Shown here: positions 1 through 64,000 of the stretch, in pieces
How the letters are laid out: each line of letters begins with the position of its first letter
Position numbering within the stretch: position 1 is the first letter of the stretch
NCBI RefSeq assembly: GCF_900111995.1
Contig: NZ_FOKF01000017.1
Coordinates: forward strand, 1-64,000
Direction: 5' to 3'
Origin: Collimonas sp. OK607
Lineage (GTDB): Bacteria > Pseudomonadota > Gammaproteobacteria > Burkholderiales > Burkholderiaceae_D
Length of the DNA stretch: 64,000 bases
Translations under genes and position numbers: made by a program
The notes under the pieces: model-generated
What the model was told of the DNA's origin: nothing
Seen by the model: only the letters and a program-made list of their open reading frames with translations
Databases searched by the model: none

Positions 1-250
1 GTTCCTTCAGGTCGGGGAGCGCCAAATCCAATTCCGCCATTACCTGCCGCACCGATCGATGTCGGTAGATAGCCAAGGCGATCACCAGCCAAACCACTTG
101 CTGCGCCGGCAAGCGACGCTGACGAATACTGGCCTTGCCCGTGTAGCCCAACGCCTGTTCAATCCAATCGTCGGGTAAATGCTCCCCAAGCCGCCTCCAG
201 TCGGGGGGCGGCAGATCAACAGTGACAAGTGGAAGGGCGTCGGACAGCAT
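1..250 (-). CDS. IS4-family transposase, N-terminal part (cut by window edge)
   Basis: The minus strand reads from an ATG at 250 through about 83 codons and runs off the window at position 1, so only the N-terminus is present. The visible protein has the pattern of the IS4 transposase N-terminal domain: a DW(I/x)EQAL stretch, then TGKASIRQRRLP and the hydrophobic QQVVWLVIALAIYRH segment. The DDE catalytic domain would lie outside the window. An in-frame TAA lies three codons upstream of the ATG, which fixes the start. The gene sits just inside a probable terminal inverted repeat (313-330). Whether the element is intact cannot be judged from here. Confidence 0.85.
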   Translation of the reverse strand, partial: MLSDALPLVTVDLPPPDWRRLGEHLPDDWIEQALGYTGKASIRQRRLPAQQVVWLVIALAIYRHRSVRQVMAELDLALPDLKE

Positions 251-271
251 CGTCGCCGAAGGTTAACAGCT

Positions 272-295
272 TTGGCGGTTGTATACAACCGCCAA
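272..295. repeat. 24-bp perfect palindrome inside the IS4 leader
   Basis: The core GGCGGTTGTATACAACCGCC (274-293) is its own reverse complement, and the symmetry extends two bases on each side to 272-295. It lies between the element end and the transposase start at 250. It could be an operator, or a hairpin limiting transposase expression or read-in transcription. The structure is seen directly; the role is inferred. Confidence 0.7.
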
Positions 296-312
296 CCGGG
301 TCCTTTGAACCG

Positions 313-330
313 CTTAACTTAACGGCATTA
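313..330. repeat. Putative terminal inverted repeat of the IS4-family element
   Basis: CTTAACTTAACGGCATTA at 313-330 lies about 60 bp outside the transposase start, where an IS end is expected, and resembles the TAATGCCGTTAAG-type ends of IS4 relatives. The partner end is outside the window, so the repeat and any target duplication cannot be confirmed. Confidence 0.5.
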
Positions 331-402
331 GACTCTCCCTATTTAACGAACCACGGAGTACATGCATTAGCACTCAAACGCTAAAAATAACTCACACGAT
401 TT

Positions 403-699
403 CTATTCCCCCGAACGCTCACGAAACTGCACCGGTTGCTCCACAGCGGCAGATCCCGAACCACATCCGGTAGAACAAGAACCACACCCACTCCCACATC
501 CTCCCGCCGCAGCCACAGGCTGCAACCGCTTGCCAATCTCCCGCACCACTACCGGCCGGGAACCCGCACTCAACGAGTTCGCCAACGCCGCCTGCCAGCG
601 CTGACTGGTAACCGGCATCAATCGACGGCATGCATAAATCAAACTGGCGATCACCGCCACGCCAATCACAATGGCCTGGATTACGAGAAATGGCGTCAT
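403..699 (-). CDS. FeoB-associated Cys-rich membrane protein (DUF6587-like)
   Basis: A 98-residue protein starting MTPFLVIQAIVIGVAV. One N-terminal transmembrane helix (about residues 4-24) is followed by a short basic stretch and then a Cys/Gly-rich tail (GGCGSGCGSCSTGCGSGS) with five cysteines. The ATG at 699 overlaps the feoB stop by four bases, so it is co-translated with feoB. Small Cys-rich proteins at this place are common in Feo operons; they may help deliver or sense iron, but no biochemical role is proven. An upstream in-frame extension was rejected because it runs deep into feoB and the short form starts exactly at the coupled overlap. Confidence 0.8.
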   Translation of the reverse strand: MTPFLVIQAIVIGVAVIASLIYACRRLMPVTSQRWQAALANSLSAGSRPVVVREIGKRLQPVAAAGGCGSGCGSCSTGCGSGSAAVEQPVQFRERSGE

Positions 700-2540
700 G
701 TCAGGAGTTTCGTAATTTGATAAGTCAGGAACGCGGCAAGGTAGGCCAGGCCGAACAGGTACGTGGTGGCAAAAGCGACGATTTTCCAGGAGTTGGTTTC
801 GCGGCGCATCACTGCCAGCGTCGACATGCATTGCGGTGCAAATACATACCAGGCTAGCAGCGCCAGCGCGGTTGCCAGCGACCATTGATGGGCAATCACC
901 GGGCCTAGCTGCGACGCAATCATGTCTTCGTTGCCGGACATGGCGTACACGGTTCCCAGCGCCGAAACGGCGACTTCGCGTGCGGCCATGCCGGGCACCA
1001 GTGCAATGCAGATCTGCCAGTTAAAACCGATAGGGGCAAAGATGTATTCGAGCAGATGGCCGATCCTGCCGGCCAGGCTGTAATCGATGGCTGGCATAGT
1101 CGCGCCTGCCGGCGGGCCGGGGAAGGTCGACAGGAACCACAGCAGCACGGTGAGCGCCAGGATGATGGTGGTGACCCGGCGTAAAAAGATCAATGCCCGC
1201 TCCCACAGGCCGATGGCGATGTTGCGCGCGCCGGGCAAGCGATAGGATGGCAATTCCATCAGCAATGCGTGCTCGCTCTTGTCCTTGCGCACACGCTTGA
1301 TGACCCAGGATACTGCCAGCGCGCTGACGATGCCTGCCACGTACAGCACGAACAGGACGATACCTTGCATATTGAACAGGCCCCAGACGCTTGTGTTCGG
1401 GATGAAGGCGGCGATCAGCAAGGTGTACACCGGCAGCCTTGCCGAGCAAGTCATCAGTGGCGCCACCAGGATGGTGGTCAGGCGGTCGCGTGGATCCTGG
1501 ATGCTGCGGGTGGCCATGATGCCGGGAATCGCGCAGGCGAAACTGGACAGCAGCGGGATGAATGAGCGGCCAGTAAGGCCGGCTTTGAACATCATGCGGT
1601 CAAGCAGGAAGGCGGCGCGTGGCAGGTAGCCGGATTCTTCCAGCACCAGGATAAAGAAAAACAGGATCAGGATTTGCGGCAGGAATACCAGCACGGTGCC
1701 CAGGCCGCCGAAGATGCCGTCGCTGATCAGGCTGCGCAGCAGGCTTTCCGGCATCGCGCCGGCGACCCAGGCGCCGACCGCGCCGACGCCGGCCTGGATA
1801 GCCGCCATCAGCGGTTGTGCCCAGGAAAAAACTGCCTGGAAAATAAAGAACATGATGGCCGCCAGCAGCGCCAGTCCGAATACCGGATGCAATACCCAGC
1901 GGTCGATCATATCGTCGATCATCGATGTGTTGCGCGGCATGGTGACTGCTGCCGCCAGCATGCTGCGCACCTGTGCGTGCAAGTCGTCGTCGACGCCGCC
2001 TGCCACTGGCTCTGGCGCTGTTGCGGCGCCCTGGTCCAGATGCCGGATCAATTCGCCTGCACCGCCACTGCGTACTGCAACGGTTTCGATCACCGGAATG
2101 CCGAGGCGGCGTTCCAGCTCTTCGCGGTCGATCGCGATGCCGCGTTTGCGGGCGGCATCCATCATGTTCAATGCCAGCACCATGGGCCGGCCCAGCCGTC
2201 TGACTTCCAATACAAAGCGCAAGTGCAAACGCAGATTGGTTGCATCGGCAACGCAGACCACCAGATCCGGCAACGCTTCTCCGGGCATTTGGCCCAGGCA
2301 AACTTTGCGGGTAATCATCTCGTCCGGGCTGGTCGCTTCCAGGCTATACGCACCGGGCAAATCGAGTAATTGGAACAGCCGTCCGGAAGGGGCGGTGAAG
2401 CGGCCTTCCTTACGTTCTACCGTGACGCCGGCGTAGTTCGCAACTTTCTGGCGGCTTCCGGTCAATTGATTGAACAAGGCGGTCTTACCGCAGTTTGGAT
2501 TGCCGACAAGGGCGATGCGGAGGGAGGATGCGCTAGACAT
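696..2540 (-). CDS. feoB: Ferrous iron transporter FeoB
   Basis: A 614-residue iron(II) transporter of the inner membrane. The N-terminal GTPase domain shows G1 GNPNCGKTALFNQLTG, G3 DLPG and G4 NMMD. Two Gate-type membrane regions with many transmembrane helices follow (about residues 215-610). It is shorter than E. coli FeoB (773 aa) but has the full core. The start was placed at MSSASSLRIALVG because the GTPase domain begins directly after it; a start 24 codons earlier would run through the feoA-feoB junction and overlap feoA. The gene lies 19 bp downstream of feoA and overlaps the Cys-rich protein by four bases. Expression is probably iron-controlled from the Fur box upstream of feoA. Confidence 0.95.
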   Translation of the reverse strand: MSSASSLRIALVGNPNCGKTALFNQLTGSRQKVANYAGVTVERKEGRFTAPSGRLFQLLDLPGAYSLEATSPDEMITRKVCLGQMPGEALPDLVVCVADATNLRLHLRFVLEVRRLGRPMVLALNMMDAARKRGIAIDREELERRLGIPVIETVAVRSGGAGELIRHLDQGAATAPEPVAGGVDDDLHAQVRSMLAAAVTMPRNTSMIDDMIDRWVLHPVFGLALLAAIMFFIFQAVFSWAQPLMAAIQAGVGAVGAWVAGAMPESLLRSLISDGIFGGLGTVLVFLPQILILFFFILVLEESGYLPRAAFLLDRMMFKAGLTGRSFIPLLSSFACAIPGIMATRSIQDPRDRLTTILVAPLMTCSARLPVYTLLIAAFIPNTSVWGLFNMQGIVLFVLYVAGIVSALAVSWVIKRVRKDKSEHALLMELPSYRLPGARNIAIGLWERALIFLRRVTTIILALTVLLWFLSTFPGPPAGATMPAIDYSLAGRIGHLLEYIFAPIGFNWQICIALVPGMAAREVAVSALGTVYAMSGNEDMIASQLGPVIAHQWSLATALALLAWYVFAPQCMSTLAVMRRETNSWKIVAFATTYLFGLAYLAAFLTYQITKLLT

Positions 2541-2559
2541 GAGGCTGTGGCTAAGAAAT

Positions 2560-2799
2560 TCAGGAAGCTGGATTAACGTGGACCCGGTGCGCTTCGGCGC
2601 GACGCAGGGCAAAACGGGTGAAGCCGATTTGTATCATCAGCGGATCTGCGCCAACCGGGCCGCGCGCCACCAGGCTCACTGGCTCTCCCTGGACAAAACC
2701 CAGCTCGCGCAAGCGGTTGGCAATCGGGTCCAGCTCCAATACATCTTCCACGTATTCGATCACAGCAGGGGTAAACGGGGTCAAGTCACAAAGTCTCAT
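2560..2799 (-). CDS. feoA: Ferrous iron transport protein FeoA
   Basis: A 79-residue SH3-like cytoplasmic protein needed for FeoB function. The core VLELDPIANRLRELGFVQGEPVSLVARGP region, given here only in outline, carries the RLRELGF and GEPV elements of FeoA, followed by the ADPLMIQIGFTRFALRRAEA strand pattern. The chosen start gives MRLCDLTP, the usual FeoA N-terminus; earlier in-frame starts add hydrophobic residues that do not fit the family. It is the first gene of the feoA-feoB-Cys-rich operon and lies about 50 bp downstream of a Fur box. Confidence 0.93.
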   Translation of the reverse strand: MRLCDLTPFTPAVIEYVEDVLELDPIANRLRELGFVQGEPVSLVARGPVGADPLMIQIGFTRFALRRAEAHRVHVNPAS

Positions 2800-2847
2800 A
2801 GATAAGCTAAAAGCAAGCCAAAAGTAAGCTCTAAACAAGCCATGATC

Positions 2848-2866
2848 AATAATGATTCTCATTATA
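2848..2866 (-). promoter_or_regulatory. Fur box upstream of feoA
   Basis: AATAATGATTCTCATTATA matches the 19-bp Fur consensus at 15 of 19 positions, with both outer arms nearly perfect. It lies 49 bp upstream of the feoA start, in the right place to repress the feo operon when iron is plentiful. It lies more than 220 bp from the plus-strand gene at 3089, so control of that gene is less likely. Confidence 0.85.
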
Positions 2867-3088
2867 TCGGATAGCGTCTTATTATTTTCCCGGACGCTGA
2901 AATTGCGTGGCTTGCTTGACAGCACTGCCTCCTTTGCGTTTTACTTGGCACAATTTTCCGCACCGCAACAAATTTCATTAGCTGCTTATCGGCTCTTTTG
3001 GGTAGCGCTACCATATGCCGTATCAAATTTGCAATGGATTTACAATGATGTGCGAAATTGATCAACTAAACAAATAATCGGATTTCGC

Positions 3089-4219
3089 ATGCGCCTTCAT
3101 AAAATACTTGTCCTGTCAGCGCTGTTGTTGACGGCCGCTTTTTGTCACGCTGAAACGGGCGTTACCGCCACTACAATTACCCTCGGTCAGTCGGCAGCGT
3201 TTACCGGTCCCGCCAAGGAACTGGGCAAGGGAATGAATGAAGGCGCGCAAGCGTATTTCGATCAGGTCAACGCCAGCGGCGGTGTGTTCGGCAGGAAAAT
3301 CGTCCTTAAAACGATGGACGACGGCTATGAACCGGAGCGGGCGGCGGCGAATACCCGCCAGTTCATCGAAGCGGACGACATACTGGCCCTGTTCGGCTAT
3401 GTCGGTACGCCAACCTCGAATGCATCGATTCCGGCCGCGACCAAGGCTAAGTTGCCGTTCTTCGCGCCGTTTACCGGCGCCCAGTCGTTGCGCGAACCGT
3501 TCAACCGGAATATCTTCAACGTCCGCGCCAGTTACTTTGCCGAGACTGAAAAAATCGTGCAGCAAATTACCACGCTGTCATTGAAGCGGATCGCTGTCTT
3601 TTATCAGAATGATGCCTACGGCAAGGCTGGCCTGGAAGGGGTGACCCGGGCGTTGAAGAAACGCGGCATCGAAGTTGTCGGGTTAGGCACGGTGGAACGC
3701 AATAGCGTGGATGTCAGCGATGCCGTCGCCAAGATCCGGAAAAGCAATCCGCAGACGGTCATCATGGTGTCGGCATACAATTCCAGCGCTGCCTTTATCA
3801 AGGCGATGATAGCCGCCGGCAGTCCGCCATCGTTCTGGAACATCTCGTTCGTCGGCAGCCAGCAGCTGGTGAATGCACTGGGCAAGGATGCCAGCGGCGT
3901 GCAGATTGCACAAGTGATGCCGGCGCCTTGGGATGAGGTCAACGCCATCGTCAAGGAATACCGCAAGTACTACCTGCAAAACGGTAAGAGAGAGTGGGAT
4001 TACGTCAGCATGGAAGGTTTTATTGCGGCCAAGGTCCTGGTGGAAGGGCTCAAGCGCGCAGGCAGCAATTTGTCGCGCGATAGTTTGATCAAGGCATTGG
4101 AAACCCTGAACCATTATGACGCCGGTGGCTATTTTGTCACCTTCAGCCCGAGCAATCACAACGGTTCAGAGTTCGTCGACCTGACGATGGTAGCCAAGAG
4201 CGGCAGATTCTTGCATTGA
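3089..4219 (+). CDS. LivJ-type ABC transporter substrate-binding protein
   Basis: A 376-residue periplasmic binding protein of the Peripla_BP_6 family (branched-chain amino acids, amides and related ligands). It has a clear Sec signal peptide (MRLHKILVLSALLLTAAFCHA, cleavage before ETGVTA), then the ITLGQSAAFTGPAKELGKG start typical of Leu/Ile/Val-binding folds and later VGTPTSNA and DAYGKAGLEG elements. No permease or ATPase genes adjoin it. It stands alone between the feo operon and the convergent aldehyde dehydrogenase, whose stop is only 19 bp away. The ligand is unknown. It could serve a transporter encoded elsewhere or act as a sensor partner. Confidence 0.85.
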   Translation: MRLHKILVLSALLLTAAFCHAETGVTATTITLGQSAAFTGPAKELGKGMNEGAQAYFDQVNASGGVFGRKIVLKTMDDGYEPERAAANTRQFIEADDILALFGYVGTPTSNASIPAATKAKLPFFAPFTGAQSLREPFNRNIFNVRASYFAETEKIVQQITTLSLKRIAVFYQNDAYGKAGLEGVTRALKKRGIEVVGLGTVERNSVDVSDAVAKIRKSNPQTVIMVSAYNSSAAFIKAMIAAGSPPSFWNISFVGSQQLVNALGKDASGVQIAQVMPAPWDEVNAIVKEYRKYYLQNGKREWDYVSMEGFIAAKVLVEGLKRAGSNLSRDSLIKALETLNHYDAGGYFVTFSPSNHNGSEFVDLTMVAKSGRFLH

Positions 4220-4238
4220 ACTACCTGAACTATCGGGA

Positions 4239-5717
4239 TTATCCGAATGCCGCCATCACCACGTGTTTGACTTCCTGAAACGCGTGTAAGCCCCAAGGTC
4301 CCAGCTCGCGGCCTATGCTGCTTTTCTTCATGCCGCCCCAAGAGGTTTGCGGGAAAATCACCTGCGGACTGTTGACCCATACCAGGCCCACGTCCAACGC
4401 CGCCGACACGCGGCTGGCACGGTCGGGGTCCGAGGTCAGCACGGTCGCTACCAGGCCATACTCGCTTCGATTGGCGATCTCAATTGCTTCCTGCTCGCTG
4501 TCGAAGGTATTGATGCATAGGACCGGACCGAAGATTTCTTCGCGCCACAACGGGCTGTCGAAGGGCACATCTGCAAAGATCGTCGGTGCCACAAAATATC
4601 CTTTGGACATCGTTGGCAGACGACTGCCGCCAGTGATGAGGTTTAGTCCCGCGTCCATTCCCTGCTGAATATATTGCTGCACTTTCTGATATTGCTGGCG
4701 GCTGCTCAAGGGGCCCATTTGGGTTGCAGGATCCATCGGATCGCCGACCGTGATCGATTCGACACGCTGCTTGAGACGTGCCGTGAAATCCTCTGCAATG
4801 CTGCGTTCAATCAGCAAGCGCGAGGTGGCCGAGCACATTTGTCCGGCATTGAAAAATATCCCGCCGCAGACGATGTCGAGTGCCTGCTCGATATCTGCAT
4901 CGGCAAACATCAGCGCCGCCGACTTTCCGCCAAGCTCCAGGCTGATGCGTTTGAGATCGTCCGCGGCGGCTTTCATCACCGTCTGGCCGACCGCGGTGCT
5001 GCCGGTAAACGAGACTTTACGTACATCGGGATGGGAAACCAGCGCGGCGCCGACTTCGGCACCGCTACCGGTGACCAGATTGAAGACGCCGGCCGGCAAT
5101 CCGGCTTGATCGATTATCGCCGCCAGCGCCAGCTCCGGCAACGGCGTGATTTCGGATGGCTTGAGTACCACCGTGCAGCCTGCCGCCAACGCCGGTGCGA
5201 CTTTCCATGCGGTGGTCACCATGGGAAAATTCCAAGGTACGATCAGGGCCGCGACGCCGCAAGGCTCACGACGTAGCGTTGCCGTAAAGTCGTCGCTGGG
5301 CAGGGGGACCGGTTGATCCTGATGCGCATCGAGTTGCTCGGCCAGTTCGGCGTAATAGCTGAAGGTGGCGACGACATCGCCGATATCGATCAGCGATTCA
5401 CTCAGGGGTTTGCCGTTGTTGGCAGTTTGCAGGCGGGCGAGTTGCTCCTGCTGTTCCTGCACTCCGCGTGCAATGGCACGCAAGCAGACGGCGCGTTCAG
5501 CGCCGGAATTTTTTCCCCATTCCGCCTGCGCCGCCGCAGCAGCCGCGACAGCATCGTCGACATCCTGCGCTGCGCCGGTGGCGACCTCGGCCAATGCTGT
5601 TTCGGTGGCGGGATTGAAAACCGTTTCCATCCGGCCGGACCGTGCATCGCACCAACGACCGGCGATATAGAGTCGATGCGGCTGAGGCAGCTGATGCGGT
5701 TGATTGTGCGCCATCAT
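4239..5717 (-). CDS. NAD(P)-dependent aldehyde dehydrogenase, possibly 4-guanidinobutyraldehyde dehydrogenase-like
   Basis: A 492-residue ALDH-superfamily enzyme oxidising an aldehyde to its acid in the cytoplasm. Visible motifs: PWNFPM, the nucleotide loop FTGSTAVGQ, the general-base region LELGGKS, and the catalytic cysteine in FFNAGQMCSATSR. The start ATG overlaps the stop of the upstream decarboxylase in an ATGA arrangement with CAGGAG before it; a second ATG follows directly. It is the last gene of a nine-gene operon. Placement behind an AruI-like decarboxylase suggests that it oxidises that enzyme's aldehyde product, as KauB does for 4-guanidinobutyraldehyde in arginine transamination. 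The substrate is inferred from context only. Confidence 0.88.
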   Translation of the reverse strand: MMAHNQPHQLPQPHRLYIAGRWCDARSGRMETVFNPATETALAEVATGAAQDVDDAVAAAAAAQAEWGKNSGAERAVCLRAIARGVQEQQEQLARLQTANNGKPLSESLIDIGDVVATFSYYAELAEQLDAHQDQPVPLPSDDFTATLRREPCGVAALIVPWNFPMVTTAWKVAPALAAGCTVVLKPSEITPLPELALAAIIDQAGLPAGVFNLVTGSGAEVGAALVSHPDVRKVSFTGSTAVGQTVMKAAADDLKRISLELGGKSAALMFADADIEQALDIVCGGIFFNAGQMCSATSRLLIERSIAEDFTARLKQRVESITVGDPMDPATQMGPLSSRQQYQKVQQYIQQGMDAGLNLITGGSRLPTMSKGYFVAPTIFADVPFDSPLWREEIFGPVLCINTFDSEQEAIEIANRSEYGLVATVLTSDPDRASRVSAALDVGLVWVNSPQVIFPQTSWGGMKKSSIGRELGPWGLHAFQEVKHVVMAAFG

Positions 5718-7462
5718 TGCTCCTGTCCGGTCCACTCGATTTCTGAAATTTCAATCACAGTTGGCGTGCTGGTTGCCACCGCCAGTTGCAAGGCGCTGGT
5801 CAGCTCCGTTGCTGTTGCTGCGTGTTGAGCCGCGCAGCCGAAGCCGCGTGCAATCGCCAGGAAATCCGGCGTGTAGATATCGACGCCAACCGGTTCGATG
5901 GCGCGGTTCTGCATGTATTTCTTGATTTCTCCATAGCCGCTGTTATTCCACAGCAGGATGATCACCGGGACGCCGGCTTCCACCGCACTGGCCAGTTCCG
6001 GCAAGGTGAACTGCAAACCGCCGTCGCCGATCAGGCATACCACCGGTGTGCCGGCAGTGGCGAGTTTGGCGCCGATTGCGGCCGGTAATGCATAACCGAG
6101 CGTGCCGTATCCGGTAGATGAATTGAACCAGCTGCGCGGAGTGCGCGCATCGAAGGTGATATTGCCGGTATATACCGGCTGGGTAGAGTCGCCGACATAG
6201 ATCGCATCCGGCAGCGTGCTCGCCACCACTTCCAGCATGCGATGCTGCATGTGTGCCGCATGGTCGAGGCTGGAGTCGATTTCGCGTCGCAAAGCGGCAA
6301 CCCGGTTGCTGCCCCACGAGACATCGGGAAGGACCGCATGCAAAAGCGGCTCGGGTTGCAGTGACAACTGCTGCAACAAGCCTTGCAGCGCGCTTCCGGT
6401 ATCGGACAGCAAGGCAAGCGTGGCGGGATAGTTACGCGCCAGCTGCTGCGCATCGATGTCGATGCGGATCAGTTTTCCGGGTATGCGGAAGCCGCCGTCG
6501 AATACGGTGTCATAGTCGGTTTCGCCGAGTTCGGTGCCGACTGCCAGCACTACATCGGCTTCACACACCAGGGCGCGCGTTGCAGCCGTAGATTGGGTCG
6601 AACCGAGCAACAGCGGATGCTGCGGCGGCAGCAGACCTTTAGCGTTGATGGTGAGTGCCGTCGGCGCCTGCAGACGTTCTGCCAGTTGCTGCAATTCGAT
6701 ACCGGCATTGACGGCGCCGCCGCCGGCCAGGATCAAGGGCCGCCTGGCTTGGTGCAGCATGGCGGCAGCCTCGGCTATTCGGCGCGGATCGGCGCAGGGT
6801 TTAGAGGTGCGGGCTGGCATGGCGGTAGACAGATGCGCGGCAGGAGCGACGATCACATCCAGCGGGATTTCAATATGCACCGGGCGCGGGCGGGCGCTAT
6901 CGAACACAGCGAAAGCGCGCGCCAATACGGCAGGAAGTTCATCGGCGCTCATCAGCGTATGCGAGAACGCGGTCATACCGGCAAAAACGCCACGTTGCGA
7001 CGGCAACTCATGCAGCATGCCGTTGCCATTGCCCAGGTGCTGACGGGCGTTGACGCTGGAAATGACCAGCATCGGGATCGAATCGGCATAGGCTTGCGCC
7101 ATGGCGGTAGCGATATTGGTCATGCCGGGGCCGGTGATAATGAAGCAGACGCCGGGTTTGCCACTGACCCGCGCATAGCCGTCGGCCATGAAGCCGGCGC
7201 CCTGCTCGTGACGCGGTGTGATGTGGCGCATGCTTGAGCGCGCCAGTCCGCGATATAGCTCAACGGTATGGACGCCGGGAATGCCGAACACCAGTTCGAC
7301 GCCATAGTTTTCCAGCAGCTTGACCAGCACCTCGCCGCAAGTTGCCTCTGCGGGTGCGATCGGGAACGATGCAGATGCGGATGCAGATGTGGATGAACTG
7401 CCGTCAGCGGCGACGGTCTTGTCAATCTCAGTACTCTCGAGTCGTTTCATGTTGGGTTTCAT
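5714..7462 (-). CDS. Thiamine-diphosphate 2-oxoacid decarboxylase, AruI-like
   Basis: A protein of about 582 residues of the acetolactate synthase/decarboxylase superfamily. The N-terminal region GIPGVHTVELYRGL and RHEQGAGFMADGYARVSG (with the activating Glu) resembles Pseudomonas AruI, which decarboxylates 2-ketoarginine to 4-guanidinobutyraldehyde. The C-terminal ThDP/Mg site is GDGGLQFTLPELA followed by NNSGYGE. The start is uncertain: an upstream ATG at 7516 would overlap the permease gene by 47 bp, so the ATG at 7462 (MKPNMKRLES) is preferred, with 7450 possible. A low-complexity Ser/Ala stretch follows. The gene begins 7 bp after the permease gene and overlaps the ALDH gene. Acetolactate synthase activity is less likely because no ilvN-type subunit adjoins it. 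Confidence 0.82.
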   Translation of the reverse strand: MKPNMKRLESTEIDKTVAADGSSSTSASASASFPIAPAEATCGEVLVKLLENYGVELVFGIPGVHTVELYRGLARSSMRHITPRHEQGAGFMADGYARVSGKPGVCFIITGPGMTNIATAMAQAYADSIPMLVISSVNARQHLGNGNGMLHELPSQRGVFAGMTAFSHTLMSADELPAVLARAFAVFDSARPRPVHIEIPLDVIVAPAAHLSTAMPARTSKPCADPRRIAEAAAMLHQARRPLILAGGGAVNAGIELQQLAERLQAPTALTINAKGLLPPQHPLLLGSTQSTAATRALVCEADVVLAVGTELGETDYDTVFDGGFRIPGKLIRIDIDAQQLARNYPATLALLSDTGSALQGLLQQLSLQPEPLLHAVLPDVSWGSNRVAALRREIDSSLDHAAHMQHRMLEVVASTLPDAIYVGDSTQPVYTGNITFDARTPRSWFNSSTGYGTLGYALPAAIGAKLATAGTPVVCLIGDGGLQFTLPELASAVEAGVPVIILLWNNSGYGEIKKYMQNRAIEPVGVDIYTPDFLAIARGFGCAAQHAATATELTSALQLAVATSTPTVIEISEIEWTGQEQ

Positions 7463-7469
7463 TTTCGCA

Positions 7470-8126
7470 TCAGCGATTGGTCTTGCGTTGATGTTGGCGT
7501 TCCAGCTTGCGTGCATACCAGGTCAGTGGAAAGCACATGGCGAAATACAACAGGGCCACCATTCCGTAAATAGGGAAAGGGCGGAAAGTCGAATTGGTAA
7601 GCATGTTGCCGACCTTGGTCAGTTCGATCAGGCCGATGATGGAAGTCAGGGCGGTGCTCTTAACTACTTGTACCAAAAAGCCCACCGTCGGTGCGATGGC
7701 AATCCGCAATGCTTGCGGCAGCACGATTTCACGCAGCTGTTGCGTGTAAGTCATGCCGAGGCTGGCGCCCGCATGCCATTGGCCGCGGGGAATTGCCGCG
7801 ACGCAGCCGCCCCAGATCTCCACCAGATAGGCGCTGGTATACAGTGTCAGCGTGACACTGGCCGCCAGCCATGGCGAGACGTCGATGCCAAACAGCGGCA
7901 ACCCGAAGAACACCATGAACAATTGCATCAGCAGCGGTGTTCCCTGGATTATTTCTATGTACAGATCGATCACCGCAGTGAGCTGGCGCTGACCGGCCAG
8001 CCGCAGGCCGAGCAACAGCAAGCCGCATGCGCCGCCACCGGCAAATGCAATCAGCGCTAGCAATACCGTCCAGCGTGCGGCCAGCATCAAGTTGCCGGCC
8101 ATACCCCATAAAGTGAACTCCATCAT
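7470..8126 (-). CDS. Polar amino-acid ABC transporter permease (HisM/GlnP type), second subunit
   Basis: A 218-residue inner-membrane permease with about five helices. The EAA loop region reads GQWHAGASLGMTYTQQLREIVLPQALRIAIAP, seen in outline, which is typical of the His/Glu/Tcy permease family. It overlaps the other permease gene by four bases and pairs with it. With the binding protein at 8819-9634 it would form the membrane part of an importer for a basic or polar amino acid. No HisP/GlnQ-type ATPase gene is present in the operon. Confidence 0.9.
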   Translation of the reverse strand: MMEFTLWGMAGNLMLAARWTVLLALIAFAGGGACGLLLLGLRLAGQRQLTAVIDLYIEIIQGTPLLMQLFMVFFGLPLFGIDVSPWLAASVTLTLYTSAYLVEIWGGCVAAIPRGQWHAGASLGMTYTQQLREIVLPQALRIAIAPTVGFLVQVVKSTALTSIIGLIELTKVGNMLTNSTFRPFPIYGMVALLYFAMCFPLTWYARKLERQHQRKTNR

Positions 8127-8791
8127 CGCTGCCGCCCCGCAAAAAGTCCGCGCGCCATGCGGTTCATCAGACGTCGCAATACAATCGCCAGCACCAGATA
8201 GATGACGGTGATCACCAGGTAGATTTCAAAGGAGCGGAAATTGCGCGACTGGATATAGTTGGCGGCGTAGGTCAGGTCGGTGACCGAAATCTGCGACACA
8301 ACTGCCGATCCCAGCATCACAATCAGCACCTGGCAGGCCAGCGCCGGGAATACGGTAGCCAGCGCTTGCGGCAATATGACGGAGCGGAATGCTTGCCGTT
8401 GAGTCAGCCCGATCGCCAGCGCGGCCTGGTATTGCCCACGCGATACGGCTTCAATTCCGGCGCGTACGATTTCGATGGTGTAGGCGCCCAGATTGATCGT
8501 CATCGCTAGCAATGCCGCCTCCATTTCATTGATCTGCACGCCGAGGCCTGGCAAACCAAAGAAGATGAAGAACAACTGCACAATGAACGGGGTGTTGCGA
8601 ATCAGCTCGACATAGGTGGCAATCGCGCTGCGAACAGCTTTTCCGCCTTTCCATTGCAAGGCTGCACCGCCGATACCGATCACGGCGCCGAGAAAAGTGG
8701 CGACCGCGGTCAGGCCGAGCGTGATCGCAATACCGTGCGCGATCATGCCGGTGTATTGTTGCAGATCGCTGAAGTCGAACGCATAAGTCAT
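8123..8791 (-). CDS. Polar amino-acid ABC transporter permease (HisM/GlnP type), first subunit
   Basis: A 222-residue membrane protein with the same family pattern as its neighbour: GIAITLGLTAVATFLG early, RNTPFIVQLFFIFFGLP in the centre and the EAA-loop GQYQAALAIGLTQRQAFRSVILPQA near the coupling helix, given in outline. It starts 27 bp downstream of the binding-protein gene and overlaps the second permease gene by four bases. The two permeases most likely form a heterodimer. Confidence 0.9.
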   Translation of the reverse strand: MTYAFDFSDLQQYTGMIAHGIAITLGLTAVATFLGAVIGIGGAALQWKGGKAVRSAIATYVELIRNTPFIVQLFFIFFGLPGLGVQINEMEAALLAMTINLGAYTIEIVRAGIEAVSRGQYQAALAIGLTQRQAFRSVILPQALATVFPALACQVLIVMLGSAVVSQISVTDLTYAANYIQSRNFRSFEIYLVITVIYLVLAIVLRRLMNRMARGLFAGRQR

Positions 8792-8818
8792 GCTGATTGC
8801 CTTCCTGTGTCCGGCCGC

Positions 8819-9634
8819 TTACAAATCCGCCGGCAGCGGTACCCGCAGCCATTTTTGGGAAATCTTGTTCAAGCTGCCATCCTTCTTGGCCTGCACGATG
8901 GCTTGGTTGATCTGTTGCGTCAGTCGTGGTTCGTTCTTGTTCAGGCCGACGTGATCGGGCGAGCTGAACAACTGGAATTTTTGCTGTATGCCTGCGGCCG
9001 GGTTCTTGGCCATGATGGTGGCGCCGACGTCATTGCCGACTACCATCAATTGCGTTTGTCCGGACAGGAACGCAGAGATGGCGCCGTTGGGATCGTCAAA
9101 GCGCTTGATCGTGGCTTCAGACGGAGCCACTTTGGAAATACTCAAGTCCTCAAGCGTGCCGCGGGCTACGGATATGGTCTTGCCGGCCAGGTCGGCATTG
9201 CTCTTGACCGCCATTTTCGGGCCGCCGAACACCGCCAGGTAGTAGGGTGCGTAAGCATCGGTAAAATCGATGACCTTGGCACGCTCCGGCGTTTGTCCCA
9301 CCGACAGCAATAAATCTACTTTGCCGCCGGCGAGGTACGCCATGCGATTGTCGCCGGTGACTTGTATCAGTTCTACCTTGGTCTTCAGCGCCTTACCGAT
9401 CAATTCAGCCATGTCGATGTCGTAGCCGAGCGGCTTCATGTCTGGCCCGATCGAGCCAAATGGCGGGTAATCCATGAAGACACCGATCCTGACCTTGCCG
9501 TTCTTACTGATGTTATCGATGGCGTCGGCCTGACTTGGCGCAGCATGCAACATGCCCGCCGTGAGCAGGATGGCGGCGCCGATCTTGCATATGCGGCGAT
9601 TCAGGAGGGTACCGCAGAGGGGCAATATGTTCAT
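8819..9634 (-). CDS. Polar amino-acid ABC transporter substrate-binding protein
   Basis: A 271-residue periplasmic protein of the SBP_bac_3 family (HisJ/ArtJ-like). The start at 9634 follows GAGGAAAC and gives a Sec signal peptide with a basic start and the hydrophobic run IGAAILLTAGMLHAAPSQA. The mature part shows VRIGVFMDYPPFG, GYDIDMAELIG, VDLLLSVGQTPERAKVIDFT and AVFGG. Ligands of this fold are usually amino acids or opines; with the downstream enzymes, arginine or a guanidino or keto derivative is plausible but not shown. It has its own permease pair but shares an operon with a different ABC system. Confidence 0.9.
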   Translation of the reverse strand: MNILPLCGTLLNRRICKIGAAILLTAGMLHAAPSQADAIDNISKNGKVRIGVFMDYPPFGSIGPDMKPLGYDIDMAELIGKALKTKVELIQVTGDNRMAYLAGGKVDLLLSVGQTPERAKVIDFTDAYAPYYLAVFGGPKMAVKSNADLAGKTISVARGTLEDLSISKVAPSEATIKRFDDPNGAISAFLSGQTQLMVVGNDVGATIMAKNPAAGIQQKFQLFSSPDHVGLNKNEPRLTQQINQAIVQAKKDGSLNKISQKWLRVPLPADL

Positions 9635-9683
9635 GGTGTTTCCTCGATGTGTAGATTGATGAATCGGTAGATGAATTGCGTTA

Positions 9684-10799
9684 TCAGGCAGCCAGCCGGC
9701 TCGGGCTTGCATCGATCAGCTTGCAGGCGTGCGGCGGCAAGGTTGCCAATACCTGGCTCCCGATCGCCAATCCCGGAACTTCGCGCGGGCTGGTCGCCAC
9801 GGTCAGCGAAAAGCCGGAACAATCTATGGTGGCTTCCAGCGACGAGCCTACATCGCGGATAAAGCTGACCTGGCCTGGCACGCAATTGTTGCTGCTGTTG
9901 CGGATGCTGGATTGCAGATCCTTGTGTCCGACCGCTTCGTTGATTCTCAGGCAGACATCTTCGGGACGGATCAACAAGCGGATTTCCTGGCCGTCGCTGA
10001 TCTTGCGCGAGCCACTGATATCGATCTGCTGTCCGCCTGCCAGTCGCACCCGCTGATCGCCGTTTGGCACCGCCGGCAGGATGTTGCCGAGACCGATGAA
10101 GTCGGCGACGAATTCATTGACCGGATCCCGATACACTTCCAGCGGCGAGCCGATTTGCGCGATCCGGCCTTGCTCCATCACCACAATCACATCGGCCATG
10201 GTCATTGCTTCACGCTGGTCATGCGTCACCATGATGGTGGTGATGCCGAGGCGTTGCTGCAGCAGGCGGATTTCAACCTGCATCGCTTCGCGCAGCTTGG
10301 CGTCGAGCGCTGACAGCGGTTCATCCAGCAGCAACAGCTTGGGCGCGGATGCCAGCGCGCGCGCAATCGCCACCCGTTGCCGCTGGCCGCCGGACAATTG
10401 CGCCACCGGACGATTGGCCATGTGCGGCAACTGGATCAGCTGCAGCAATTCGTCGACCCGTTTGGCCTGGCTTTGCTTGTCGACTTTGCGCAAACGCAGC
10501 GGGTAGGCAATGTTGCCAGCCACGCTCATGTGGGGGAACAATGCCAGCGACTGGAACACCATGCCGAAATCGCGCTCGCACGCCGGTACATTGGTGAGGT
10601 CCTTGCCGGCCATGGTGAGGCGGCCGCTGGTCGGTGTTTCGAGGCCGGCGATCATGCGCAGCAATGTGGTCTTGCCGCAGCCGGACGGTCCGAGGAAACA
10701 CACCAGCTTACCTTCCGGGATGCTCAGGTTGACGTGTTTCACGACTTGCACCGCGCCGAATTGCTTGTTGACGTTTTCAATGACTAATTGATTGCTCAT
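9684..10799 (-). CDS. ABC transporter ATP-binding protein, PotA/FbpC type with TOBE domain
   Basis: A 371-residue ATPase. Walker A GPSGCGKTT, Q-loop MVFQSLALFPH, signature LSGGQRQRVAIARAL, Walker B LLLLDEP, D-loop SALDAKLRE and H-loop MVTHDQ are all intact. The C-terminal 120 residues form a TOBE-type regulatory domain, as in polyamine, phosphonate and iron importers. It starts at MSNQLVIENVNKQFG. It is 58 bp downstream of the PotC-like permease gene and is the only ATPase gene in the nine-gene operon. It certainly fits the Pot-type permeases; whether it also powers the HisM-type pair is open. Confidence 0.92.
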   Translation of the reverse strand: MSNQLVIENVNKQFGAVQVVKHVNLSIPEGKLVCFLGPSGCGKTTLLRMIAGLETPTSGRLTMAGKDLTNVPACERDFGMVFQSLALFPHMSVAGNIAYPLRLRKVDKQSQAKRVDELLQLIQLPHMANRPVAQLSGGQRQRVAIARALASAPKLLLLDEPLSALDAKLREAMQVEIRLLQQRLGITTIMVTHDQREAMTMADVIVVMEQGRIAQIGSPLEVYRDPVNEFVADFIGLGNILPAVPNGDQRVRLAGGQQIDISGSRKISDGQEIRLLIRPEDVCLRINEAVGHKDLQSSIRNSSNNCVPGQVSFIRDVGSSLEATIDCSGFSLTVATSPREVPGLAIGSQVLATLPPHACKLIDASPSRLAA

Positions 10800-10857
10800 G
10801 TTGTGCTCGCTAAGTTGGAACGCATTTTTCAATATCTGATTAGAGTGCTTGGTGTGT

Positions 10858-11709
10858 TTAGAGCGCTACGCCGTCGTCGCCCACCAGTTTTTCCAGCAGC
10901 CAGATCAAGCCGAAGTCGATCAGCACGATGAACACGGCGAACGAGAATACGGTAGGATCGAGCGACGAAACGGTGCGGCTGTACAGCCATACCGGCAACG
11001 TCATGGTGTCGACGTCATACAGGAAGAAGGTCACCGTGAATTCGTTGAAAGAGACGATGAAGGCGAACAGCATTCCGGCCATGATGCCGGGCCGCATCAG
11101 CGGCAGCACGACATCGAACATGGCGCGCATTGGCCGTGCTCCCATCAGATAGGCCGCTTCTTCGAATTCCGGACCGATGCCGGCAATCGACGCCGAACAA
11201 TTCTTGACTGCGAACGGCAACGCCAGGATCACATGGGCGATAACCAACCGGAAAATGCCTAGCTCAACCGGGATATAGTTGAACACCAACAGTAACGAAA
11301 TACCCAGCATTACCAGTGGATACACCATGGGCAAGGCGATGAATTGCTCGATGATGCCTTTGCCGGGGAAGTTGAAGCGGTTGAGTGCATAAGCAGCAGG
11401 AATTGCCACCGCTGCGGCGATCAGCATGGTCGCCACGGCCACTTTGAGGCTGGTGCCAAGCGCCTGTCCCATCGACAGCACGTCGCTGGCGTCAGGCGAC
11501 ATGAAGGTGTGCCAGGCAGCCCGATACCATTGCAAGCCATAGCTAGGCGGCGGGAAGGCCAGGGTGTCGGAAGCGCCGAACGACATGATGATCATGATGA
11601 TGATCGGCATCGCTGCCAGTATCAGCACCACTGCCGCCAACACCCCGGTTAGCCGGGTGAGCTGGCCGGGCAGGGCGCGCCGCAAGAAAGGGCGAGTGAG
11701 TGAGGTCAT
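10858..11709 (-). CDS. ABC transporter permease, PotC-like
   Basis: A 283-residue binding-protein-dependent permease with about six helices and the EAA-type loop GPEFEEAAYLMGARPMRAMFDVVLPLMRPG (in outline). It follows the other permease gene with a four-base overlap. This pattern belongs to the polyamine, 2-aminoethylphosphonate and putative spermidine/putrescine importers. The substrate is not determinable from sequence. Confidence 0.9.
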   Translation of the reverse strand: MTSLTRPFLRRALPGQLTRLTGVLAAVVLILAAMPIIIMIIMSFGASDTLAFPPPSYGLQWYRAAWHTFMSPDASDVLSMGQALGTSLKVAVATMLIAAAVAIPAAYALNRFNFPGKGIIEQFIALPMVYPLVMLGISLLLVFNYIPVELGIFRLVIAHVILALPFAVKNCSASIAGIGPEFEEAAYLMGARPMRAMFDVVLPLMRPGIMAGMLFAFIVSFNEFTVTFFLYDVDTMTLPVWLYSRTVSSLDPTVFSFAVFIVLIDFGLIWLLEKLVGDDGVAL

Positions 11710-12563
11710 TGTGTGTTCCCCAGCATTTTCTGTGACCGTTGCACCAGTTTTTGCGACAGCGCCATCACCGCCAAAGTCGCCAGCATCAATATGACGCTGG
11801 TGGCTGACGCAGCGGGCCAGTTGAGTAAAGGCGTGATCTGGTCACGCACCAGCACCGCCAGCATGGAAACCCGGCGTCCGCCGAGCAGCAACGGTACCGC
11901 AAAGGCGCTGGCGTTGTAGGCAAACACCAGCAGCGCGCCCGACAGAATCCCTGGCATCGCCAGCGGCAGCAGCACATGACGCAAGATCTGCCAGCGGCTG
12001 GCACCCATGGTTGCGGCGGCTTCTTCGTAGCTGCCTGAAATCGCTTTTAGCGCACTGGCCATCGGCAATGCCGCCAGCGGGAACGCCGTCTGTATCAGTC
12101 CCAGCAATACACCGTTTTCACGATATAGCCATTGCACCGGACGCTGTACGATACCCAGCGCCAGCAGCGAATTGTTGAGCACGCCTCCGGGGCCGAGGAT
12201 GATCAGCCAGCCATAACTTTGCAGCAGCAGATTCACCAGCAAAGGCAGCAACACGCCGGTCAGCAACAGGCGTCGCGCCAGTTTGGATTTGGCGCGCGCC
12301 ATGGCAATCGCTACCGGGATCGCCAGCAGTACCGCCAGCACCGTGCTTTGAAACGCCAGGCGCAAGGTGAGCCAAAGCGATTTCATGTAGTAAGGCGTGG
12401 CCAGGTCGGCATAGCTGGTCAACGAAACGCTGTGCCATTCGTCGCCGTTACTGCCTACGCTCATGCGGATTACCGCCAGCGCTGCCGCCGCCAGTACTGC
12501 CAGGAACAGCAGTACCGGCAGTAGTAGCAGCCACGGCCGTGCATTGGAATTTTGATCGAGCAT
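11706..12563 (-). CDS. ABC transporter permease, PotB-like
   Basis: A 285-residue membrane protein. One helix near the N-terminus (WLLLLPVLLFLAVLAAAAL) precedes a BPD_transp_1 domain with the EAA loop SYEEAAATMGASRWQILRHV. It lies between the binding-protein gene (54-bp gap) and the PotC-like gene (four-base overlap), the usual order of Pot/Phn-type importers. Confidence 0.9.
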   Translation of the reverse strand: MLDQNSNARPWLLLLPVLLFLAVLAAAALAVIRMSVGSNGDEWHSVSLTSYADLATPYYMKSLWLTLRLAFQSTVLAVLLAIPVAIAMARAKSKLARRLLLTGVLLPLLVNLLLQSYGWLIILGPGGVLNNSLLALGIVQRPVQWLYRENGVLLGLIQTAFPLAALPMASALKAISGSYEEAAATMGASRWQILRHVLLPLAMPGILSGALLVFAYNASAFAVPLLLGGRRVSMLAVLVRDQITPLLNWPAASATSVILMLATLAVMALSQKLVQRSQKMLGNTQ

Positions 12564-12617
12564 TGCTTTTCCCTTTGCGTGTTGCCGGGTTTATTCGGGT
12601 TTATTCGAATTTATTTA

Positions 12618-13712
12618 TTACGCCGAGAAAATCTCGGTATACCGGCGGACCCATTCGCTTTGTACCGCTGCCAGCGCCTTGTCGTCGTGAATCTGCGCTT
12701 TCTCGGCGATCTGTCTCGTGCTTGGAACGTAGCGGCTGCTTTCTGCTGGAATTGCAGCCTTGGTGTTCACCGGTCCGTTGAGCACATCGGCAGCCATTTT
12801 TCCTTGTACAACCGGGTCCAGCGTGTGATTGATGAAGGCGTGGATCAGGTCGATGTCGCCCGGATGCGATTTCGGAATCACGGTGTACATCAACTGGGCG
12901 GCAAAACCTTCTTTCATGTCATAGGTGACACCCATCTTGTATTCCGGCTTTTTAATCGCCACCGGGAAGAACGCCGGCGAGTAGATGCCACCAATGTCCA
13001 GCGCGTTGGTGCGGAACAGTTCGGCCACCTGGTTCGGATTTTCGCCGAGCATCAGGATGCGGTCCTTGAGCAGCGCCAGCTTCTTGAAACCCGGATCGAT
13101 ATTCTTTTGTGAACCGCCGGACAATTTCGCTGCAATGATGGCAAGGTCGACAGCTTCGACCCAGCTTGGCGGCGGCAGAAAGATGCGGCCGCTATATTTT
13201 TGATCCCATAAGGCTTCGTAAGTGGATGGCGGCGCCTTGAAAGTTGACGTGTTGTAGATCAGGCCGTTGGTCCACAACAGGTAGCCGACACCGAAACCGT
13301 TGGCGCCGCTGCGATGCTCAGGCGCGACATCTTTCAGATTCGGCAGGCGGGCCAGATCCGGTTGCATCAGAAAACCGGCATCTGCCAGCCCCGAAGCGCC
13401 GACACCCGCCAGCGTGATCACATCATATTGCGGCTTGTTGCCGGCCGCTTTCAGTTTGGCGACCATGCCCGAAGTACCATCCGCGCGGTCGGCAATCACT
13501 TTGGCGCCGGTTTTTTCAGAGAAGCTGGCCGCGATATTACGCAGCGCTGCCAGGCCGGTATCGTCTGACCAGGTCAGGAAGCGTAGCGTCTTCCCTTTGA
13601 AGTTCTGTTCCTGTGCAAAGACGTTCACAAATGGTGCGGATAGCGTAGATGCGGCAATCGATGCACCAATTGCTTTGATGACGTTACGACGTTTGGTATC
13701 TGTATTTTGCAT
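12618..13712 (-). CDS. ABC transporter substrate-binding protein, PotD-like, probable Tat substrate
   Basis: A 364-residue periplasmic binding protein of the SBP_bac_8/PotD class. The start at 13712 follows CAGGAGCAAGCC. The signal peptide contains TKRRNVIKA, a twin-arginine motif, and a hydrophobic run ending APFVNVFAQ, so export in folded form by Tat is plausible. The mature part begins KGKTLRFLTWSDDTGLAAL and has the VIADRADGTSGMVAKL and YDVITLAG elements of this class. It is the first gene of the operon; its promoter should lie in the divergent gap shared with the LysR gene at 14122. Confidence 0.9.
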   Translation of the reverse strand: MQNTDTKRRNVIKAIGASIAASTLSAPFVNVFAQEQNFKGKTLRFLTWSDDTGLAALRNIAASFSEKTGAKVIADRADGTSGMVAKLKAAGNKPQYDVITLAGVGASGLADAGFLMQPDLARLPNLKDVAPEHRSGANGFGVGYLLWTNGLIYNTSTFKAPPSTYEALWDQKYSGRIFLPPPSWVEAVDLAIIAAKLSGGSQKNIDPGFKKLALLKDRILMLGENPNQVAELFRTNALDIGGIYSPAFFPVAIKKPEYKMGVTYDMKEGFAAQLMYTVIPKSHPGDIDLIHAFINHTLDPVVQGKMAADVLNGPVNTKAAIPAESSRYVPSTRQIAEKAQIHDDKALAAVQSEWVRRYTEIFSA

Positions 13713-14121
13713 GGCTTGCTCCTGCTGTGAAAGTGTGGAAACGACTGCTGAATGCCTGTGGTTTGCTGTGTTGGCGCTACTTGCTGATGCAAAAGGCATG
13801 CCAGATATTGCCAAAAGGCATTAGTTTTAATGATTGCTAGGATGCATAAAACTGATGCCTGAAAAGACTTCGGACAGCAGGCATAGATGCCGCTTGGTAA
13901 TTAGGGCAAGGTCGTTTCCACCGAGGGTGGCGCGCTGGGGGTTGGGGTGCATTTTGTCTCGCTCCGGTATTAGAAAATGTATTTTCTTTGTGAGGTGTCC
14001 CTGTGGGATCTGATCACTTTTTTATGCTTGCTATTCTTGTGCATTGCCCGGGTCTTCACAAACGAAATATAATCATAGGAGCCATGCGTTTTTCTGGTGG
14101 CTTGAATCTTCGGAGATGCTC
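13713..14121. promoter_or_regulatory. Divergent intergenic region between the transport/catabolic operon and its LysR gene
   Basis: This 409-bp gap must hold the promoters of the leftward nine-gene operon and the rightward LysR gene. It contains four copies of AGGCAT or its complement ATGCCT (13752-13757, 13794-13799, 13816-13821, 13855-13860), two of them in a long inverted repeat. Clear -10/-35 boxes could not be assigned by eye. No coding sequence is supported here. Confidence 0.6.
13816..13860. promoter_or_regulatory. Inverted repeat, candidate LysR operator
   Basis: AGGCATTAGTTTT (13816-13828) and AAAACTGATGCCT (13848-13860) are inverted repeats matching at 12 of 13 positions, separated by 19 bp. 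Size and position, about 105 bp upstream of the operon's first gene, suit a LysR-type regulator binding site for the protein encoded at 14122-15012. The repeat is seen directly; binding is inferred. Confidence 0.6.
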
Positions 14122-15012
14122 ATGCGTAAATTGCCACCTTTGAATGCCCTGCAAGTCTTCGAGACTGTCGCTCGCCATCAAAATATTACGCATGCCGCTA
14201 ACTATCTATGCTTGACACAAGGCGCGGTCAGCCGGCAGATACTGATCCTGGAGGAGTATTACGGCTTCCCGTTGTTCCAGCGCCATGCGCGCGGTTTGAC
14301 GCTGACCGAAGAGGGCGAGCTGCTGCTGCCGGCAGTGCGTGAAAGCTTCGCGCGGATTGAGGAGATTTCAACCCGGTTGACGCGGCAGCGCACCGACCTG
14401 GCATTGAAAGTGCCGACCTGCATCATGCGTTGGATTTATCCCAAGATCATGCTGTTCCAGGCTGAGCATCCGGATATCCAGCTGCAGGTCACAACAGCTT
14501 TGCAGCACAATGTCGACTTCCAGCGCGAGTCGTTTGACGCGGCCATCGTATACGGCACGCCGACCGGTAAAGATACCCATTCGCTTTTGCTGTTTACCGA
14601 GCAATTGACGCCGGTATGTTCGCCGGCGATGCTCAAGCAACAACCGCAGTTAGTGCCGGAGCAACTGGCGCAGCAGACTTTGCTGCATCCCACCAGGGAC
14701 CATCGGGATTGGGAAATGTGGTTGCGCTTTGCAGGCGTCAAAGGTGTAGACGCCAGTAGCGGACAGAGCTTCGAAACCCTGGACTCGGCCGTGAACGCTG
14801 CGGCGCAAGGATTCGGCGTGGCGATAGGCGATTGCATCCTGGCGGGCGATGATCTCGAGATGCAGCGTCTGGTCAAACCGTTCGACTGTGTGATGCCAGG
14901 GCAAAGCTATTACTTCGTTTATCCGGAAAGTGTCGCTAACCAGCAAAAAGTCAGCATCTTCCGCGAGTGGATCAGCCAGTACTGCATGGAGCATGCGCTG
15001 CCGCTCGCCTGA
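14122..15012 (+). CDS. LysR-family transcriptional regulator, GcvA-like
   Basis: A 296-residue regulator. The winged helix-turn-helix is at about residues 5-65 (LPPLNALQVFETVARHQ, then ITHAANYLCLTQGAVSRQI, HARGLTLTEEG), and a LysR substrate domain follows. The LPPLNAL start resembles GcvA/AmpR-type members, which often regulate a divergent operon. CGGAG lies six bases before the ATG at 14122, supporting that start over one two codons earlier. The divergent neighbour is the nine-gene import and decarboxylation operon, its likely target. The co-inducer is unknown. Confidence 0.88.
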   Translation: MRKLPPLNALQVFETVARHQNITHAANYLCLTQGAVSRQILILEEYYGFPLFQRHARGLTLTEEGELLLPAVRESFARIEEISTRLTRQRTDLALKVPTCIMRWIYPKIMLFQAEHPDIQLQVTTALQHNVDFQRESFDAAIVYGTPTGKDTHSLLLFTEQLTPVCSPAMLKQQPQLVPEQLAQQTLLHPTRDHRDWEMWLRFAGVKGVDASSGQSFETLDSAVNAAAQGFGVAIGDCILAGDDLEMQRLVKPFDCVMPGQSYYFVYPESVANQQKVSIFREWISQYCMEHALPLA

Positions 15013-15397
15013 GCGGTTGATTGGCAAATTGCGCTCACTCTTATTTGAGATTAATGTTTTTGTAATTGTTATCGATTGCGCATTGCCCCTCCTACCCGGC
15101 GCTTCTTGTCAGATCAACTGACTGGTATTCCCGAAGCAACCCTACGTTACATTTCGACACAATAGGGTTCCCGCTCTAAAGCTGGGGCCTATCGTACTAC
15201 CGCCCACTGGTATCAGGTATTATCGACAGCAACAGGGAGTGTGTTTGATAGGAAACTTTCTTGGTGATGCGCCGCACGGCTGCCCCCGCCCCCTGAATAC
15301 ATAATAAAGAATTGCCTCGTTTACGGGGTTGAGACTAGTCTGAAGTTGCAATAAGCAATGGTTGGACGATTAACATTCGACTAAAAGTACGATTTTG
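15013..15397. other. Intergenic region ahead of the polysaccharide locus
   Basis: These 385 bp lie between the LysR gene and the first glycosyltransferase gene. No convincing coding region, tRNA or strong hairpin-plus-T terminator was seen. The region becomes AT-richer towards 15300-15397 and probably carries the promoter of the rightward polysaccharide genes, but no boxes could be assigned with confidence. Confidence 0.4.
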
Positions 15398-17005
15398 ATG
15401 AATTTCATTCTGTATTCGGATATTGGCGAAAGTACGATCGATAAAAGCCTTGGTTTACCAGAGTACAGCTACTATTTCGTCTTGAAAGCCTTTCGCACCG
15501 TGTTGGCAGAACTCGGTACGGTCACGCTGGTACGGCACCCGGAAACTGAAGTCGATCCCCTGTTTGAAGAATGCCGGCAGCGCGGCGAGGAATGCGTGTT
15601 CCTGTCCTTTTCCCCGCCGAACAAGACGCTGATCAATCTCAAATGCCCGACGATTTCAGTTTTCGCATGGGAATACAGCAATATCCCCGATGAAATGTGG
15701 GATGACGATGCGCGTAACGACTGGCGTGTAGTGTTTGCTCGCCATGGCAGGGCGATAACGCTGTCAAGCTATACAGCCCGTATTGTCAGGGATGCGATGG
15801 GAGCGGCATTTCCGGTGTTGGCGGTGCCGGCGCCTTTGTGGGAGCAGTTTGCCGGCGCCCGCGCGCGATTCGGCGCCAGGTTGCCGCCAAGGGAAAGTGT
15901 GTTGAACCTGCGCGGCACTGTAATCGATAGTCACTTGTTGGGTTTGTCCGCGGACGGTTTGATCGCGCACATCACCTTTCCCGAAGCGTCGGATGAAATG
16001 GAGCCGCCACCTGAGCCGCCACAACTGGCGCCGGAGCCGCCAGCCCAGCCTGAACCCGTAGCGCCCGCCAAAAATTTGCGTTATCGACTGGCCGTGACCA
16101 AACGCCATTTGCTGACATGGTATCGTGAAGCATTACGCGATCTGCTGCCTTTATGGCTAGCCAGAGCAGTGGCGATCAGCGGACGTAGCGGGGATGCCCT
16201 CGTACGCGCAGCTATGGGTTATGAAAGCAGGGCAATTCCGCCGCAGCAGTTGCCGATAGCGCCGCTGCAACGGCCTGAACTACCGGAGTCGCCACGGCCA
16301 CCGCTATTGCCAGTTGCGCCGGTCGAGGTGCTGGAGCCGGAAGCAGTGGTCAATCTGGATGGGGTGGTTTATACCTCTATCCTCAGTCCCAAGGATGGCC
16401 GCAAGAACTGGTTTGACATGGTGACCGCATTTTGCTGGACTTTCCGTGACGTCGAAGACGCGACGCTGGTGCTGAAGATGAATGAGCGCGATCTGTCGCG
16501 GTATCACAACACTTTGCTGACTTTGCTGTCGCAGTTGGCACCGTTCAAATGCCGGGTCCTGACCCTGCATGCCTACCTGGATGACGCAACTTATGAGGAA
16601 CTGATCGGCGCTACCAGCTATTACGTCAATACCTCGCTGTGCGAAGGTTTGTGTTTGCCGCTGATGGAGTTCATGTGCTGCGGTAAGCCAGTCATCGCGC
16701 CGCGGCACACGGCGATGGAAGACTATATTGACGACGGCGCAGCCTTCATCGTCAAGTCCGGCCTCGAGCACAATGTCTGGCCGCACGATCCGCGCGACCT
16801 GTTCCGCACCTTGCGTTACCGCCTCGACTGGGAGTCAATCTGCACAGCGTACGGAGACAGCTATCGGGTAGCCAAACAGCAGCCTGAAAAATATCTCGAC
16901 ATGAGCAAGCAAGCCATGGCGCGCCTGGAGTCCTATAGTTCAGGAGCGGTCGTGAAGGAACAGCTGCGCGGTTTCTTTCAGCAAGCAGGGGTGGCCGCCA
17001 GATGA
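15398..17005 (+). CDS. Glycosyltransferase (GT4-like) with proline-rich insertion
   Basis: A 535-residue protein and clear paralogue of the next gene: both share SLGLPEYSYYFVLK near the N-terminus, the FLSFSPP element, GVVYTS, DGRKNW, AFCW FRDVEDATLVLK and the C-terminal donor-site motif (here EGLCLPLMEFM, the E-x7-E pattern of GT4 enzymes). It is about 90 residues longer because an insert at about residues 195-310 separates the N-terminal and C-terminal halves. The insert has two proline-rich stretches (EPPPEPPQLAPEPPAQPEP and a later PELPESPRPPLLP) around a basic helix-like segment. The ATG at 15398 is used; a TTG lies one codon upstream. It overlaps the next gene by four bases. A role in the D-rhamnan O antigen is inferred from location. 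Confidence 0.75.
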   Translation: MNFILYSDIGESTIDKSLGLPEYSYYFVLKAFRTVLAELGTVTLVRHPETEVDPLFEECRQRGEECVFLSFSPPNKTLINLKCPTISVFAWEYSNIPDEMWDDDARNDWRVVFARHGRAITLSSYTARIVRDAMGAAFPVLAVPAPLWEQFAGARARFGARLPPRESVLNLRGTVIDSHLLGLSADGLIAHITFPEASDEMEPPPEPPQLAPEPPAQPEPVAPAKNLRYRLAVTKRHLLTWYREALRDLLPLWLARAVAISGRSGDALVRAAMGYESRAIPPQQLPIAPLQRPELPESPRPPLLPVAPVEVLEPEAVVNLDGVVYTSILSPKDGRKNWFDMVTAFCWTFRDVEDATLVLKMNERDLSRYHNTLLTLLSQLAPFKCRVLTLHAYLDDATYEELIGATSYYVNTSLCEGLCLPLMEFMCCGKPVIAPRHTAMEDYIDDGAAFIVKSGLEHNVWPHDPRDLFRTLRYRLDWESICTAYGDSYRVAKQQPEKYLDMSKQAMARLESYSSGAVVKEQLRGFFQQAGVAAR

Positions 17006-18339
17006 TTATTATTATTTATTCAGAAACCAACTCCGGCTCGATTGCGTCCAATCTGGGCTTGCCAGAATACAGTTATTATTTCGTCTTGAAAGAATTCCGC
17101 CCGGTACTGGAACAGATTGGCATCGTGGTTGCCGTCAGCGATCCTGCGCGTGAGGTGGATGACATCTACAGGAGCGCCAAAGCACATGGCGAATCCTGCG
17201 TTTTCCTGTCATTTTCGCCACCGCATAAAACGGTGGTCGATCTGATTTGCCCGACCATCCCGGTGTTCGCCTGGGAATTCAGTACGCTGCCCAATGAAGT
17301 CTGGTTTGGCGAGCCGCGCCATGACTGGCGCTATGTGTTCGATAAAGTCGGCAGCGCGATCACGCATTCGGTGTTCACCGCGGATTCGGTGCGGCAGGCG
17401 ATGACGCCGGCGTTTCCGGTAGCATCCATCCCGGCGCCGGTCTGGGATCGTTTTACCGCATTGCGCGAGAAATTATCGATTGCCAATTATCCTGGCGGAG
17501 TTGACCTGCATGTGGCCGGCACTGTGATCGATAGCCGTACGGTCGACCTTTCTCCCTATAGCGTGCCGCGCCGACGCGATCCCAAGCCGGATCTGGTGCG
17601 GCCGCCGGCGCTTGCCAGGCGTGAGCCGGTCAAGGTCCATATCGACGGGGTGGTGTATACCTCGGTTTTCAATCCGTATGACGGACGCAAGAACTGGTAC
17701 GACATGATCAGCGCCTTTTGCTGGGCTTTCCGCGATGTCGAAGACGCCACGCTGGTGTTGAAGCTGACGCACCACGATGTGCGCATCGGCATCGATAATT
17801 TGCTCGAGAATGTCTATAAGCTGACGCCGTTCAAATGCCGGATTCTGCTGATCCACGGTTACCTGAGCGACGCCGATTACGAAAGCCTGGTATCGGCAAC
17901 GACCTATGTCCTGAACACTTCGCACGGCGAAGGCCAATGCCTGCCTTTGATGGAATTCATGTCCTGCGGCAAGCCAGCCATCGCGCCGCGAAACACCGCC
18001 ATGGCCGACTATATCGATAACGACAATGCTTTTGTGCTGGACTCCAACACCGAGCCCAGCCACTGGCCGCACGACCCGCGCCAGGCATACCGTACCCTGC
18101 GTTACCGCATAGACTGGGGCACTTTGCTTGCGGCCTACAAAGACAGTTATCGCGTCGCAAGGCAGGAGCCGGACAAGTATTGGCAAATGGCCGAACACGC
18201 GGTGCGACGGTTGCAACTGCACTGCTCGCGTGCGGTGATCAAAGAACGTTTGCTCGCTTTTTTTGCCGCCCATCCTCGGATGAATGAGGGTGACGTTGCC
18301 AAGGTTGCGGAAAAGGTCGCGGAAAAGATCACCACATGA
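17002..18339 (+). CDS. Glycosyltransferase (GT4-like), paralogue of preceding gene
   Basis: A 445-residue protein co-linear with its upstream neighbour but lacking the proline-rich insert. The N-terminal half holds LGLPEYSYYFVLKEFRPVL and FLSFSPPHKT; the C-terminal half holds GVVYTSVFNPYDGRKNWYD, EGQCLPLMEFMSCGKPAIAP with the E-x7-E pattern, and HWPHDPRQAYRTLRYRIDW. Translation is coupled by the ATGA overlap. The tail is Lys/Val-rich (VAEKVAEKI). No membrane segment is evident. With its twin it may add side-chain, linker or terminal sugars to the polysaccharide. Confidence 0.78.
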   Translation: MIIIIYSETNSGSIASNLGLPEYSYYFVLKEFRPVLEQIGIVVAVSDPAREVDDIYRSAKAHGESCVFLSFSPPHKTVVDLICPTIPVFAWEFSTLPNEVWFGEPRHDWRYVFDKVGSAITHSVFTADSVRQAMTPAFPVASIPAPVWDRFTALREKLSIANYPGGVDLHVAGTVIDSRTVDLSPYSVPRRRDPKPDLVRPPALARREPVKVHIDGVVYTSVFNPYDGRKNWYDMISAFCWAFRDVEDATLVLKLTHHDVRIGIDNLLENVYKLTPFKCRILLIHGYLSDADYESLVSATTYVLNTSHGEGQCLPLMEFMSCGKPAIAPRNTAMADYIDNDNAFVLDSNTEPSHWPHDPRQAYRTLRYRIDWGTLLAAYKDSYRVARQEPDKYWQMAEHAVRRLQLHCSRAVIKERLLAFFAAHPRMNEGDVAKVAEKVAEKITT

Positions 18340-18396
18340 TGAAACTCCTCGCCGCCCGCAAACCAGGCCATAGCTGATATCCGGAGCCGATCGCAC

Positions 18397-19539
18397 ATGA
18401 ACCATCGGATTAAAGACATCGAATTATTGCGCGGGATCGCCGTGCTTTTCGTGTTGTTCGAGCATACGCGATTCAATTTGATCGGACAGCCGGGCGAAAT
18501 TTTTGCGTACGCCTATAGCCATTTCGGATTTTGGACCGGGGTTGATTTGTTCTTTGTGATTTCCGGTTTCGTTATTGCAAGGGATCTGATTCCACGGCTT
18601 AACCGTACCGAAGATCGCCAGGGATTCTTTTCTGTAGCAATCAGGTTCTGGATCCGGCGCGCCTGGCGCTTGTGGCCTTCTGCCTGGCTTTGGCTGGCGC
18701 TGTTGTTGCTGGCCGCCGTGGCCTTCAAGAAATCCGGCATATTCGGCTCTCTGCAGGCGAATCTGGATGGCACCCTTGCGGGATTTTTGAATTATGCAAA
18801 CTTTCGCCTGATGTACAAGTTCGGCTTTGAAGAACTCGGACCGGCTTTTCCGTATTGGAGTCTCTCCCTGGAAGAGCAGTTTTACTTGCTGCTGCCGATT
18901 ATCGCGTTTGTCTGCCGCCGCTGGATTTCCGGTGTATTGATTGTCTTGGTAGTACTGCAATTCTTTGCGCTTCGTAACCATTCACTCCTATTGATGCAGA
19001 CGCGATCCGATGCGTTGTTGTTGGGCGTGCTACTGGCAATCTGGAGCGCGCACCGCGGTTATCGCAGGCTGGAACCGATTTTTCTCCAAAAGCGACACTG
19101 GGTGCGTTTTGCTCTCCTCGCGATCCTGGTCGCCGGGTTGGCAGTAATCGGCACGGAGCAACCTGAGAATTTCCGTTATCGGGTCGGGGTCGTTGCATTG
19201 ATCTCCGCAGCGCTGGTTTGGATTGCCTCCTACGACGCGGATTATCTGATGCCGGACAATCCCTTGAAGCGTGTACTGCTGTGGATTGGAAGTCGTTCCT
19301 ACGCGCTGTATCTGACGCATATGCCAGCCTATCTCATGAGCCGTCAAATCTGGTATTGGATCACCCCCGCAGGCACTGTTTTTGATCAAACCTACAATCT
19401 CAGGTTGATACTTACAGCTGCGGTGCTGGTGATTGCATTCAGCGAAATTAACTATCGTTTTATTGAGGTCCCCTTACGCGCACGGGGTAAAAAAATTGTC
19501 GACAGGATGGGCGAGCGCCAGCTTCAGTTTCAGACATAG
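18397..19539 (+). CDS. Acyltransferase family 3 (OafA/NodX-type) membrane protein
   Basis: A 380-residue integral membrane O-acyltransferase. It starts with the family pattern RIKDIELLRGIAVLFVLFEH, followed by FWTGVDLFFVISGFVIARDL, an RRAWRLWPS loop and SLSLEEQFYLLLPI. About ten hydrophobic segments are visible. Such proteins move acyl groups, often acetyl, onto sugars of O antigens or other glycans. It lies 57 bp downstream of the glycosyltransferase pair and 50 bp upstream of the methyltransferase gene, so it probably modifies the rhamnan made by the genes that follow. Confidence 0.87.
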   Translation: MNHRIKDIELLRGIAVLFVLFEHTRFNLIGQPGEIFAYAYSHFGFWTGVDLFFVISGFVIARDLIPRLNRTEDRQGFFSVAIRFWIRRAWRLWPSAWLWLALLLLAAVAFKKSGIFGSLQANLDGTLAGFLNYANFRLMYKFGFEELGPAFPYWSLSLEEQFYLLLPIIAFVCRRWISGVLIVLVVLQFFALRNHSLLLMQTRSDALLLGVLLAIWSAHRGYRRLEPIFLQKRHWVRFALLAILVAGLAVIGTEQPENFRYRVGVVALISAALVWIASYDADYLMPDNPLKRVLLWIGSRSYALYLTHMPAYLMSRQIWYWITPAGTVFDQTYNLRLILTAAVLVIAFSEINYRFIEVPLRARGKKIVDRMGERQLQFQT

Positions 19540-19589
19540 TTCACTTGCATCAGGTAAGGTCCATCGATAACAGTGAAAGCAAAAACAGT

Positions 19590-20432
19590 ATGCGAGACAT
19601 GTTCAAAAGATTTTTCGGCATCAAAAAAAGCAAGGCCGTTGTTCCTGAAGCGCATGCCACGGTGACGGTACCGCCAGCGGTGGCGATCGATTCGTTTCAT
19701 GTAGGCTTGCGTGATGCCTTGGAAAGTGGCTGGTACCTGCACGAAAGCAGTGAACTTTATCGCGGCTTTGTCATCAGTGCTGAAGATGTGGTGCTCGATA
19801 TCGGCTGCGGCGACGGCGGCAACTCGCTGTTTTGCGCGAACCACGGCGCGCATGTAATCGTGGCTGACATCGATGCGGCGAAGGTGGAGTCCACCATGCA
19901 ACGTCTGGCGGAAACCCCGGCGCGGATGGTGCAGGGAATAGTAGGCGATGCCAATCCCTTGACGCTGGCAGATGGCACAGCATCCAAAGTGGTGTGCATG
20001 GAAGTGCTGGAACATGTCGACGACACAGCGCAGTTTTTGAGCGAACTGGTCAGGGTTGGCAAGTCGGGCGCGCATTACCTGCTATCGGTACCGGATCCGG
20101 TACAAGAGACCTTGCAGAAAGGAGTGGCTCCGCCTTGGTATTTCGAGAAGCCGAACCATATCCGCATTATTCAGCGCGACGAATTTGAAAAAATGGTGAC
20201 AGATGCCGGCCTGGTGATCGAACGGCACGAGTACTTCGGTTTCTACTGGTCAGTCTGGTGGCTTTTTTTCTGGATTTGCAAGGTCGATCTGAGCAATGCA
20301 AGTCATCCTTTGCTGGATAACTGGGCAAAGACTTGGGAAACGTTGATGGACACTCGGGAAGGTGAGCAAGTCAGGCTTGCATTGAACAATTTCATGCCGA
20401 AAAGCCAGGTCATTATTGCGCGCAAGCCGTAA
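19590..20432 (+). CDS. SAM-dependent class I methyltransferase
   Basis: A 280-residue protein. The SAM site is visible as VVLDIGCGDGGNSLFCANHG (motif I) and HVIVADID, and MEVLEHVDD follows as in UbiG/Methyltransf_11 folds. The start was set at the ATG at 19590 (MRDMFKRFFGIKK); a TTG at 19545 would overlap little but has no better signal. Location between an acyltransferase and rmd suggests a sugar O-methyltransferase. In P. aeruginosa the D-rhamnan locus also has nearby methyltransferase genes linked to terminal O-methyl rhamnose, so chain capping is a reasonable hypothesis. Confidence 0.8.
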   Translation: MRDMFKRFFGIKKSKAVVPEAHATVTVPPAVAIDSFHVGLRDALESGWYLHESSELYRGFVISAEDVVLDIGCGDGGNSLFCANHGAHVIVADIDAAKVESTMQRLAETPARMVQGIVGDANPLTLADGTASKVVCMEVLEHVDDTAQFLSELVRVGKSGAHYLLSVPDPVQETLQKGVAPPWYFEKPNHIRIIQRDEFEKMVTDAGLVIERHEYFGFYWSVWWLFFWICKVDLSNASHPLLDNWAKTWETLMDTREGEQVRLALNNFMPKSQVIIARKP

Positions 20433-20486
20433 TGGAAAGCGCGGTATGTATTTAACCGAACAACGGCAGGGAAGGATTGACTGCAT

Positions 20487-21419
20487 ATGAAACGTTTATT
20501 TATAACCGGGCAGTCGGGATTTGTAGGCCTTGCTTTTGAGCGCGCACGCGCGCATGTGGTCGCTGCACAGGGTTGGGAGCTGGTGTTGGCAGACACTCCT
20601 TACGATTTGCTTGACCCGGATTCGCTGGAGCGTGTACTACGGCAGGCGTGTCCGGATGCCGTGATCCATCTTGCCGGCCAGACCTTCATACCGGAAGCAT
20701 TTCGCGATCCGGCGCACACCCTGGACGTCAATCTCAAGGGAACGCTTAACCTGCTGCAGGCACTACAGCGGAGCGGCTTCAACGGGACTTTTCTATATAT
20801 CAGTTCCGGCGATGTCTACGGTCGGGTGAGTCCGGAATTCTTGCCGATCAGCGAGCAGCAGCCGGCACGTCCGCAGAATCCCTATGCAGTCAGCAAGGCC
20901 GCGGCAGAATTGTTGTGCTACCAGTGGAGCTGCAATATGCCTTGGCGCATTCTGGTTGCACGTCCGTTTAACCACATCGGCCCGGGGCAGCGAGAAGATT
21001 TTGTGATCTCTAGCGTCGCACGGCAATTGGCGCGTATCAAGCTGGGACTGCAAGGCGCTGGCATTTTAGTTGGCGACGTCGATGTCAGCCGTGATTTCCT
21101 TGATGTGGAAGATGTCATTTCAGCATATCTGGCGCTATTGGAAAAAGGTCAGAATGGGGAAATCTACAATGTTTGCTCAGGCAAGGAGTATCTGATTCGC
21201 GACATGATTGCCAGCATGCTCTACCTGACCGAGATAGATGTCGCGATCGAACGAGATCCAACGCGTTTGCGGCCGTCCGACCTGCGCCGGGTGCAGGGTA
21301 GCAATCAAAAAATCGCGCTGGCGACAGCATGGACGCCGCGCATTCCGATGCAGCAGACTTTGCTGAGCGTTTTGTCGGATTGGGATGCCAGAGTGGCGGC
21401 GGAGAGCGCCAAGCGGTGA
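20487..21419 (+). CDS. rmd: GDP-6-deoxy-D-mannose reductase
   Basis: A 310-residue extended short-chain dehydrogenase. The Rossmann motif GQSGFVG is at residues 8-14, and the catalytic pair is in NPYAVSKAAAELL. VARPFNHIGPGQ and DVSRDFLDVEDV are typical of the GDP-mannose dehydratase/reductase branch. It would reduce GDP-4-keto-6-deoxy-mannose from the Gmd next door to GDP-D-rhamnose. The GDP-fucose synthase alternative is less likely given the gene order rmd-gmd-manC-wzm-wzt, which matches the A-band D-rhamnan locus of P. aeruginosa. Confidence 0.87.
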   Translation: MKRLFITGQSGFVGLAFERARAHVVAAQGWELVLADTPYDLLDPDSLERVLRQACPDAVIHLAGQTFIPEAFRDPAHTLDVNLKGTLNLLQALQRSGFNGTFLYISSGDVYGRVSPEFLPISEQQPARPQNPYAVSKAAAELLCYQWSCNMPWRILVARPFNHIGPGQREDFVISSVARQLARIKLGLQGAGILVGDVDVSRDFLDVEDVISAYLALLEKGQNGEIYNVCSGKEYLIRDMIASMLYLTEIDVAIERDPTRLRPSDLRRVQGSNQKIALATAWTPRIPMQQTLLSVLSDWDARVAAESAKR

Positions 21420-21441
21420 CTCCCGGGCCAGACGCAATTGA

Positions 21442-22464
<1,023 letters not shown>

Positions 22465-22477
22465 GGGGGAGATAAAA

Positions 22478-23959
22478 ATGCGCACTCCAGAACCCGGTAT
22501 CCCATTAACAGCAACCGCAGTGATTGTTCCGGTGGTGCTTTCAGGCGGCGCCGGCGCGCGCCTGTGGCCGGTGTCGCGCGAAGGGCATCCCAAACCATTC
22601 ATCAAACTCCCGGACGGCAAGAGTTTGCTGCAAAAAACCTATCAGCGAGTCGCCCAGCTCGGCATCCGTGGCGACATTCTGAGTGTCACCAACCGGGATT
22701 ACTACTTCCAGAGCAAAGACGAATTCACGTCGGCCGACCTGGGTATCCATCATCGGCCGCATTTCATACTTGAACCGTCGGGTCGTAATACGGCGCCTGC
22801 GATTGCTGTCGCCGCATTGTCGTTGCGCGCGCTGCATGGCGACAATACCATCATGGTAGTGATGCCTGCAGACCATCTGATCAAAGACGTCGAACGATTT
22901 TCAGAAGCTGTGCATCACGCGGTGGAAGTCGCTAAACAGGGCTATCTGGTGACCTTCGGGGTGCGGCCGCTGACGCCCGAAACCGGCTACGGTTATATCG
23001 AATGCGGCGCAGAAATCGATACGGCAGGAGCCGCCAGGGTAAAGCGTTTCATCGAAAAGCCGGATGCGGAACGGGCCGCCGCCTTTGTCGAAAGTGGCAA
23101 ACATTTATGGAATGCCGGCATATTCTGCTTCTCGGTGTCGACTTTTTTAACTGAGCTGGAAAAGTACGCGCCTGACATCCTGTCGCTGGCCAGTACATGC
23201 ATCGAAGCCAGTCCCGCCAGTCCTTCGGCCGGTGTCTTGCTGCAGGAACTGGATGGGAACAGTTTCGTGGCGATGCAAGATATTTCAATCGACTATGCGG
23301 TACTGGAGCGCTCTGACCTGGTAGCGGTGATACCGGCTAGTTTTGACTGGAACGATATTGGTTCCTGGGGCGCTTTACGACAGCTGGTGGAGCCGGATGA
23401 ACAGGAAAATCGCGTGCTGGGCGAAGCTGTGCTGATCGACAGCAGGAACAATTACATATACTCCGAGCAGCGTCTGGTGGCGACAGTCGGCGTCAATAAC
23501 CTGATCGTCGTGGACACGCCTGATGCGCTTTTGATTGCGCATCCGGATCATGTTCAGAATGTGAAGAAGATTGTGCATCAGCTCAAGAGTACCGAGCACG
23601 ATACGTATAAATTACATCGCACTGTGTTTCGGCCGTGGGGCAGTTATACCTTGCTGGAACAGGGACCGAATTTCAAGATCAAACGCATCGTCGTCAAGCA
23701 AGGCGCATCACTATCGCTGCAGATGCATCATCATCGCAGCGAGCATTGGGTGGTGGTGCATGGCATGGCCAAGGTGGTCAACGGCGAGAAGGAAATCTAC
23801 GTCAACACCAACGAATCTACCTATATCCCTGCCGGAACCAGGCATCGCCTGGAAAATCCGGGCCTGCTGGAGCTGGTCATGATAGAAGTGCAGAGCGGCG
23901 CTTACCTGGGTGAAGACGATATCGTGCGCTTTGACGATAAATACGGCAGGTGCAAATAA
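22478..23959 (+). CDS. wbpW: Mannose-1-phosphate guanylyltransferase / mannose-6-phosphate isomerase
   Basis: A 493-residue bifunctional enzyme of the ManC/AlgA/WbpW type. The N-terminal nucleotidyltransferase shows LSGGAGARLWPVSREGHPKPF (first 20 residues, in outline) and FIEKP. The C-terminal cupin isomerase domain begins RPWGSYTLLEQG and has MHHHRSEHWVVVHG metal-ligand histidines. A GGGGGAG ribosome site precedes the ATG at 22478. It supplies GDP-mannose to Gmd. No phosphomannomutase gene is in the window, so that step must be encoded elsewhere. The symbol wbpW rests on the A-band-like gene order; manC would be equally correct. Confidence 0.92.
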   Translation: MRTPEPGIPLTATAVIVPVVLSGGAGARLWPVSREGHPKPFIKLPDGKSLLQKTYQRVAQLGIRGDILSVTNRDYYFQSKDEFTSADLGIHHRPHFILEPSGRNTAPAIAVAALSLRALHGDNTIMVVMPADHLIKDVERFSEAVHHAVEVAKQGYLVTFGVRPLTPETGYGYIECGAEIDTAGAARVKRFIEKPDAERAAAFVESGKHLWNAGIFCFSVSTFLTELEKYAPDILSLASTCIEASPASPSAGVLLQELDGNSFVAMQDISIDYAVLERSDLVAVIPASFDWNDIGSWGALRQLVEPDEQENRVLGEAVLIDSRNNYIYSEQRLVATVGVNNLIVVDTPDALLIAHPDHVQNVKKIVHQLKSTEHDTYKLHRTVFRPWGSYTLLEQGPNFKIKRIVVKQGASLSLQMHHHRSEHWVVVHGMAKVVNGEKEIYVNTNESTYIPAGTRHRLENPGLLELVMIEVQSGAYLGEDDIVRFDDKYGRCK

Positions 23960-24780
23960 TGTCGAATATACGGTCGCAGAGCAAGACTCAAACCATTTTG
24001 AGCTCGCTGTGGCACTACCGTGGCTTCATGCTCGGCAGCGTCAAGCGCGAGTTCCAGGCGCGCTACCGCAATTCGATGCTGGGTGCCGTATGGATGGTGC
24101 TAAACCCGCTGGCAATGATCGTGGTGTATACGGTGATTTTTTCGCAATTGATGCATGCGCGTTTGCCTAATGCCAGCAGCCAGTTTGCCTATGGGATTTA
24201 TCTGTGCGCCGGCTTGCTGACCTGGGGCTTTTTTACCGAGACCGTATCGCGCATGCAGAACGTGTTTCTGGAAAACGGCAACATGATCAAGAAGCTGAAT
24301 TTCCCACGCATTTGCCTGCCGATCATCACGGTAATGAATGCGGGGGTGAATTTCTCCATCATCTTCGGCTTGTTCCTGGGATTCCTGCTCATATCAGGTA
24401 ATTTTCCAGGCTGGGCTTTCCTTGGCGTGCTGCCATTGCTGTTGATACAAATACTGTTCTCTATCGGCCTGGGCATTGTTCTTGGCGTGCTGAACGTATT
24501 TTTCCGCGACATCGGCCAGCTGTTCGGCATCGTGCTGCAGTTTTGGTTTTGGTTTACGCCGATTGTGTATACGGTCACCACCTTGCCCGCAGGGGTGCAA
24601 GGCTTGCTCAAATTTAATCCGATGACAGCTCTGATGATTGCCTACCAGGGGATTTTCGTCAGCGGCGCGTGGCCGCAATGGAGCGATCTGTGGGTAGTGA
24701 CCTTGTTGAGCGTTGCCCTGTGTATTTTCGGCTTGCAGCTGTTTCGCCGGCATGCAGGTGAAATGGTGGATGAACTATGA
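23959..24780 (+). CDS. wzm: ABC-2 type polysaccharide export permease
   Basis: A 273-residue inner-membrane protein with about six helices and the ABC2_membrane pattern (KREFQARYRNSMLGAVWMVL, KKLNFPRICLPI, FFRDIGQLFGIVLQFWFW). Its ATG shares one base with the wbpW stop codon (TAATG), and its own stop overlaps the wzt start. With Wzt it exports the finished, lipid-linked O-polysaccharide to the periplasm, independent of a Wzy polymerase. Confidence 0.92.
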   Translation: MSNIRSQSKTQTILSSLWHYRGFMLGSVKREFQARYRNSMLGAVWMVLNPLAMIVVYTVIFSQLMHARLPNASSQFAYGIYLCAGLLTWGFFTETVSRMQNVFLENGNMIKKLNFPRICLPIITVMNAGVNFSIIFGLFLGFLLISGNFPGWAFLGVLPLLLIQILFSIGLGIVLGVLNVFFRDIGQLFGIVLQFWFWFTPIVYTVTTLPAGVQGLLKFNPMTALMIAYQGIFVSGAWPQWSDLWVVTLLSVALCIFGLQLFRRHAGEMVDEL

Positions 24781-26036
24781 TGGGTAAGATCACGGTTAAA
24801 GGTTTAGGCAAAGCCTACAAGACATATCGCGGACGCTGGGCGCGCCTCGCTGAATGGGTGCTGCCTTTTGCAGGGCCGCGGCATCAGTTGCACTGGGTTT
24901 TGCAGGATATCGATTTCGAATTGGCGGCTGGCGAAGCTGTCGGTATTGTCGGCGTCAACGGCGCTGGAAAAAGCACGCTTTTGAAAATGATCGCGGGGAC
25001 TACCCAAGGCACCGCCGGTACCATCGACATTCAGGGAAGGGTGGCGGCGCTGCTGGAACTCGGCATGGGTTTTCACCCGGATTTTACCGGCAGGCAAAAC
25101 GCCATCATGGCTGGCCAGTTGCAGGGCCTGAGAGCAGAGGAAATCGAGGCGCTGATGCCGGCTATCGAGGCATTCGCCGAAATTGGCGAATACATGGATC
25201 AGCCGATACGAACTTACTCCAGCGGAATGCAGATGCGGCTGGCATTCAGTGTTGCAACGGCCAGTAGGCCGGACGTGCTGATTGTCGATGAAGCCTTGTC
25301 CGTCGGCGATGCGTATTTTCAGCACAAGAGTTTTGAACGGATCAGAGAGTTCCGCCGCGCCGGCACTACCCTGTTAATTGTGTCGCATGACCGTTATGCC
25401 ATCCAGACCATTTGCGATCGGGCCATACTGCTTAACCACGGGCGTTTGGAAATGCAAGGCAGTCCGGTGGAAGTGATGGATTTCTATAATGCGATGATGG
25501 CCGAGCGCGACCGTAGCACGGTCCGGCAAGAACGCCAGCCGGATGGAAAGGTGAGAACCATTTCCGGAACCGGCGAAGCCAGTGTTTCCGAGGTCAGGCT
25601 GCTGGACGACGAGGGCAGGGAACTCGACGTGGTTGAAGTCGGCGCCTACGTTACGCTGGAAGTCCGGGTTGCGATCAACTCCGAAGTGCCGCGTCTGGTG
25701 ATGGGCTACATGATCACGGACAAGCTGGGACTAGCTGTATTCGGCATCAATACCCACCGCCTGAACAAACCGCAGACCGATTTGCAGGTGGGAGAGGATC
25801 TGGTTTATCGCTGGCGCTTTGCCATGAATCTCGGCAAAGGTAATTATGCGATTTCGATTTCCCTGTCGAAACTGGATTCTCATCTTGATACCAACTATGA
25901 GTGGCGTGACTACAGCGTCGTTTTCCATGTTGTCAATACGCATCGGCCTGATTTTGTCGGTTGCGCATTCCTGGAGCCCGAAGTGGCGGTGGTGAGGTCG
26001 CTCGGAAATACTCGCAAGGATGGTTTAGCGGCATGA
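24777..26036 (+). CDS. wzt: Polysaccharide export ATPase with C-terminal carbohydrate-binding domain
   Basis: A 419-residue ATPase. Walker A GVNGAGKSTLLK, signature YSSGMQMRLAFS, Walker B VLIVDEAL and H-loop VSHDR are intact. Beyond about residue 260 there is an extra domain of roughly 150 residues with beta-rich character (VSEVRLLDDEGRELDVVEVG and onwards). In the E. coli O8/O9a systems this extra domain recognises the modified non-reducing end of the chain and so couples capping to export. The length is close to that of the P. aeruginosa A-band protein as remembered. ATGA overlaps join it to wzm before and to the glycosyltransferase gene after. Confidence 0.92.
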   Translation: MMGKITVKGLGKAYKTYRGRWARLAEWVLPFAGPRHQLHWVLQDIDFELAAGEAVGIVGVNGAGKSTLLKMIAGTTQGTAGTIDIQGRVAALLELGMGFHPDFTGRQNAIMAGQLQGLRAEEIEALMPAIEAFAEIGEYMDQPIRTYSSGMQMRLAFSVATASRPDVLIVDEALSVGDAYFQHKSFERIREFRRAGTTLLIVSHDRYAIQTICDRAILLNHGRLEMQGSPVEVMDFYNAMMAERDRSTVRQERQPDGKVRTISGTGEASVSEVRLLDDEGRELDVVEVGAYVTLEVRVAINSEVPRLVMGYMITDKLGLAVFGINTHRLNKPQTDLQVGEDLVYRWRFAMNLGKGNYAISISLSKLDSHLDTNYEWRDYSVVFHVVNTHRPDFVGCAFLEPEVAVVRSLGNTRKDGLAA

Positions 26037-27433
26037 CCAGATTCCTTATCGAATGTACTTACGTATTTCATCATCCCGAAATGAATTCGGGGATACAACG
26101 CGTCGTTCGCAATATCATCAATCATCTGCCGTTGGTGCAGGACGATGCAGTGTGCATTCCCGTCATATTCAAGGATGGGAAGATACTTGAAGTCAAACAG
26201 CTGGCGCCGACGCATACAGATGATTGGCGTAGCCGGTTGCAGCAGAAACTGGAAAAAGTTGCAGTGAAGCTGGTGCAGGTACGCAATCGTTACTGGCTGA
26301 TCCACGCGCGTCTACTGCGATTCCGGCCATGGATTGCTTCTCATAATATACGGCGGGTGACGTACGTCGTATGTCGCCTGGTTAGCCTGTCGTTCGTATT
26401 GCCTTTATATCTGACCGAATGGGTTCTCAGGAAAACCGAGGAACAGCCGCGTGCGTTTGAAATGGAATGTCGCGCCGACGATGTCCTGGTATTGCTGGAT
26501 TCATCATGGCATGCCGATTTTTTTCCTGTGGCGGAGCGGTTGCAGCAGGAAGGCGTGGCTATCGTCTCGGTTATCTACGATCTGATTCCGTTGACCCATC
26601 CCCAATTTTGCGACGGCCCGCTGGTGCAGGTATTCGATCGCTGGTTTGACTGGATTGCCAATACGGCGGATGGCTTCATTGCGATTTCGAGCACCATCCG
26701 TGACGAGGTGCGAGACGAGGTACAGCGACGCTTGGGCAAGGAGCGAGTCGTTTCACGCTGGTTCGATTTCTTCCATCTTGGTTCCGAGCTCGATCAGATT
26801 GATCCAAACCAGTCGGTACGTCCGGTAGTGGAGAAGTTGTTTTCGTCCGACCGCGCCATCTATCTGATGGTCAGTACCATCGAGCCGCGTAAGAATCACA
26901 CCTACCTGCTGGATGCTTTCGAGCATTTGTGGCGGGACGGCAGCGATGTCGTATTGTGCTTCATCGGACGCATAGGCTGGAAGAATGAGCGTCTGATCGC
27001 GCGCGTGAAAAAACATCCTGAACTGAAGCGGCGCCTGTTCATGTTCAACGATCTTAGCGACGTCGAGCTGGAGTATTGTTATAGTCGCGCGAAAGCGCTG
27101 GTCTTCCCTTCATTCGTGGAGGGCTTCGGCCTGCCGCTGGTAGAGGCGCTGAAACGTGGTTTGCCGGTGATGGCGAGCGACATTCCGGTATTTCATGAGA
27201 TAGGTGGCGAATTTATCAGCTATTTTGATTTGCATCGGCCGGAATCATTGTCCCGGCAGGTACAAAAATATGAAGACAGCGGCATTTTTCCAGCGACGCG
27301 AGATGTGGCGGACTGGTCTTGCCTGAGCTGGGAAGATTCGACGCGCCAGCTTATACAGCGGGTCGGGCGCCAAGTACAAATTCAGCAGTGCGTGCAAAGT
27401 GAATACGATGAAACTGACCATTGCCCTGAATAG
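26033..27433 (+). CDS. Glycosyltransferase, WbpX-like D-rhamnosyltransferase candidate
   Basis: A 466-residue GT4-family enzyme. N-terminal ECTYVFHHPEMNSGIQRVVRN is a family start; MVSTIEPRKNHTYLLDAF and the donor-site FVEGFGLPLVEALKRGLPVMAS with the E-x7-E pattern mark the C-terminal Rossmann domain. The start at 26033 overlaps the wzt stop by four bases. It takes the place of wbpX in the A-band order. Length and position support assignment as one of three rhamnosyltransferases, but acceptor and linkage are not visible from sequence. Confidence 0.82.
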   Translation: MTRFLIECTYVFHHPEMNSGIQRVVRNIINHLPLVQDDAVCIPVIFKDGKILEVKQLAPTHTDDWRSRLQQKLEKVAVKLVQVRNRYWLIHARLLRFRPWIASHNIRRVTYVVCRLVSLSFVLPLYLTEWVLRKTEEQPRAFEMECRADDVLVLLDSSWHADFFPVAERLQQEGVAIVSVIYDLIPLTHPQFCDGPLVQVFDRWFDWIANTADGFIAISSTIRDEVRDEVQRRLGKERVVSRWFDFFHLGSELDQIDPNQSVRPVVEKLFSSDRAIYLMVSTIEPRKNHTYLLDAFEHLWRDGSDVVLCFIGRIGWKNERLIARVKKHPELKRRLFMFNDLSDVELEYCYSRAKALVFPSFVEGFGLPLVEALKRGLPVMASDIPVFHEIGGEFISYFDLHRPESLSRQVQKYEDSGIFPATRDVADWSCLSWEDSTRQLIQRVGRQVQIQQCVQSEYDETDHCPE

Positions 27434-28547
27434 CAAAATCCTGCGCGCGCCGCGTACCGGTATCGGCAACTATGTTGCTGAACTGGCGCAGGCGTTGCAG
27501 AAAATTCCGGATCTCGGAATGCACTATTTCTCAGGCTCGCGCTGGCAAGATATGCTCGTTAGCACGCAGATGGCCGGTTACTCGCGTTGGGCCGGCGCCG
27601 CCAGGCGTTTGCCGGGCGCCTACGTCTTGCGGCGGACGCTTGAGCAGCAATGCTTTAACCGCGGGGCAAATAAGTTACGTCCGGATGTGTATCACGAACC
27701 CAGTTTATGGCCGTTCAATTTTTCCGGCCGGACGGTGATGACGGTGCATGATCTGACGCATATTCATTATCCGCATACACAGCCTAAAGATCGCCTGAAG
27801 GAAATTGAGCGCAGGTTGCCATCGGCCCTGGTGCGTGTCAGCCGGATCTTGGTTGATTCCGAATTTATCGGGCACGAGATCAAGAAATATTTCGGCTTGC
27901 CGGAACAAAAAATTGTGGTGGCGCCGCTGGCCTGTTCCAGCATATTTCACCCCAGGGTTGAACAGCAGCTGGCAGCGCGCCTCCAAAAACTTGGCCTGGC
28001 CTGTCGCGGTTTCATCCTGTCGGTCGGGACGCTGGAGCCACGTAAGAATCTACTGCTGACGCTGAAGGCGCACGCGCGTTTGCCATTACCGTTGCAGGAG
28101 CGTTTCCCTCTGCTGGTGGTCGGCATGCCAGGATGGCAGGCCGAGGAATTGAACGCTGCGTTGTCGCAAGCGATCAGTTCCGGCCATGTGCGTTTGGCGG
28201 GTTATCTGGATCAGGCGGACCTGGCTTGCGTCATGGCGGCAGCCAGGATCATGGTGTTTCCTTCCTTGTATGAGGGCTTTGGCTTGCCGGTTCTGGAAGC
28301 GATGGCCAGCGGCACACCGGTGATTGCCACGGCCTGCGCCAGTCTGCCTGAAGTGGCCGGCCCGGCCGGGACTTATGTCGATCCGCAGGATGAGGTCGGA
28401 TTGACGGAGCAGATGCGTCGCCTGATTGAGGATGACAGCGCCTGGATGGCGCAGCGTCTCGCCGGCTTGGAGCGGTCTGCGCAGTTTTCATGGAAAAAAT
28501 GCGCAGCGATCACTGCCGACGTGTATCGGCAGGTCGCTAATGATTAA
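27408..28547 (+). CDS. Glycosyltransferase, WbpY-like D-rhamnosyltransferase candidate
   Basis: A 379-residue GT4 enzyme. It shows LRAPRTGIGNYVAELAQAL at the N-terminus, DVYHEPSLWPF, TVHDLTHIHYP, FILSVGTLEPRKNL and LYEGFGLPVLEAMASGTPVI. The ATG at 27408 lies inside the end of the preceding gene (26-bp overlap), so translation is probably coupled. Position corresponds to wbpY of the A-band cluster. A short AT-rich gap with a tandem GTTAAGTAAT repeat follows the gene. Confidence 0.82.
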   Translation: MKLTIALNSKILRAPRTGIGNYVAELAQALQKIPDLGMHYFSGSRWQDMLVSTQMAGYSRWAGAARRLPGAYVLRRTLEQQCFNRGANKLRPDVYHEPSLWPFNFSGRTVMTVHDLTHIHYPHTQPKDRLKEIERRLPSALVRVSRILVDSEFIGHEIKKYFGLPEQKIVVAPLACSSIFHPRVEQQLAARLQKLGLACRGFILSVGTLEPRKNLLLTLKAHARLPLPLQERFPLLVVGMPGWQAEELNAALSQAISSGHVRLAGYLDQADLACVMAAARIMVFPSLYEGFGLPVLEAMASGTPVIATACASLPEVAGPAGTYVDPQDEVGLTEQMRRLIEDDSAWMAQRLAGLERSAQFSWKKCAAITADVYRQVAND

Positions 28548-28669
28548 AGTTAAGTAATAAGTTAAGTAATGTTATTTGTTGTTGCAGTAGGCAGTCCGTA
28601 TAAATAGAAAAATAGCCTTTCACTTCATGTTGAATCGGAAGATGGGGCAGATGACGAGAGGAGTATGCA

Positions 28670-29818
28670 ATGCGGGTTCTTCATTTCTACAAGACTTATC
28701 GGTCGGAATCGTATGGCGGGATCGAGCAAACCATTTATCAGTTATGTAAATGCTCGTCTGCCAGCGGCATCGAGAGCGAAGTACTGACACTCAGCGATAA
28801 TCCCGATCCGGCCGAATTGATGTACGAAGGCCATAAGGTGCATCGGGTCAAACTCGACTTGCAAATTGCTTCGACCGGATTTTCGTTTACTGCGCTTAAG
28901 CGTTTTGCGCAGCTCGCGGCCGAGGTAGATATCGTGCATTACCATTTTCCGTGGCCGTTCATGGATCTGGCGCATTTCGTTACGCGCATGAACAAGCCGA
29001 GTGTGGTTACCTATCACTCAGACATCGTGCGCTACAAAACACTGTTGCAGTTGTATCGGCCGCTGATGCATCGTTTCCTCGACAGCGTCGACGCGATCGT
29101 CGCCACGTCCCCTAATTATCTGCAAACCAGTTCAGTACTGGCCGGATACAGAGACAAGACGCAGGTAATTCCAATCGGACTCGACAAGGACAACTATCCA
29201 GCGCCGTCTGCGACGCGGATGGAAGAGTGGAGAAAGCGGATCGGTCCGCGTTTTTTCTTGTTTGTAGGCGTTATCCGCTATTACAAGGGTTTGCATATCC
29301 TGCTGGATGCGGCGCGAGGAACCGACTATCCGATTGTGATTGTCGGCGCCGGGCCGATTGAGCAGGAATTGAAACGGCGCGCCGATGAGCAAGGACTACG
29401 TAATGTGATCTTCCTGGGGACGGTGAGCGATGAAGACAAGGCCGCATTGTTGCAGTTGTCTTACGCAATCGTATTTCCGTCGCATTTGCGTTCGGAAGCA
29501 TTTGGCATCTCCCTGCTGGAAGGGGCGATGTACGGCAAGCCGATGATTTCCAGCGAGATCGGCACTGGCACCAGTTATATCAACAACCACGGTGAGACCG
29601 GACTGGTGGTTCCACCCAGCGATCCTGAAGCCTTCCGGCAGGCCATGCAGCAACTGTGGGATAACCCCGGGCAGGTGCAGGCCATGGGCACGCGCGCACA
29701 AGCGCGTTACCAGAAATTGTTCACTGCAAGGTTGATGGGGGAGAGCTATGCCACGTTGTATCGTGACGTGCTGGCAATGCACGGGCAGACGGAAACACAG
29801 GTGAGCCTGGGGACCTGA
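28670..29818 (+). CDS. Glycosyltransferase, WbpZ-like first rhamnosyl/mannosyltransferase candidate
   Basis: A 382-residue GT4 enzyme starting MRVLHFYKTYRSESYGGIEQ, with VDIVHYHFPWPF, VVTYHSDIV, FFLFVGVIRYYKGLHILLDA and RSEAFGISLLEGAMYGKPMI. The start follows GAGGAGTATGCA. It is separated from the other genes by 122 bp, so it may be partly independently transcribed. By position and character it corresponds to WbpZ (E. coli WbdC-like), which adds the first sugar onto the lipid-linked primer. A primer-forming WecA-type gene is not in the window. Confidence 0.82.
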   Translation: MRVLHFYKTYRSESYGGIEQTIYQLCKCSSASGIESEVLTLSDNPDPAELMYEGHKVHRVKLDLQIASTGFSFTALKRFAQLAAEVDIVHYHFPWPFMDLAHFVTRMNKPSVVTYHSDIVRYKTLLQLYRPLMHRFLDSVDAIVATSPNYLQTSSVLAGYRDKTQVIPIGLDKDNYPAPSATRMEEWRKRIGPRFFLFVGVIRYYKGLHILLDAARGTDYPIVIVGAGPIEQELKRRADEQGLRNVIFLGTVSDEDKAALLQLSYAIVFPSHLRSEAFGISLLEGAMYGKPMISSEIGTGTSYINNHGETGLVVPPSDPEAFRQAMQQLWDNPGQVQAMGTRAQARYQKLFTARLMGESYATLYRDVLAMHGQTETQVSLGT

Positions 29819-29949
29819 ACAGTCGGACGGGTCGAGGCAGCGACGGATTGTGATAGGATCGCTGAAAAAATAATCTATTGAAGTTAAAGCATAAATAGAT
29901 TTTAACTATTATGAACAATCAGCTACATTCTTTGACTTAATTTGTACGC

Positions 29950-31749
29950 ATGTTATTTCGTATGCCGCTCAATCGCCTGTTTTGGCTGATTTCGATCTTG
30001 CTGATGCTGCTTTTTCTGACCTTGATCGGCCGGATCGTAAGCAGCGAATGGTCCGTATACGAACGCAGTACAAAGAGCATGCCCGCCATTAAGAATTTGC
30101 AGCTGGCATTGCTGGTGGAAGAAGCGCTGGCGGCCGAGCGCGGGCCTGTCAATTCGATGTTGACGCAAGAATCGGACGATGCCACAGAGGTGTTTGCCAG
30201 ACTGGAGCTGGCGCGTTCCGCAAGCGATCAATCGCTGGCAACCTTGCATCATGCTCTGCAAGTACAAGCTGACCCGGCGCTGGCGCCAGTACTTGCGCAG
30301 GTGGAATCGACACAGCAAGCGCTGGCGGCGGCACGTAAAGAAGCCGATCCTTTACTAGTCGGGCCGAAACCGCAGCGCGACATGGCCGCCGTCGGTAGCG
30401 CACTGGAAATGATGGCCCATGCGATCGGTGTTTTTGCGCCGGCAATTACCACTTTGTCCGGTATTGCGGTCAAGTCGGATGCACAGCTTAGCGACGGTTT
30501 GCAAGGCGCTCAGCTAGCCTCCAGTTTGCGCAATATTGCGGGACAGATAGGATCTGTCCCTATCGCTCCGGTAGCCGCCCGGCGTCCCTTTACCGTTCAG
30601 GAAATCTACGCATTCTCCAAATTGTCGGGACAGATTGAACAGTTGTATTCAGTGATTGAACTGCAACTGCACACGTACAGCGGCAATCCAGCCGTGGAAG
30701 TGGCCCTGAATACGGTGCGTGATCAATACCTTGGCGCCGGCCTGGGTTTCCTGGATGAATTGTTCGTCATCGGGCGCAGTACGGGAAACTACGGTTTGAG
30801 CGCCCATGATATGACCGCACGCTATGTGCCGAAAATGGCGGCGATTCCGCACCTGCGCGATCTGGTCCTGGCCGAGATGCTCAAGCAAGCCGACTATAAA
30901 AACAGGCAGGCGGCCTATGTACTGTGGGCGGCAACCGCCCTGGGTGTTATTGCTCTGGGTATTTTCATGTTGCTCATGCGGGTGATACGACAGCGCGTCC
31001 TGCGCCCGATTCTTGATGCTACCGATCTCTTCACATCGCTGGCCGAGGAGCGTTTGAGCACAGCTATTCCGATACCAAATCATGACGATGAGATTGGCGC
31101 CATGATGCGCGCGATACATGTATTGAAGGCCCATAGCCTGGCCAAAGTTCGCCTCGAAAAACAACGCGAGGAGTTGATTGCCCAATTGCAGACGTTGTCC
31201 GACACGGATTTCCTGACGGGACTGTTGAATCGCCGTGCATTCTTTTCGCAAGGCGAGCAGCAATTCGGTATCGCTCAGCGTTATCGGCGGCAGTTGGTGC
31301 TGATCCTGATGGACGTTGATCATTTCAAGGCAGTCAATGACCAGTACGGGCATCCGGCGGGCGATCAGGTGCTGCGTGGCGTGGCGGACCTGTGTCGGCG
31401 ATATCGGCGCAAGGTCGATCTGCTGGCACGTTACGGCGGCGAGGAGTTCATCGCGCTGTTGCCGGAAATCGACTTGTCTCAAGGGCTTGCCGTCGCAGAG
31501 AAATTGCGCAGCGCCATCGATGCCTGCCATTTACGGCTGGATGATGGCCAGATCGTCAATGTCACCGCCAGTTTTGGCGTAGCGGCTTTTGATTGCGAGG
31601 TTGCCGATAGCGACGCGAGTCTTGAAGGCCTCATCGAACGCGCCGATCAGGCCTTGTATCAAGCCAAGCATGCTGGCCGCAACAGGGTAGTGGCGTCGCC
31701 GCAGCGTAAATTTGACGAATCGTTGCCGTCACCTGATGTTCCGGTTTGA
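29950..31749 (+). CDS. Membrane-bound diguanylate cyclase (GGDEF) with periplasmic sensor region
   Basis: A 599-residue protein. One helix (about 8-28) and a second (about 322-345) bracket a periplasmic region of roughly 290 residues; a HAMP-like linker and coiled segment lead into a GGDEF domain from about residue 415. The active site is GGEEF, and an RxxD inhibitory site (RKVD) lies exactly five residues before it, so product inhibition by c-di-GMP is likely. TDFLTGLLNRRAFF and MDVDHFKAVNDQYGH are standard. It follows the polysaccharide locus by 131 bp and may be transcribed separately. The signal it senses is unknown. Confidence 0.92.
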   Translation: MLFRMPLNRLFWLISILLMLLFLTLIGRIVSSEWSVYERSTKSMPAIKNLQLALLVEEALAAERGPVNSMLTQESDDATEVFARLELARSASDQSLATLHHALQVQADPALAPVLAQVESTQQALAAARKEADPLLVGPKPQRDMAAVGSALEMMAHAIGVFAPAITTLSGIAVKSDAQLSDGLQGAQLASSLRNIAGQIGSVPIAPVAARRPFTVQEIYAFSKLSGQIEQLYSVIELQLHTYSGNPAVEVALNTVRDQYLGAGLGFLDELFVIGRSTGNYGLSAHDMTARYVPKMAAIPHLRDLVLAEMLKQADYKNRQAAYVLWAATALGVIALGIFMLLMRVIRQRVLRPILDATDLFTSLAEERLSTAIPIPNHDDEIGAMMRAIHVLKAHSLAKVRLEKQREELIAQLQTLSDTDFLTGLLNRRAFFSQGEQQFGIAQRYRRQLVLILMDVDHFKAVNDQYGHPAGDQVLRGVADLCRRYRRKVDLLARYGGEEFIALLPEIDLSQGLAVAEKLRSAIDACHLRLDDGQIVNVTASFGVAAFDCEVADSDASLEGLIERADQALYQAKHAGRNRVVASPQRKFDESLPSPDVPV

Positions 31750-31852
31750 GATAGTGTCCCCAAGGGGGAGCGCGATGGTGAGAAAGGAATTTCTGTTGAG
31801 AAATTTTCCGACGTGATTTGCTAGAATGGCGGGCTAATCTTCGGAGACATGG

Positions 31853-33625
31853 ATGAACAAATTCCTTTTTATTTTTACGCTGCTTTTCAGTCTTCTATTG
31901 GCGCCGCTCAGCTACGCCGCAACGCCCCGTCAGCAACTCAATACGCTCTTTGCCGGCGACTGGCAGTGGAGCATGCGCAACACGCCAGAGTTTGCCACGG
32001 CGGTTGGCGACAATCGCTTTAACGACCGTTTGTCGGATGTTTCGTTGGCAGCCAGCCTGGCAGGCAATCTCCACCAGGAGCAGATGCTGGCCCAGGCCAA
32101 ACGCATTGACCGCAACAAGTTAAGCGGCCAGGATCTGGTTTCTTACGATCTGTTCGTTTATGAAAAACAGAAGAACATCCAGGCCGCTAAATTCTACCCA
32201 TACAATCCGGAACCGATTTCGCAACTGAACGGTGTCCAGTTCGAGTTTCCGCAGCTGGTTGCGCAAACGCCATTCAATACAGCCAAGGATTATCGCAATT
32301 ACCTTGGGCGCCTGCGGGCATTGCCCAAGTATGTCGATGGCGTGATCGCGCAATTGCAGCAAGGCGTCAAATCCGGTTGGGTAGCGCCCAAAGTGACGAT
32401 GAGCGTGGTTCCGGGGCAGCTCCGGGAATTTGTCGCCAAGCTCGATAGCAGCCCGTTGGCAGCCCCGTTCAAAGATATGCCTGCATCGATTCCGGCGGCA
32501 CAGCGCGCCAGGCTGGCGGGCGAAGGCGACCGACTGCTGCAGCAAGATGTGGCGCCGGCTTTCCGCAAACTGGACGCTTACATCAGCGACACCTATTTGC
32601 CAGCTTGCCGCGACAGCATAGCGGCGTCAAGTTTGCCCGGCGGTGCGGCCTATTACGCCTACAAGGTCAAGGAAAATACCACCACCAGCATGACGCCGCA
32701 AGAAATCCACGAGGTCGGGCTGCAGGAAGTGGCACGGATTCAAGCGGAAATGAAACTGGTGATGCAGCAGACCGGATTCAAGGGCACGTTTGCAGAGTTC
32801 ATCACTTTCCTGAATGCAGATCCGCGTTTCTACTACACCAAACCTGAAGATCTGCTGGCAGGCTACAAGGACATCATCAAGAAATCATCCGCGCAGTTGC
32901 CGCTTTTTTTTGCCGATATTCCCCGCGCCGCGGTCGATGTGAAACCGGTGCCGGAAGTGGGTGCTGAGAACCAGGCCGGTGCTTACTATGAGCCCGGAAC
33001 GCCGGATGGTTCGCGGCCGGGTTATTTCGTTGCCAACCTGTCGAAGCTGGATTCGCGTCCCAAGTGGGAAATGGAAACTCTCACCCTGCATGAATCGGTG
33101 CCGGGCCACCATTTGCAAACCGCGCGCGCCCAGGAAATAAAAGGCTTGCCTGAGTTCCGGCGCTTCGGCTGGTACGTTGCATTCGGCGAAGGCTGGGCGT
33201 TGTATGCCGAAAGCCTGGGAGGCGAAATGGGTTTCTATACCGATCCCTATTCGAAGTTCGGGCATCTCAACGATGAGTTGTTCCGGGCTGCCCGCCTGGT
33301 GGTCGATACAGGGATGCATGCACTGGGCTGGACGCGGCAACAGGCGATCGACTACATGAACGTCAACACGGCCAATCCACCGCACGACAACCAGGTCGAA
33401 ATCGATCGCTACATCGTCGATCCCGGCCAGGCCCTGGGTTACAAGATCGGTCAGTTGAAGATCAAGGCCTTGCGTGAAAAAGCGCAGCAGGAATTGGGCA
33501 GCAAGTTTGACCTGCGGCGCTTTAACAACGCCGTCATCGACAATGGGGCCTTGCCGCTGGATATGCTGGAAACGCAGATTAACAGTTGGATTGCACAGCA
33601 GCAAAAAGCGGCGGCAGCCGTCTAG
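31853..33625 (+). CDS. DUF885 family protein, probable secreted zinc metallopeptidase-like
   Basis: A 590-residue protein with a signal peptide (MNKFLFIFTLLFSLLLAPLS then YAA). The C-terminal half carries LHESVPGHHLQ and GEGWALYAESLG, a metal-site pattern characteristic of DUF885 proteins, which are related to M2/M3-type gluzincins. It is therefore expected in the periplasm. CGGAG lies just upstream of the ATG. Activity is unproven, since the HExxxGH arrangement differs from the classical HExxH. It stands alone between the cyclase gene and a convergent LysR gene. Confidence 0.85.
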   Translation: MNKFLFIFTLLFSLLLAPLSYAATPRQQLNTLFAGDWQWSMRNTPEFATAVGDNRFNDRLSDVSLAASLAGNLHQEQMLAQAKRIDRNKLSGQDLVSYDLFVYEKQKNIQAAKFYPYNPEPISQLNGVQFEFPQLVAQTPFNTAKDYRNYLGRLRALPKYVDGVIAQLQQGVKSGWVAPKVTMSVVPGQLREFVAKLDSSPLAAPFKDMPASIPAAQRARLAGEGDRLLQQDVAPAFRKLDAYISDTYLPACRDSIAASSLPGGAAYYAYKVKENTTTSMTPQEIHEVGLQEVARIQAEMKLVMQQTGFKGTFAEFITFLNADPRFYYTKPEDLLAGYKDIIKKSSAQLPLFFADIPRAAVDVKPVPEVGAENQAGAYYEPGTPDGSRPGYFVANLSKLDSRPKWEMETLTLHESVPGHHLQTARAQEIKGLPEFRRFGWYVAFGEGWALYAESLGGEMGFYTDPYSKFGHLNDELFRAARLVVDTGMHALGWTRQQAIDYMNVNTANPPHDNQVEIDRYIVDPGQALGYKIGQLKIKALREKAQQELGSKFDLRRFNNAVIDNGALPLDMLETQINSWIAQQQKAAAAV

Positions 33626-33667
33626 TTGATCGGTGCCTGAGCTGGCCTTGCGATGGTTCCGGCCGGC

Positions 33668-34567
33668 TCAGGTGTAGCGCGCCGCCAGCAATTTGGCGAT
33701 CCAGTCGACAAACACCCGCACGCGCGGCGACAGGTGTTTATTGTGGGCGTACACCACGGATACCGGCAAGGGCACCGGTTTAAAATCCGGCAACACTTCT
33801 TCAACGGCGCCGCTCTCCAGCAACTCTTCCAGACCGAAGCGCGGCGCTTGTATCAATCCTAGTCCGGCGATGCAGGCGGCCAGGTAAGCCTCCGAGCTGG
33901 CCACCGAGATCTGGCCGGAAAGCTTCAGAAAACGCGGTTCGCCATCCTCCAGATATTCCCAGCCAAGGTCGCGCCCGGTGCGGCTGGAAAAATAATTGAC
34001 CACCGTGTGATGCTGCAAATCGCCCAAGGTCTGCGGCCGGCCGTGGCGATCCAGGTATGACCTGGCTGCACAGTTGATCTGTTCCATGCTGCCGATGCGA
34101 CGCGCGATCAGGCTGGAATCGCTGAGCGGACCGGCACGCACCACACAGTCGACCGCTTCGCCGATCAGGTCGACGAAGCGGTCCGTGACACTCAACTTGA
34201 TCTGCAGATTCGGATACTGCGCAAAAAAATCCGGCAACGCGGGAATCACGACCGTATGCGCCAGACGTTCCGGCAGGTCGACCCGGATCACGCCGTGCGG
34301 CTGTAACTGGTCATGCTGGAACAGGGTATCGACATCTTCGAATTCGGCTAATAATCGGGTGCATCGATCAAGGTAGGTGATGCCTTCATCGGTCAGCGTT
34401 ACCTTACGCGTGGTTCGCTGCAGCAGGCGCACGCCGATGTGTTTCTCGAGTGCCTGAACCGCATTGGTGACGGTTGCCGGCGGCAAATTCAACTGCTCGG
34501 CTGCGCGACTGAAGCTGCCCAGTTCGGCGACGCGTGAGAAGACTTCCATTGCTTGAATCCGATCCAT
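33668..34567 (-). CDS. LysR-family transcriptional regulator
   Basis: A 299-residue regulator with the helix-turn-helix AMEVFSRVAELGSFSRAAEQLNLPPATVTN (in outline) and the RLLQRTTRKVTLTDEG wing, typical of the AaeR/DmlR-like group. It is divergent from the aldo/keto reductase gene (147-bp gap), which is its probable target. ATG at 34567 is chosen; a GTG two codons upstream is possible. Confidence 0.88.
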   Translation of the reverse strand: MDRIQAMEVFSRVAELGSFSRAAEQLNLPPATVTNAVQALEKHIGVRLLQRTTRKVTLTDEGITYLDRCTRLLAEFEDVDTLFQHDQLQPHGVIRVDLPERLAHTVVIPALPDFFAQYPNLQIKLSVTDRFVDLIGEAVDCVVRAGPLSDSSLIARRIGSMEQINCAARSYLDRHGRPQTLGDLQHHTVVNYFSSRTGRDLGWEYLEDGEPRFLKLSGQISVASSEAYLAACIAGLGLIQAPRFGLEELLESGAVEEVLPDFKPVPLPVSVVYAHNKHLSPRVRVFVDWIAKLLAARYT

Positions 34568-34714
34568 GGGCACCCCTATTCCCGACTATTAGTAATTTTC
34601 GAATAAAGAAATCATTTTATGCGCATTTATTAATCCTTGGGCGCAGACAATAATGTGTTCATGGCGGCCAGATCCGGTTTCGCCTTTTCCATCGAATACA
34701 TGAAGGATGTCATT

Positions 34715-35722
<1,008 letters not shown>

Positions 35723-35746
35723 GTGTTTTTTTATGAAACCCGGGTG

Positions 35747-36628
35747 CTAAAGCTTTAGTTGCAGGAAATCCAGAAAGCAGGTGATGCGTCGCGCCAGCTG
35801 GGTATTCCTGTAGTACACCGCATGGATTTGCTGCCGGTAACCGTTGTTGTGGTCTGCGAGGATTTCAACCAGCGTCCCTCGGGCGATATCCTCGCGCACC
35901 ATGAAAGCCGACAGGCAAGCAATCCCAAGCCCATGTAGCGCCAGTTGCCGTATGGTTTCGCCACCGGATGCCGATAGCGTCGGACTGATCGTTAGCAGCT
36001 CTTCCTGTTGCTGCCGTAGCGGCCAGCTGTTGAGCGATTCCGGCTGCGTGAAGCCAATCAGCTGATGTTGCTTCAATTCTTCCGCGTTGGCTGGCGTGCC
36101 ATGCGCGTGCAGGTAATCGGGGCTGGCGACGATATGCAGCAGGCTGGCTCCCAGCCGGCGCGCATGCAGTATCGAATCTTGCAACGCACCGTGGCGGATG
36201 GCGATGTCGGTGCGTTGTTGCAGCAAGTCGATATTCTGGTCGTTGCTGGTCAGTTCAAGCGTAATGTTCGGATAGTTGCTTCGAAATTCGGCTATGTGCG
36301 GCACTATGCAATGCAGCATGAAAGGCGGCGAGGCGTCTACCCGCAGTCTTCCCGATGGCCTTTGATGGCGCACCTGGATGGCTTCTTCCGCTTCCTCCAT
36401 CGCCGCGATAATCGTGCGCGCCTTTTCCAGGAAAAGATGGCCCTCTTCGGTCAGTTCCATACGGCGCGTGGTGCGGGTCAGGAGCGAGGTGGCCAGCTTC
36501 TGTTCCAGCCGCGACAATGCGCGGCTCAAGCCGGATGTGGTTTGGCCCAGTTGCTCGGCGGCGGCGCTGAGTGTACCGTTGTCAACCACGGCGATAAAAA
36601 TGCGGAGATCGTCTGAGTGAATATTCAT
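35747..36628 (-). CDS. LysR-family transcriptional regulator
   Basis: A 293-residue regulator with DLRIFIAVVDNGTLSAAAEQ, TTSGLSRALSRLEQ and LLTRTTRRMELTEEG in the N-terminal DNA-binding domain. It reads in the same direction as cadR, 18 bp behind it, and converges with the aldo/keto reductase gene. Co-transcription with cadR is possible but no functional link is known. Its target cannot be named. Confidence 0.88.
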   Translation of the reverse strand: MNIHSDDLRIFIAVVDNGTLSAAAEQLGQTTSGLSRALSRLEQKLATSLLTRTTRRMELTEEGHLFLEKARTIIAAMEEAEEAIQVRHQRPSGRLRVDASPPFMLHCIVPHIAEFRSNYPNITLELTSNDQNIDLLQQRTDIAIRHGALQDSILHARRLGASLLHIVASPDYLHAHGTPANAEELKQHQLIGFTQPESLNSWPLRQQQEELLTISPTLSASGGETIRQLALHGLGIACLSAFMVREDIARGTLVEILADHNNGYRQQIHAVYYRNTQLARRITCFLDFLQLKL

Positions 36629-36646
36629 CGTCGAGTATCGAGCGGG

Positions 36647-37102
36647 CTAGTGGACGCCACCGCCATGGCTGCCAAGATTGGCCGGCGTGTCGTCTTCCAT
36701 GCTGGCCAGTCCTTGCAGGATGCCGCAATCCTTGGCGGCCTGGCTTTTCTGGCATTGCTTGCGCAATTGCTTCAGTTGCGTTTGCAACGCCTTCAACTCG
36801 CTGATCCGGTTGGCGACATGCTCGATATGGTGGTCCAGCAAGGTATTGACTTCAGCGCAGTTGTCTTCCGGCAAATCGCGAAACTGCAACAGTTTGCGTA
36901 CTTCATCCAAGGTCATGTCCAGCGAGCGGCAATGGCGGATGAATTGCAGGCGTTCGATATGCGCCTGTCCGTATAGCCGGTAATTGCTTTGAGAGCGCGC
37001 CGCCAGCGGCAGCAAGCCTTCACGCTCGTAATAACGGATGGTTTCGACCGGACAGCCGGCGTGACTGGCCAGCTCGCCGATTTTGAGTGAAGTTGCGCTC
37101 AT
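36647..37102 (-). CDS. cadR: MerR-family Cd/Pb-responsive regulator
   Basis: A 151-residue regulator. The helix-turn-helix IGELASHAGCPVETIRYYEREGLL (in outline) is the MerR domain, then a dimerisation helix and a metal-binding tail with Cys residues in PEDNCAEVN, RKQCQK and AKDCGIL, the pattern of CadR/PbrR proteins that sense divalent soft metals. It is divergent from the cadA-type ATPase gene, with a MerR-type promoter between them. The tail GSHGGGVH adds two histidines. PbrR is the alternative name. Confidence 0.9.
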   Translation of the reverse strand: MSATSLKIGELASHAGCPVETIRYYEREGLLPLAARSQSNYRLYGQAHIERLQFIRHCRSLDMTLDEVRKLLQFRDLPEDNCAEVNTLLDHHIEHVANRISELKALQTQLKQLRKQCQKSQAAKDCGILQGLASMEDDTPANLGSHGGGVH

Positions 37103-37136
37103 GATTGTTTTTTTCCTGTTACTTCAAACTAAATCC

Positions 37137-37167
37137 TTGACCTTATAGTAGCTACAGGGTTTTAAAT
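37137..37167 (+). promoter_or_regulatory. MerR-type promoter and operator of the cadA-like gene
   Basis: A -35 TTGACC (37137-37142) and -10 TTAAAT (37162-37167) are 19 bp apart, the over-long spacer that MerR-family activators correct by DNA distortion. Between them lies the dyad ACCTTATAG / CTACAGGGT (37140-37160), close to known CadR/PbrR sites. The start of translation is 80 bp downstream. Confidence 0.85.
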
Positions 37168-37247
37168 ATGCAAGAAGTAATCAATTGTTGGTAACTAATT
37201 GATTCATTGCGTTATTGAACAAGACCCGGATCAAGGAGAACTACACC

Positions 37248-39533
37248 ATGGGCCGTTGTGAACACGACCATCACGATCATCAACATAAGCATCATCATCA
37301 ACGCGATCATGAGCACCCGCATGCGGATGCGGGTGCCATGGCTGTCAGCCGTGCGCCATTGGTTGCCGGCGCCGAGCAGGCCGTGTTCCTGATCCAGAAG
37401 ATGGATTGTCCGACTGAAGAAAAACTGATCAGGGACAAGCTCAGAGGCATGGCCGGTATCGACACCATGCAATTCAATCTGATCCAGCGCGAGCTGACGG
37501 TCCAGCATCGTTTGCCGTCGGTGGATGCTATCGTGGCCGCCCTGAAAGCGCTGGACATGGAGCCGGCGCTCAAATCGGACACGCTGACCGGCGCGGTTGA
37601 TCTGACCGAAGGCATGGGCGATGGCGCGTTCAAGATATCCCGGAAAAAGTGGCTGCTGATGGCAATCTCCGGCATTACCGCTGTCGGCGCCGAGGTCGTG
37701 GTCTGGAGCGGCGGCCAGGACAATTCATGGCTGGTGATCGGCCTGGCGCTGATTGCGATCCTCAGCGGTGGTCTGGATACCTTGAAAAAGGGTTGGATAG
37801 CGCTACGGAACTTCTCTCTCAACATGAATTTCCTGATGTCGCTGGCGGTGATCGGTGCTGCCGTCATCGGCCAATGGCCGGAAGCAGCAGTTGTGATCTT
37901 CCTGTTTTCGCTGGCGGAAATGATCGAGGCGTTGTCGCTCGACCGTGCGCGCAATGCAATCAAAGGGCTGATGGCGATGGCGCCCGATCTGGCGACTGTG
38001 CAAGACGCCAACGGCGAGTGGCGAGAAATTGCTACCGGCGAGGTGGCGTTAGCTGCGTTGATCCGGGTCAAGCCGGGTGCGCGGGTGCCGTTGGACGGAC
38101 TTGTGACGGACGGCCAAACCACCATCAACCAGGCTGCCATCACCGGCGAGAGCATGCCTGTGGAGAAGCAGGCAGGCGATCAAGTGTTTGCCGGCACGAT
38201 CAACGAGCGCGGCTCCTTTATCTATCGAGTGACAGCGCTGCAAGGCAACTCGACTCTGGCGCGCATCATCAAGAGCGTGCAGCAAGCGCAGGGCGAGCGG
38301 GCGCCGACGCAGCGTTTTGTCGATCAGTTTGCGCGCTATTACATTCCGGTGGTGGTGTTGGCTGCGATACTGGTCGCCACCTTGCCGGCATTGCTGATGG
38401 GCCTGGCGTTTTACCCATGGCTGTACAAGGCGCTGGTGCTGCTGGTGATCGCTTGTCCTTGTGCGCTGGTGATTTCTACGCCGGTGACAGTGGTCAGCGG
38501 GCTTGCTGCGGCGGCCAGGAACGGGGTGTTGATCAAGGGCGGGGTGTACCTGGAGATGGGGCGCAAGATCAAGGCCCTGGCATTGGACAAAACCGGCACG
38601 CTGACGCAGGGCAAGCCGCGTGTCACCGATGTCCAGCTGGTGCAGCCGCTGGCTGATGCCGATGGCCCCGGGTTATTGCAATTGCAGCGTCGGGCGGCGA
38701 GTCTGGCCAGCCGTTCCGATCATCCGGTATCGGGCGCAGTCGCGGCGCATTGGCAAGCATCGGGCAATACAGAGAATCTGTTCGAAGTCGGCGCTTTCGA
38801 AGCGTTGACCGGCCGCGGTGTGCAGGGCGAGATCGACGGCCAGCAATTCTATCTGGGCAATCATCGTCTGGTGCATGAAATGAATATTTGCAATCCAGCC
38901 CTGGAGGCGCGTTTGTCGGCGCTGGAGAACGAAGGAAAAACCACCGTGGTGCTGTGCTCCGCCACGCAGCCTTTGCTGATTCTGGCGGTTGCCGACACGG
39001 TGCGCGATACTGCCGCGGAAGCGGTGGCCAGATTGCATGCGATCGGGGTCGAGGCAGTCATGCTGACCGGCGACAACGCGCATACCGCGCAAGCCATCGC
39101 GGCACAGGTTGGCATCAGCGACGCCCGTGGCGACCAGTTGCCGCAAGGCAAGCGCGATGCCATCAATGAGCTGCGTCAGCGCTATGGCTACGTCGGCATG
39201 GTGGGGGACGGCATCAACGACGCACCTGCGCTGGCGCAGGCCAATATCGGATTTGCGATGGGGGCGGCGGGCAGCGATACGGCGCTGGAAACGGCCGACG
39301 TCGCGCTGATGGATGACGACCTGCGCAAGGTCGCGGATTTCATTCGCTTGAGTAAAAAGACGCATACGGTGCTGATGCAAAATATCATCTTGGCGCTGGG
39401 CATCAAGGCAATCTTTCTGGTGCTGGCCCTGACTGGCGAAGCGACGCTGTGGATGGCGGTGTTCGCCGACATGGGCGCGAGCTTGCTGGTGGTGTTTAAT
39501 GGATTAAGACTGGTGCGCGCATTGCGTACTTAA
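37248..39533 (+). CDS. cadA: Heavy-metal-exporting P1B-type ATPase (CadA/ZntA-like)
   Basis: A 761-residue inner-membrane ATPase exporting Cd, Zn or Pb. The N-terminus is very His-rich (CEHDHHDHQHKHHHQRDH), followed by an HMA-like domain with MDCPTEEKLI. Transmembrane motif CPC is in IACPCALVISTP; phosphorylation site DKTGTLT, ATP-domain TGDN and hinge GDGINDAPAL are intact. The ATG at 37248 follows AAGGAG. Control by CadR through the 19-bp-spacer promoter is expected. Exact metal preference cannot be read from sequence; CadR-like partner and CPC motif favour Cd/Zn/Pb over Cu. Confidence 0.93.
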   Translation: MGRCEHDHHDHQHKHHHQRDHEHPHADAGAMAVSRAPLVAGAEQAVFLIQKMDCPTEEKLIRDKLRGMAGIDTMQFNLIQRELTVQHRLPSVDAIVAALKALDMEPALKSDTLTGAVDLTEGMGDGAFKISRKKWLLMAISGITAVGAEVVVWSGGQDNSWLVIGLALIAILSGGLDTLKKGWIALRNFSLNMNFLMSLAVIGAAVIGQWPEAAVVIFLFSLAEMIEALSLDRARNAIKGLMAMAPDLATVQDANGEWREIATGEVALAALIRVKPGARVPLDGLVTDGQTTINQAAITGESMPVEKQAGDQVFAGTINERGSFIYRVTALQGNSTLARIIKSVQQAQGERAPTQRFVDQFARYYIPVVVLAAILVATLPALLMGLAFYPWLYKALVLLVIACPCALVISTPVTVVSGLAAAARNGVLIKGGVYLEMGRKIKALALDKTGTLTQGKPRVTDVQLVQPLADADGPGLLQLQRRAASLASRSDHPVSGAVAAHWQASGNTENLFEVGAFEALTGRGVQGEIDGQQFYLGNHRLVHEMNICNPALEARLSALENEGKTTVVLCSATQPLLILAVADTVRDTAAEAVARLHAIGVEAVMLTGDNAHTAQAIAAQVGISDARGDQLPQGKRDAINELRQRYGYVGMVGDGINDAPALAQANIGFAMGAAGSDTALETADVALMDDDLRKVADFIRLSKKTHTVLMQNIILALGIKAIFLVLALTGEATLWMAVFADMGASLLVVFNGLRLVRALRT

Positions 39534-39581
39534 TGCCTATTCATATATAGTCATTTCTAGTTAAGTTAAGGATGCGGTCAA

Positions 39582-40451
39582 ATGGCAAGCCCACAAATAG
39601 AAGTCATTTTCGATCGAGATACGTCCACGTTTACCTATGTGGTTTATGCTGCGGCGGGTAGCGAGTGCGCGATTATCGATTCGGTGCTTGGTTACGACCC
39701 GATTGCCGGCCACACTTCAACCGCATTGGCTGACCGTGTGATCGAGTTCGTGCGCAGCAAGGACTTGAAGGTGCAATGGCTGTTGGAAACCCACGCCCAT
39801 GCCGATCACATTTCGGCCGCACCGTATCTGCGGCAACATCTGGGTGGCGCTATCGGCATTGGCAATCAGATCAAGGTGGTTCAGGGCGAGTTCAAAAAAA
39901 TCTTCAACCTGCAATCGGAATTTTTGCTGGACGGCACCCAGTTCGATTATTTGTTCGCACCCGACGAAGTTTTCCACATCGGCAACTTGCGAGCGCAAGC
40001 ATTGCATGTGCCGGGACATACGCCGGCTGACATGGCTTATCTGGTGGGGCAGGATGTGGCGTTTGTCGGCGATACGCTGTTCATGCCGGACCTTGGCTCA
40101 GCGCGCTGCGACTTTCCCGGAGGCAGCGCCAGCAGCCTCTATAAGTCGGTGAGCAGGTTGTTGAGTTTGCCGCTGTCGACCCGGCTGTTCGTGTGTCACG
40201 ATTATCCGCCCGATGGCCGGACTCCGGCTTGCGAGGCGACCGTTGCCGAGCAACGCGAAAAAAACATCCATGTGCGCGATGGTATCAGCGAGGATGAGTT
40301 CATCGCCATGCGTAACCGGCGCGATGCCACGCTGGGTTTGCCAACTTTGATGCTACCTTCGATTCAACTCAATATCTGTGCCGGGGTGTTGCCCGCAGCA
40401 GAAGACAATGGCGTGCGCTATTTGAAGATCCCGCTGAATATTGTCTTATGA
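39582..40451 (+). CDS. MBL-fold metallo-hydrolase, persulfide dioxygenase-like
   Basis: A 289-residue beta-lactamase-fold protein with ETHAHADHISAA (the THxHxDH metal motif), HVPGHTPADMAYLV, FVGDTLFMPDLGSARCDFPGG and FVCHDYPPDGR. This pattern is found in ETHE1/Blh-type persulfide dioxygenases rather than glyoxalase II. It starts 48 bp after the metal ATPase gene with AAGGA upstream of ATG, so it could be co-transcribed and metal-induced. Handling of reactive sulfur or glutathione persulfide is inferred from family. Confidence 0.85.
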   Translation: MASPQIEVIFDRDTSTFTYVVYAAAGSECAIIDSVLGYDPIAGHTSTALADRVIEFVRSKDLKVQWLLETHAHADHISAAPYLRQHLGGAIGIGNQIKVVQGEFKKIFNLQSEFLLDGTQFDYLFAPDEVFHIGNLRAQALHVPGHTPADMAYLVGQDVAFVGDTLFMPDLGSARCDFPGGSASSLYKSVSRLLSLPLSTRLFVCHDYPPDGRTPACEATVAEQREKNIHVRDGISEDEFIAMRNRRDATLGLPTLMLPSIQLNICAGVLPAAEDNGVRYLKIPLNIVL

Positions 40452-40495
40452 TGCGGCTAAAAGAGCGGTGACTACCGTCTCTTGAAGGCTATCGA

Positions 40496-40726
40496 TCAGC
40501 CGGCACTGCGCCGCGGCAGCACATAGATAAGAAGGTCGCCGATGGTCACTTTTTGACCGGCTTGAATCTTGCAAGTCTTGCGCAGTTCGATTTTTCCGTC
40601 GACCGCCACCACGCCGCTGGCAACCAGTGCTTTGCCGGCGCCGCCACTGTCGCACACGCCGGTCAGCTTGAGCAGTTGATTGAGTTCGACGTAATCGCTG
40701 TTGAGGCGTAATTCCAGTTGTTGCAT
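40496..40726 (-). CDS. RNA-binding S4 domain protein
   Basis: A 76-residue protein. MQQLELRLNSDYVELNQLLKLTG begins an S4-like alpha-L fold with GGAGKALVASGVVAVDGKIELRK and GQKVTIGD (in outline), as in YbcJ-type proteins. It probably binds structured RNA, for example rRNA or tRNA, but the target is unknown. It lies 26 bp downstream of a small hypothetical gene with the same direction. Confidence 0.88.
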   Translation of the reverse strand: MQQLELRLNSDYVELNQLLKLTGVCDSGGAGKALVASGVVAVDGKIELRKTCKIQAGQKVTIGDLLIYVLPRRSAG

Positions 40727-40752
40727 AGTATTCCGATGAGATAAATAAGTGT

Positions 40753-41040
40753 TCAGGCGTTGGCTGTGCGGTTCAGCGCCAGTTGTGCCTGGTCCAGCCA
40801 GCCGTGCAGATGGTCCAGCAGATCCTGCTGGCTGAACGAGCAGCTTTCTTCGGTGAACAGGCTGCCTGTTTCCAGCCGTTCGAGAAAATTTTCCGCCACT
40901 TCCGCAAAGCGGGGCGGCAGAGACGAGAGCAGCGCAGCCTGCGCACGCCAGGTTTGGCATAGGGAGGCTACGCTGCTGCCGTTATTCTGCAATGCGCTTA
41001 CGGCGTCGCGCAGTAGTTGAATGGTGTCTTGGTGCTGCAT
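40753..41040 (-). CDS. Small hypothetical protein
   Basis: A 95-residue, mostly alpha-helical acidic protein with no motif I recognise. The sequence (MQHQDTIQLLRDAVSALQNN onwards) is well behaved in composition with two cysteines, and the gene is close to the S4-protein gene in the same direction. No good ribosome-binding site is visible before the ATG, so it may be a conserved small gene of unknown function or, less likely, non-coding. Confidence 0.5.
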   Translation of the reverse strand: MQHQDTIQLLRDAVSALQNNGSSVASLCQTWRAQAALLSSLPPRFAEVAENFLERLETGSLFTEESCSFSQQDLLDHLHGWLDQAQLALNRTANA

Positions 41041-41071
41041 GTTGCAATTATCTATATGCTGGTTATCTAGT

Positions 41072-41455
41072 TTAGTGGGTTAGTCCCGCCAATACAAACA
41101 AGCCGATCGCAGCGGCAAACGCAACACCCCACACGGCCGAACGCAGGCTAGGCTGATCTTTCAGATACAAGACGGTATAGACGATGCGGGCGACGATGAA
41201 GATCACTGCCAGCAAATTCAATATGTTTTGTGCGGCATGCACCTGCTGCGCAATGATTACGCCGGCGGCAAAAAACGGGAACGCCTCGAAATGATTACGG
41301 TGCGCATAGTCGGCACGACGCCGTATGCCCGATTGCTTTTCTAGCCAGGCGCGCGGTTCGGCGTTGTCAAAATCCGGACGGCCACGCTTGGCGATCACGA
41401 TTGTAAATAACGGCATCAATCCAGCTATCAGTACGCACCAATAAGCAATTGTCAT
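41072..41455 (-). CDS. MAPEG family membrane protein
   Basis: A 127-residue protein with about four helices and the family pattern AYWCVLIAGLMPLF at the N-terminus, RADYAHRNHFEAFPFFAAGV in the centre and RIVYTVLYLKD. MAPEG proteins include membrane glutathione transferases and related enzymes of lipid or xenobiotic chemistry; bacterial members are poorly known. GGGAAG precedes the ATG. Confidence 0.88.
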   Translation of the reverse strand: MTIAYWCVLIAGLMPLFTIVIAKRGRPDFDNAEPRAWLEKQSGIRRRADYAHRNHFEAFPFFAAGVIIAQQVHAAQNILNLLAVIFIVARIVYTVLYLKDQPSLRSAVWGVAFAAAIGLFVLAGLTH

Positions 41456-41483
41456 AGGTCTTCCCGGTTAACGAAACATGCCA

Positions 41484-42353
41484 TCAGAGTGTCTTTACTT
41501 CAAATGTATTGCAGGATTTGACTTCGCCGCTGCTGATACCTTGCTTGAACCAGCGTACCCGTTGTGCCGACGTGCCATGGGTGAACGAGTCCGGCACGAC
41601 ATAACCTTGCGCCTGTTTTTGCAAGGCGTCGTCACCGATCGCCGTAGCGGCGTTCAGCGCGCCTTCGATGTCGCCTTGCTCCAGGATGCTGCGCGCCTGG
41701 TTGGCGTGGAAGGCCCAGACTCCGGCCAGGCAATCTGCCTGCAGTTCGAGCCGCACCGACATGGCGTTCTTCTGTGCTTTCGACATCTGGCGCTCGGCGC
41801 TGTTGACCTTGTCCATGATGCCCATCATGTTTTGCACGTGATGGCCGACTTCATGGGCGATCACATAAGCTTGCGCGAATTCGCCGGATACATGAAAGCG
41901 CTGCTGCATCAATTGATAAAAGCTGAGATCAATGTATACCTTGCGATCGCCGGGGCAATAAAAGGGACCGGAAGCGGTTTGGCCGGTACCGCATGCAGTT
42001 TGGGTAGTGCCGGAAAACAGTTTTAGTGTCGGCGCCGCATAAGTCTTTCCATTGGCGCGGAAAATCTGGGTCCAGACGTCTTCGGTGTCGGCCAGCACGG
42101 TGCGCACGAATTTGGTCTGTCGGTCTTCTGCCCGCACGGCGCGGTTGGGCCCGGGGGCTTGCTGCGACTGTGGCTGGCTGGCCGGGCCTCCGCTTAGCAG
42201 GCTAAGTACGGTAGTCGGGCTGATGCCGAAGAAATACGACGCCACCAGTGCAATGGCGATAGTGCCAAGCCCGATGGAACGGCCGCCACCGAAACCGCCG
42301 CCGCCGCGGTCGTCTTCGACGTTGTCACTTTCCCGATTGCCTTCCCATTTCAT
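41484..42353 (-). CDS. ypfJ: YpfJ-type neutral zinc metallopeptidase
   Basis: A 289-residue membrane-anchored protein: a short charged Gly-rich N-terminus (DDRGGGGFGGGRS), one helix at about residues 26-45, then a periplasmic domain. The zinc motif HEVGHHV is in VIAHEVGHHVQNMMGI. The C-terminal GYVVPDSFTHGTSAQRVRWF is also typical. GGGGAAG lies before the ATG. Substrates are not established. Confidence 0.9.
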   Translation of the reverse strand: MKWEGNRESDNVEDDRGGGGFGGGRSIGLGTIAIALVASYFFGISPTTVLSLLSGGPASQPQSQQAPGPNRAVRAEDRQTKFVRTVLADTEDVWTQIFRANGKTYAAPTLKLFSGTTQTACGTGQTASGPFYCPGDRKVYIDLSFYQLMQQRFHVSGEFAQAYVIAHEVGHHVQNMMGIMDKVNSAERQMSKAQKNAMSVRLELQADCLAGVWAFHANQARSILEQGDIEGALNAATAIGDDALQKQAQGYVVPDSFTHGTSAQRVRWFKQGISSGEVKSCNTFEVKTL

Positions 42354-42463
42354 GGCTGCTTCCCCTGTTGATGTTAGTAGGCAATTTTAACGGAATCACA
42401 GGTTAATAGGCCATGAACCGACAACAGATAGATGCAAAACTGCTATGAGATAGTGCAAAAAAT

Positions 42464-43582
42464 TTATTTGAAATCCCACTTCATCTGTTCGGCAATCGGA
42501 ATGTGTTTTGCCGACTCGACGCAGAGTGGGAGGTAGTCGGTAAAGCGCGGTGCCGGACTAATGCCTTCGGCCAGCAGGTTTTTGTTGTCAAATACATAAT
42601 TCAGGCCGGCAAACGCACCGTACAGCTTAAGCGCGCGCAGCAGCAGGCGGTCATTGCATTCAGGTACGCATTCACGCATGCGCGGCAGCAGGGTGGCGAT
42701 AGCGTCCGGCGTGATTTGCTTGTAAGTAGGGCCGATCGGCTCGATGCCGCGAGCGGCAGCCAGCGCCAGGTCGATTTCGCGGAACGATACGCTGGAGCCG
42801 AGTCCGGCCGAGATATGGAATACGTTGTGTGTCAGCGTATCTTTCTGGGCCAGGTCGATGATGGCCTGGGCACACCAGTCAACCGGCACCACATCGACTT
42901 TTTCATCGAGAGAGGTGGTCAGCGCGCCCAGCAATTGCCAGACCATGAAGACCCAGAAAATACTTTGCGACGGCGCACAACCCAGCTTGGTGTGGCCGAC
43001 AATAATCGACGGCCTGACATATATCACCGGCAAGTCGGGATACATGTCGCGCAATTTCTTTTCGCCCAACGCCTTGGAGCGGGTATATGCCACCAGATGT
43101 TCATCGCCGAGCGGCAGGTCGATCCGTTCTTTTACCACGGCATTGATGCCGGCGCCTTCGCCGCAAGCCATGGCGGTGCCGATGTACATGAAGCGCTTCA
43201 AGGCAGGCCGCTGATGCATCAGCTTGCCGAGCGCCACGGTGCCATCGACATTGATTGTTTCGAGCAAAGGATGATTCGAGAAAGTCGCCAGCGCAGCCGA
43301 ATGGATCACTATCGATACCCGATCCAGGCGCGGATCGTTGCTAACGCTATCAAGTTCCGACAGGTCGGAGCAGAGGATTTGATCGACGCCGATTTGGGCG
43401 ACGTCAGCCTCGCTCGCGCCCAGTAACTTCAAATTTTCAACAACCCTGGCGTGCGCAGCAGCAGGGGTTTCCGCCCGCGCCAACAGCAATAGATTTTTAC
43501 CTAGACCGCGATGAATTGCTTCAACTGCATTGGCGCCACCTAGAAAGCCGGTCGCACCGGTCATCAAAATTAAATTATTCAT
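42464..43582 (-). CDS. NAD-dependent reductase/epimerase with male-sterility-type (NAD_binding_4) domain
   Basis: A 372-residue extended SDR protein. The Rossmann motif is TGATGFLGGANAVEA, the active-site pair is in AYTRSKALGEKKL, and VIYVRPSIIVGHT follows. The layout resembles thioester-reductase or fatty acyl-CoA reductase domains, although no carrier-protein part is present. It sits upstream of and divergent from the fadE gene, so a link to acyl metabolism is possible. The substrate is unknown. Confidence 0.75.
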   Translation of the reverse strand: MNNLILMTGATGFLGGANAVEAIHRGLGKNLLLLARAETPAAAHARVVENLKLLGASEADVAQIGVDQILCSDLSELDSVSNDPRLDRVSIVIHSAALATFSNHPLLETINVDGTVALGKLMHQRPALKRFMYIGTAMACGEGAGINAVVKERIDLPLGDEHLVAYTRSKALGEKKLRDMYPDLPVIYVRPSIIVGHTKLGCAPSQSIFWVFMVWQLLGALTTSLDEKVDVVPVDWCAQAIIDLAQKDTLTHNVFHISAGLGSSVSFREIDLALAAARGIEPIGPTYKQITPDAIATLLPRMRECVPECNDRLLLRALKLYGAFAGLNYVFDNKNLLAEGISPAPRFTDYLPLCVESAKHIPIAEQMKWDFK

Positions 43583-44129
43583 GAAAGGCGTGTGCTCTTG
43601 TAACTTATCTAAAGTGAGTTGATGGTTGCCTGCTGTTTGGGCTGGCTACGGGGTAGTTTATGGCGATGAGGTTGGTTGCTGAGCTTGGCGACTTGCTTTT
43701 TTGTTATGTATTTTCATTTGCCGCACAAGATTGCAAGAGATTACAGTCATCGTAACGCGCGATTCTATAGTAGGGTTGACAAACCGATACAAAGATTTAC
43801 AAAGATTTTCAAATTGTCGATGCGATATTTCTTTATTGGTTATTAAATTAACAAATCTGGTAAATGTTGCACAACATTTAAATTTGCTTCCTGTGAACTT
43901 TCGTCAGATAAAAAGTGACCAAAGGTAAATAAAGAATTATCGGACCACTTCATCAGGCAAGGCTGTCGCCTGACGTACCCGCAGGGGTAGCCCTTCGGAG
44001 AGCCCTTCGGGGAAACCGTTCCACATTCAGTCCTGTCCTATTCTGTACCGTCGCCCAGATTCAGTCTTCAGTGTAATTGCGGCCATGACCAGGATGGACG
44101 CGCGATGAACCGCCAAATTGGGAGTCAAC
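43583..44129. other. Intergenic region with consecutive small hairpins before fadE
   Basis: This 547-bp gap separates the divergent reductase and fadE genes. The first 350 bp are AT-rich and have no evident coding signal. At 43953-43973 TCAGGC and GCCTGA form a hairpin, at 43976-43989 TACCC and GGGTA form another, and the decamer AGCCCTTCGG is repeated at 43989-43998 and 44001-44010. These may be a structured leader or a small repetitive element. A TTGACA is present at 43776 but its -10 is not convincing. Confidence 0.45.
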
Positions 44130-46619
44130 ATGTTCTATTGGATCGCAGCGCTGCTTATCGGCGCTATGGCATTAATGCAGTGGCGCGTGAGCGCCTGGTT
44201 TTGGCTGCTTGCCATACTGCTCTGGATCGGCGGCGGTTTCTGGCTGGCCGGGATAGGTTTGCTGGCAGCGATACTGTTGTTGCTGCTGTTGGTGATTCCA
44301 GCCCTGATCGTGGCCATCAAACCATTGCGACATAGCGTGCTGAGCCGTCCCATCTTGAAAGTGTTCCAGCGTATCTTGCCGCGCATGTCGCAGACCGAAC
44401 GCGATGCAATCGAGGCGGGCACTACCTGGTGGGATGCCGAACTGTTTTCCGGCAAACCGGCCTGGGACAAGTTGCTGCAGCTGCCAGCGCCGAAACTGAC
44501 GGAGGAAGAGCAGGCTTTCTTCGATAACGAAGTCGAGCAGTTGTGCGGCCTGGTCAGCGACTGGGACAGTACCGAGATCTGGCAGGATCTGTCGCCGCAG
44601 GCCTGGCAGTTCGTCAAGGAGAAAGGTTTCCTCGGCATGATCATTCCTAAGCAATATGGCGGCAAGGAATTTTCCGCCTACATGCATTCGCAAGTGATCA
44701 TGAAGTTGTCGTCGCATTGCTCAGCCGCCGCGATTTCGGTGATGGTGCCGAACTCGCTGGGCCCGGCTGAATTGCTGCTGCAATACGGCACTGAAGTACA
44801 AAAGGATTATTTCCTGCCGCGGCTGGCTGCCGGCGAAGAAATCCCGTGCTTTGCCTTGACCAGCCCTTATGCCGGTTCAGATGCGGCGGCGATCCCGGAC
44901 ATTGGCGTGGTGTGCATGGGCAGCTACGATGGCCAGGAAATGCTAGGTTTCAGGATCACCTGGGATAAGCGCTACATCACATTGAGCCCGGTGGCGACGG
45001 TGCTCGGGTTGGCATTCCGGGTCTACGATCCGGATCAGTTGCTGACTACCGACGGCACGACCGACCTGGGTATCACCTGTGCGTTGATCCCGACCAATCA
45101 TCCCGGTGTGGTAACCGGGCGCCGTCACTGGCCTTTGAATGCCGTGTTCCAGAACGGTCCGACTTCCGGCAAAGACGTTTTTATTCCGCTCGACTGGGTG
45201 ATTGGCGGCCGCGAGCAGATTGGCAAGGGCTGGCGCATGTTGATGGAATGCCTGGCCGCCGGCCGCGCAATTTCGTTGCCGTCGTCGACCGTCGGTTTTT
45301 CCAAGCTGGCGGTACGCGGTACCAGTGCCTACGTCGCTATGCGTCATCAATTCCGGATTCCGATCGGTAAATTCGAAGGAATCCATGAAATGCTGGCGCG
45401 CATGGGTGGCAACCTGTATCTGATGGATGCGGTGCGCAGGTTGTCGGCGCTGGCGGTCGATGCAGGAGAAAAACCTTCGGTGATTTCGGCCATCTCGAAA
45501 TACCACGTGACCGAGCGCGGCCGGGTCCTGGTCAATGCCGGCATGGATGTGTTGGGCGGCAAAGGCATATGCATGGGCCCGAATAATTTCCTGGCGCGCA
45601 GTTATCAGCAGATGCCGATTGCGATTACGGTTGAAGGCGCGAATATCCTGACACGCTGCCTGATCATTTTCGGCCAGGGCGCGATTCGTTGCCATCCTTA
45701 TGTGCTGAAAGAAATGAGCGCCGCCGGTGAGATCGATCAAGGCAAGGCCCTGGCCGAATTCGACCAGGCATTCTTCGGACACATCAGTTTTGTGTTCGCC
45801 AATTTTTCACGGACGTTGCTGGCCGGATTGTCTAGCGGCAGTTTGCCAGCTGCGCCGCGGGCAGCTCCGCAAGAGCTGCGGCATTTTTACCGCGCGGTTA
45901 ACCGCATGTCGGCAGCGTTCGCCTTGCTGAGCGATATGTCGATGTTCATATTCGGCGGCTCGCTGAAATTCCGCGAGCGCGTTTCCGGACGGCTGGGCGA
46001 CATCTTGTCGCAGCTGTACCTGGTATCCAGTGTGCTCAAGCGTTACGAGGATGACGGCCGGCCGCAGGAAGATTTACCTTACGTGCACTGGGCAATACAA
46101 GATGCCTTGCATCAGGCGCAGGAAGCCTATCTGGGCGTGTTGGACAATTTCCCGAATCGCGTACTGGCGGTGCTGTTGCGTTTCGTCGCTTTTCCATTCG
46201 GCCGGCCTTACCAGTTGCCATCGGACGCGCTGGACAGTACGGTGGCCCGGATCATGCAAATCAATGGCGACAGCCGTGACCGCCTGACTGCTGGCATGCA
46301 CATGTCACGCCCGGAGCAATCGCCGCATGCCTTTGGCGAGCTGGCTTTTCAATTGATCCCGCAGGTGAATGCGATTGAAGCGCGGCTCAAACCGGCGTTC
46401 CAGGCTGGCACGCTGGCGCCGATGCCGCAAAGCCTGATCGAAATGCAGCACTGGATAACCGCCGCGGCCGCCAGCGGCAACATCACCGAACAAGAGCAGC
46501 AGGTCTTGCGGGATTATGCGCGTTACGGTGATGCCAGCGTTCAGGTAGATGATTTCCCGCAGGATTTCAATCAACTGGAATCGGTGCAGAAGCGCATGCA
46601 GGCGCTGCAGCAGCGGTAG
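44130..46619 (+). CDS. fadE: Membrane acyl-CoA dehydrogenase FadE
   Basis: An 829-residue FAD enzyme for the first step of fatty-acid beta-oxidation. Two to three helices lie in the first 65 residues, as in E. coli FadE (814 aa). The catalytic core shows FLGMIIPKQYGGKEFSAY, FALTSPYAGSDAA, NGPTSGKDVFIPLDWVIGG (in outline) and ITVEGANILTRCLIIFGQGA. A DUF1974-type C-terminal region follows. The ATG at 44130 is preceded by GGGAG at a good distance, favouring it over the TTG at 44118. No other fad genes adjoin it. Confidence 0.93.
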   Translation: MFYWIAALLIGAMALMQWRVSAWFWLLAILLWIGGGFWLAGIGLLAAILLLLLLVIPALIVAIKPLRHSVLSRPILKVFQRILPRMSQTERDAIEAGTTWWDAELFSGKPAWDKLLQLPAPKLTEEEQAFFDNEVEQLCGLVSDWDSTEIWQDLSPQAWQFVKEKGFLGMIIPKQYGGKEFSAYMHSQVIMKLSSHCSAAAISVMVPNSLGPAELLLQYGTEVQKDYFLPRLAAGEEIPCFALTSPYAGSDAAAIPDIGVVCMGSYDGQEMLGFRITWDKRYITLSPVATVLGLAFRVYDPDQLLTTDGTTDLGITCALIPTNHPGVVTGRRHWPLNAVFQNGPTSGKDVFIPLDWVIGGREQIGKGWRMLMECLAAGRAISLPSSTVGFSKLAVRGTSAYVAMRHQFRIPIGKFEGIHEMLARMGGNLYLMDAVRRLSALAVDAGEKPSVISAISKYHVTERGRVLVNAGMDVLGGKGICMGPNNFLARSYQQMPIAITVEGANILTRCLIIFGQGAIRCHPYVLKEMSAAGEIDQGKALAEFDQAFFGHISFVFANFSRTLLAGLSSGSLPAAPRAAPQELRHFYRAVNRMSAAFALLSDMSMFIFGGSLKFRERVSGRLGDILSQLYLVSSVLKRYEDDGRPQEDLPYVHWAIQDALHQAQEAYLGVLDNFPNRVLAVLLRFVAFPFGRPYQLPSDALDSTVARIMQINGDSRDRLTAGMHMSRPEQSPHAFGELAFQLIPQVNAIEARLKPAFQAGTLAPMPQSLIEMQHWITAAAASGNITEQEQQVLRDYARYGDASVQVDDFPQDFNQLESVQKRMQALQQR

Positions 46620-46686
46620 CCGGGGCGGTATCCGGGGCCTTAAACACGACAAACATAGAATTTGCAACAAGTAAGAAAGAAATCAA

Positions 46687-47223
46687 ATGACCACCCTAGT
46701 GCAGCCGGGTCTGAAACTGCGGCCTCTGGAGCGTAATGATTTGCACTTTGTGCATCAGCTCGACAACAACAGCAACATCATGCGTTATTGGTTCGAAGAG
46801 CCGTATGAAGCATACGTCGAATTGGTGCAGCTGTACGACCAGCACGTACATGATCAAAGCGAACGGCGTTTTATCCTGGAAAGCGACAACGGTGAAATGG
46901 TGGGGCTGGTCGAACTGGTCGAGATCACCCATATTCATCGACGCGCGGAATTCCAGATTATCGTCGCACCGGGTGCGCAAGGCAGGGGTTATGCCGAGCG
47001 CGCAACCCGGTTGGCGATTGAATACGCGTTCTGCGTGCTCAATTTATACAAGCTCTACCTGTACGTTGATAAGGAAAACCAAAAGGCGATCCATATTTAC
47101 CAAAAATGCGGATTTGAACTGGAGAGCGAGCTGAAAAGCGAATTTTTCATCAATGGCGTGTATCGCGATGCGGTTCGCATGTGCATGTTCCAGCCTGAAT
47201 ATCTGTCTAAACGACAACGTTGA
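46687..47223 (+). CDS. speG: Spermidine N1-acetyltransferase
   Basis: A 178-residue GNAT enzyme strongly resembling E. coli Spe[73 protein letters not shown] and [17 protein letters not shown] match that family over the whole length. It acetylates spermidine or spermine when polyamines accumulate. It lies 67 bp after fadE, possibly in the same transcript. Confidence 0.93.
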
Positions 47224-47269
47224 GATACTTTTCTGGCGGATCCGGGCCAAAGATTATCGAAAATCAACC

Positions 47270-47318
47270 TTGACTTAGTAGTTTCTAAGATATATCTTAG
47301 CATCTCATTCAATGAGAT
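47270..47318 (+). promoter_or_regulatory. Promoter with two operator dyads before the PadR gene
   Basis: TTGACT (47270-47275) and TATCTT (47293-47298) are 17 bp apart and form a plausible promoter. A perfect 16-bp palindrome CTAAGATATATCTTAG (47285-47300) overlaps the -10 box, and a second dyad ATCTCATT-C-AATGAGAT (47302-47318) follows directly. This arrangement suggests autorepression by the PadR protein encoded 12 bp further on. Confidence 0.75.
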
Positions 47319-47329
47319 AAGGAAGAGCT

Positions 47330-47899
47330 ATGTTTGGTCATAGAAGAGGCTGCGACCACAGCCGTATGCATCAAGGTCATGAAAGGCAACATCGTGGTGG
47401 CGGTTTGTTTGAGCGGGGCGGGCGCCGTGAAGGTGGCCGTGGCGGGCGCATGTTCGAGCAAGGCAGTTTGCGGTTGGTAATTCTTAACCTGCTGCAAGAA
47501 AAGCCACGCCATGGTTACGAAGTCATCAAGGCAATCGAGGAACTGGTAGGCGGTGATTACAGCCCGAGTCCGGGCGTAATCTATCCGACTTTGACGTTGC
47601 TGGAAGAGTTGGGTTATGCCGCGATAGAGGCTGAAACCGGTGGCAAGAAGTTGTATCGCCTCACACCTGAGGGCGCTGTGTTTTTAAGCGCTAATGGTGA
47701 AGCTCTGGCTTTGGCGCTGCAACGGCTGGAAGCGGCACAACGTGCATCCGGCAGTTCCGCACCGGAGTTGAAGCGAGCGATCCAGAATTTCCGCATGGCG
47801 CTGCATACAAGGCTGGAAAAAGGCGAACTCAGCCAGGAACAGATCCGCGCCATTGTCGATGCTATCGACCTGGCGGCGGTGAAGATCGAACGGACCTGA
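47330..47899 (+). CDS. PadR-family transcriptional regulator, YqjI-like
   Basis: A 189-residue regulator. The first 40 residues are rich in His, Gly and Arg (MFGHRRGCDHSRMHQGHERQ onwards), as in YqjI-type members whose N-terminus binds metal such as nickel. The PadR winged helix follows: FEQGSLRLVILNLLQ, KPRHGYEVIKAIEEL, YSPSPGVIYPTLTLLEELGY (in outline). The C-terminus is helical. AAGGAAG precedes the ATG. Autoregulation through the adjoining dyads is likely; metal response is inferred from the N-terminus. Confidence 0.88.
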   Translation: MFGHRRGCDHSRMHQGHERQHRGGGLFERGGRREGGRGGRMFEQGSLRLVILNLLQEKPRHGYEVIKAIEELVGGDYSPSPGVIYPTLTLLEELGYAAIEAETGGKKLYRLTPEGAVFLSANGEALALALQRLEAAQRASGSSAPELKRAIQNFRMALHTRLEKGELSQEQIRAIVDAIDLAAVKIERT

Positions 47900-47918
47900 C
47901 TGGCCCGGAGCAGGCAGG

Positions 47919-49361
47919 TTAATCGCGTGCCGGCGCGATCATTTCCGCATAGTCATACAAGGCGCCTAGAATTTCTTCGCCACGTTCGTCTGTGGACTCC
48001 GATAAATTATCGATCTCCTCAAACAGCATATCCACCGTGCGCGCCTTGCCTTCGCCATCGAACAGGCGGGCGGCGCGGTGCTCTTCCCAGCGCTGCTGGT
48101 CTTCTGCCGTCAGGGTTTCAGGGAAGTTGCGGGCGCGGTAGCGGAATGTCAGTTCTTCGAGGCGCTGATCGTCAAAGCTGATAGATGCAGCATGGGCAGC
48201 GGCCAGCTTTTGCGGCGGCAGCGCACACAGTTCATTCAATTTGCGGCGATCGTTATTGCCGATGAAACCGCCATACAAGTCTTCGTCGACATCGTTGGCC
48301 GCTTCTTCCGGACGCTGGAAAACCTGGCGCCACAAGCCGCTGAGGTCGGGCGCACGGGCTGCAATTTCGGCATGGCGCAATGCCAGCGGAATATCTATGC
48401 CCCAGCGCGTCGCCATGTCTGCAGACAGCGTTTGCAGTTTGTTGATCACCATCGGCGATTTATTCAGATGCACCGATTTCAACGGCAAACGCGTTACGCC
48501 TTCAGGTAAAGCATCGGTTTTGCTGAACAGTCGGGTACGCACGGTATCCGCATCCATGGAAAATAGTTCGCTGGGATCAAACGTCAGATCCCAGGCCAGT
48601 ATTTCATTCTTGTTGGTGGGGTGTACGCCGATTGGCCACATGACCGCGAGGCAGCCGCGTTCGGCCGGGAACATGCCGGAAATATGTAGGAACGGGCGTG
48701 GCGTCGGCAAGCCGATTTCGGCGCCGACGCGATCTTTCTTGTGTAGCGCGAGGCAGAAATCGAATAATTTCGGCTGATGTTGGCGGATCAGGCGCGCCAG
48801 GGCTATCGTCGCCCGCACGTCGGACAGCGCATCGTGCGCGGCTTCGTGGCTGAGGTCGTTGGCGGCGGTCAGGTGCTCCAGGCGAAAACTCGGCCGTCCC
48901 TCATCGTTGACAGGCCACTGTATGCCGTCGGGGCGCAGGGCGTAAGCGGTGCGCACCACATCCAGGATGTCCCAGCGGCCGCACTGGTTTTGCCATTCGC
49001 GCGCATAAGGGTCGATCAGGTTGCGCCAGAACAGGAAACGCGTGACCTCGTCGTCAAACCGGATCGTGTTGTAGCCGACGCCTATGGTGCCCGGCTCAGA
49101 AAATGCCTTCTCAATCTGTGCCGCGAACTGGTATTCGGGAACGCCACGTTCCAGGCATACCTGCGGCGTGATGCCGGTAATCAGGCAGGACTGGGGATCC
49201 GGCAGGAAATCATTTGCTGGTTGGCAATACAGCATGATCGGTTCGCCGATTTCATTCAATTCGGCATCCGTGCGGATTGCCGCAAATTGGGCCGGACGGT
49301 CACGTCGCGGCTGGATGCCAAAAGTTTCGTAGTCGTGCCAGAGGAAGGTATGCGTGGACAT
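47919..49361 (-). CDS. sbcB: Exodeoxyribonuclease I
   Basis: A 480-residue 3'-5' single-strand DNA exonuclease of the DEDD class. Acidic motif I is in LWHDYETFGIQP, the middle acidic site in GYNTIRFDDEVTRFLFWRN, and the last in HDALSDVRATIALARL. The SH3-like and C-terminal helical regions continue to the end. It acts in recombination and repair. It converges with the PadR gene (19-bp gap). Confidence 0.94.
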   Translation of the reverse strand: MSTHTFLWHDYETFGIQPRRDRPAQFAAIRTDAELNEIGEPIMLYCQPANDFLPDPQSCLITGITPQVCLERGVPEYQFAAQIEKAFSEPGTIGVGYNTIRFDDEVTRFLFWRNLIDPYAREWQNQCGRWDILDVVRTAYALRPDGIQWPVNDEGRPSFRLEHLTAANDLSHEAAHDALSDVRATIALARLIRQHQPKLFDFCLALHKKDRVGAEIGLPTPRPFLHISGMFPAERGCLAVMWPIGVHPTNKNEILAWDLTFDPSELFSMDADTVRTRLFSKTDALPEGVTRLPLKSVHLNKSPMVINKLQTLSADMATRWGIDIPLALRHAEIAARAPDLSGLWRQVFQRPEEAANDVDEDLYGGFIGNNDRRKLNELCALPPQKLAAAHAASISFDDQRLEELTFRYRARNFPETLTAEDQQRWEEHRAARLFDGEGKARTVDMLFEEIDNLSESTDERGEEILGALYDYAEMIAPARD

Positions 49362-49607
49362 TGATGGCTAATGTGCTTGAGGGAGGTGCAGCAGTTTACA
49401 GGCATCTTTCCATGCCTGTATAGCAGTTTTGCAACGGTTAAGCCAAATCATAAGACGCACCAAAAATGGGCTTTTAGCCCCTTAAATTCACCAAAATGAT
49501 AACTGCTATTGGCAATCGAAATTGGATAATTAATGGGAAAACGCTATTCTGATTGTGCGACGCAACAATTGGCTTGCGGTGAACGCAAAACGAAAGAGGA
49601 AATCATC

Positions 49608-49853
49608 ATGTCTACAATGACAATCAGCAACAGTTCTAGCATTGCCCGTCCAGCTACTTCGGTACAAGCTGCCAGCGTTTTCAGCAGTGTCGCCGCTTTC
49701 TTCAAGCGCCTCGGCAATGCTTATGAGCGTTCGGAAGCAGCACGTAAAGAAGCTTACCTGGCAGAAGCAGTCGACCTGTATGACCTGGAATATCGTATGC
49801 AACGCCTGGACCGTGAAAGCGCCCAGACAGCAGCATGGATCAAGGGTTTCTAA
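49608..49853 (+). CDS. DUF3563 family small protein
   Basis: An 81-residue protein. The C-terminal half (FKRLGNAYERSEAARKEAYL, then AEAVDLYDLEYRMQRLDRES) is the DUF3563 pattern, common in Burkholderiales. AGAGGA lies seven bases before the ATG, supporting the short form. It is a single gene with no obvious partner. Function is unknown. Confidence 0.85.
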   Translation: MSTMTISNSSSIARPATSVQAASVFSSVAAFFKRLGNAYERSEAARKEAYLAEAVDLYDLEYRMQRLDRESAQTAAWIKGF

Positions 49854-50052
49854 GTTTGAGGTATAGCTTTAGGCATAGCGTCAGGTTTTGCGGCAGCAAA
49901 TTGCTGGCAGTAAGTTGTAAATAGTAGTTCAGTATCATGCAGTTCATCTATATCACTGCGTAGCAGTCGGGCATCCCACCGGCATTGGCCGTCAGATCGG
50001 GTTGCCCTGCTGCTCACACAGTGCATTTCTGTACACAATTCCTGGTATTAAT

Positions 50053-50355
50053 TCAGTTTGATTCCGCGACTAGCGTGAAATGCTCGACCACCGGCGCTAC
50101 TGCGAAAAATGGCCCGACCACCGCACGCCATTCGGCAAATGCCGGCGATTCGCGAAAGTCGACTGTATGGTTTTCCAGTGTTTGCCAGGAAATCGTCAGC
50201 ACATAACGTTCCGGCGATTCAATTCCCTTATGTACCTTGAAACCGGCAAAACCTTTGGCTTTGCTGATGATTTGTTCAACTCCGCGTTGAATGGCGGCAT
50301 CAAATTCCTGTTGTTTACCGGGTTGGATGCGGATATCGGCTAATTCGAGAATCAT
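50053..50355 (-). CDS. Antibiotic-biosynthesis-monooxygenase (ABM) domain protein
   Basis: A 100-residue ferredoxin-like dimeric alpha/beta-barrel protein. MILELADIRIQPGKQQEFDA, GFKVHKGIESPERYVLTISW and ENHTVDFRESPAFAEWR are typical of ABM proteins. The start was taken at MILEL, the usual family start; an in-frame ATG four codons earlier is possible. The physiological role of small ABM proteins is generally unknown. Confidence 0.85.
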   Translation of the reverse strand: MILELADIRIQPGKQQEFDAAIQRGVEQIISKAKGFAGFKVHKGIESPERYVLTISWQTLENHTVDFRESPAFAEWRAVVGPFFAVAPVVEHFTLVAESN

Positions 50356-50477
50356 GTGGGTTTCCATCGTTGTTGGTTGGCGGAATCTGGATTGTCGCAT
50401 TTTTAGCGGCAATCAACCTTTGTGGATTCCCTGCTGATTGACTATGCTGAAAGCATAACCAGTCATAGGAGACCATC

Positions 50478-50996
50478 ATGTTGGGCAGACAACGACTTTA
50501 TTTCATGTTGCCGGACGTTTCCAGTGCACGCAGCACACTAGATGAATTGCTGTTGGCCCGGGTCGGGATTAGGCACATTCACTTCTGGGGCGCTGACGGG
50601 ACATTGCCGGCAGATATGCCTGAAGCCAATGTGTTACACAAAACCGACCTTGCCAATGGAGCAGAAATAGGTTTGCTGGCGGGCGGTGTGCTAGGTCTGC
50701 TGTTGGGCATGTGGCTGGTGTATTTCCCTCCGGAGTGGGTGCACCTGAACTGGCTGGCGTTGGTGGGTCTGACGCTGGCCGGAGCGGTGCTGGGTAGCTG
50801 GATGTCAGGAATGGCGGCGGCGGCGCTGCCCAACTCTCGTCTGAAAGCGTTCCATGCGGGGATTGAAGAGGGTAAGATCCTGCTCCTGGTCGACGTCCCG
50901 TTCAAACGGGTGCCGGAAATAGAGCAGTTAATCGAGAAGCGTCATCCGGAAGCCGCTTTCTCTGGCGTGGAAAAACATCTTCCGGTCTTTCCATAA
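50478..50996 (+). CDS. DUF1269-like small membrane protein
   Basis: A 172-residue protein with two adjacent glycine-rich helices (about 62-82 and 90-115; LLAGGVLGLLLGMWLVYF is the first). The N-terminal part resembles a small sensory alpha/beta domain (RLYFMLPDVSSARSTLDELL) and a similar part follows the helices (KILLLVDVPFKRVPEIEQLI). Function is unknown. The gene is followed directly by a strong terminator. Confidence 0.75.
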   Translation: MLGRQRLYFMLPDVSSARSTLDELLLARVGIRHIHFWGADGTLPADMPEANVLHKTDLANGAEIGLLAGGVLGLLLGMWLVYFPPEWVHLNWLALVGLTLAGAVLGSWMSGMAAAALPNSRLKAFHAGIEEGKILLLVDVPFKRVPEIEQLIEKRHPEAAFSGVEKHLPVFP

Positions 50997-51018
50997 TTTC
51001 ATCGGACTAGCGATAACG

Positions 51019-51049
51019 AACACCGGCCATCCCGCCGGTGTTTTTTTTT
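51019..51049 (+). terminator. Rho-independent terminator
   Basis: AACACCGGC and GCCGGTGTT form a nine-pair stem (51019-51027 and 51034-51042) with a short loop, running into a nine-base T tract (51041-51049). It lies 23 bp after the membrane-protein gene. Confidence 0.9.
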
Positions 51050-51164
51050 GCCGGTTGCGCGGTAATTCTTTCCTGATTCTTTGCTGATCGATTGTTATTT
51101 TGTGGTTAGGTTCGTACACTAGCTTCCGGTTAAAAACAAAATCAAACATACAGGGAGGAAATGC

Positions 51165-52463
51165 ATGGCAGCTTCTTATTTTCCCAAATGGCGTCTGCGC
51201 GCCAGCACTGCGGACGGGCAGGGACAGGTTATTGCTGCCGACGAGCGTTTGCCGTGGCCGCAAACATTCGCCATGGGAGTGCAGCACGTTGTAGCGATGT
51301 TCGGTTCGACGGTGCTGGCGCCGCTGCTGATGGGCTTCGATCCGAACCTGGCGATTTTCATGTCAGGCATCGGCACTTTGCTGTTCTTTGTCCTGGTGGG
51401 TGGCCGGGTGCCGAGTTACCTTGGATCCAGCTTTTCTTTCATCGGCCTTGTGATCGCGGTTAGCGCTTACGGCGGCCACGGGCTCAATCCCAACCTTGGC
51501 GTTGCGCTGGGCGGCATCATTGCCTGCGGCGTGGTGTATGCGCTGATCGGCTTGCTGGTAATGGCGATCGGTACGCGCTGGATCGAAACGCTGATGCCGC
51601 CGGTAGTCACCGGTGCAGTGGTGGCAGTGATCGGGCTCAATCTGGCGCCGATTGCTGTGAAGGGCGTCAGCGGCAATAATTTCGATGCCTGGATGGCGCT
51701 GGGGACGGTCTTGTGCGTCGGCGGCGTTGCCGTGTTTGCGCGCGGCATGCTGCAACGGCTGCTGATATTGGTCGGCTTGATGCTGGCATACGTGATTTAT
51801 GCGGTGCTGACAAATGGCGCCGGGCTAGGTAAGCCGATTGATTTCGGCATCGTTGCGAATGCCGCCTGGTTCGGCATCCCGCATTTTTCCGCGCCGGTCT
51901 TCAAGGCCGATGCGATGGCTTTGCTGGCGCCGATTGCGATTATCCTGGTGGCGGAAAACCTGGGCCATATCAAGGCGGTGGCTGCCATGACCGGACAGAA
52001 TCTGGATAAATACATGGGTCGCGCCTTCGTCGGCGATGGCCTGGCGACGATTGTGTCGGGCAGTGTCGGCGGCACCGGTGTCACCACTTATGCTGAAAAT
52101 ATCGGCGTGATGGCAGTGACCAAGATTTATTCCACCCTGGTATTCGTGGTAGCGGCTTGCCTGGCAATCATCTTGGGTTTTTCACCGAAATTCGGCGCCG
52201 TGATTCAAACCATTCCAGGTGCGGTGCTGGGCGGCGTCTCGATTGTGGTGTTCGGCCTGATCGCGGTCTCCGGCGCGCGCATCTGGGTCGAAAACAAAGT
52301 GGATTTTTCGAATAACCGTAATTTGATCGTTGCCGCAGTGACCTTGGTGCTGGGGGCCGGCGACTTTACCTTGAAGCTTGGCCAGTTCTCCCTGGGCGGC
52401 ATCGGCACTGCGACTTTTGGCGCGATTATCCTGCATGCGTTGTTGCGGCAAAAGAAAACCTGA
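51165..52463 (+). CDS. NCS2-family pyrimidine permease, RutG/UraA-like
   Basis: A 432-residue membrane transporter with about 14 hydrophobic segments. QTFAMGVQHVVAMFGSTVLAPLL, GGRVPSYLGSSFSFIG and GGTGVTTYAENIGVMAVTKI (in outline) are the NCS2 signatures; PPVVTGAVVAVIGLNLAPIA and AENLGHIKAVAAMTG also fit. Overall likeness to RutG is strong from N- to C-terminus, including ADERLPWPQTFAMGVQH. It would import uracil or a related pyrimidine with protons. No rut or pyr gene adjoins it. AGGGAGGAA precedes the ATG. Confidence 0.9.
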   Translation: MAASYFPKWRLRASTADGQGQVIAADERLPWPQTFAMGVQHVVAMFGSTVLAPLLMGFDPNLAIFMSGIGTLLFFVLVGGRVPSYLGSSFSFIGLVIAVSAYGGHGLNPNLGVALGGIIACGVVYALIGLLVMAIGTRWIETLMPPVVTGAVVAVIGLNLAPIAVKGVSGNNFDAWMALGTVLCVGGVAVFARGMLQRLLILVGLMLAYVIYAVLTNGAGLGKPIDFGIVANAAWFGIPHFSAPVFKADAMALLAPIAIILVAENLGHIKAVAAMTGQNLDKYMGRAFVGDGLATIVSGSVGGTGVTTYAENIGVMAVTKIYSTLVFVVAACLAIILGFSPKFGAVIQTIPGAVLGGVSIVVFGLIAVSGARIWVENKVDFSNNRNLIVAAVTLVLGAGDFTLKLGQFSLGGIGTATFGAIILHALLRQKKT

Positions 52464-52508
52464 GTTCGATTTTTTTACGGTATCTGCGACGAACAGCCCG
52501 AACTAACC

Positions 52509-52560
52509 GGGGTCAGAGTGAACTTTCGCAGGCTTTATCGCGAAACTTCACTCTGACCCC
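52509..52560. repeat. REP-like inverted repeat
   Basis: GGGGTCAGAGTGAACTTTCG begins the left arm (52509-52529) and the right arm (52540-52560) is its reverse complement with one mismatch in 21; the loop is ten bases. Sequences with a GGGGTCAGAG(T/C) core are known as intergenic repeats mobilised by REP-associated tyrosine transposases. No such transposase gene is in the window. It marks the left border of the accessory block. Confidence 0.75.
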
Positions 52561-52639
52561 GCTTAGTGGACCACGGAGCAAAAGTAGTAAAACGGAAAGA
52601 AACAGACAGGCTTCTTAGCGCTTGACAGGGGCAGCAGCA

Positions 52640-53044
52640 ATGGAACTTCTCGTGAACATTGATGTTGACAGCCTTGAGGAGGCAATTCGCTTCTACGACG
52701 CGTCGTTTGGATTAACGGTCGGTCGACGCTTCGGCGTCAGCGGCGTAGAAATGTTGGGGAGCTCCGCACCGATCTATCTCTTGGTCAAAGCGGAAGGAAC
52801 GCAAGCATCGAGGGCCACCGCTCAGCGCCGTACCTACGACCGCCACTGGACGCCAGTCCATCTCGATTTTGTCGTTGAAGACATCGAATCTGCAGTTCAG
52901 AAGGCCGTCTCAGTCGGAGCGCGGCTTGAGGAACCCGTCGCCACGCACAAGTGGGGGCGGCTCGCGCTCATGGCGGATCCCTTCGGCAACGGTTTTTGCT
53001 TCGTTCAATTTCTCGACCGCGGTTATGATGAGATTGCGGAGTGA
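52640..53044 (+). CDS. VOC/glyoxalase-family protein
   Basis: A 134-residue protein of the vicinal-oxygen-chelate fold. MELLVNIDVDSLEEAIRFYD (first beta-alpha unit), PVHLDFVVEDIESAVQKA and LMADPFGNGFCFVQF (in outline) are the characteristic parts. Members include glyoxalases, dioxygenases and resistance proteins; the substrate here is unknown. The ATG at 52640 follows AGGGG; a TTG six codons earlier is possible. Confidence 0.85.
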   Translation: MELLVNIDVDSLEEAIRFYDASFGLTVGRRFGVSGVEMLGSSAPIYLLVKAEGTQASRATAQRRTYDRHWTPVHLDFVVEDIESAVQKAVSVGARLEEPVATHKWGRLALMADPFGNGFCFVQFLDRGYDEIAE

Positions 53045-53117
53045 CGGTGGAGCGGCAACTGGTGTCGCCCACAACCTTTAACCACAAATCGCTGCACAAG
53101 ATACGGGAGAAGTAGTA

Positions 53118-53519
53118 ATGGCATATTCCACCATTGAACGCTGGCACGAGATTATCAAGTCGCGCGACATCGCTTCCTTGAAAGCATTGCTCGCCGACGA
53201 TGTGATCTTCGAATCACCGGTTGTTCACACGCCTCAAAGTGGCAACGCGATCACGATCAAATACCTTGCCGCCGCCTTGCATGTCTTAAATAACGGCACG
53301 TTCCAATACTTGAATGAATGGCTCGGCCCTCATTCCGCAGTGTTGGAATTTCAAACAACTTGCGACGGCATACTGATCAACGGTGTGGACATGATCACGT
53401 GGAACGACGAGGGGCGGATTACACACTTCAAGGTGATGCTCCGCCCGCTAAAGGCTCTCAACAAAATTCACGAATTGATGGGCCAGATGCTCCAGCGTGA
53501 CGCGGCACAACAAGGATAA
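53118..53519 (+). CDS. NTF2-like (SnoaL-type) small protein
   Basis: A 133-residue cone-fold protein: TIERWHEIIKSRDIASLKAL, LADDVIFESPVVHTPQSG and DMITWNDEGRITHFKVMLRP are typical of SnoaL-like polyketide-cyclase relatives. Such proteins bind or isomerise small molecules. GGGAGAAGTAGTA precedes the ATG. The gene lies 73 bp after the VOC gene, and the two may be acquired together. Confidence 0.85.
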   Translation: MAYSTIERWHEIIKSRDIASLKALLADDVIFESPVVHTPQSGNAITIKYLAAALHVLNNGTFQYLNEWLGPHSAVLEFQTTCDGILINGVDMITWNDEGRITHFKVMLRPLKALNKIHELMGQMLQRDAAQQG

Positions 53520-53661
53520 AGCTGGGATCTCGCTACAATTGGCGTGGCGAATGTCTGCCACAGGCCAAAAGCGGACGTGCAATCGCTATCGAAAAAAATG
53601 TTAGCGCACACGCCCTTGCAGACAATCAAAGAAGTTAAGAAATGCTAATCAAAGAACGCAC

Positions 53662-53910
53662 CTACCGATAGAAAGGTTCGACAGTGCCTTTTACTTTAGT
53701 CATTAAGGGGTTGCCCTTCCGATCTAGCGCCTTCCCGGCCGGGACTTTAATCCATCCCTCGCTGATGCAATATTCCTCAACATCGAAGTGCTCTTTATTG
53801 TTAAGTTTAATACCAACATCATGTTCAAATATGGCAGCGTTATAGTAAGGGCTGCGAGGATCGACTGAGAGCCGATCGGGAAGTGGAGGGCGGTTTTGGA
53901 TATCGTTCAT
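53662..53910 (-). CDS. DUF3297 family protein
   Basis: An 82-residue protein with the full family pattern: PPLPDRLSVDPRSPYYNAAI, VGIKLNNKEHFDVEEYCISE, GWIKVPAGKALDRKGNPLMT and KGTVEPFY. The start at MNDIQ fits the family; an upstream ATG adds five unlikely residues. Function is unknown; the family is widespread in proteobacteria. It reads opposite to its neighbours. Confidence 0.9.
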   Translation of the reverse strand: MNDIQNRPPLPDRLSVDPRSPYYNAAIFEHDVGIKLNNKEHFDVEEYCISEGWIKVPAGKALDRKGNPLMTKVKGTVEPFYR

Positions 53911-54144
53911 GGCTACAATTATCAACTATAAGATTAACCAAAACAATTTTTTTTGCGTGGTTTTCCTAAATCACTTGGTTGACCGCACTCAGCCAAAAGC
54001 TGCCAGCTCATGCTGGCCCGCCAAAGCATGCTGTTCCCGCAAGGTAGCTGTGTTATAAATTCAACTTATTTCGGCCGTGTGTTTGCGTGGTTTGTTTTTG
54101 TTAAGCCTGTCGAGTGTTTTGCGATTTATAACAAGTTAGGCGTC

Positions 54145-54687
54145 ATGAAACATCTTGCACTGGCTGTCTTCCTCGCACTCCCGCACCTAGCGTTTGCCGG
54201 TTCGTCCCCATTCGCGCGGGCGGAACTGCTCAGCAACGGAGCCACGTTGAGTTTGCAACACCATGACGGCAGCAAGCTTGTTGCGCCAAAGTTCGATGAT
54301 CAGGACTTCTTCGACAAGCCGGCCATCGCAAGCAATTCCTCCTATGTCGGCTGGCTCGCTCTGTTTCCAGATCGCGGGGCTTCATACTCCCAGCCGTTGT
54401 ATCTCGTAATTCTGGATCGGTCCAATCGTGTCCATCGCTTTGAAGGCAAGTTCGGCATGGTTTTCGGATGGTGCTTTACAGAAGACGGGCGTTCTGTCGT
54501 GTACAAGTACAGTTTCCCGCACGGCACGACTCCGATCGCCTTTGACATGCGCCGCATAGAGGATGAAAAGCTTCTGCGCCGGTTTGAACTCGACCCGATC
54601 GCCCCTGAAGACGATGAGGACGCAGTTCTTCAAGCAAAAACTCCAAGATGGGCGAGGTGCGCGGCAAAAAGCGCACGCCGGCAATGA
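54145..54687 (+). CDS. Secreted hypothetical protein
   Basis: A 180-residue protein with a clear signal peptide (MKHLALAVFLALPHLAFAG). The mature part, with DGSKLVAPKFDDQDFFDKPA, SQPLYLVILDRSNRVHRFEG and GWCFTEDGRSVVYKYSFPHG, matches no family I recognise; it may form a small beta-rich domain. The start at 54145 is set by the signal peptide, since upstream in-frame codons run into AT-rich non-coding sequence. The gene sits between DUF3297 and the IS110 element in a region likely to have been acquired. Confidence 0.7.
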   Translation: MKHLALAVFLALPHLAFAGSSPFARAELLSNGATLSLQHHDGSKLVAPKFDDQDFFDKPAIASNSSYVGWLALFPDRGASYSQPLYLVILDRSNRVHRFEGKFGMVFGWCFTEDGRSVVYKYSFPHGTTPIAFDMRRIEDEKLLRRFELDPIAPEDDEDAVLQAKTPRWARCAAKSARRQ

Positions 54688-54846
54688 TGTTCCGAACATC
54701 TTCACAAGGCGCTTGACCCATGCCTGCGCTGGTTCTTTCGACGGGATTGATCTTCTCAGTGCCGGTATCTTCATAACCATCGAAGTTGCGCGTCGAGGAG
54801 TTGGGTGAGCCGGTGTCAATGGCGGCTTCGGGTCGAGGCTAATGGA

Positions 54847-56208
54847 ATGGTCGCCCCTTCCCGAAACGGCATTGACGTGCCACAGTGGAAATTGCGATGT
54901 TCCATTAACCGAGAGAGGCGACCAAAATGAAGATTACAACAATCGGACTTGATTTGGCAAAATCCGTTATTCAGGTTCATGGCGTGAATGAACATGGAAA
55001 GGTCGGATTAAAAAAGACACTAAAACGTGATCAAGTATTGCCATACTTTGCGAATATGGCACCGTGTTTAATTGGAATGGAGGCTTGTGGCAGTGCGCAT
55101 TATTGGGCTAGGAAATTACAAACGCTAGGCCACACCGTCAAGTTGATGGCACCACAGTTTGTCAAACCGTACGTCAAGACGAACAAGAACGACGCGGCCG
55201 ATGCCGAAGCAATCTGCGAAGCAGTAACACGACCGACCATGCGATTTGTTGCGCTCAAGAACGGCGAGCAACAGGCCATACTGTCCTTGCACCGAGCGCG
55301 GCAAGGGTTCGTCAAGGCGCGCACTGCGCAGGCCAATCAGATTCGCGGCCTTCTGTCGGAATACGGCATCGTCATGGCGCAAGGGATGAGCCACATTGCG
55401 AAACGCTTGCCTGACATTCTCGAAAATAGCGAGAGTGATCTGCCTGGCATCTTCCGTCAATTGCTGCAGCGACTTGGCGAGCATTTGAAGGAGCTCGATC
55501 GTCAGGTGGGTGAACTGGAAGTACAAATCCGAACTTGGCATCAGCAGAACGAAATGAGCAAGAAATTGGAAAAAATTCCCGGTATTGGTCCAATTACGGC
55601 AAGCGCACTAGTGGCCTCCATTGGCGATGCGAAAAGTTTTAAAAACGGCCGACAGTTAGCCGCCTGGCTGGGACTGGTACCCAGGCAACACTCCAGCGGC
55701 GGCAAACCAACGCTGCTAGGGATCAGCAAGCGTGGTGATTCCTATCTGAGAACGTTGCTGATTCTTGGTGCCCAATCCGCCCTCCGCGTGGCCGCACGCA
55801 AACTCGATCATGCATGCAGCTGGCTAGCCAAGTTAATGGCACGACGTCATCAGAACGTGGCTGCGGTAGCACTTGCGAACAAGAATGCTCGTATTGTTTG
55901 GGCGCTGCTGGCGCACAACCGTGAGTACCGGACAGATTTGGCGGTATAGCTACAGCGTAGTTAACTTGGAAGGAATACTCCACCGATTGCTCAGGCGATG
56001 ATGAAGTGATGGCAAGACAGGTCAGACCGTGGCAGGCAAAATCTAGTTTACACAGGGAGCGCGAAGCTCGAGAGGCTGATTAGAAACCTGCCAGCATATT
56101 CCATCAGGGACAGAGGCTGTAGCCTCAATCGAAAGTCCGGATCTATGGCTGCAATCTACACCTGCTTAACATCATTGATTTAATGCTTGGCAAAATGGGG
56201 GCGACCAT
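54847..56208. mobile_element. IS110-family (IS1111-like) insertion sequence
   Basis: The element encloses a full transposase gene. ATGGTCGCCCC at 54847-54857 and GGGGCGACCAT at 56198-56208 are 11-bp inverted repeats, 70-80 bp before the gene and about 250 bp after it. Such subterminal repeats are typical of the IS1111 subgroup, in which true ends lie a few bases further out and no target duplication is made. The true outer limits are therefore uncertain by several bases. The long 3' non-coding part (55950-56208) fits the family; no second gene is visible there or in 56209-56389. Confidence 0.8.
54927..55949 (+). CDS. IS110-family transposase
   Basis: A 340-residue transposase. The N-terminal DEDD RuvC-like domain shows TTIGLDLAKSVIQVHGV and GMEACGSAHYWARKL with KTNKNDAADAEAI; the C-terminal Transposase_20 part shows IPGIGPITASALVASIGDAK and FKNGRQLAAWLGLVPRQHS. 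It appears intact. AGAGAGGCGACCAA precedes the ATG. It belongs to the element defined by the flanking 11-bp repeats. Confidence 0.95.
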   Translation: MKITTIGLDLAKSVIQVHGVNEHGKVGLKKTLKRDQVLPYFANMAPCLIGMEACGSAHYWARKLQTLGHTVKLMAPQFVKPYVKTNKNDAADAEAICEAVTRPTMRFVALKNGEQQAILSLHRARQGFVKARTAQANQIRGLLSEYGIVMAQGMSHIAKRLPDILENSESDLPGIFRQLLQRLGEHLKELDRQVGELEVQIRTWHQQNEMSKKLEKIPGIGPITASALVASIGDAKSFKNGRQLAAWLGLVPRQHSSGGKPTLLGISKRGDSYLRTLLILGAQSALRVAARKLDHACSWLAKLMARRHQNVAAVALANKNARIVWALLAHNREYRTDLAV

Positions 56209-56389
56209 CTATGTGTAAAAACGTAAAATCATGTCTCAGGTGAGCGCACCCGTCTTCGACCCAATTTAGAAACGGACCGGCACGTCAGACATTCGCACGG
56301 AGCACGGCGATAATAAAAAGATGTTCAACGACTGCGACAGGCCAGCTCAATTAGCAGAAGCAGTATCTCGTAGAGATGCAAAAAGGCCC

Positions 56390-57514
56390 TCAGGCCCTCA
56401 TTGCTGCGATCAATCGATGAGTGCCTAGTATTCGCATGATCCGCTTCAGATTGTAAGCCAGTACGTGCAAGCTCATTTCGGTGCTCACCCGTGGTAGTGA
56501 CTTGGTCAGGAAATGAGTTGCCCCCATCCACGCCTTGAGCGTGCCAAACGGATGCTCGACGGTCTGCCGACGTAAGCGGGCAGGATTGGGCCAGGCATTG
56601 AAGCGCCGCTGCATTCGCTCGAGTACATCTTCGTGTTCCCAACGGGCGATACGCCGGTTGGTGCCGGTAGTACATTGCGCCTTGATTGGGCATGCCGGGC
56701 AGGCAGACGACCAATATTTATGCCACCGCAACCCGTGTTCGATTGTTGTGAAACGCCTGATAGCTCGTTGTCCGGCCGGACACTGGTACTCGTCGCTTTG
56801 CGCCAGATAAATGAAATCCGTTTTATCGAAGAGGCCTTGTGCCCGGTTGCCCGAAGTCAGAGGTTTCGGTACCAGCGGCGTCACGCCAAGCTTCTCGCAT
56901 GCGAGAATTTCCGCTCCGCTGAAATAGCCGCGGTCCGCGACCACAGTCAAATCTTGCTTTCCGATTGCGTTTTGCGCTTGTGCCGCCATCGACGCCAGCT
57001 GCGTTCTGTCATGCCCGACATTGGTTACCTCATGCGACACGATCAGATGGTTTCTGGTATCGACCGCAGTCTGGACGTTGTAGCCCACCATGCCTGTGCC
57101 ACGGCCACTCGTGGCCATGGATCTGGCATCCGGATCTGTCAGAGATATTTGCTTATCTGGCGTCTGCTGCAACTGCTTGTTGATCTCGTTGAATCCTTCG
57201 ATCTGCTTCTTGATGGAGGCAATTTTTTCCTTCAGATGCGAGACGCGGGCCTCAGGCACTAACTCCGGCTGGCGGTCGGCACGATCAAGCTCCTCGAGGT
57301 AGCGTGCAATGTTGGCTTCGAGTTGCTCGATTCGTGCCTGAAGCTTCCTGTCGGTAAAGTTCTTATCGCGATTGTTGACCGCCTTGAACTTGCTGCCATC
57401 GATGGCGATATAGGCCACCGTCACCTGGTGACCGGCAGCCTGCAAGCCTTCCGCCAGGGCCAGAAATGGCAGGATGTCGCCGACGCTTCCCCAAGTCTGG
57501 ATGCCAATTTTCAT
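56390..57514 (-). pseudogene. Chimera: start of a UDP-glycosyltransferase gene fused to a truncated IS1182-type transposase
   Basis: The first 35 residues (MKIGIQTWGSVGDILPFLAL then AEGLQAAGHQVTVAY) are the N-terminus of a GT1-type (MGT/sterol glucosyltransferase-like) enzyme. From about residue 36 the sequence becomes an IS1182-family transposase (IAIDGSKFKAVNNRDKNFT, GYNVQTAVDTRNHLIVSHEV, VADRGYFSGAEIL, EHPFGTLKAWMG), without its N-terminal domain. The junction lies near 57405-57412. The 374-residue open frame is continuous, with AAGGAAG before the ATG, so a fusion protein could be made. The rest of the glycosyltransferase gene is not seen nearby, so it was lost. The TetR gene ends 28 bp upstream and probably formed an operon with the lost gene. 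Confidence 0.82.
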
Positions 57515-57542
57515 TGCGTATCTTCCTTGTCTGGTTTGAACA

Positions 57543-58163
57543 TCATTTTGTCAAAAGAGGGTAGTGGGAATGCAATAGCGTACCGACCATTGCCACTCGC
57601 GCATCCACCTTGAATTCGCTATCTCGAAGACCGACCGTCAAACCCAGCAAGTAAAACGACCAGAACCCAATGGCGACTTCCATGGCGTCGTCGATCGGTG
57701 CTATTTCTTTTCTTTGTGCTGCGTCGATGAACAGGAGGCCGATCTTCTCCAGAAATGCCATCGTTTGTGTATGCACAATCTCACCGGCCGGCCCTGCAAG
57801 AAATAGCGATTCTTTCACCAGCACTCTGGAAAGCGCCTGGTTTTTGGCGTAATAACCGTAAATATCCGAAAGGACATGTTTTAGCTGCTGGTGGATATTT
57901 TTCTTGGGTAATGTCTTGAACGCGCGGGCAAGTATTGCCCCGATATCTTCCTCAAAGGCTGCTACCAAAATTGCAGGCTTGTCGGGGAAGTGTTTGAACA
58001 GGGTGCCGAGACCAACCCCGCAATGGCTGGCCAGCTGGCGCATCGTGGTCAGGTCGTACCCATGCTGTTGAAAGAGGACGTAGGCGGATTCAAGGATCAA
58101 GCGCCGGGTTTCTTCTTTCTGAAGATCTCTACGGGTTGCTTTCTGATTTTCCCTAAGCATCAT
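57543..58163 (-). CDS. TetR/AcrR-family transcriptional regulator
   Basis: A 206-residue repressor. The N-terminal helix-turn-helix is RRLILESAYVLFQQHGYDL, TTMRQLASHCGVGLGTLFKH and FPDKPAILVAAF. AAGGAAG lies eight bases before the first of two ATGs (58163). It precedes the remains of a glycosyltransferase gene in the same direction, and a palindromic operator lies in its upstream region. Having lost its partner gene, it may now regulate only itself. Confidence 0.88.
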   Translation of the reverse strand: MMLRENQKATRRDLQKEETRRLILESAYVLFQQHGYDLTTMRQLASHCGVGLGTLFKHFPDKPAILVAAFEEDIGAILARAFKTLPKKNIHQQLKHVLSDIYGYYAKNQALSRVLVKESLFLAGPAGEIVHTQTMAFLEKIGLLFIDAAQRKEIAPIDDAMEVAIGFWSFYLLGLTVGLRDSEFKVDARVAMVGTLLHSHYPLLTK

Positions 58164-58201
58164 TAGGCGCTTCCTTTTTTATCTCACGAATTTGATTTAT
58201 C

Positions 58202-58233
58202 GGTGAACATGAACCTTTAGTGAACATGTTCAC
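58202..58233 (-). promoter_or_regulatory. Candidate TetR operator
   Basis: GTGAACATGTTCAC (58220-58233) is a perfect 14-bp palindrome, and a second GTGAACATG occurs at 58203-58211, 17 bp away. They are 40-70 bp upstream of the TetR start, in the expected position for autorepression. Confidence 0.7.
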
Positions 58234-58279
58234 CTTAAATCGAAAAAAAATGGCGCGTCAATAGTCGCGCCAGAATGTC

Positions 58280-58300
58280 CCTTGAGGCAAAGCCTCAAGG
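58280..58300. other. Nine-pair hairpin with AAA loop
   Basis: CCTTGAGGC and GCCTCAAGG flank an AAA loop. It lies between the TetR upstream region and the 3' end of the DUF1993 gene, which reads leftward into it. No T tract follows on either strand, so it is not a standard terminator; it could stabilise the DUF1993 transcript. Confidence 0.5.
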
Positions 58301-58334
58301 TTCTGAATTACGCAATTACTTAGTGGGCTTAATC

Positions 58335-58844
58335 TTAATACGCACCCATGAAATCACGCTTGCCGATTTCCACGCCGTTGTGGCGCAGGATGTCATAAGC
58401 GGTGGTCACGTGGAAGAAGAATTGTGGCAGGCCATAGCCCAGCAGGTAAGTCTGGCCGCTCAGTTTCTTTTCTTTCGGTGTGTCAGGACGTAATACGATT
58501 TCGAGCGTTTCGCTGCCGTCGATTTGCGCTGCGCTCAAGCCGTCGATAAATGCCAGTGTCTTCTTGATACGGGCCTGCAGGTCGGCGAAAGTTTGTTCGT
58601 TGTCTTCGTACGCAGGAACTTCGGCGCCGGCCAGGCGGGCTGGCACGCTTTTGGCAAAATCTGCGGCGATCTGTACCTGGCGGATCAGCGGGAACATGTC
58701 CGGGAACAGGCGTGCTTGCAGGAACGCGTTAGGGTCGATTTTCTTTTCGGTCGCGTGTGCTTCGGCCTTTGCCAATACGTCGTTGAGCGCCGTCAGCATC
58801 TGTTTGAAAACGGGAATCGAAGCGCTGTGCATGGAGATGGTCAT
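58335..58844 (-). CDS. DUF1993 family protein
   Basis: A 169-residue helical protein. MHSASIPVFKQMLTALNDVL, ARLFPDMFPLIRQVQIAADF and HVTTAYDILRHNGVEIGKRD are typical of DUF1993, distantly related to the DinB four-helix fold. AAGGA lies before the ATG. A metal-dependent enzyme function is possible but unproven. It is a single gene with no clear partner. Confidence 0.88.
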   Translation of the reverse strand: MTISMHSASIPVFKQMLTALNDVLAKAEAHATEKKIDPNAFLQARLFPDMFPLIRQVQIAADFAKSVPARLAGAEVPAYEDNEQTFADLQARIKKTLAFIDGLSAAQIDGSETLEIVLRPDTPKEKKLSGQTYLLGYGLPQFFFHVTTAYDILRHNGVEIGKRDFMGAY

Positions 58845-58970
58845 GAGTGTTCCTTGGTTGGTGTTGCAGAGTGTTCGGGAAAGATGGTGTGACTAAGTGG
58901 GGGTGACGAACTTGCGTGATTATAGTGCTTGCTTGAAGAGTTTGCTGCCGGCGTCTAAATACAGTAAACG

Positions 58971-59441
58971 TTAAAGTCCCAGCAGTTTTTTCTTGGTGCT
59001 GATCCATTCCGAGCGCGAGATAAGTCCTTGCTTATATTGTTCCGCCAGTTTGTCCAGCTGTTCAAAATCTACGGGCGCACGCGTGAGTACCTGGGAGGCT
59101 GCGATCTTTTTCTCGATCTCGCTTTTCAGATGCGCGAATTGAGTGAATTGCCTGCGGTTGAACAGCACCGTATTTTCATCGTTGGCCGCGCGAATAAGCG
59201 TGGTGTCGTTTTGCGTACCGCTGACTAAATAAAAGCGGATATAACCATTGGTCAAAAGTCCGGGCAGCTCGATGCGAACCCCGCTCAGGGCGGAAATCGG
59301 AATGTCTTTATCGCGGTTCCTGGATTGGGTCAGTCGCGCCATGGCGCCGGCGCGTTTTATCTGGACTCGGTCGCTGAGCAGCGTTACCTGGCCATTGACG
59401 CCCCGTAACTGTATTTCCACCTGTATGACCGCTGGCTCCAC
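58971..59441 (-). CDS. DUF4429-like and SHOCT-domain protein, GTG start
   Basis: A 156-residue protein. The N-terminal part (GVNGQVTLLSDRVQIKRAG, PISALSGVRIELPGLLTNGY, IRFYLVSGT) resembles the PH-like DUF4429 domain; the C-terminal DFEQLDKLAEQYKQGLISRS, EWISTKKKLLGL is a SHOCT motif. The start is a GTG at 59441 with AAGGA eight bases upstream. The frame remains open upstream through a Lys/Glu-rich stretch with a threefold repeat, but no standard start codon is found in that extension. Function is unknown; SHOCT motifs are thought to assist oligomerisation. Confidence 0.75.
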   Translation of the reverse strand: MEPAVIQVEIQLRGVNGQVTLLSDRVQIKRAGAMARLTQSRNRDKDIPISALSGVRIELPGLLTNGYIRFYLVSGTQNDTTLIRAANDENTVLFNRRQFTQFAHLKSEIEKKIAASQVLTRAPVDFEQLDKLAEQYKQGLISRSEWISTKKKLLGL

Positions 59442-59581
59442 GCTTACTTTCCTTCTTTCTTTCTTACCTTCTTTTTTGCCTTCTATTTCAATCTTCTCAG
59501 CGCCGATTTTCTCAGTACCGATTTCCTCAGTGCCCCCGGCTGCCCATGGTCAGATAATGTAACACCGGCTTGCCAAGTAAT

Positions 59582-59617
59582 AAAGACGCCGCACCGAATT
59601 TACGGTGCGGCGTCTTT
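59582..59617 (-). terminator. Strong terminator of glnS
   Basis: AAAGACGCCGCACCG and CGGTGCGGCGTCTTT form a perfect 15-pair stem with a six-base loop. On the minus strand TTTATTA follows; on the plus strand TTTT follows, so it may act in both directions. It lies 44 bp after the glnS stop. Confidence 0.9.
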
Positions 59618-59660
59618 TGCATGCCGAAAACAGGCGCGAGCAGTAGTTCAAACCGGCTAG

Positions 59661-61436
59661 TTACTTGCCCCAGCTGTCTTTCAAGGTGACAGTCCGGTTG
59701 AATACCGGCTTGCCAGGCTTGGAATCGATACGGTCGGCGACGAAGTAGCCATGCCGTTCGAACTGATAGCGCTCTTCTGCCTTAGCGTCCTTCAAGCCAG
59801 GCTCCAGGTAGGCCTTGATCACTTGCTTGGCGTTCGGATTCAAGGCGGCCTTGAAATCCTTGCCGCCGGCATCCGGATGCGGATCCGTGAACAGGCGGTC
59901 GTACAGCCGCACTTCTGCTTCTACCGCATGGGCAACGCTGATCCAGTGAATGTTGCCTTTGACCTTGTAATTGGCGCTGCCTTCGGTGCCACTTTTGCTG
60001 TCCGGAAAGTATGTGCAATGCACGGCGATAACCTTGCCATCCGCATCTTTTTCAAAGCCGGTGCATTCGACTACATAACCATGGCGCAGACGGACCCGGC
60101 TGCCTGGTTTGTCGGCGGTGGGCGGGAACAGGCGGAAATATCCCTTGACCGGGGTTTCCATGAAATCTTCCTGTTCGATCCACAATGTGTTGCTGATTGG
60201 AAAGTGACGCAGTGCAGTGGCGTGCTCGGGATGTGCAGGCGGATAGACCGGTGCGTGACATGCCACGGTCTCGCCTTCCGGGAAATTATCGATGATCAGT
60301 TTCAGCGGCTGCAGTACGGCACTGGCGCGCGGCGCCTTGGGATCGAGATCTTCGCGCAGGGCGCCTTCCAGCGAACTCATGTCGATCCAGCCGTCGGACT
60401 TGGTGACGCCGGTGCGATTGCAAAACAATTGCAGCGATTCCGGCGTAAAGCCACGGCGGCGGATACCGACCAGGGTCGGCATACGCGGATCGTCCCAGCC
60501 GTCGACGATGCCTTCATCCACCAGTTGGCGCAGCTTGCGCTTGCTGGTGATTACGTAGGTGACGTTGAGCCGCGAGAATTCGTACTGGTGCGGCACCGGT
60601 TTTTGCAGGAAGCCGGCGCTGCTTAATTGCTCCAGCAGCCAGTCGTAGAAAGGGCGGTGATCCTGGAATTCCAGGGTGCAGATCGAGTGCGAAATATTTT
60701 CCAGCGCATCCGAAATCGGGTGCGTGAAGTCGTACATCGGATAGATGCACCATTTGTCGCCGGTACGGTGATGATGGGCATGACGGATCCGGTAGATCGC
60801 CGGGTCGCGCAGGTTCATGTTGGGCGACGCCATATCGATCTTGGCGCGCACGATGTGTTCGCCATCCTTGAATTCGCCAGCCTTCATGCGGCGGAACAGG
60901 TCCAGCGATTCGTCCGCCGAGCGGTTGCGGAATGGCGAATCCTTACCCACTTCGCCGAAATTACCGCGATTGGCGGCCATTTGTTCGGCGCTTTGGCTAT
61001 CGACATAGGCCAGGCCGGCAGTGATCAGGTGTTCCGCCATGGTGTACAACTGGTCGAAGTAGTCGCTGGCGAAGTAAAGATGTTCGCCGGTACTGTCTTT
61101 CCAGTCGAAACCCAGCCACCGAACGCTGTCGATGATGGTGTCGACATATTCCTGTTCTTCTTTTTCAGGATTGGTGTCGTCGAAACGCAAATTGCAGCGG
61201 CCGGCATAATCGCGCGCCAGGCCGAAGTTGACGCAGATCGACTTGGCATGGCCGATATGCAGGTAGCCGTTGGGTTCCGGCGGAAAGCGGGTGATCACCT
61301 GCGGTAACGGCTGTCCCTGGCTGTCCTTGCGCTCGGCGTAGGCGCCGGCGGTCAGATCGGTTTCAATGATGCCGCGCAAGAAATTGGACGAGGCTGGTGC
61401 AGGCGGGGTGTGGCCGTTAGTGTGATCGGTGCTCAT
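59661..61436 (-). CDS. glnS: Glutaminyl-tRNA synthetase
   Basis: A 591-residue class I synthetase charging tRNA-Gln. HIGH motif is in FPPEPNGYLHIGHAKSICVN, the KMSKS-like loop in YVITSKRKLRQLV, with LRFDDTNPEKEEQEYVDTI and YDFTHPISDALENISHSICT also typical. The C-terminal beta-barrel anticodon domain is complete (GNIHWISVAHAVEAEVRLYD). An N-terminal extension of about 18 low-complexity residues is present. It is monocistronic with its own terminator. Confidence 0.96.
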   Translation of the reverse strand: MSTDHTNGHTPPAPASSNFLRGIIETDLTAGAYAERKDSQGQPLPQVITRFPPEPNGYLHIGHAKSICVNFGLARDYAGRCNLRFDDTNPEKEEQEYVDTIIDSVRWLGFDWKDSTGEHLYFASDYFDQLYTMAEHLITAGLAYVDSQSAEQMAANRGNFGEVGKDSPFRNRSADESLDLFRRMKAGEFKDGEHIVRAKIDMASPNMNLRDPAIYRIRHAHHHRTGDKWCIYPMYDFTHPISDALENISHSICTLEFQDHRPFYDWLLEQLSSAGFLQKPVPHQYEFSRLNVTYVITSKRKLRQLVDEGIVDGWDDPRMPTLVGIRRRGFTPESLQLFCNRTGVTKSDGWIDMSSLEGALREDLDPKAPRASAVLQPLKLIIDNFPEGETVACHAPVYPPAHPEHATALRHFPISNTLWIEQEDFMETPVKGYFRLFPPTADKPGSRVRLRHGYVVECTGFEKDADGKVIAVHCTYFPDSKSGTEGSANYKVKGNIHWISVAHAVEAEVRLYDRLFTDPHPDAGGKDFKAALNPNAKQVIKAYLEPGLKDAKAEERYQFERHGYFVADRIDSKPGKPVFNRTVTLKDSWGK

Positions 61437-61593
61437 GGAGAATTGGTTTATACGCTTTGCTGAATGGTAGGAATGTGCTTCATTCTACCGTAGCGAGAGC
61501 ATTTTCACCCGCAGCGGGGCAGATTTTGTTGCACCGCAAATACGGGACTGTGCAAATAGAATATTTATCAAAAAGATATTTTTATGGTTGAAA

Positions 61594-61623
61594 AGTCCTG
61601 GCCGCGCCACCGCGGCCAGGACT
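61594..61623 (-). terminator. Terminator of the LytS/LytT-type operon
   Basis: AGTCCTGGCCGCG and CGCGGCCAGGACT form a perfect 13-pair stem with a CCAC loop. On the minus strand TTTTCAAC follows. It lies six bases after the response-regulator gene. Confidence 0.85.
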
Positions 61624-61628
61624 ATTGC

Positions 61629-62429
61629 TTACATCTGGCGGAACAGATGGGCAAACACGCGGCTTACCGTGGGCATCTCTGTGCGGCCGCGCAGCTTGAG
61701 CGTCAGTTTGCCGCTTTCGTCGCGTATCGCCATCTGGATCGACTGGTGGTTGACGATGGTGCCGCGATGTACCTGCCAGAACTGCCTGCCGTCGAGCTGA
61801 GGCAGCAATTCCTTGAGACTGGTGCGGATCAGCGACTCGCTGTCGGCGGTGACGACATTAATATATTTGTCGGTGGCTTCGAAATAGATCACCTCGCTGA
61901 TCGGGATCATGCGGATCTGGTTGCCGACTGCGGCCCGGATCACAGTCAGCGGTTCGACGCCGGCGCTGGTTTTGGGCTGCATGTTGCGCAGTTGACCGAT
62001 CAGGTTATCCAGCGCGGCATTGCCGTCGTCATTCTGTTGCAGGCGTTGCTGCAGGCGGGCGATGGTCCTGCCCAGCCGCGCGTCGCTGATCGGTTTTAGC
62101 ACGTAATCGGCGGCGGCATGCTCGAAGGCGCTGATCGCGTATTCGTCGTAGGCGGTAACAAACACGATCAGCGGGAAGGTTTCATTCTCAGGCCATTCTT
62201 CGGCCAGTTCCTGGGCCGCTTCGAGTCCGGTCTTGCCAGGCATTTTGATATCCAGGAACAGGATGTCGGGACGTTGCTTGAGGGTTTGTTCAACCACCGC
62301 CTGGCCGTTGTCGACGCTGGCAATGATCTGCAACTCCGGCCACAGACGCTGCAATGCCTGCAGCAGCGCGGCCGCCAGAATCGGTTCGTCTTCGGCAATC
62401 AGGGCGCGTAAATTGGATGATGTTGTCAT
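61629..62429 (-). CDS. LytTR-family response regulator
   Basis: A 266-residue regulator. The receiver domain has acidic residues in LIAEDEPILA, the phosphorylation Asp in ILFLDIKMPGKTG and the Lys in DYVLKPISD. A coiled linker leads to a LytTR DNA-binding domain (IPISEVIYFEATDKYINVVT, WQVHRGTIVNHQSI). It overlaps the sensor kinase gene by four bases. It resembles AlgR/YehT types that bind direct repeats; its targets are unknown. Confidence 0.92.
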   Translation of the reverse strand: MTTSSNLRALIAEDEPILAAALLQALQRLWPELQIIASVDNGQAVVEQTLKQRPDILFLDIKMPGKTGLEAAQELAEEWPENETFPLIVFVTAYDEYAISAFEHAAADYVLKPISDARLGRTIARLQQRLQQNDDGNAALDNLIGQLRNMQPKTSAGVEPLTVIRAAVGNQIRMIPISEVIYFEATDKYINVVTADSESLIRTSLKELLPQLDGRQFWQVHRGTIVNHQSIQMAIRDESGKLTLKLRGRTEMPTVSRVFAHLFRQM

Positions 62430-63535
62430 GACAGGATGGGCAGTTGGAGTTGGGCGATGACGCCGTGCGGCAGTTTCGGTTTGACGGTCAGGCTGGCCTG
62501 CGAACCATATAGCGCCTGCAGGCGTTCGTGGATATTGCTGAGGCCGATGTGGCCGGTTGGCGTCTGCTGCTCGCCGTCAGCTAGACCGTTGCTGAGGCCG
62601 AGGCCAGTATCGCTGACATCTAGCAGTAGCAGCTGGCCCTGGCGGCTGGCGCTGACTTCGACCCGGCCGCCTTCGATCTTGGGTTCCAAACCGTGCTTGA
62701 TGGCGTTCTCGACCAAGGGCTGGAGCAGCATCGGCGCAATCACGGTATCGCGCAGTGTGGCCGGTAATTGCAGGTCGAAGCTGAGCCGGCTGCCCATGCG
62801 CAGCGACATCAGTTCCAGATAGGCTTCCATCAGGCTGAACTCTTGTGCCAGCGTGGTTTTTTCGATGCGTGACGAGGAGAGCGAGGCGCGCAGGAAATGA
62901 ATCAGCTGGTCCAGCATCTGCTGCGCCCGTGCTGCATCTATCGTAATCAGGCTTTGCAATGTCGCCAGCGTATTGAACAGCATATGCGGTTCGATCTGCG
63001 CCTGCAGCATCTGCAACTGCGCCTGCAACGCTTGTTTCTCGACGGCGGCGGTGCGTGCTCTTTCGATCGCGGCCTGGTTGCGCAGTTCGGCCAGTGTGCT
63101 GAGGTTCCAGAAAAACAGCGTGGCGCCGACGCAGACCGAGACGGTCAGGATAATCAGGCCGATGCCGTTGACGTTCATGTACATGGACATGGCAAAATTA
63201 TTTGTGGGCAGGCCGAGCAGTTGCATGGCCAGCCGGGCGCCGAGGAATTGGGCGATACCCGCCGCCGCCAGTATGAACGCGAGAAAATGCATTCTGCGCG
63301 GTGTGGCGTTGCGCCAGAACAAGGAGCGGCCGCATTCTATGAGCACCATCGCTATCGTGCCGATGCATAGTGAAAACACCAAATTGGGCAAGAACTGGTC
63401 GCCGATCTTCATCACATACGTAACGATCACGGCGCAGATGATATCGATGCCGAGGTTGATATACAGGCTGCGCAACAGGCGCCGAGACAGCGGCTCGGTG
63501 GTTTGCGGCAATTCGGTTTCTGGCGTTGGCTTCAT
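62426..63535 (-). CDS. LytS/YehU-type sensor histidine kinase
   Basis: A 369-residue kinase with four helices in the N-terminal 150 residues and no large periplasmic domain, a coiled coil (AAIERARTAAVEKQALQAQL), the His box QIEPHMLFNTLATLQSL (His_kinase, PF06580 pattern) and the ATP-binding N box PLVENAIKHGLEP with DTGLGL. It lies in an operon with the LytTR regulator and a 2TM protein (four-base overlaps on both sides). Confidence 0.92.
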   Translation of the reverse strand: MKPTPETELPQTTEPLSRRLLRSLYINLGIDIICAVIVTYVMKIGDQFLPNLVFSLCIGTIAMVLIECGRSLFWRNATPRRMHFLAFILAAAGIAQFLGARLAMQLLGLPTNNFAMSMYMNVNGIGLIILTVSVCVGATLFFWNLSTLAELRNQAAIERARTAAVEKQALQAQLQMLQAQIEPHMLFNTLATLQSLITIDAARAQQMLDQLIHFLRASLSSSRIEKTTLAQEFSLMEAYLELMSLRMGSRLSFDLQLPATLRDTVIAPMLLQPLVENAIKHGLEPKIEGGRVEVSASRQGQLLLLDVSDTGLGLSNGLADGEQQTPTGHIGLSNIHERLQALYGSQASLTVKPKLPHGVIAQLQLPILS

Positions 63536-63828
63536 GCTGGAGGGGTATGGTTATGTTTTTCTAGTTCTCGTTCTATCATGCGCCGTTTCCACTGCGCGCC
63601 AGGGTTCCTGAGGAACACCGCCAAGGCGTGGAATAGTAACCCGATTCCCCAGCCCAGGATCGGTCCCGGCACCCACGGACGATCCGGATTATGCAAAAAA
63701 TTCAGCAGCAACAAGCCACTGTTGACAATCAAATATATCGCCAGGTGCAGGTAAAAGCCGATTTTCCGTTCGACCAGGCGTTGCGCGTCCTGATAGTGTG
63801 GATTGGTGTTCGGGTTGGCGTCACTCAT
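63532..63828 (-). CDS. 2TM-domain protein
   Basis: A 98-residue protein with two transmembrane helices (YLHLAIYLIVNSGLLLLNFL and the segment IGLLFHALAVFL). The pattern AQRLVERKIGFYLHLAIYLI is the 2TM domain often found with LytTR/His_kinase pairs. It is the first gene of this operon and overlaps the kinase gene by four bases. The start was taken at MSDANPN; a longer frame upstream has no signal. The last 170 bp of the window beyond it show no further gene. Confidence 0.85.
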   Translation of the reverse strand: MSDANPNTNPHYQDAQRLVERKIGFYLHLAIYLIVNSGLLLLNFLHNPDRPWVPGPILGWGIGLLFHALAVFLRNPGAQWKRRMIERELEKHNHTPPA

Positions 63829-64000
63829 CGCAATCCTCGGTGGTGTGGCAATGAAGCCATTTTGGGCTGGTCTGCAGCCGCAAAAAAGTGAAATGCGACG
63901 AAACCGTGATTGCATGGCGCGAATCGCTGTCGGCGGTCGCGGATTGCCAAATCAGTCAAATCCATTAAGAATGAGGGTAAGCAAGATGACCTTTGACTGA

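What the first reader, a model, noticed from the sequence alone, without database searches (positions are those of the whole stretch)
56390..57514. Open chimeric frame of a glycosyltransferase start and a truncated IS1182-type transposase
The first 35 codons are unmistakably a GT1 enzyme, the rest an IS1182 transposase lacking its N-terminal domain. The join keeps the reading frame and a good ribosome site, so the host regulator and promoter could now express a fusion protein. The remaining glycosyltransferase sequence is missing, so a deletion accompanied or followed the insertion.
Basis: partly seen in the sequence, partly recalled or inferred. Interest (0 to 1): 0.6.

Follow-up and report, generated by a model that had tools for sequence, protein, structure and literature searches.

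The report
IS scar fused to glycosyltransferase stub
In a Collimonas soil bacterium, jumping DNA landed beside a sugar-transfer gene and a deletion then happened to join the first 35 codons of that gene in frame to a broken transposase, which looks like an ordinary genomic scar with no sign so far of a new function.

Summary
The chimeric frame is real. On the minus strand, 57514-56390 encodes residues 1-35 of a GT28/GT1-type glycosyltransferase joined in frame to residues 145-483 of an IS1182-family transposase. Collimonas antrihumi and Collimonas sp. OK307 keep the intact tetR-glycosyltransferase (416 aa) pair. The join lies 500 bp inside the IS, at a 3-bp microhomology (57409-57411), not at an IS end. 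It therefore looks like a microhomology deletion rather than a transposase product. No other piece of this glycosyltransferase was found in the genome. The IS has lost both working ends: the left 500 bp are deleted, and the right inverted repeat is split by an IS1111-type (IS110-family) element at 54840-56211. Of 12 relatives of that element, 5 have a similar target on both sides and 2 lie beside an IS1182 transposase gene. TetR, the gap and the ribosome site are kept, so the fusion could be expressed, but nothing shows that it is or that it works. The exact junction occurs in 1 of 15 Collimonas genomes, and an in-frame join has a 1-in-3 chance. Verdict: an ordinary pseudogene-like scar.

The parts
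57543..58163 (-). tetR-family regulator, intact, 206 aa
   Evidence: 92% and 91% identical in G001 and G014
57410..57514 (-). glycosyltransferase codons 1-35 (stub)
57409..57411 (.). junction, 3 bp (TAT on +) shared by glycosyltransferase and IS
   Evidence: junction sequences
56390..57409 (-). transposase codons 145-483 and stop, IS1182 family, in frame with the stub
   Evidence: 334 of 339 residues identical to full copy L046; NF033551
56212..57411 (-). remnant of the IS1182 element; left 500 bp missing
54840..56211 (+). IS1111-type (IS110 family) element inside the right inverted repeat of the IS1182 element
54927..55949 (+). transposase of the IS1111-type element, 340 aa
   Evidence: NF033542, 383.4 bits
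54835..54839 (.). last five bases (GAGGC on +) of the IS1182 right repeat, cut off by the IS1111-type insertion
54831..54834 (.). remaining copy of the 4-bp target repeat (GGTC on +)
   Evidence: RACC repeats of the full copies; position
53551..57408 (.). block that replaces glycosyltransferase codons 36-416 and about 60 bp beyond, relative to Collimonas sp. OK307

Best explanation
A decayed locus. Ancestrally the order was tetR - glycosyltransferase - SnoaL-like gene, as in Collimonas sp. OK307. In this lineage unrelated pieces came to lie between the glycosyltransferase and the SnoaL-like gene, among them a 1.7-kb IS1182-family element reading in the same direction as tetR. An IS1111-type element (IS110 family) inserted into the right terminal repeat of that IS. 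A deletion between the inside of the IS (500 bp from its left end) and codon 35 of the glycosyltransferase, at 3-bp microhomology, removed the left end of the IS, codons 36-416 and whatever lay between. By a 1-in-3 chance the join kept the frame. Shown: the parts, the boundaries, the missing sequence and the intact relatives. Inferred: the order of events (the IS1111-type insertion may be before or after the deletion), the repair pathway, and the lack of function.
For: Intact tetR-GT loci in G001 and G014, colinear with the window down to 57409 and, in G014, again from 53550 leftwards. Fusion residues 36-374 are 334/339 identical to residues 145-483 of a 483-aa copy in G008. IS ends with a 4-bp RACC repeat in 6 of 7 full copies. 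Full IS at 1848-3551 of L046 and junction base at 2348, so 500 bp are lost. Microhomology read from the junction sequences. IS1111-type element bounded by GGTC-GAGGC at 54831-54839 and TGTGTAAAAACG at 56212. Only the stub answers to the glycosyltransferase in the own genome. Exact junction string once in 15 Collimonas genomes.
Against: The frame is open throughout and keeps the three residues that I take, from memory of the DDE fold, as catalytic; regulator, gap and ribosome site are intact, as a selected fusion would also show. No reads or second strain were available. The left boundary (53550) and the source of 54005-54816 are not explained. The intact state with both glycosyltransferase and IS1182 side by side has not been seen.
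Confidence: 0.88

Rival explanations
1. A domesticated host-transposase fusion: TetR-controlled expression of a protein with the catalytic domain of an IS1182 transposase but without its N-terminal part, perhaps interfering with IS1182 copies.
For: Open frame, retained regulator, gap and ribosome site; catalytic part almost identical to that of an intact copy.
Against: Exact junction in 1 of 15 Collimonas genomes. The DUF772 part is lost. The stub has V at position 11 where 4 of 7 intact homologues have D and 3 have H. The identity of the transposase part is explained by the recent age of the IS. The predicted model is too poor to judge folding (mean pLDDT 39.5), so folding is untested.
Confidence: 0.05
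2. The block 53551-57408 came in as one already rearranged piece by recombination and replaced the glycosyltransferase, rather than arising by insertion and then deletion in place.
For: Both edges (53550 and 57409) are abrupt, and 54005-54816 has no match in the 14 other Collimonas genomes at the sensitivity.
Against: The right edge lies inside an IS, and the block is a patchwork of pieces with their own ends, which favours stepwise insertions.
Confidence: 0.06
3. Assembly error at a repeated IS.
For: Draft genome in 90 contigs, with IS1182 relatives at or near the ends of six contigs.
Against: The two sides share only 3 bp, too short for a k-mer misjoin, and the junction lies in the middle of a 110,964-bp contig.
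Confidence: 0.02

Closest known systems
IS1182-family insertion sequence (NCBIfam NF033551)
   Same: Transposase catalytic part; terminal repeat GAGGCTGTGTRAAAACGC as in full Collimonas copies
   Different: Window copy lacks 500 bp at the left end and transposase residues 1-144; its right repeat is split
tetR-linked 416-aa glycosyltransferase of Collimonas
   Same: First 35 codons, upstream tetR and 28-bp gap
   Different: Codons 36-416 missing
IS1111 group of the IS110 family; IS4321/IS5075, which target terminal repeats of Tn21-family transposons (title seen in the reference list of PMC11187229; that paper itself is not held)
   Same: Transposase type, non-coding region downstream of the gene, subterminal repeats, insertion inside another element's terminal repeat
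   Different: The target here is the end of an IS1182-family element
Deletion next to an insertion sequence making a chimeric ORF (general knowledge, recalled)
   Same: IS fragment joined to a truncated host gene
   Different: The join lies inside the IS at microhomology, not at its terminus

Membership tests
IS1182 family | Transposase matching NF033551 above its cut-off | tested here: met
   306.8 bits against a cut-off of 270, profile 138-487 of 488
IS1182 family | N-terminal part with DUF772 domain, as in the full copy | tested here: not met
   No DUF772 in the fusion at E up to 1; present at residues 61-129 of L046. A truncated remnant, not an intact member
IS1182 family | Two terminal inverted repeats and a target repeat on both sides | tested here: not met
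   Left end deleted; right repeat split by another IS; one copy of the target repeat kept at 54831-54834
GT28/GT1-type glycosyltransferase | N-terminal plus C-terminal domain | tested here: not met
   Only residues 1-35 remain; the intact orthologue has EryCIII-like_C and UDPGT matches, its GT28 N-terminal match being below the cut-off (23.8 against 26.2 bits)
IS1111 group of IS110 (element 54840-56211) | IS110-type transposase | tested here: met
   NF033542, 383.4 bits, cut-off 140
IS1111 group of IS110 (element 54840-56211) | Non-coding region downstream of the gene and subterminal inverted repeats | tested here: met
   262 bp downstream, matched in 19 of 145 family genomes including its own and aligned in 11 relatives; ends GGAATGGTCGCCCC and GGGGGCGACCATC read
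IS1111 group of IS110 (element 54840-56211) | seekRNA from that region guides target choice | not testable with these tools
   Only the conserved region and a predicted fold (z -2.19, 2 of 200 shuffles as good); no RNA data
Functional host-transposase fusion | Fusion conserved in relatives | tested here: not met
   Exact junction in 1 of 15 Collimonas genomes
Functional host-transposase fusion | Fusion expressed and acting | not testable with these tools
   No expression data; structure model uninformative

The most novel reading that the evidence does not exclude
A newborn host-transposase fusion protein under TetR-family control that keeps the DDE catalytic core of an IS1182 transposase without its N-terminal part and modulates IS1182 activity in the cell.
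Probability: 0.04. Interest if true: 0.5.

Novelty: new member of a known kind. Interest (0 to 1): 0.15.

Why it matters
It is a clean example, readable against intact relatives, of how nested insertion sequences erode a locus and leave an open chimeric frame that family models name an IS1182 transposase. It is a reminder that an in-frame join and a good ribosome site do not by themselves indicate a functional fusion.

Tried and rejected
Adjacent deletion made by the transposase at an IS end: rejected, because the join is 500 bp inside the IS. The 35 residues as a normal IS1182 N-terminus: rejected; 7 of 7 full copies and the contig-71 fragment start MKRFVQGT(D/N)R after a few residues, and the more distant copies in L002, L137 and L139 start MTRYIQGSDR, MARFICGADR and MKRFIEGRDR. 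A full copy of this IS in the same genome: none in the assembly; the 5' fragment on contig 71 stops at the base that corresponds to window 57212. Dating by the 200-bp overlap with that fragment: abandoned, since the overlap is also identical in two G008 copies and differences between copies are patchy. Structure of the fusion from an alignment of three sequences: mean pLDDT 39.5, uninformative, not searched further; of three viral-contig relatives two went into that alignment and L138 was left out. Integron attC reading of 54114-54141: 26-bp matches in G149 (two exact, one 96%), two at 96% in G030 and a longer one at 87% in G066, but neither strand folds better than shuffles (179 and 151 of 200 as good); left open. 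The one-mismatch junction match on contig 60 lies in what looks by eye like an aminotransferase gene: taken as chance. Literature: the searches listed no paper that I recognised as reporting this fusion or IS1111-type elements in IS1182 ends; I saw listings and abstract starts, plus passages of PMC11187229, so this is weak evidence of absence.

Full report
What was checked. The frame at 57514-56390 on the minus strand encodes 374 aa. Residues 5-32 match Glyco_transf_28 and the rest matches DDE transposase domains; NCBIfam places residues 35-361 on positions 138-487 of the IS1182 model.

Intact relatives. A search of 15 genomes of the genus (own included) found close tetR orthologues, 91-92% identical, only in G001 and G014 besides the window's own genome; the next best matches were 36% identical or less. 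Both carry tetR followed by a 416-aa glycosyltransferase with the same 28-bp gap. DNA identity with OK307 is about 93% from 57409 to 62102 and resumes at 53550 leftwards. In OK307 the glycosyltransferase ends at 5844 of L045, the convergent SnoaL-like gene ends at 5936, and homology resumes at 5905; so codons 36-416 and about 60 bp beyond are gone in the window, and 53551-57408 stands in their place. The C. antrihumi contig ends just after the glycosyltransferase, so it cannot show the left edge. A search of the own genome with the C. antrihumi glycosyltransferase found only the stub. In a sample of 145 genomes of the family, 6 had a match at E 1e-40 or better; G014, which has the gene, is not in that list and was presumably not drawn.

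The IS. Seven full copies occur in two other Collimonas genomes (five in G008, two in G014). Six of the seven have a 4-bp direct repeat RACC outside terminal repeats GAGGCTGTGTRAAAACGC; the seventh (L052) has no matching repeat on the right. All seven have a 496-codon open frame with MKRFVQGTDR near its start; one was translated as 483 aa with DUF772 at 61-129. Fusion residues 36-374 equal residues 145-483 of that copy with 5 differences in 339. The first 500 bp of the IS are missing. The junction reads GTGGCCTATATCGCC; the glycosyltransferase relatives read GTGGCCTATACC and GTAGCCTATACC, and the IS reads ACCGATATCGCC, so three bases are shared. A join inside the IS at microhomology is what general end-joining or slippage would give; a transposase would be expected to act at the IS end (established knowledge). 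Frame keeping has a 1-in-3 chance. A listing (PMC5678879, abstract start only) reports a different, inverted-repeat-replacing way of transposition for IS1272, which I recall as an IS1182-family element, so the 4-bp repeat need not hold for the whole family.

The other end. In the window the IS right repeat stops at TGTGTAAAAACG (56212), while GGTC-GAGGC lies at 54831-54839. Between them is an IS110-family element (transposase 54927-55949, NF033542) with the non-coding part downstream, as in the IS1111 group described in PMC11187229 (passages). Of 12 related loci examined, 5 (L107, L108, L109, L110, L116) have flanks within two mismatches of GAGGC on the left and TGTGTRAAA on the right, and L076 has the left flank only, its right end not being held; the other 6 have different flanks. 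In 2 of the 12 (L109, L110) an IS1182 transposase gene starts right beside the element; in the other 10 none was found within the stretches held. So some members of this group insert in ends of IS1182-like elements, and the window's IS is one such case. The outer flank, GACCCGAAGC on the minus strand, resembles the right flanks of 4 of the 7 full copies (GACCCAAAGCGG twice, GACCCGAAGCGG, AACCCTAAGCGG) and not those of the other 3.

Could it work? TetR, the gap and the ribosome-site-like stretch are kept. A consensus scan of 56200-58400 found no minus-strand sigma-70-like promoter (1 site in all, on the plus strand; 1.6 expected) and a terminator-like site on the minus strand upstream of tetR. 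Of 13 substitutions peculiar to the window copy against five other copies, 9 are at third positions, but that branch includes its time as an active IS, so this says nothing about the fusion. The stub has V at residue 11 where 4 of 7 intact homologues have D and 3 have H. The exact junction string occurs once, in this genome alone among 15. The structure model failed. I therefore hold it to be an untested, probably functionless scar.

Left edge. Between the IS1111-type element and the SnoaL-like gene lie an ORF without Pfam match (54010-54687), whose stretch 54005-54816 has no match in the 14 other Collimonas genomes, and a DUF3297 gene unit (53563-53993). The DUF3297 gene occurs in 10 of 15 Collimonas genomes at 11 places. 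Its DNA is 90-95% identical, and flanks of up to 1.5 kb are unrelated in most pairs, with exceptions of 53 to 1059 bp, which is odd for so similar a gene. I did not find how it moves.

Noticed in passing
window 53563-53993 (DUF3297 gene 53662-53925 -); L056-L064, L067: A unit of about 431 bp with a DUF3297 gene is found in 10 of 15 Collimonas genomes at 11 places with mostly unrelated neighbours, as if the small gene moves as a unit. Seven of the 10 other places match over 424-432 bp with the same edges; G014, G002 and G003's second place match over 391-412 bp with one edge shorter.
   Followed up: partly
window 54840-56211; L107-L110, L116, L076: IS1111-type elements of this and other genera insert at GAGGC^TGTGTRAAA-like sites, which is the terminal repeat of IS1182-family elements; 2 of 12 loci have an IS1182 transposase gene beside them.
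   Followed up: partly
G000 contig 71 (L048 at 5253); G003 (L053 at 2416-2417); window 57211-57212: Two truncated IS1182 copies in two genomes break at the same base: the 5' fragment on contig 71 ends there and an internal deletion in G003 ends there.
   Followed up: no
window 54114-54141: Stretch ending TTATAACAAGTTAGGC in front of an ORF, with exact or near-exact 26-28-bp copies in G149 and G030; resembles the end of an integron attC site (recalled motif), unproven.
   Followed up: partly
window 56390-57411 against L046, L054, L047: Differences between IS1182 copies are patchy (in this part L046 and L054 differ only within 57188-57392), suggesting exchange between copies.
   Followed up: no
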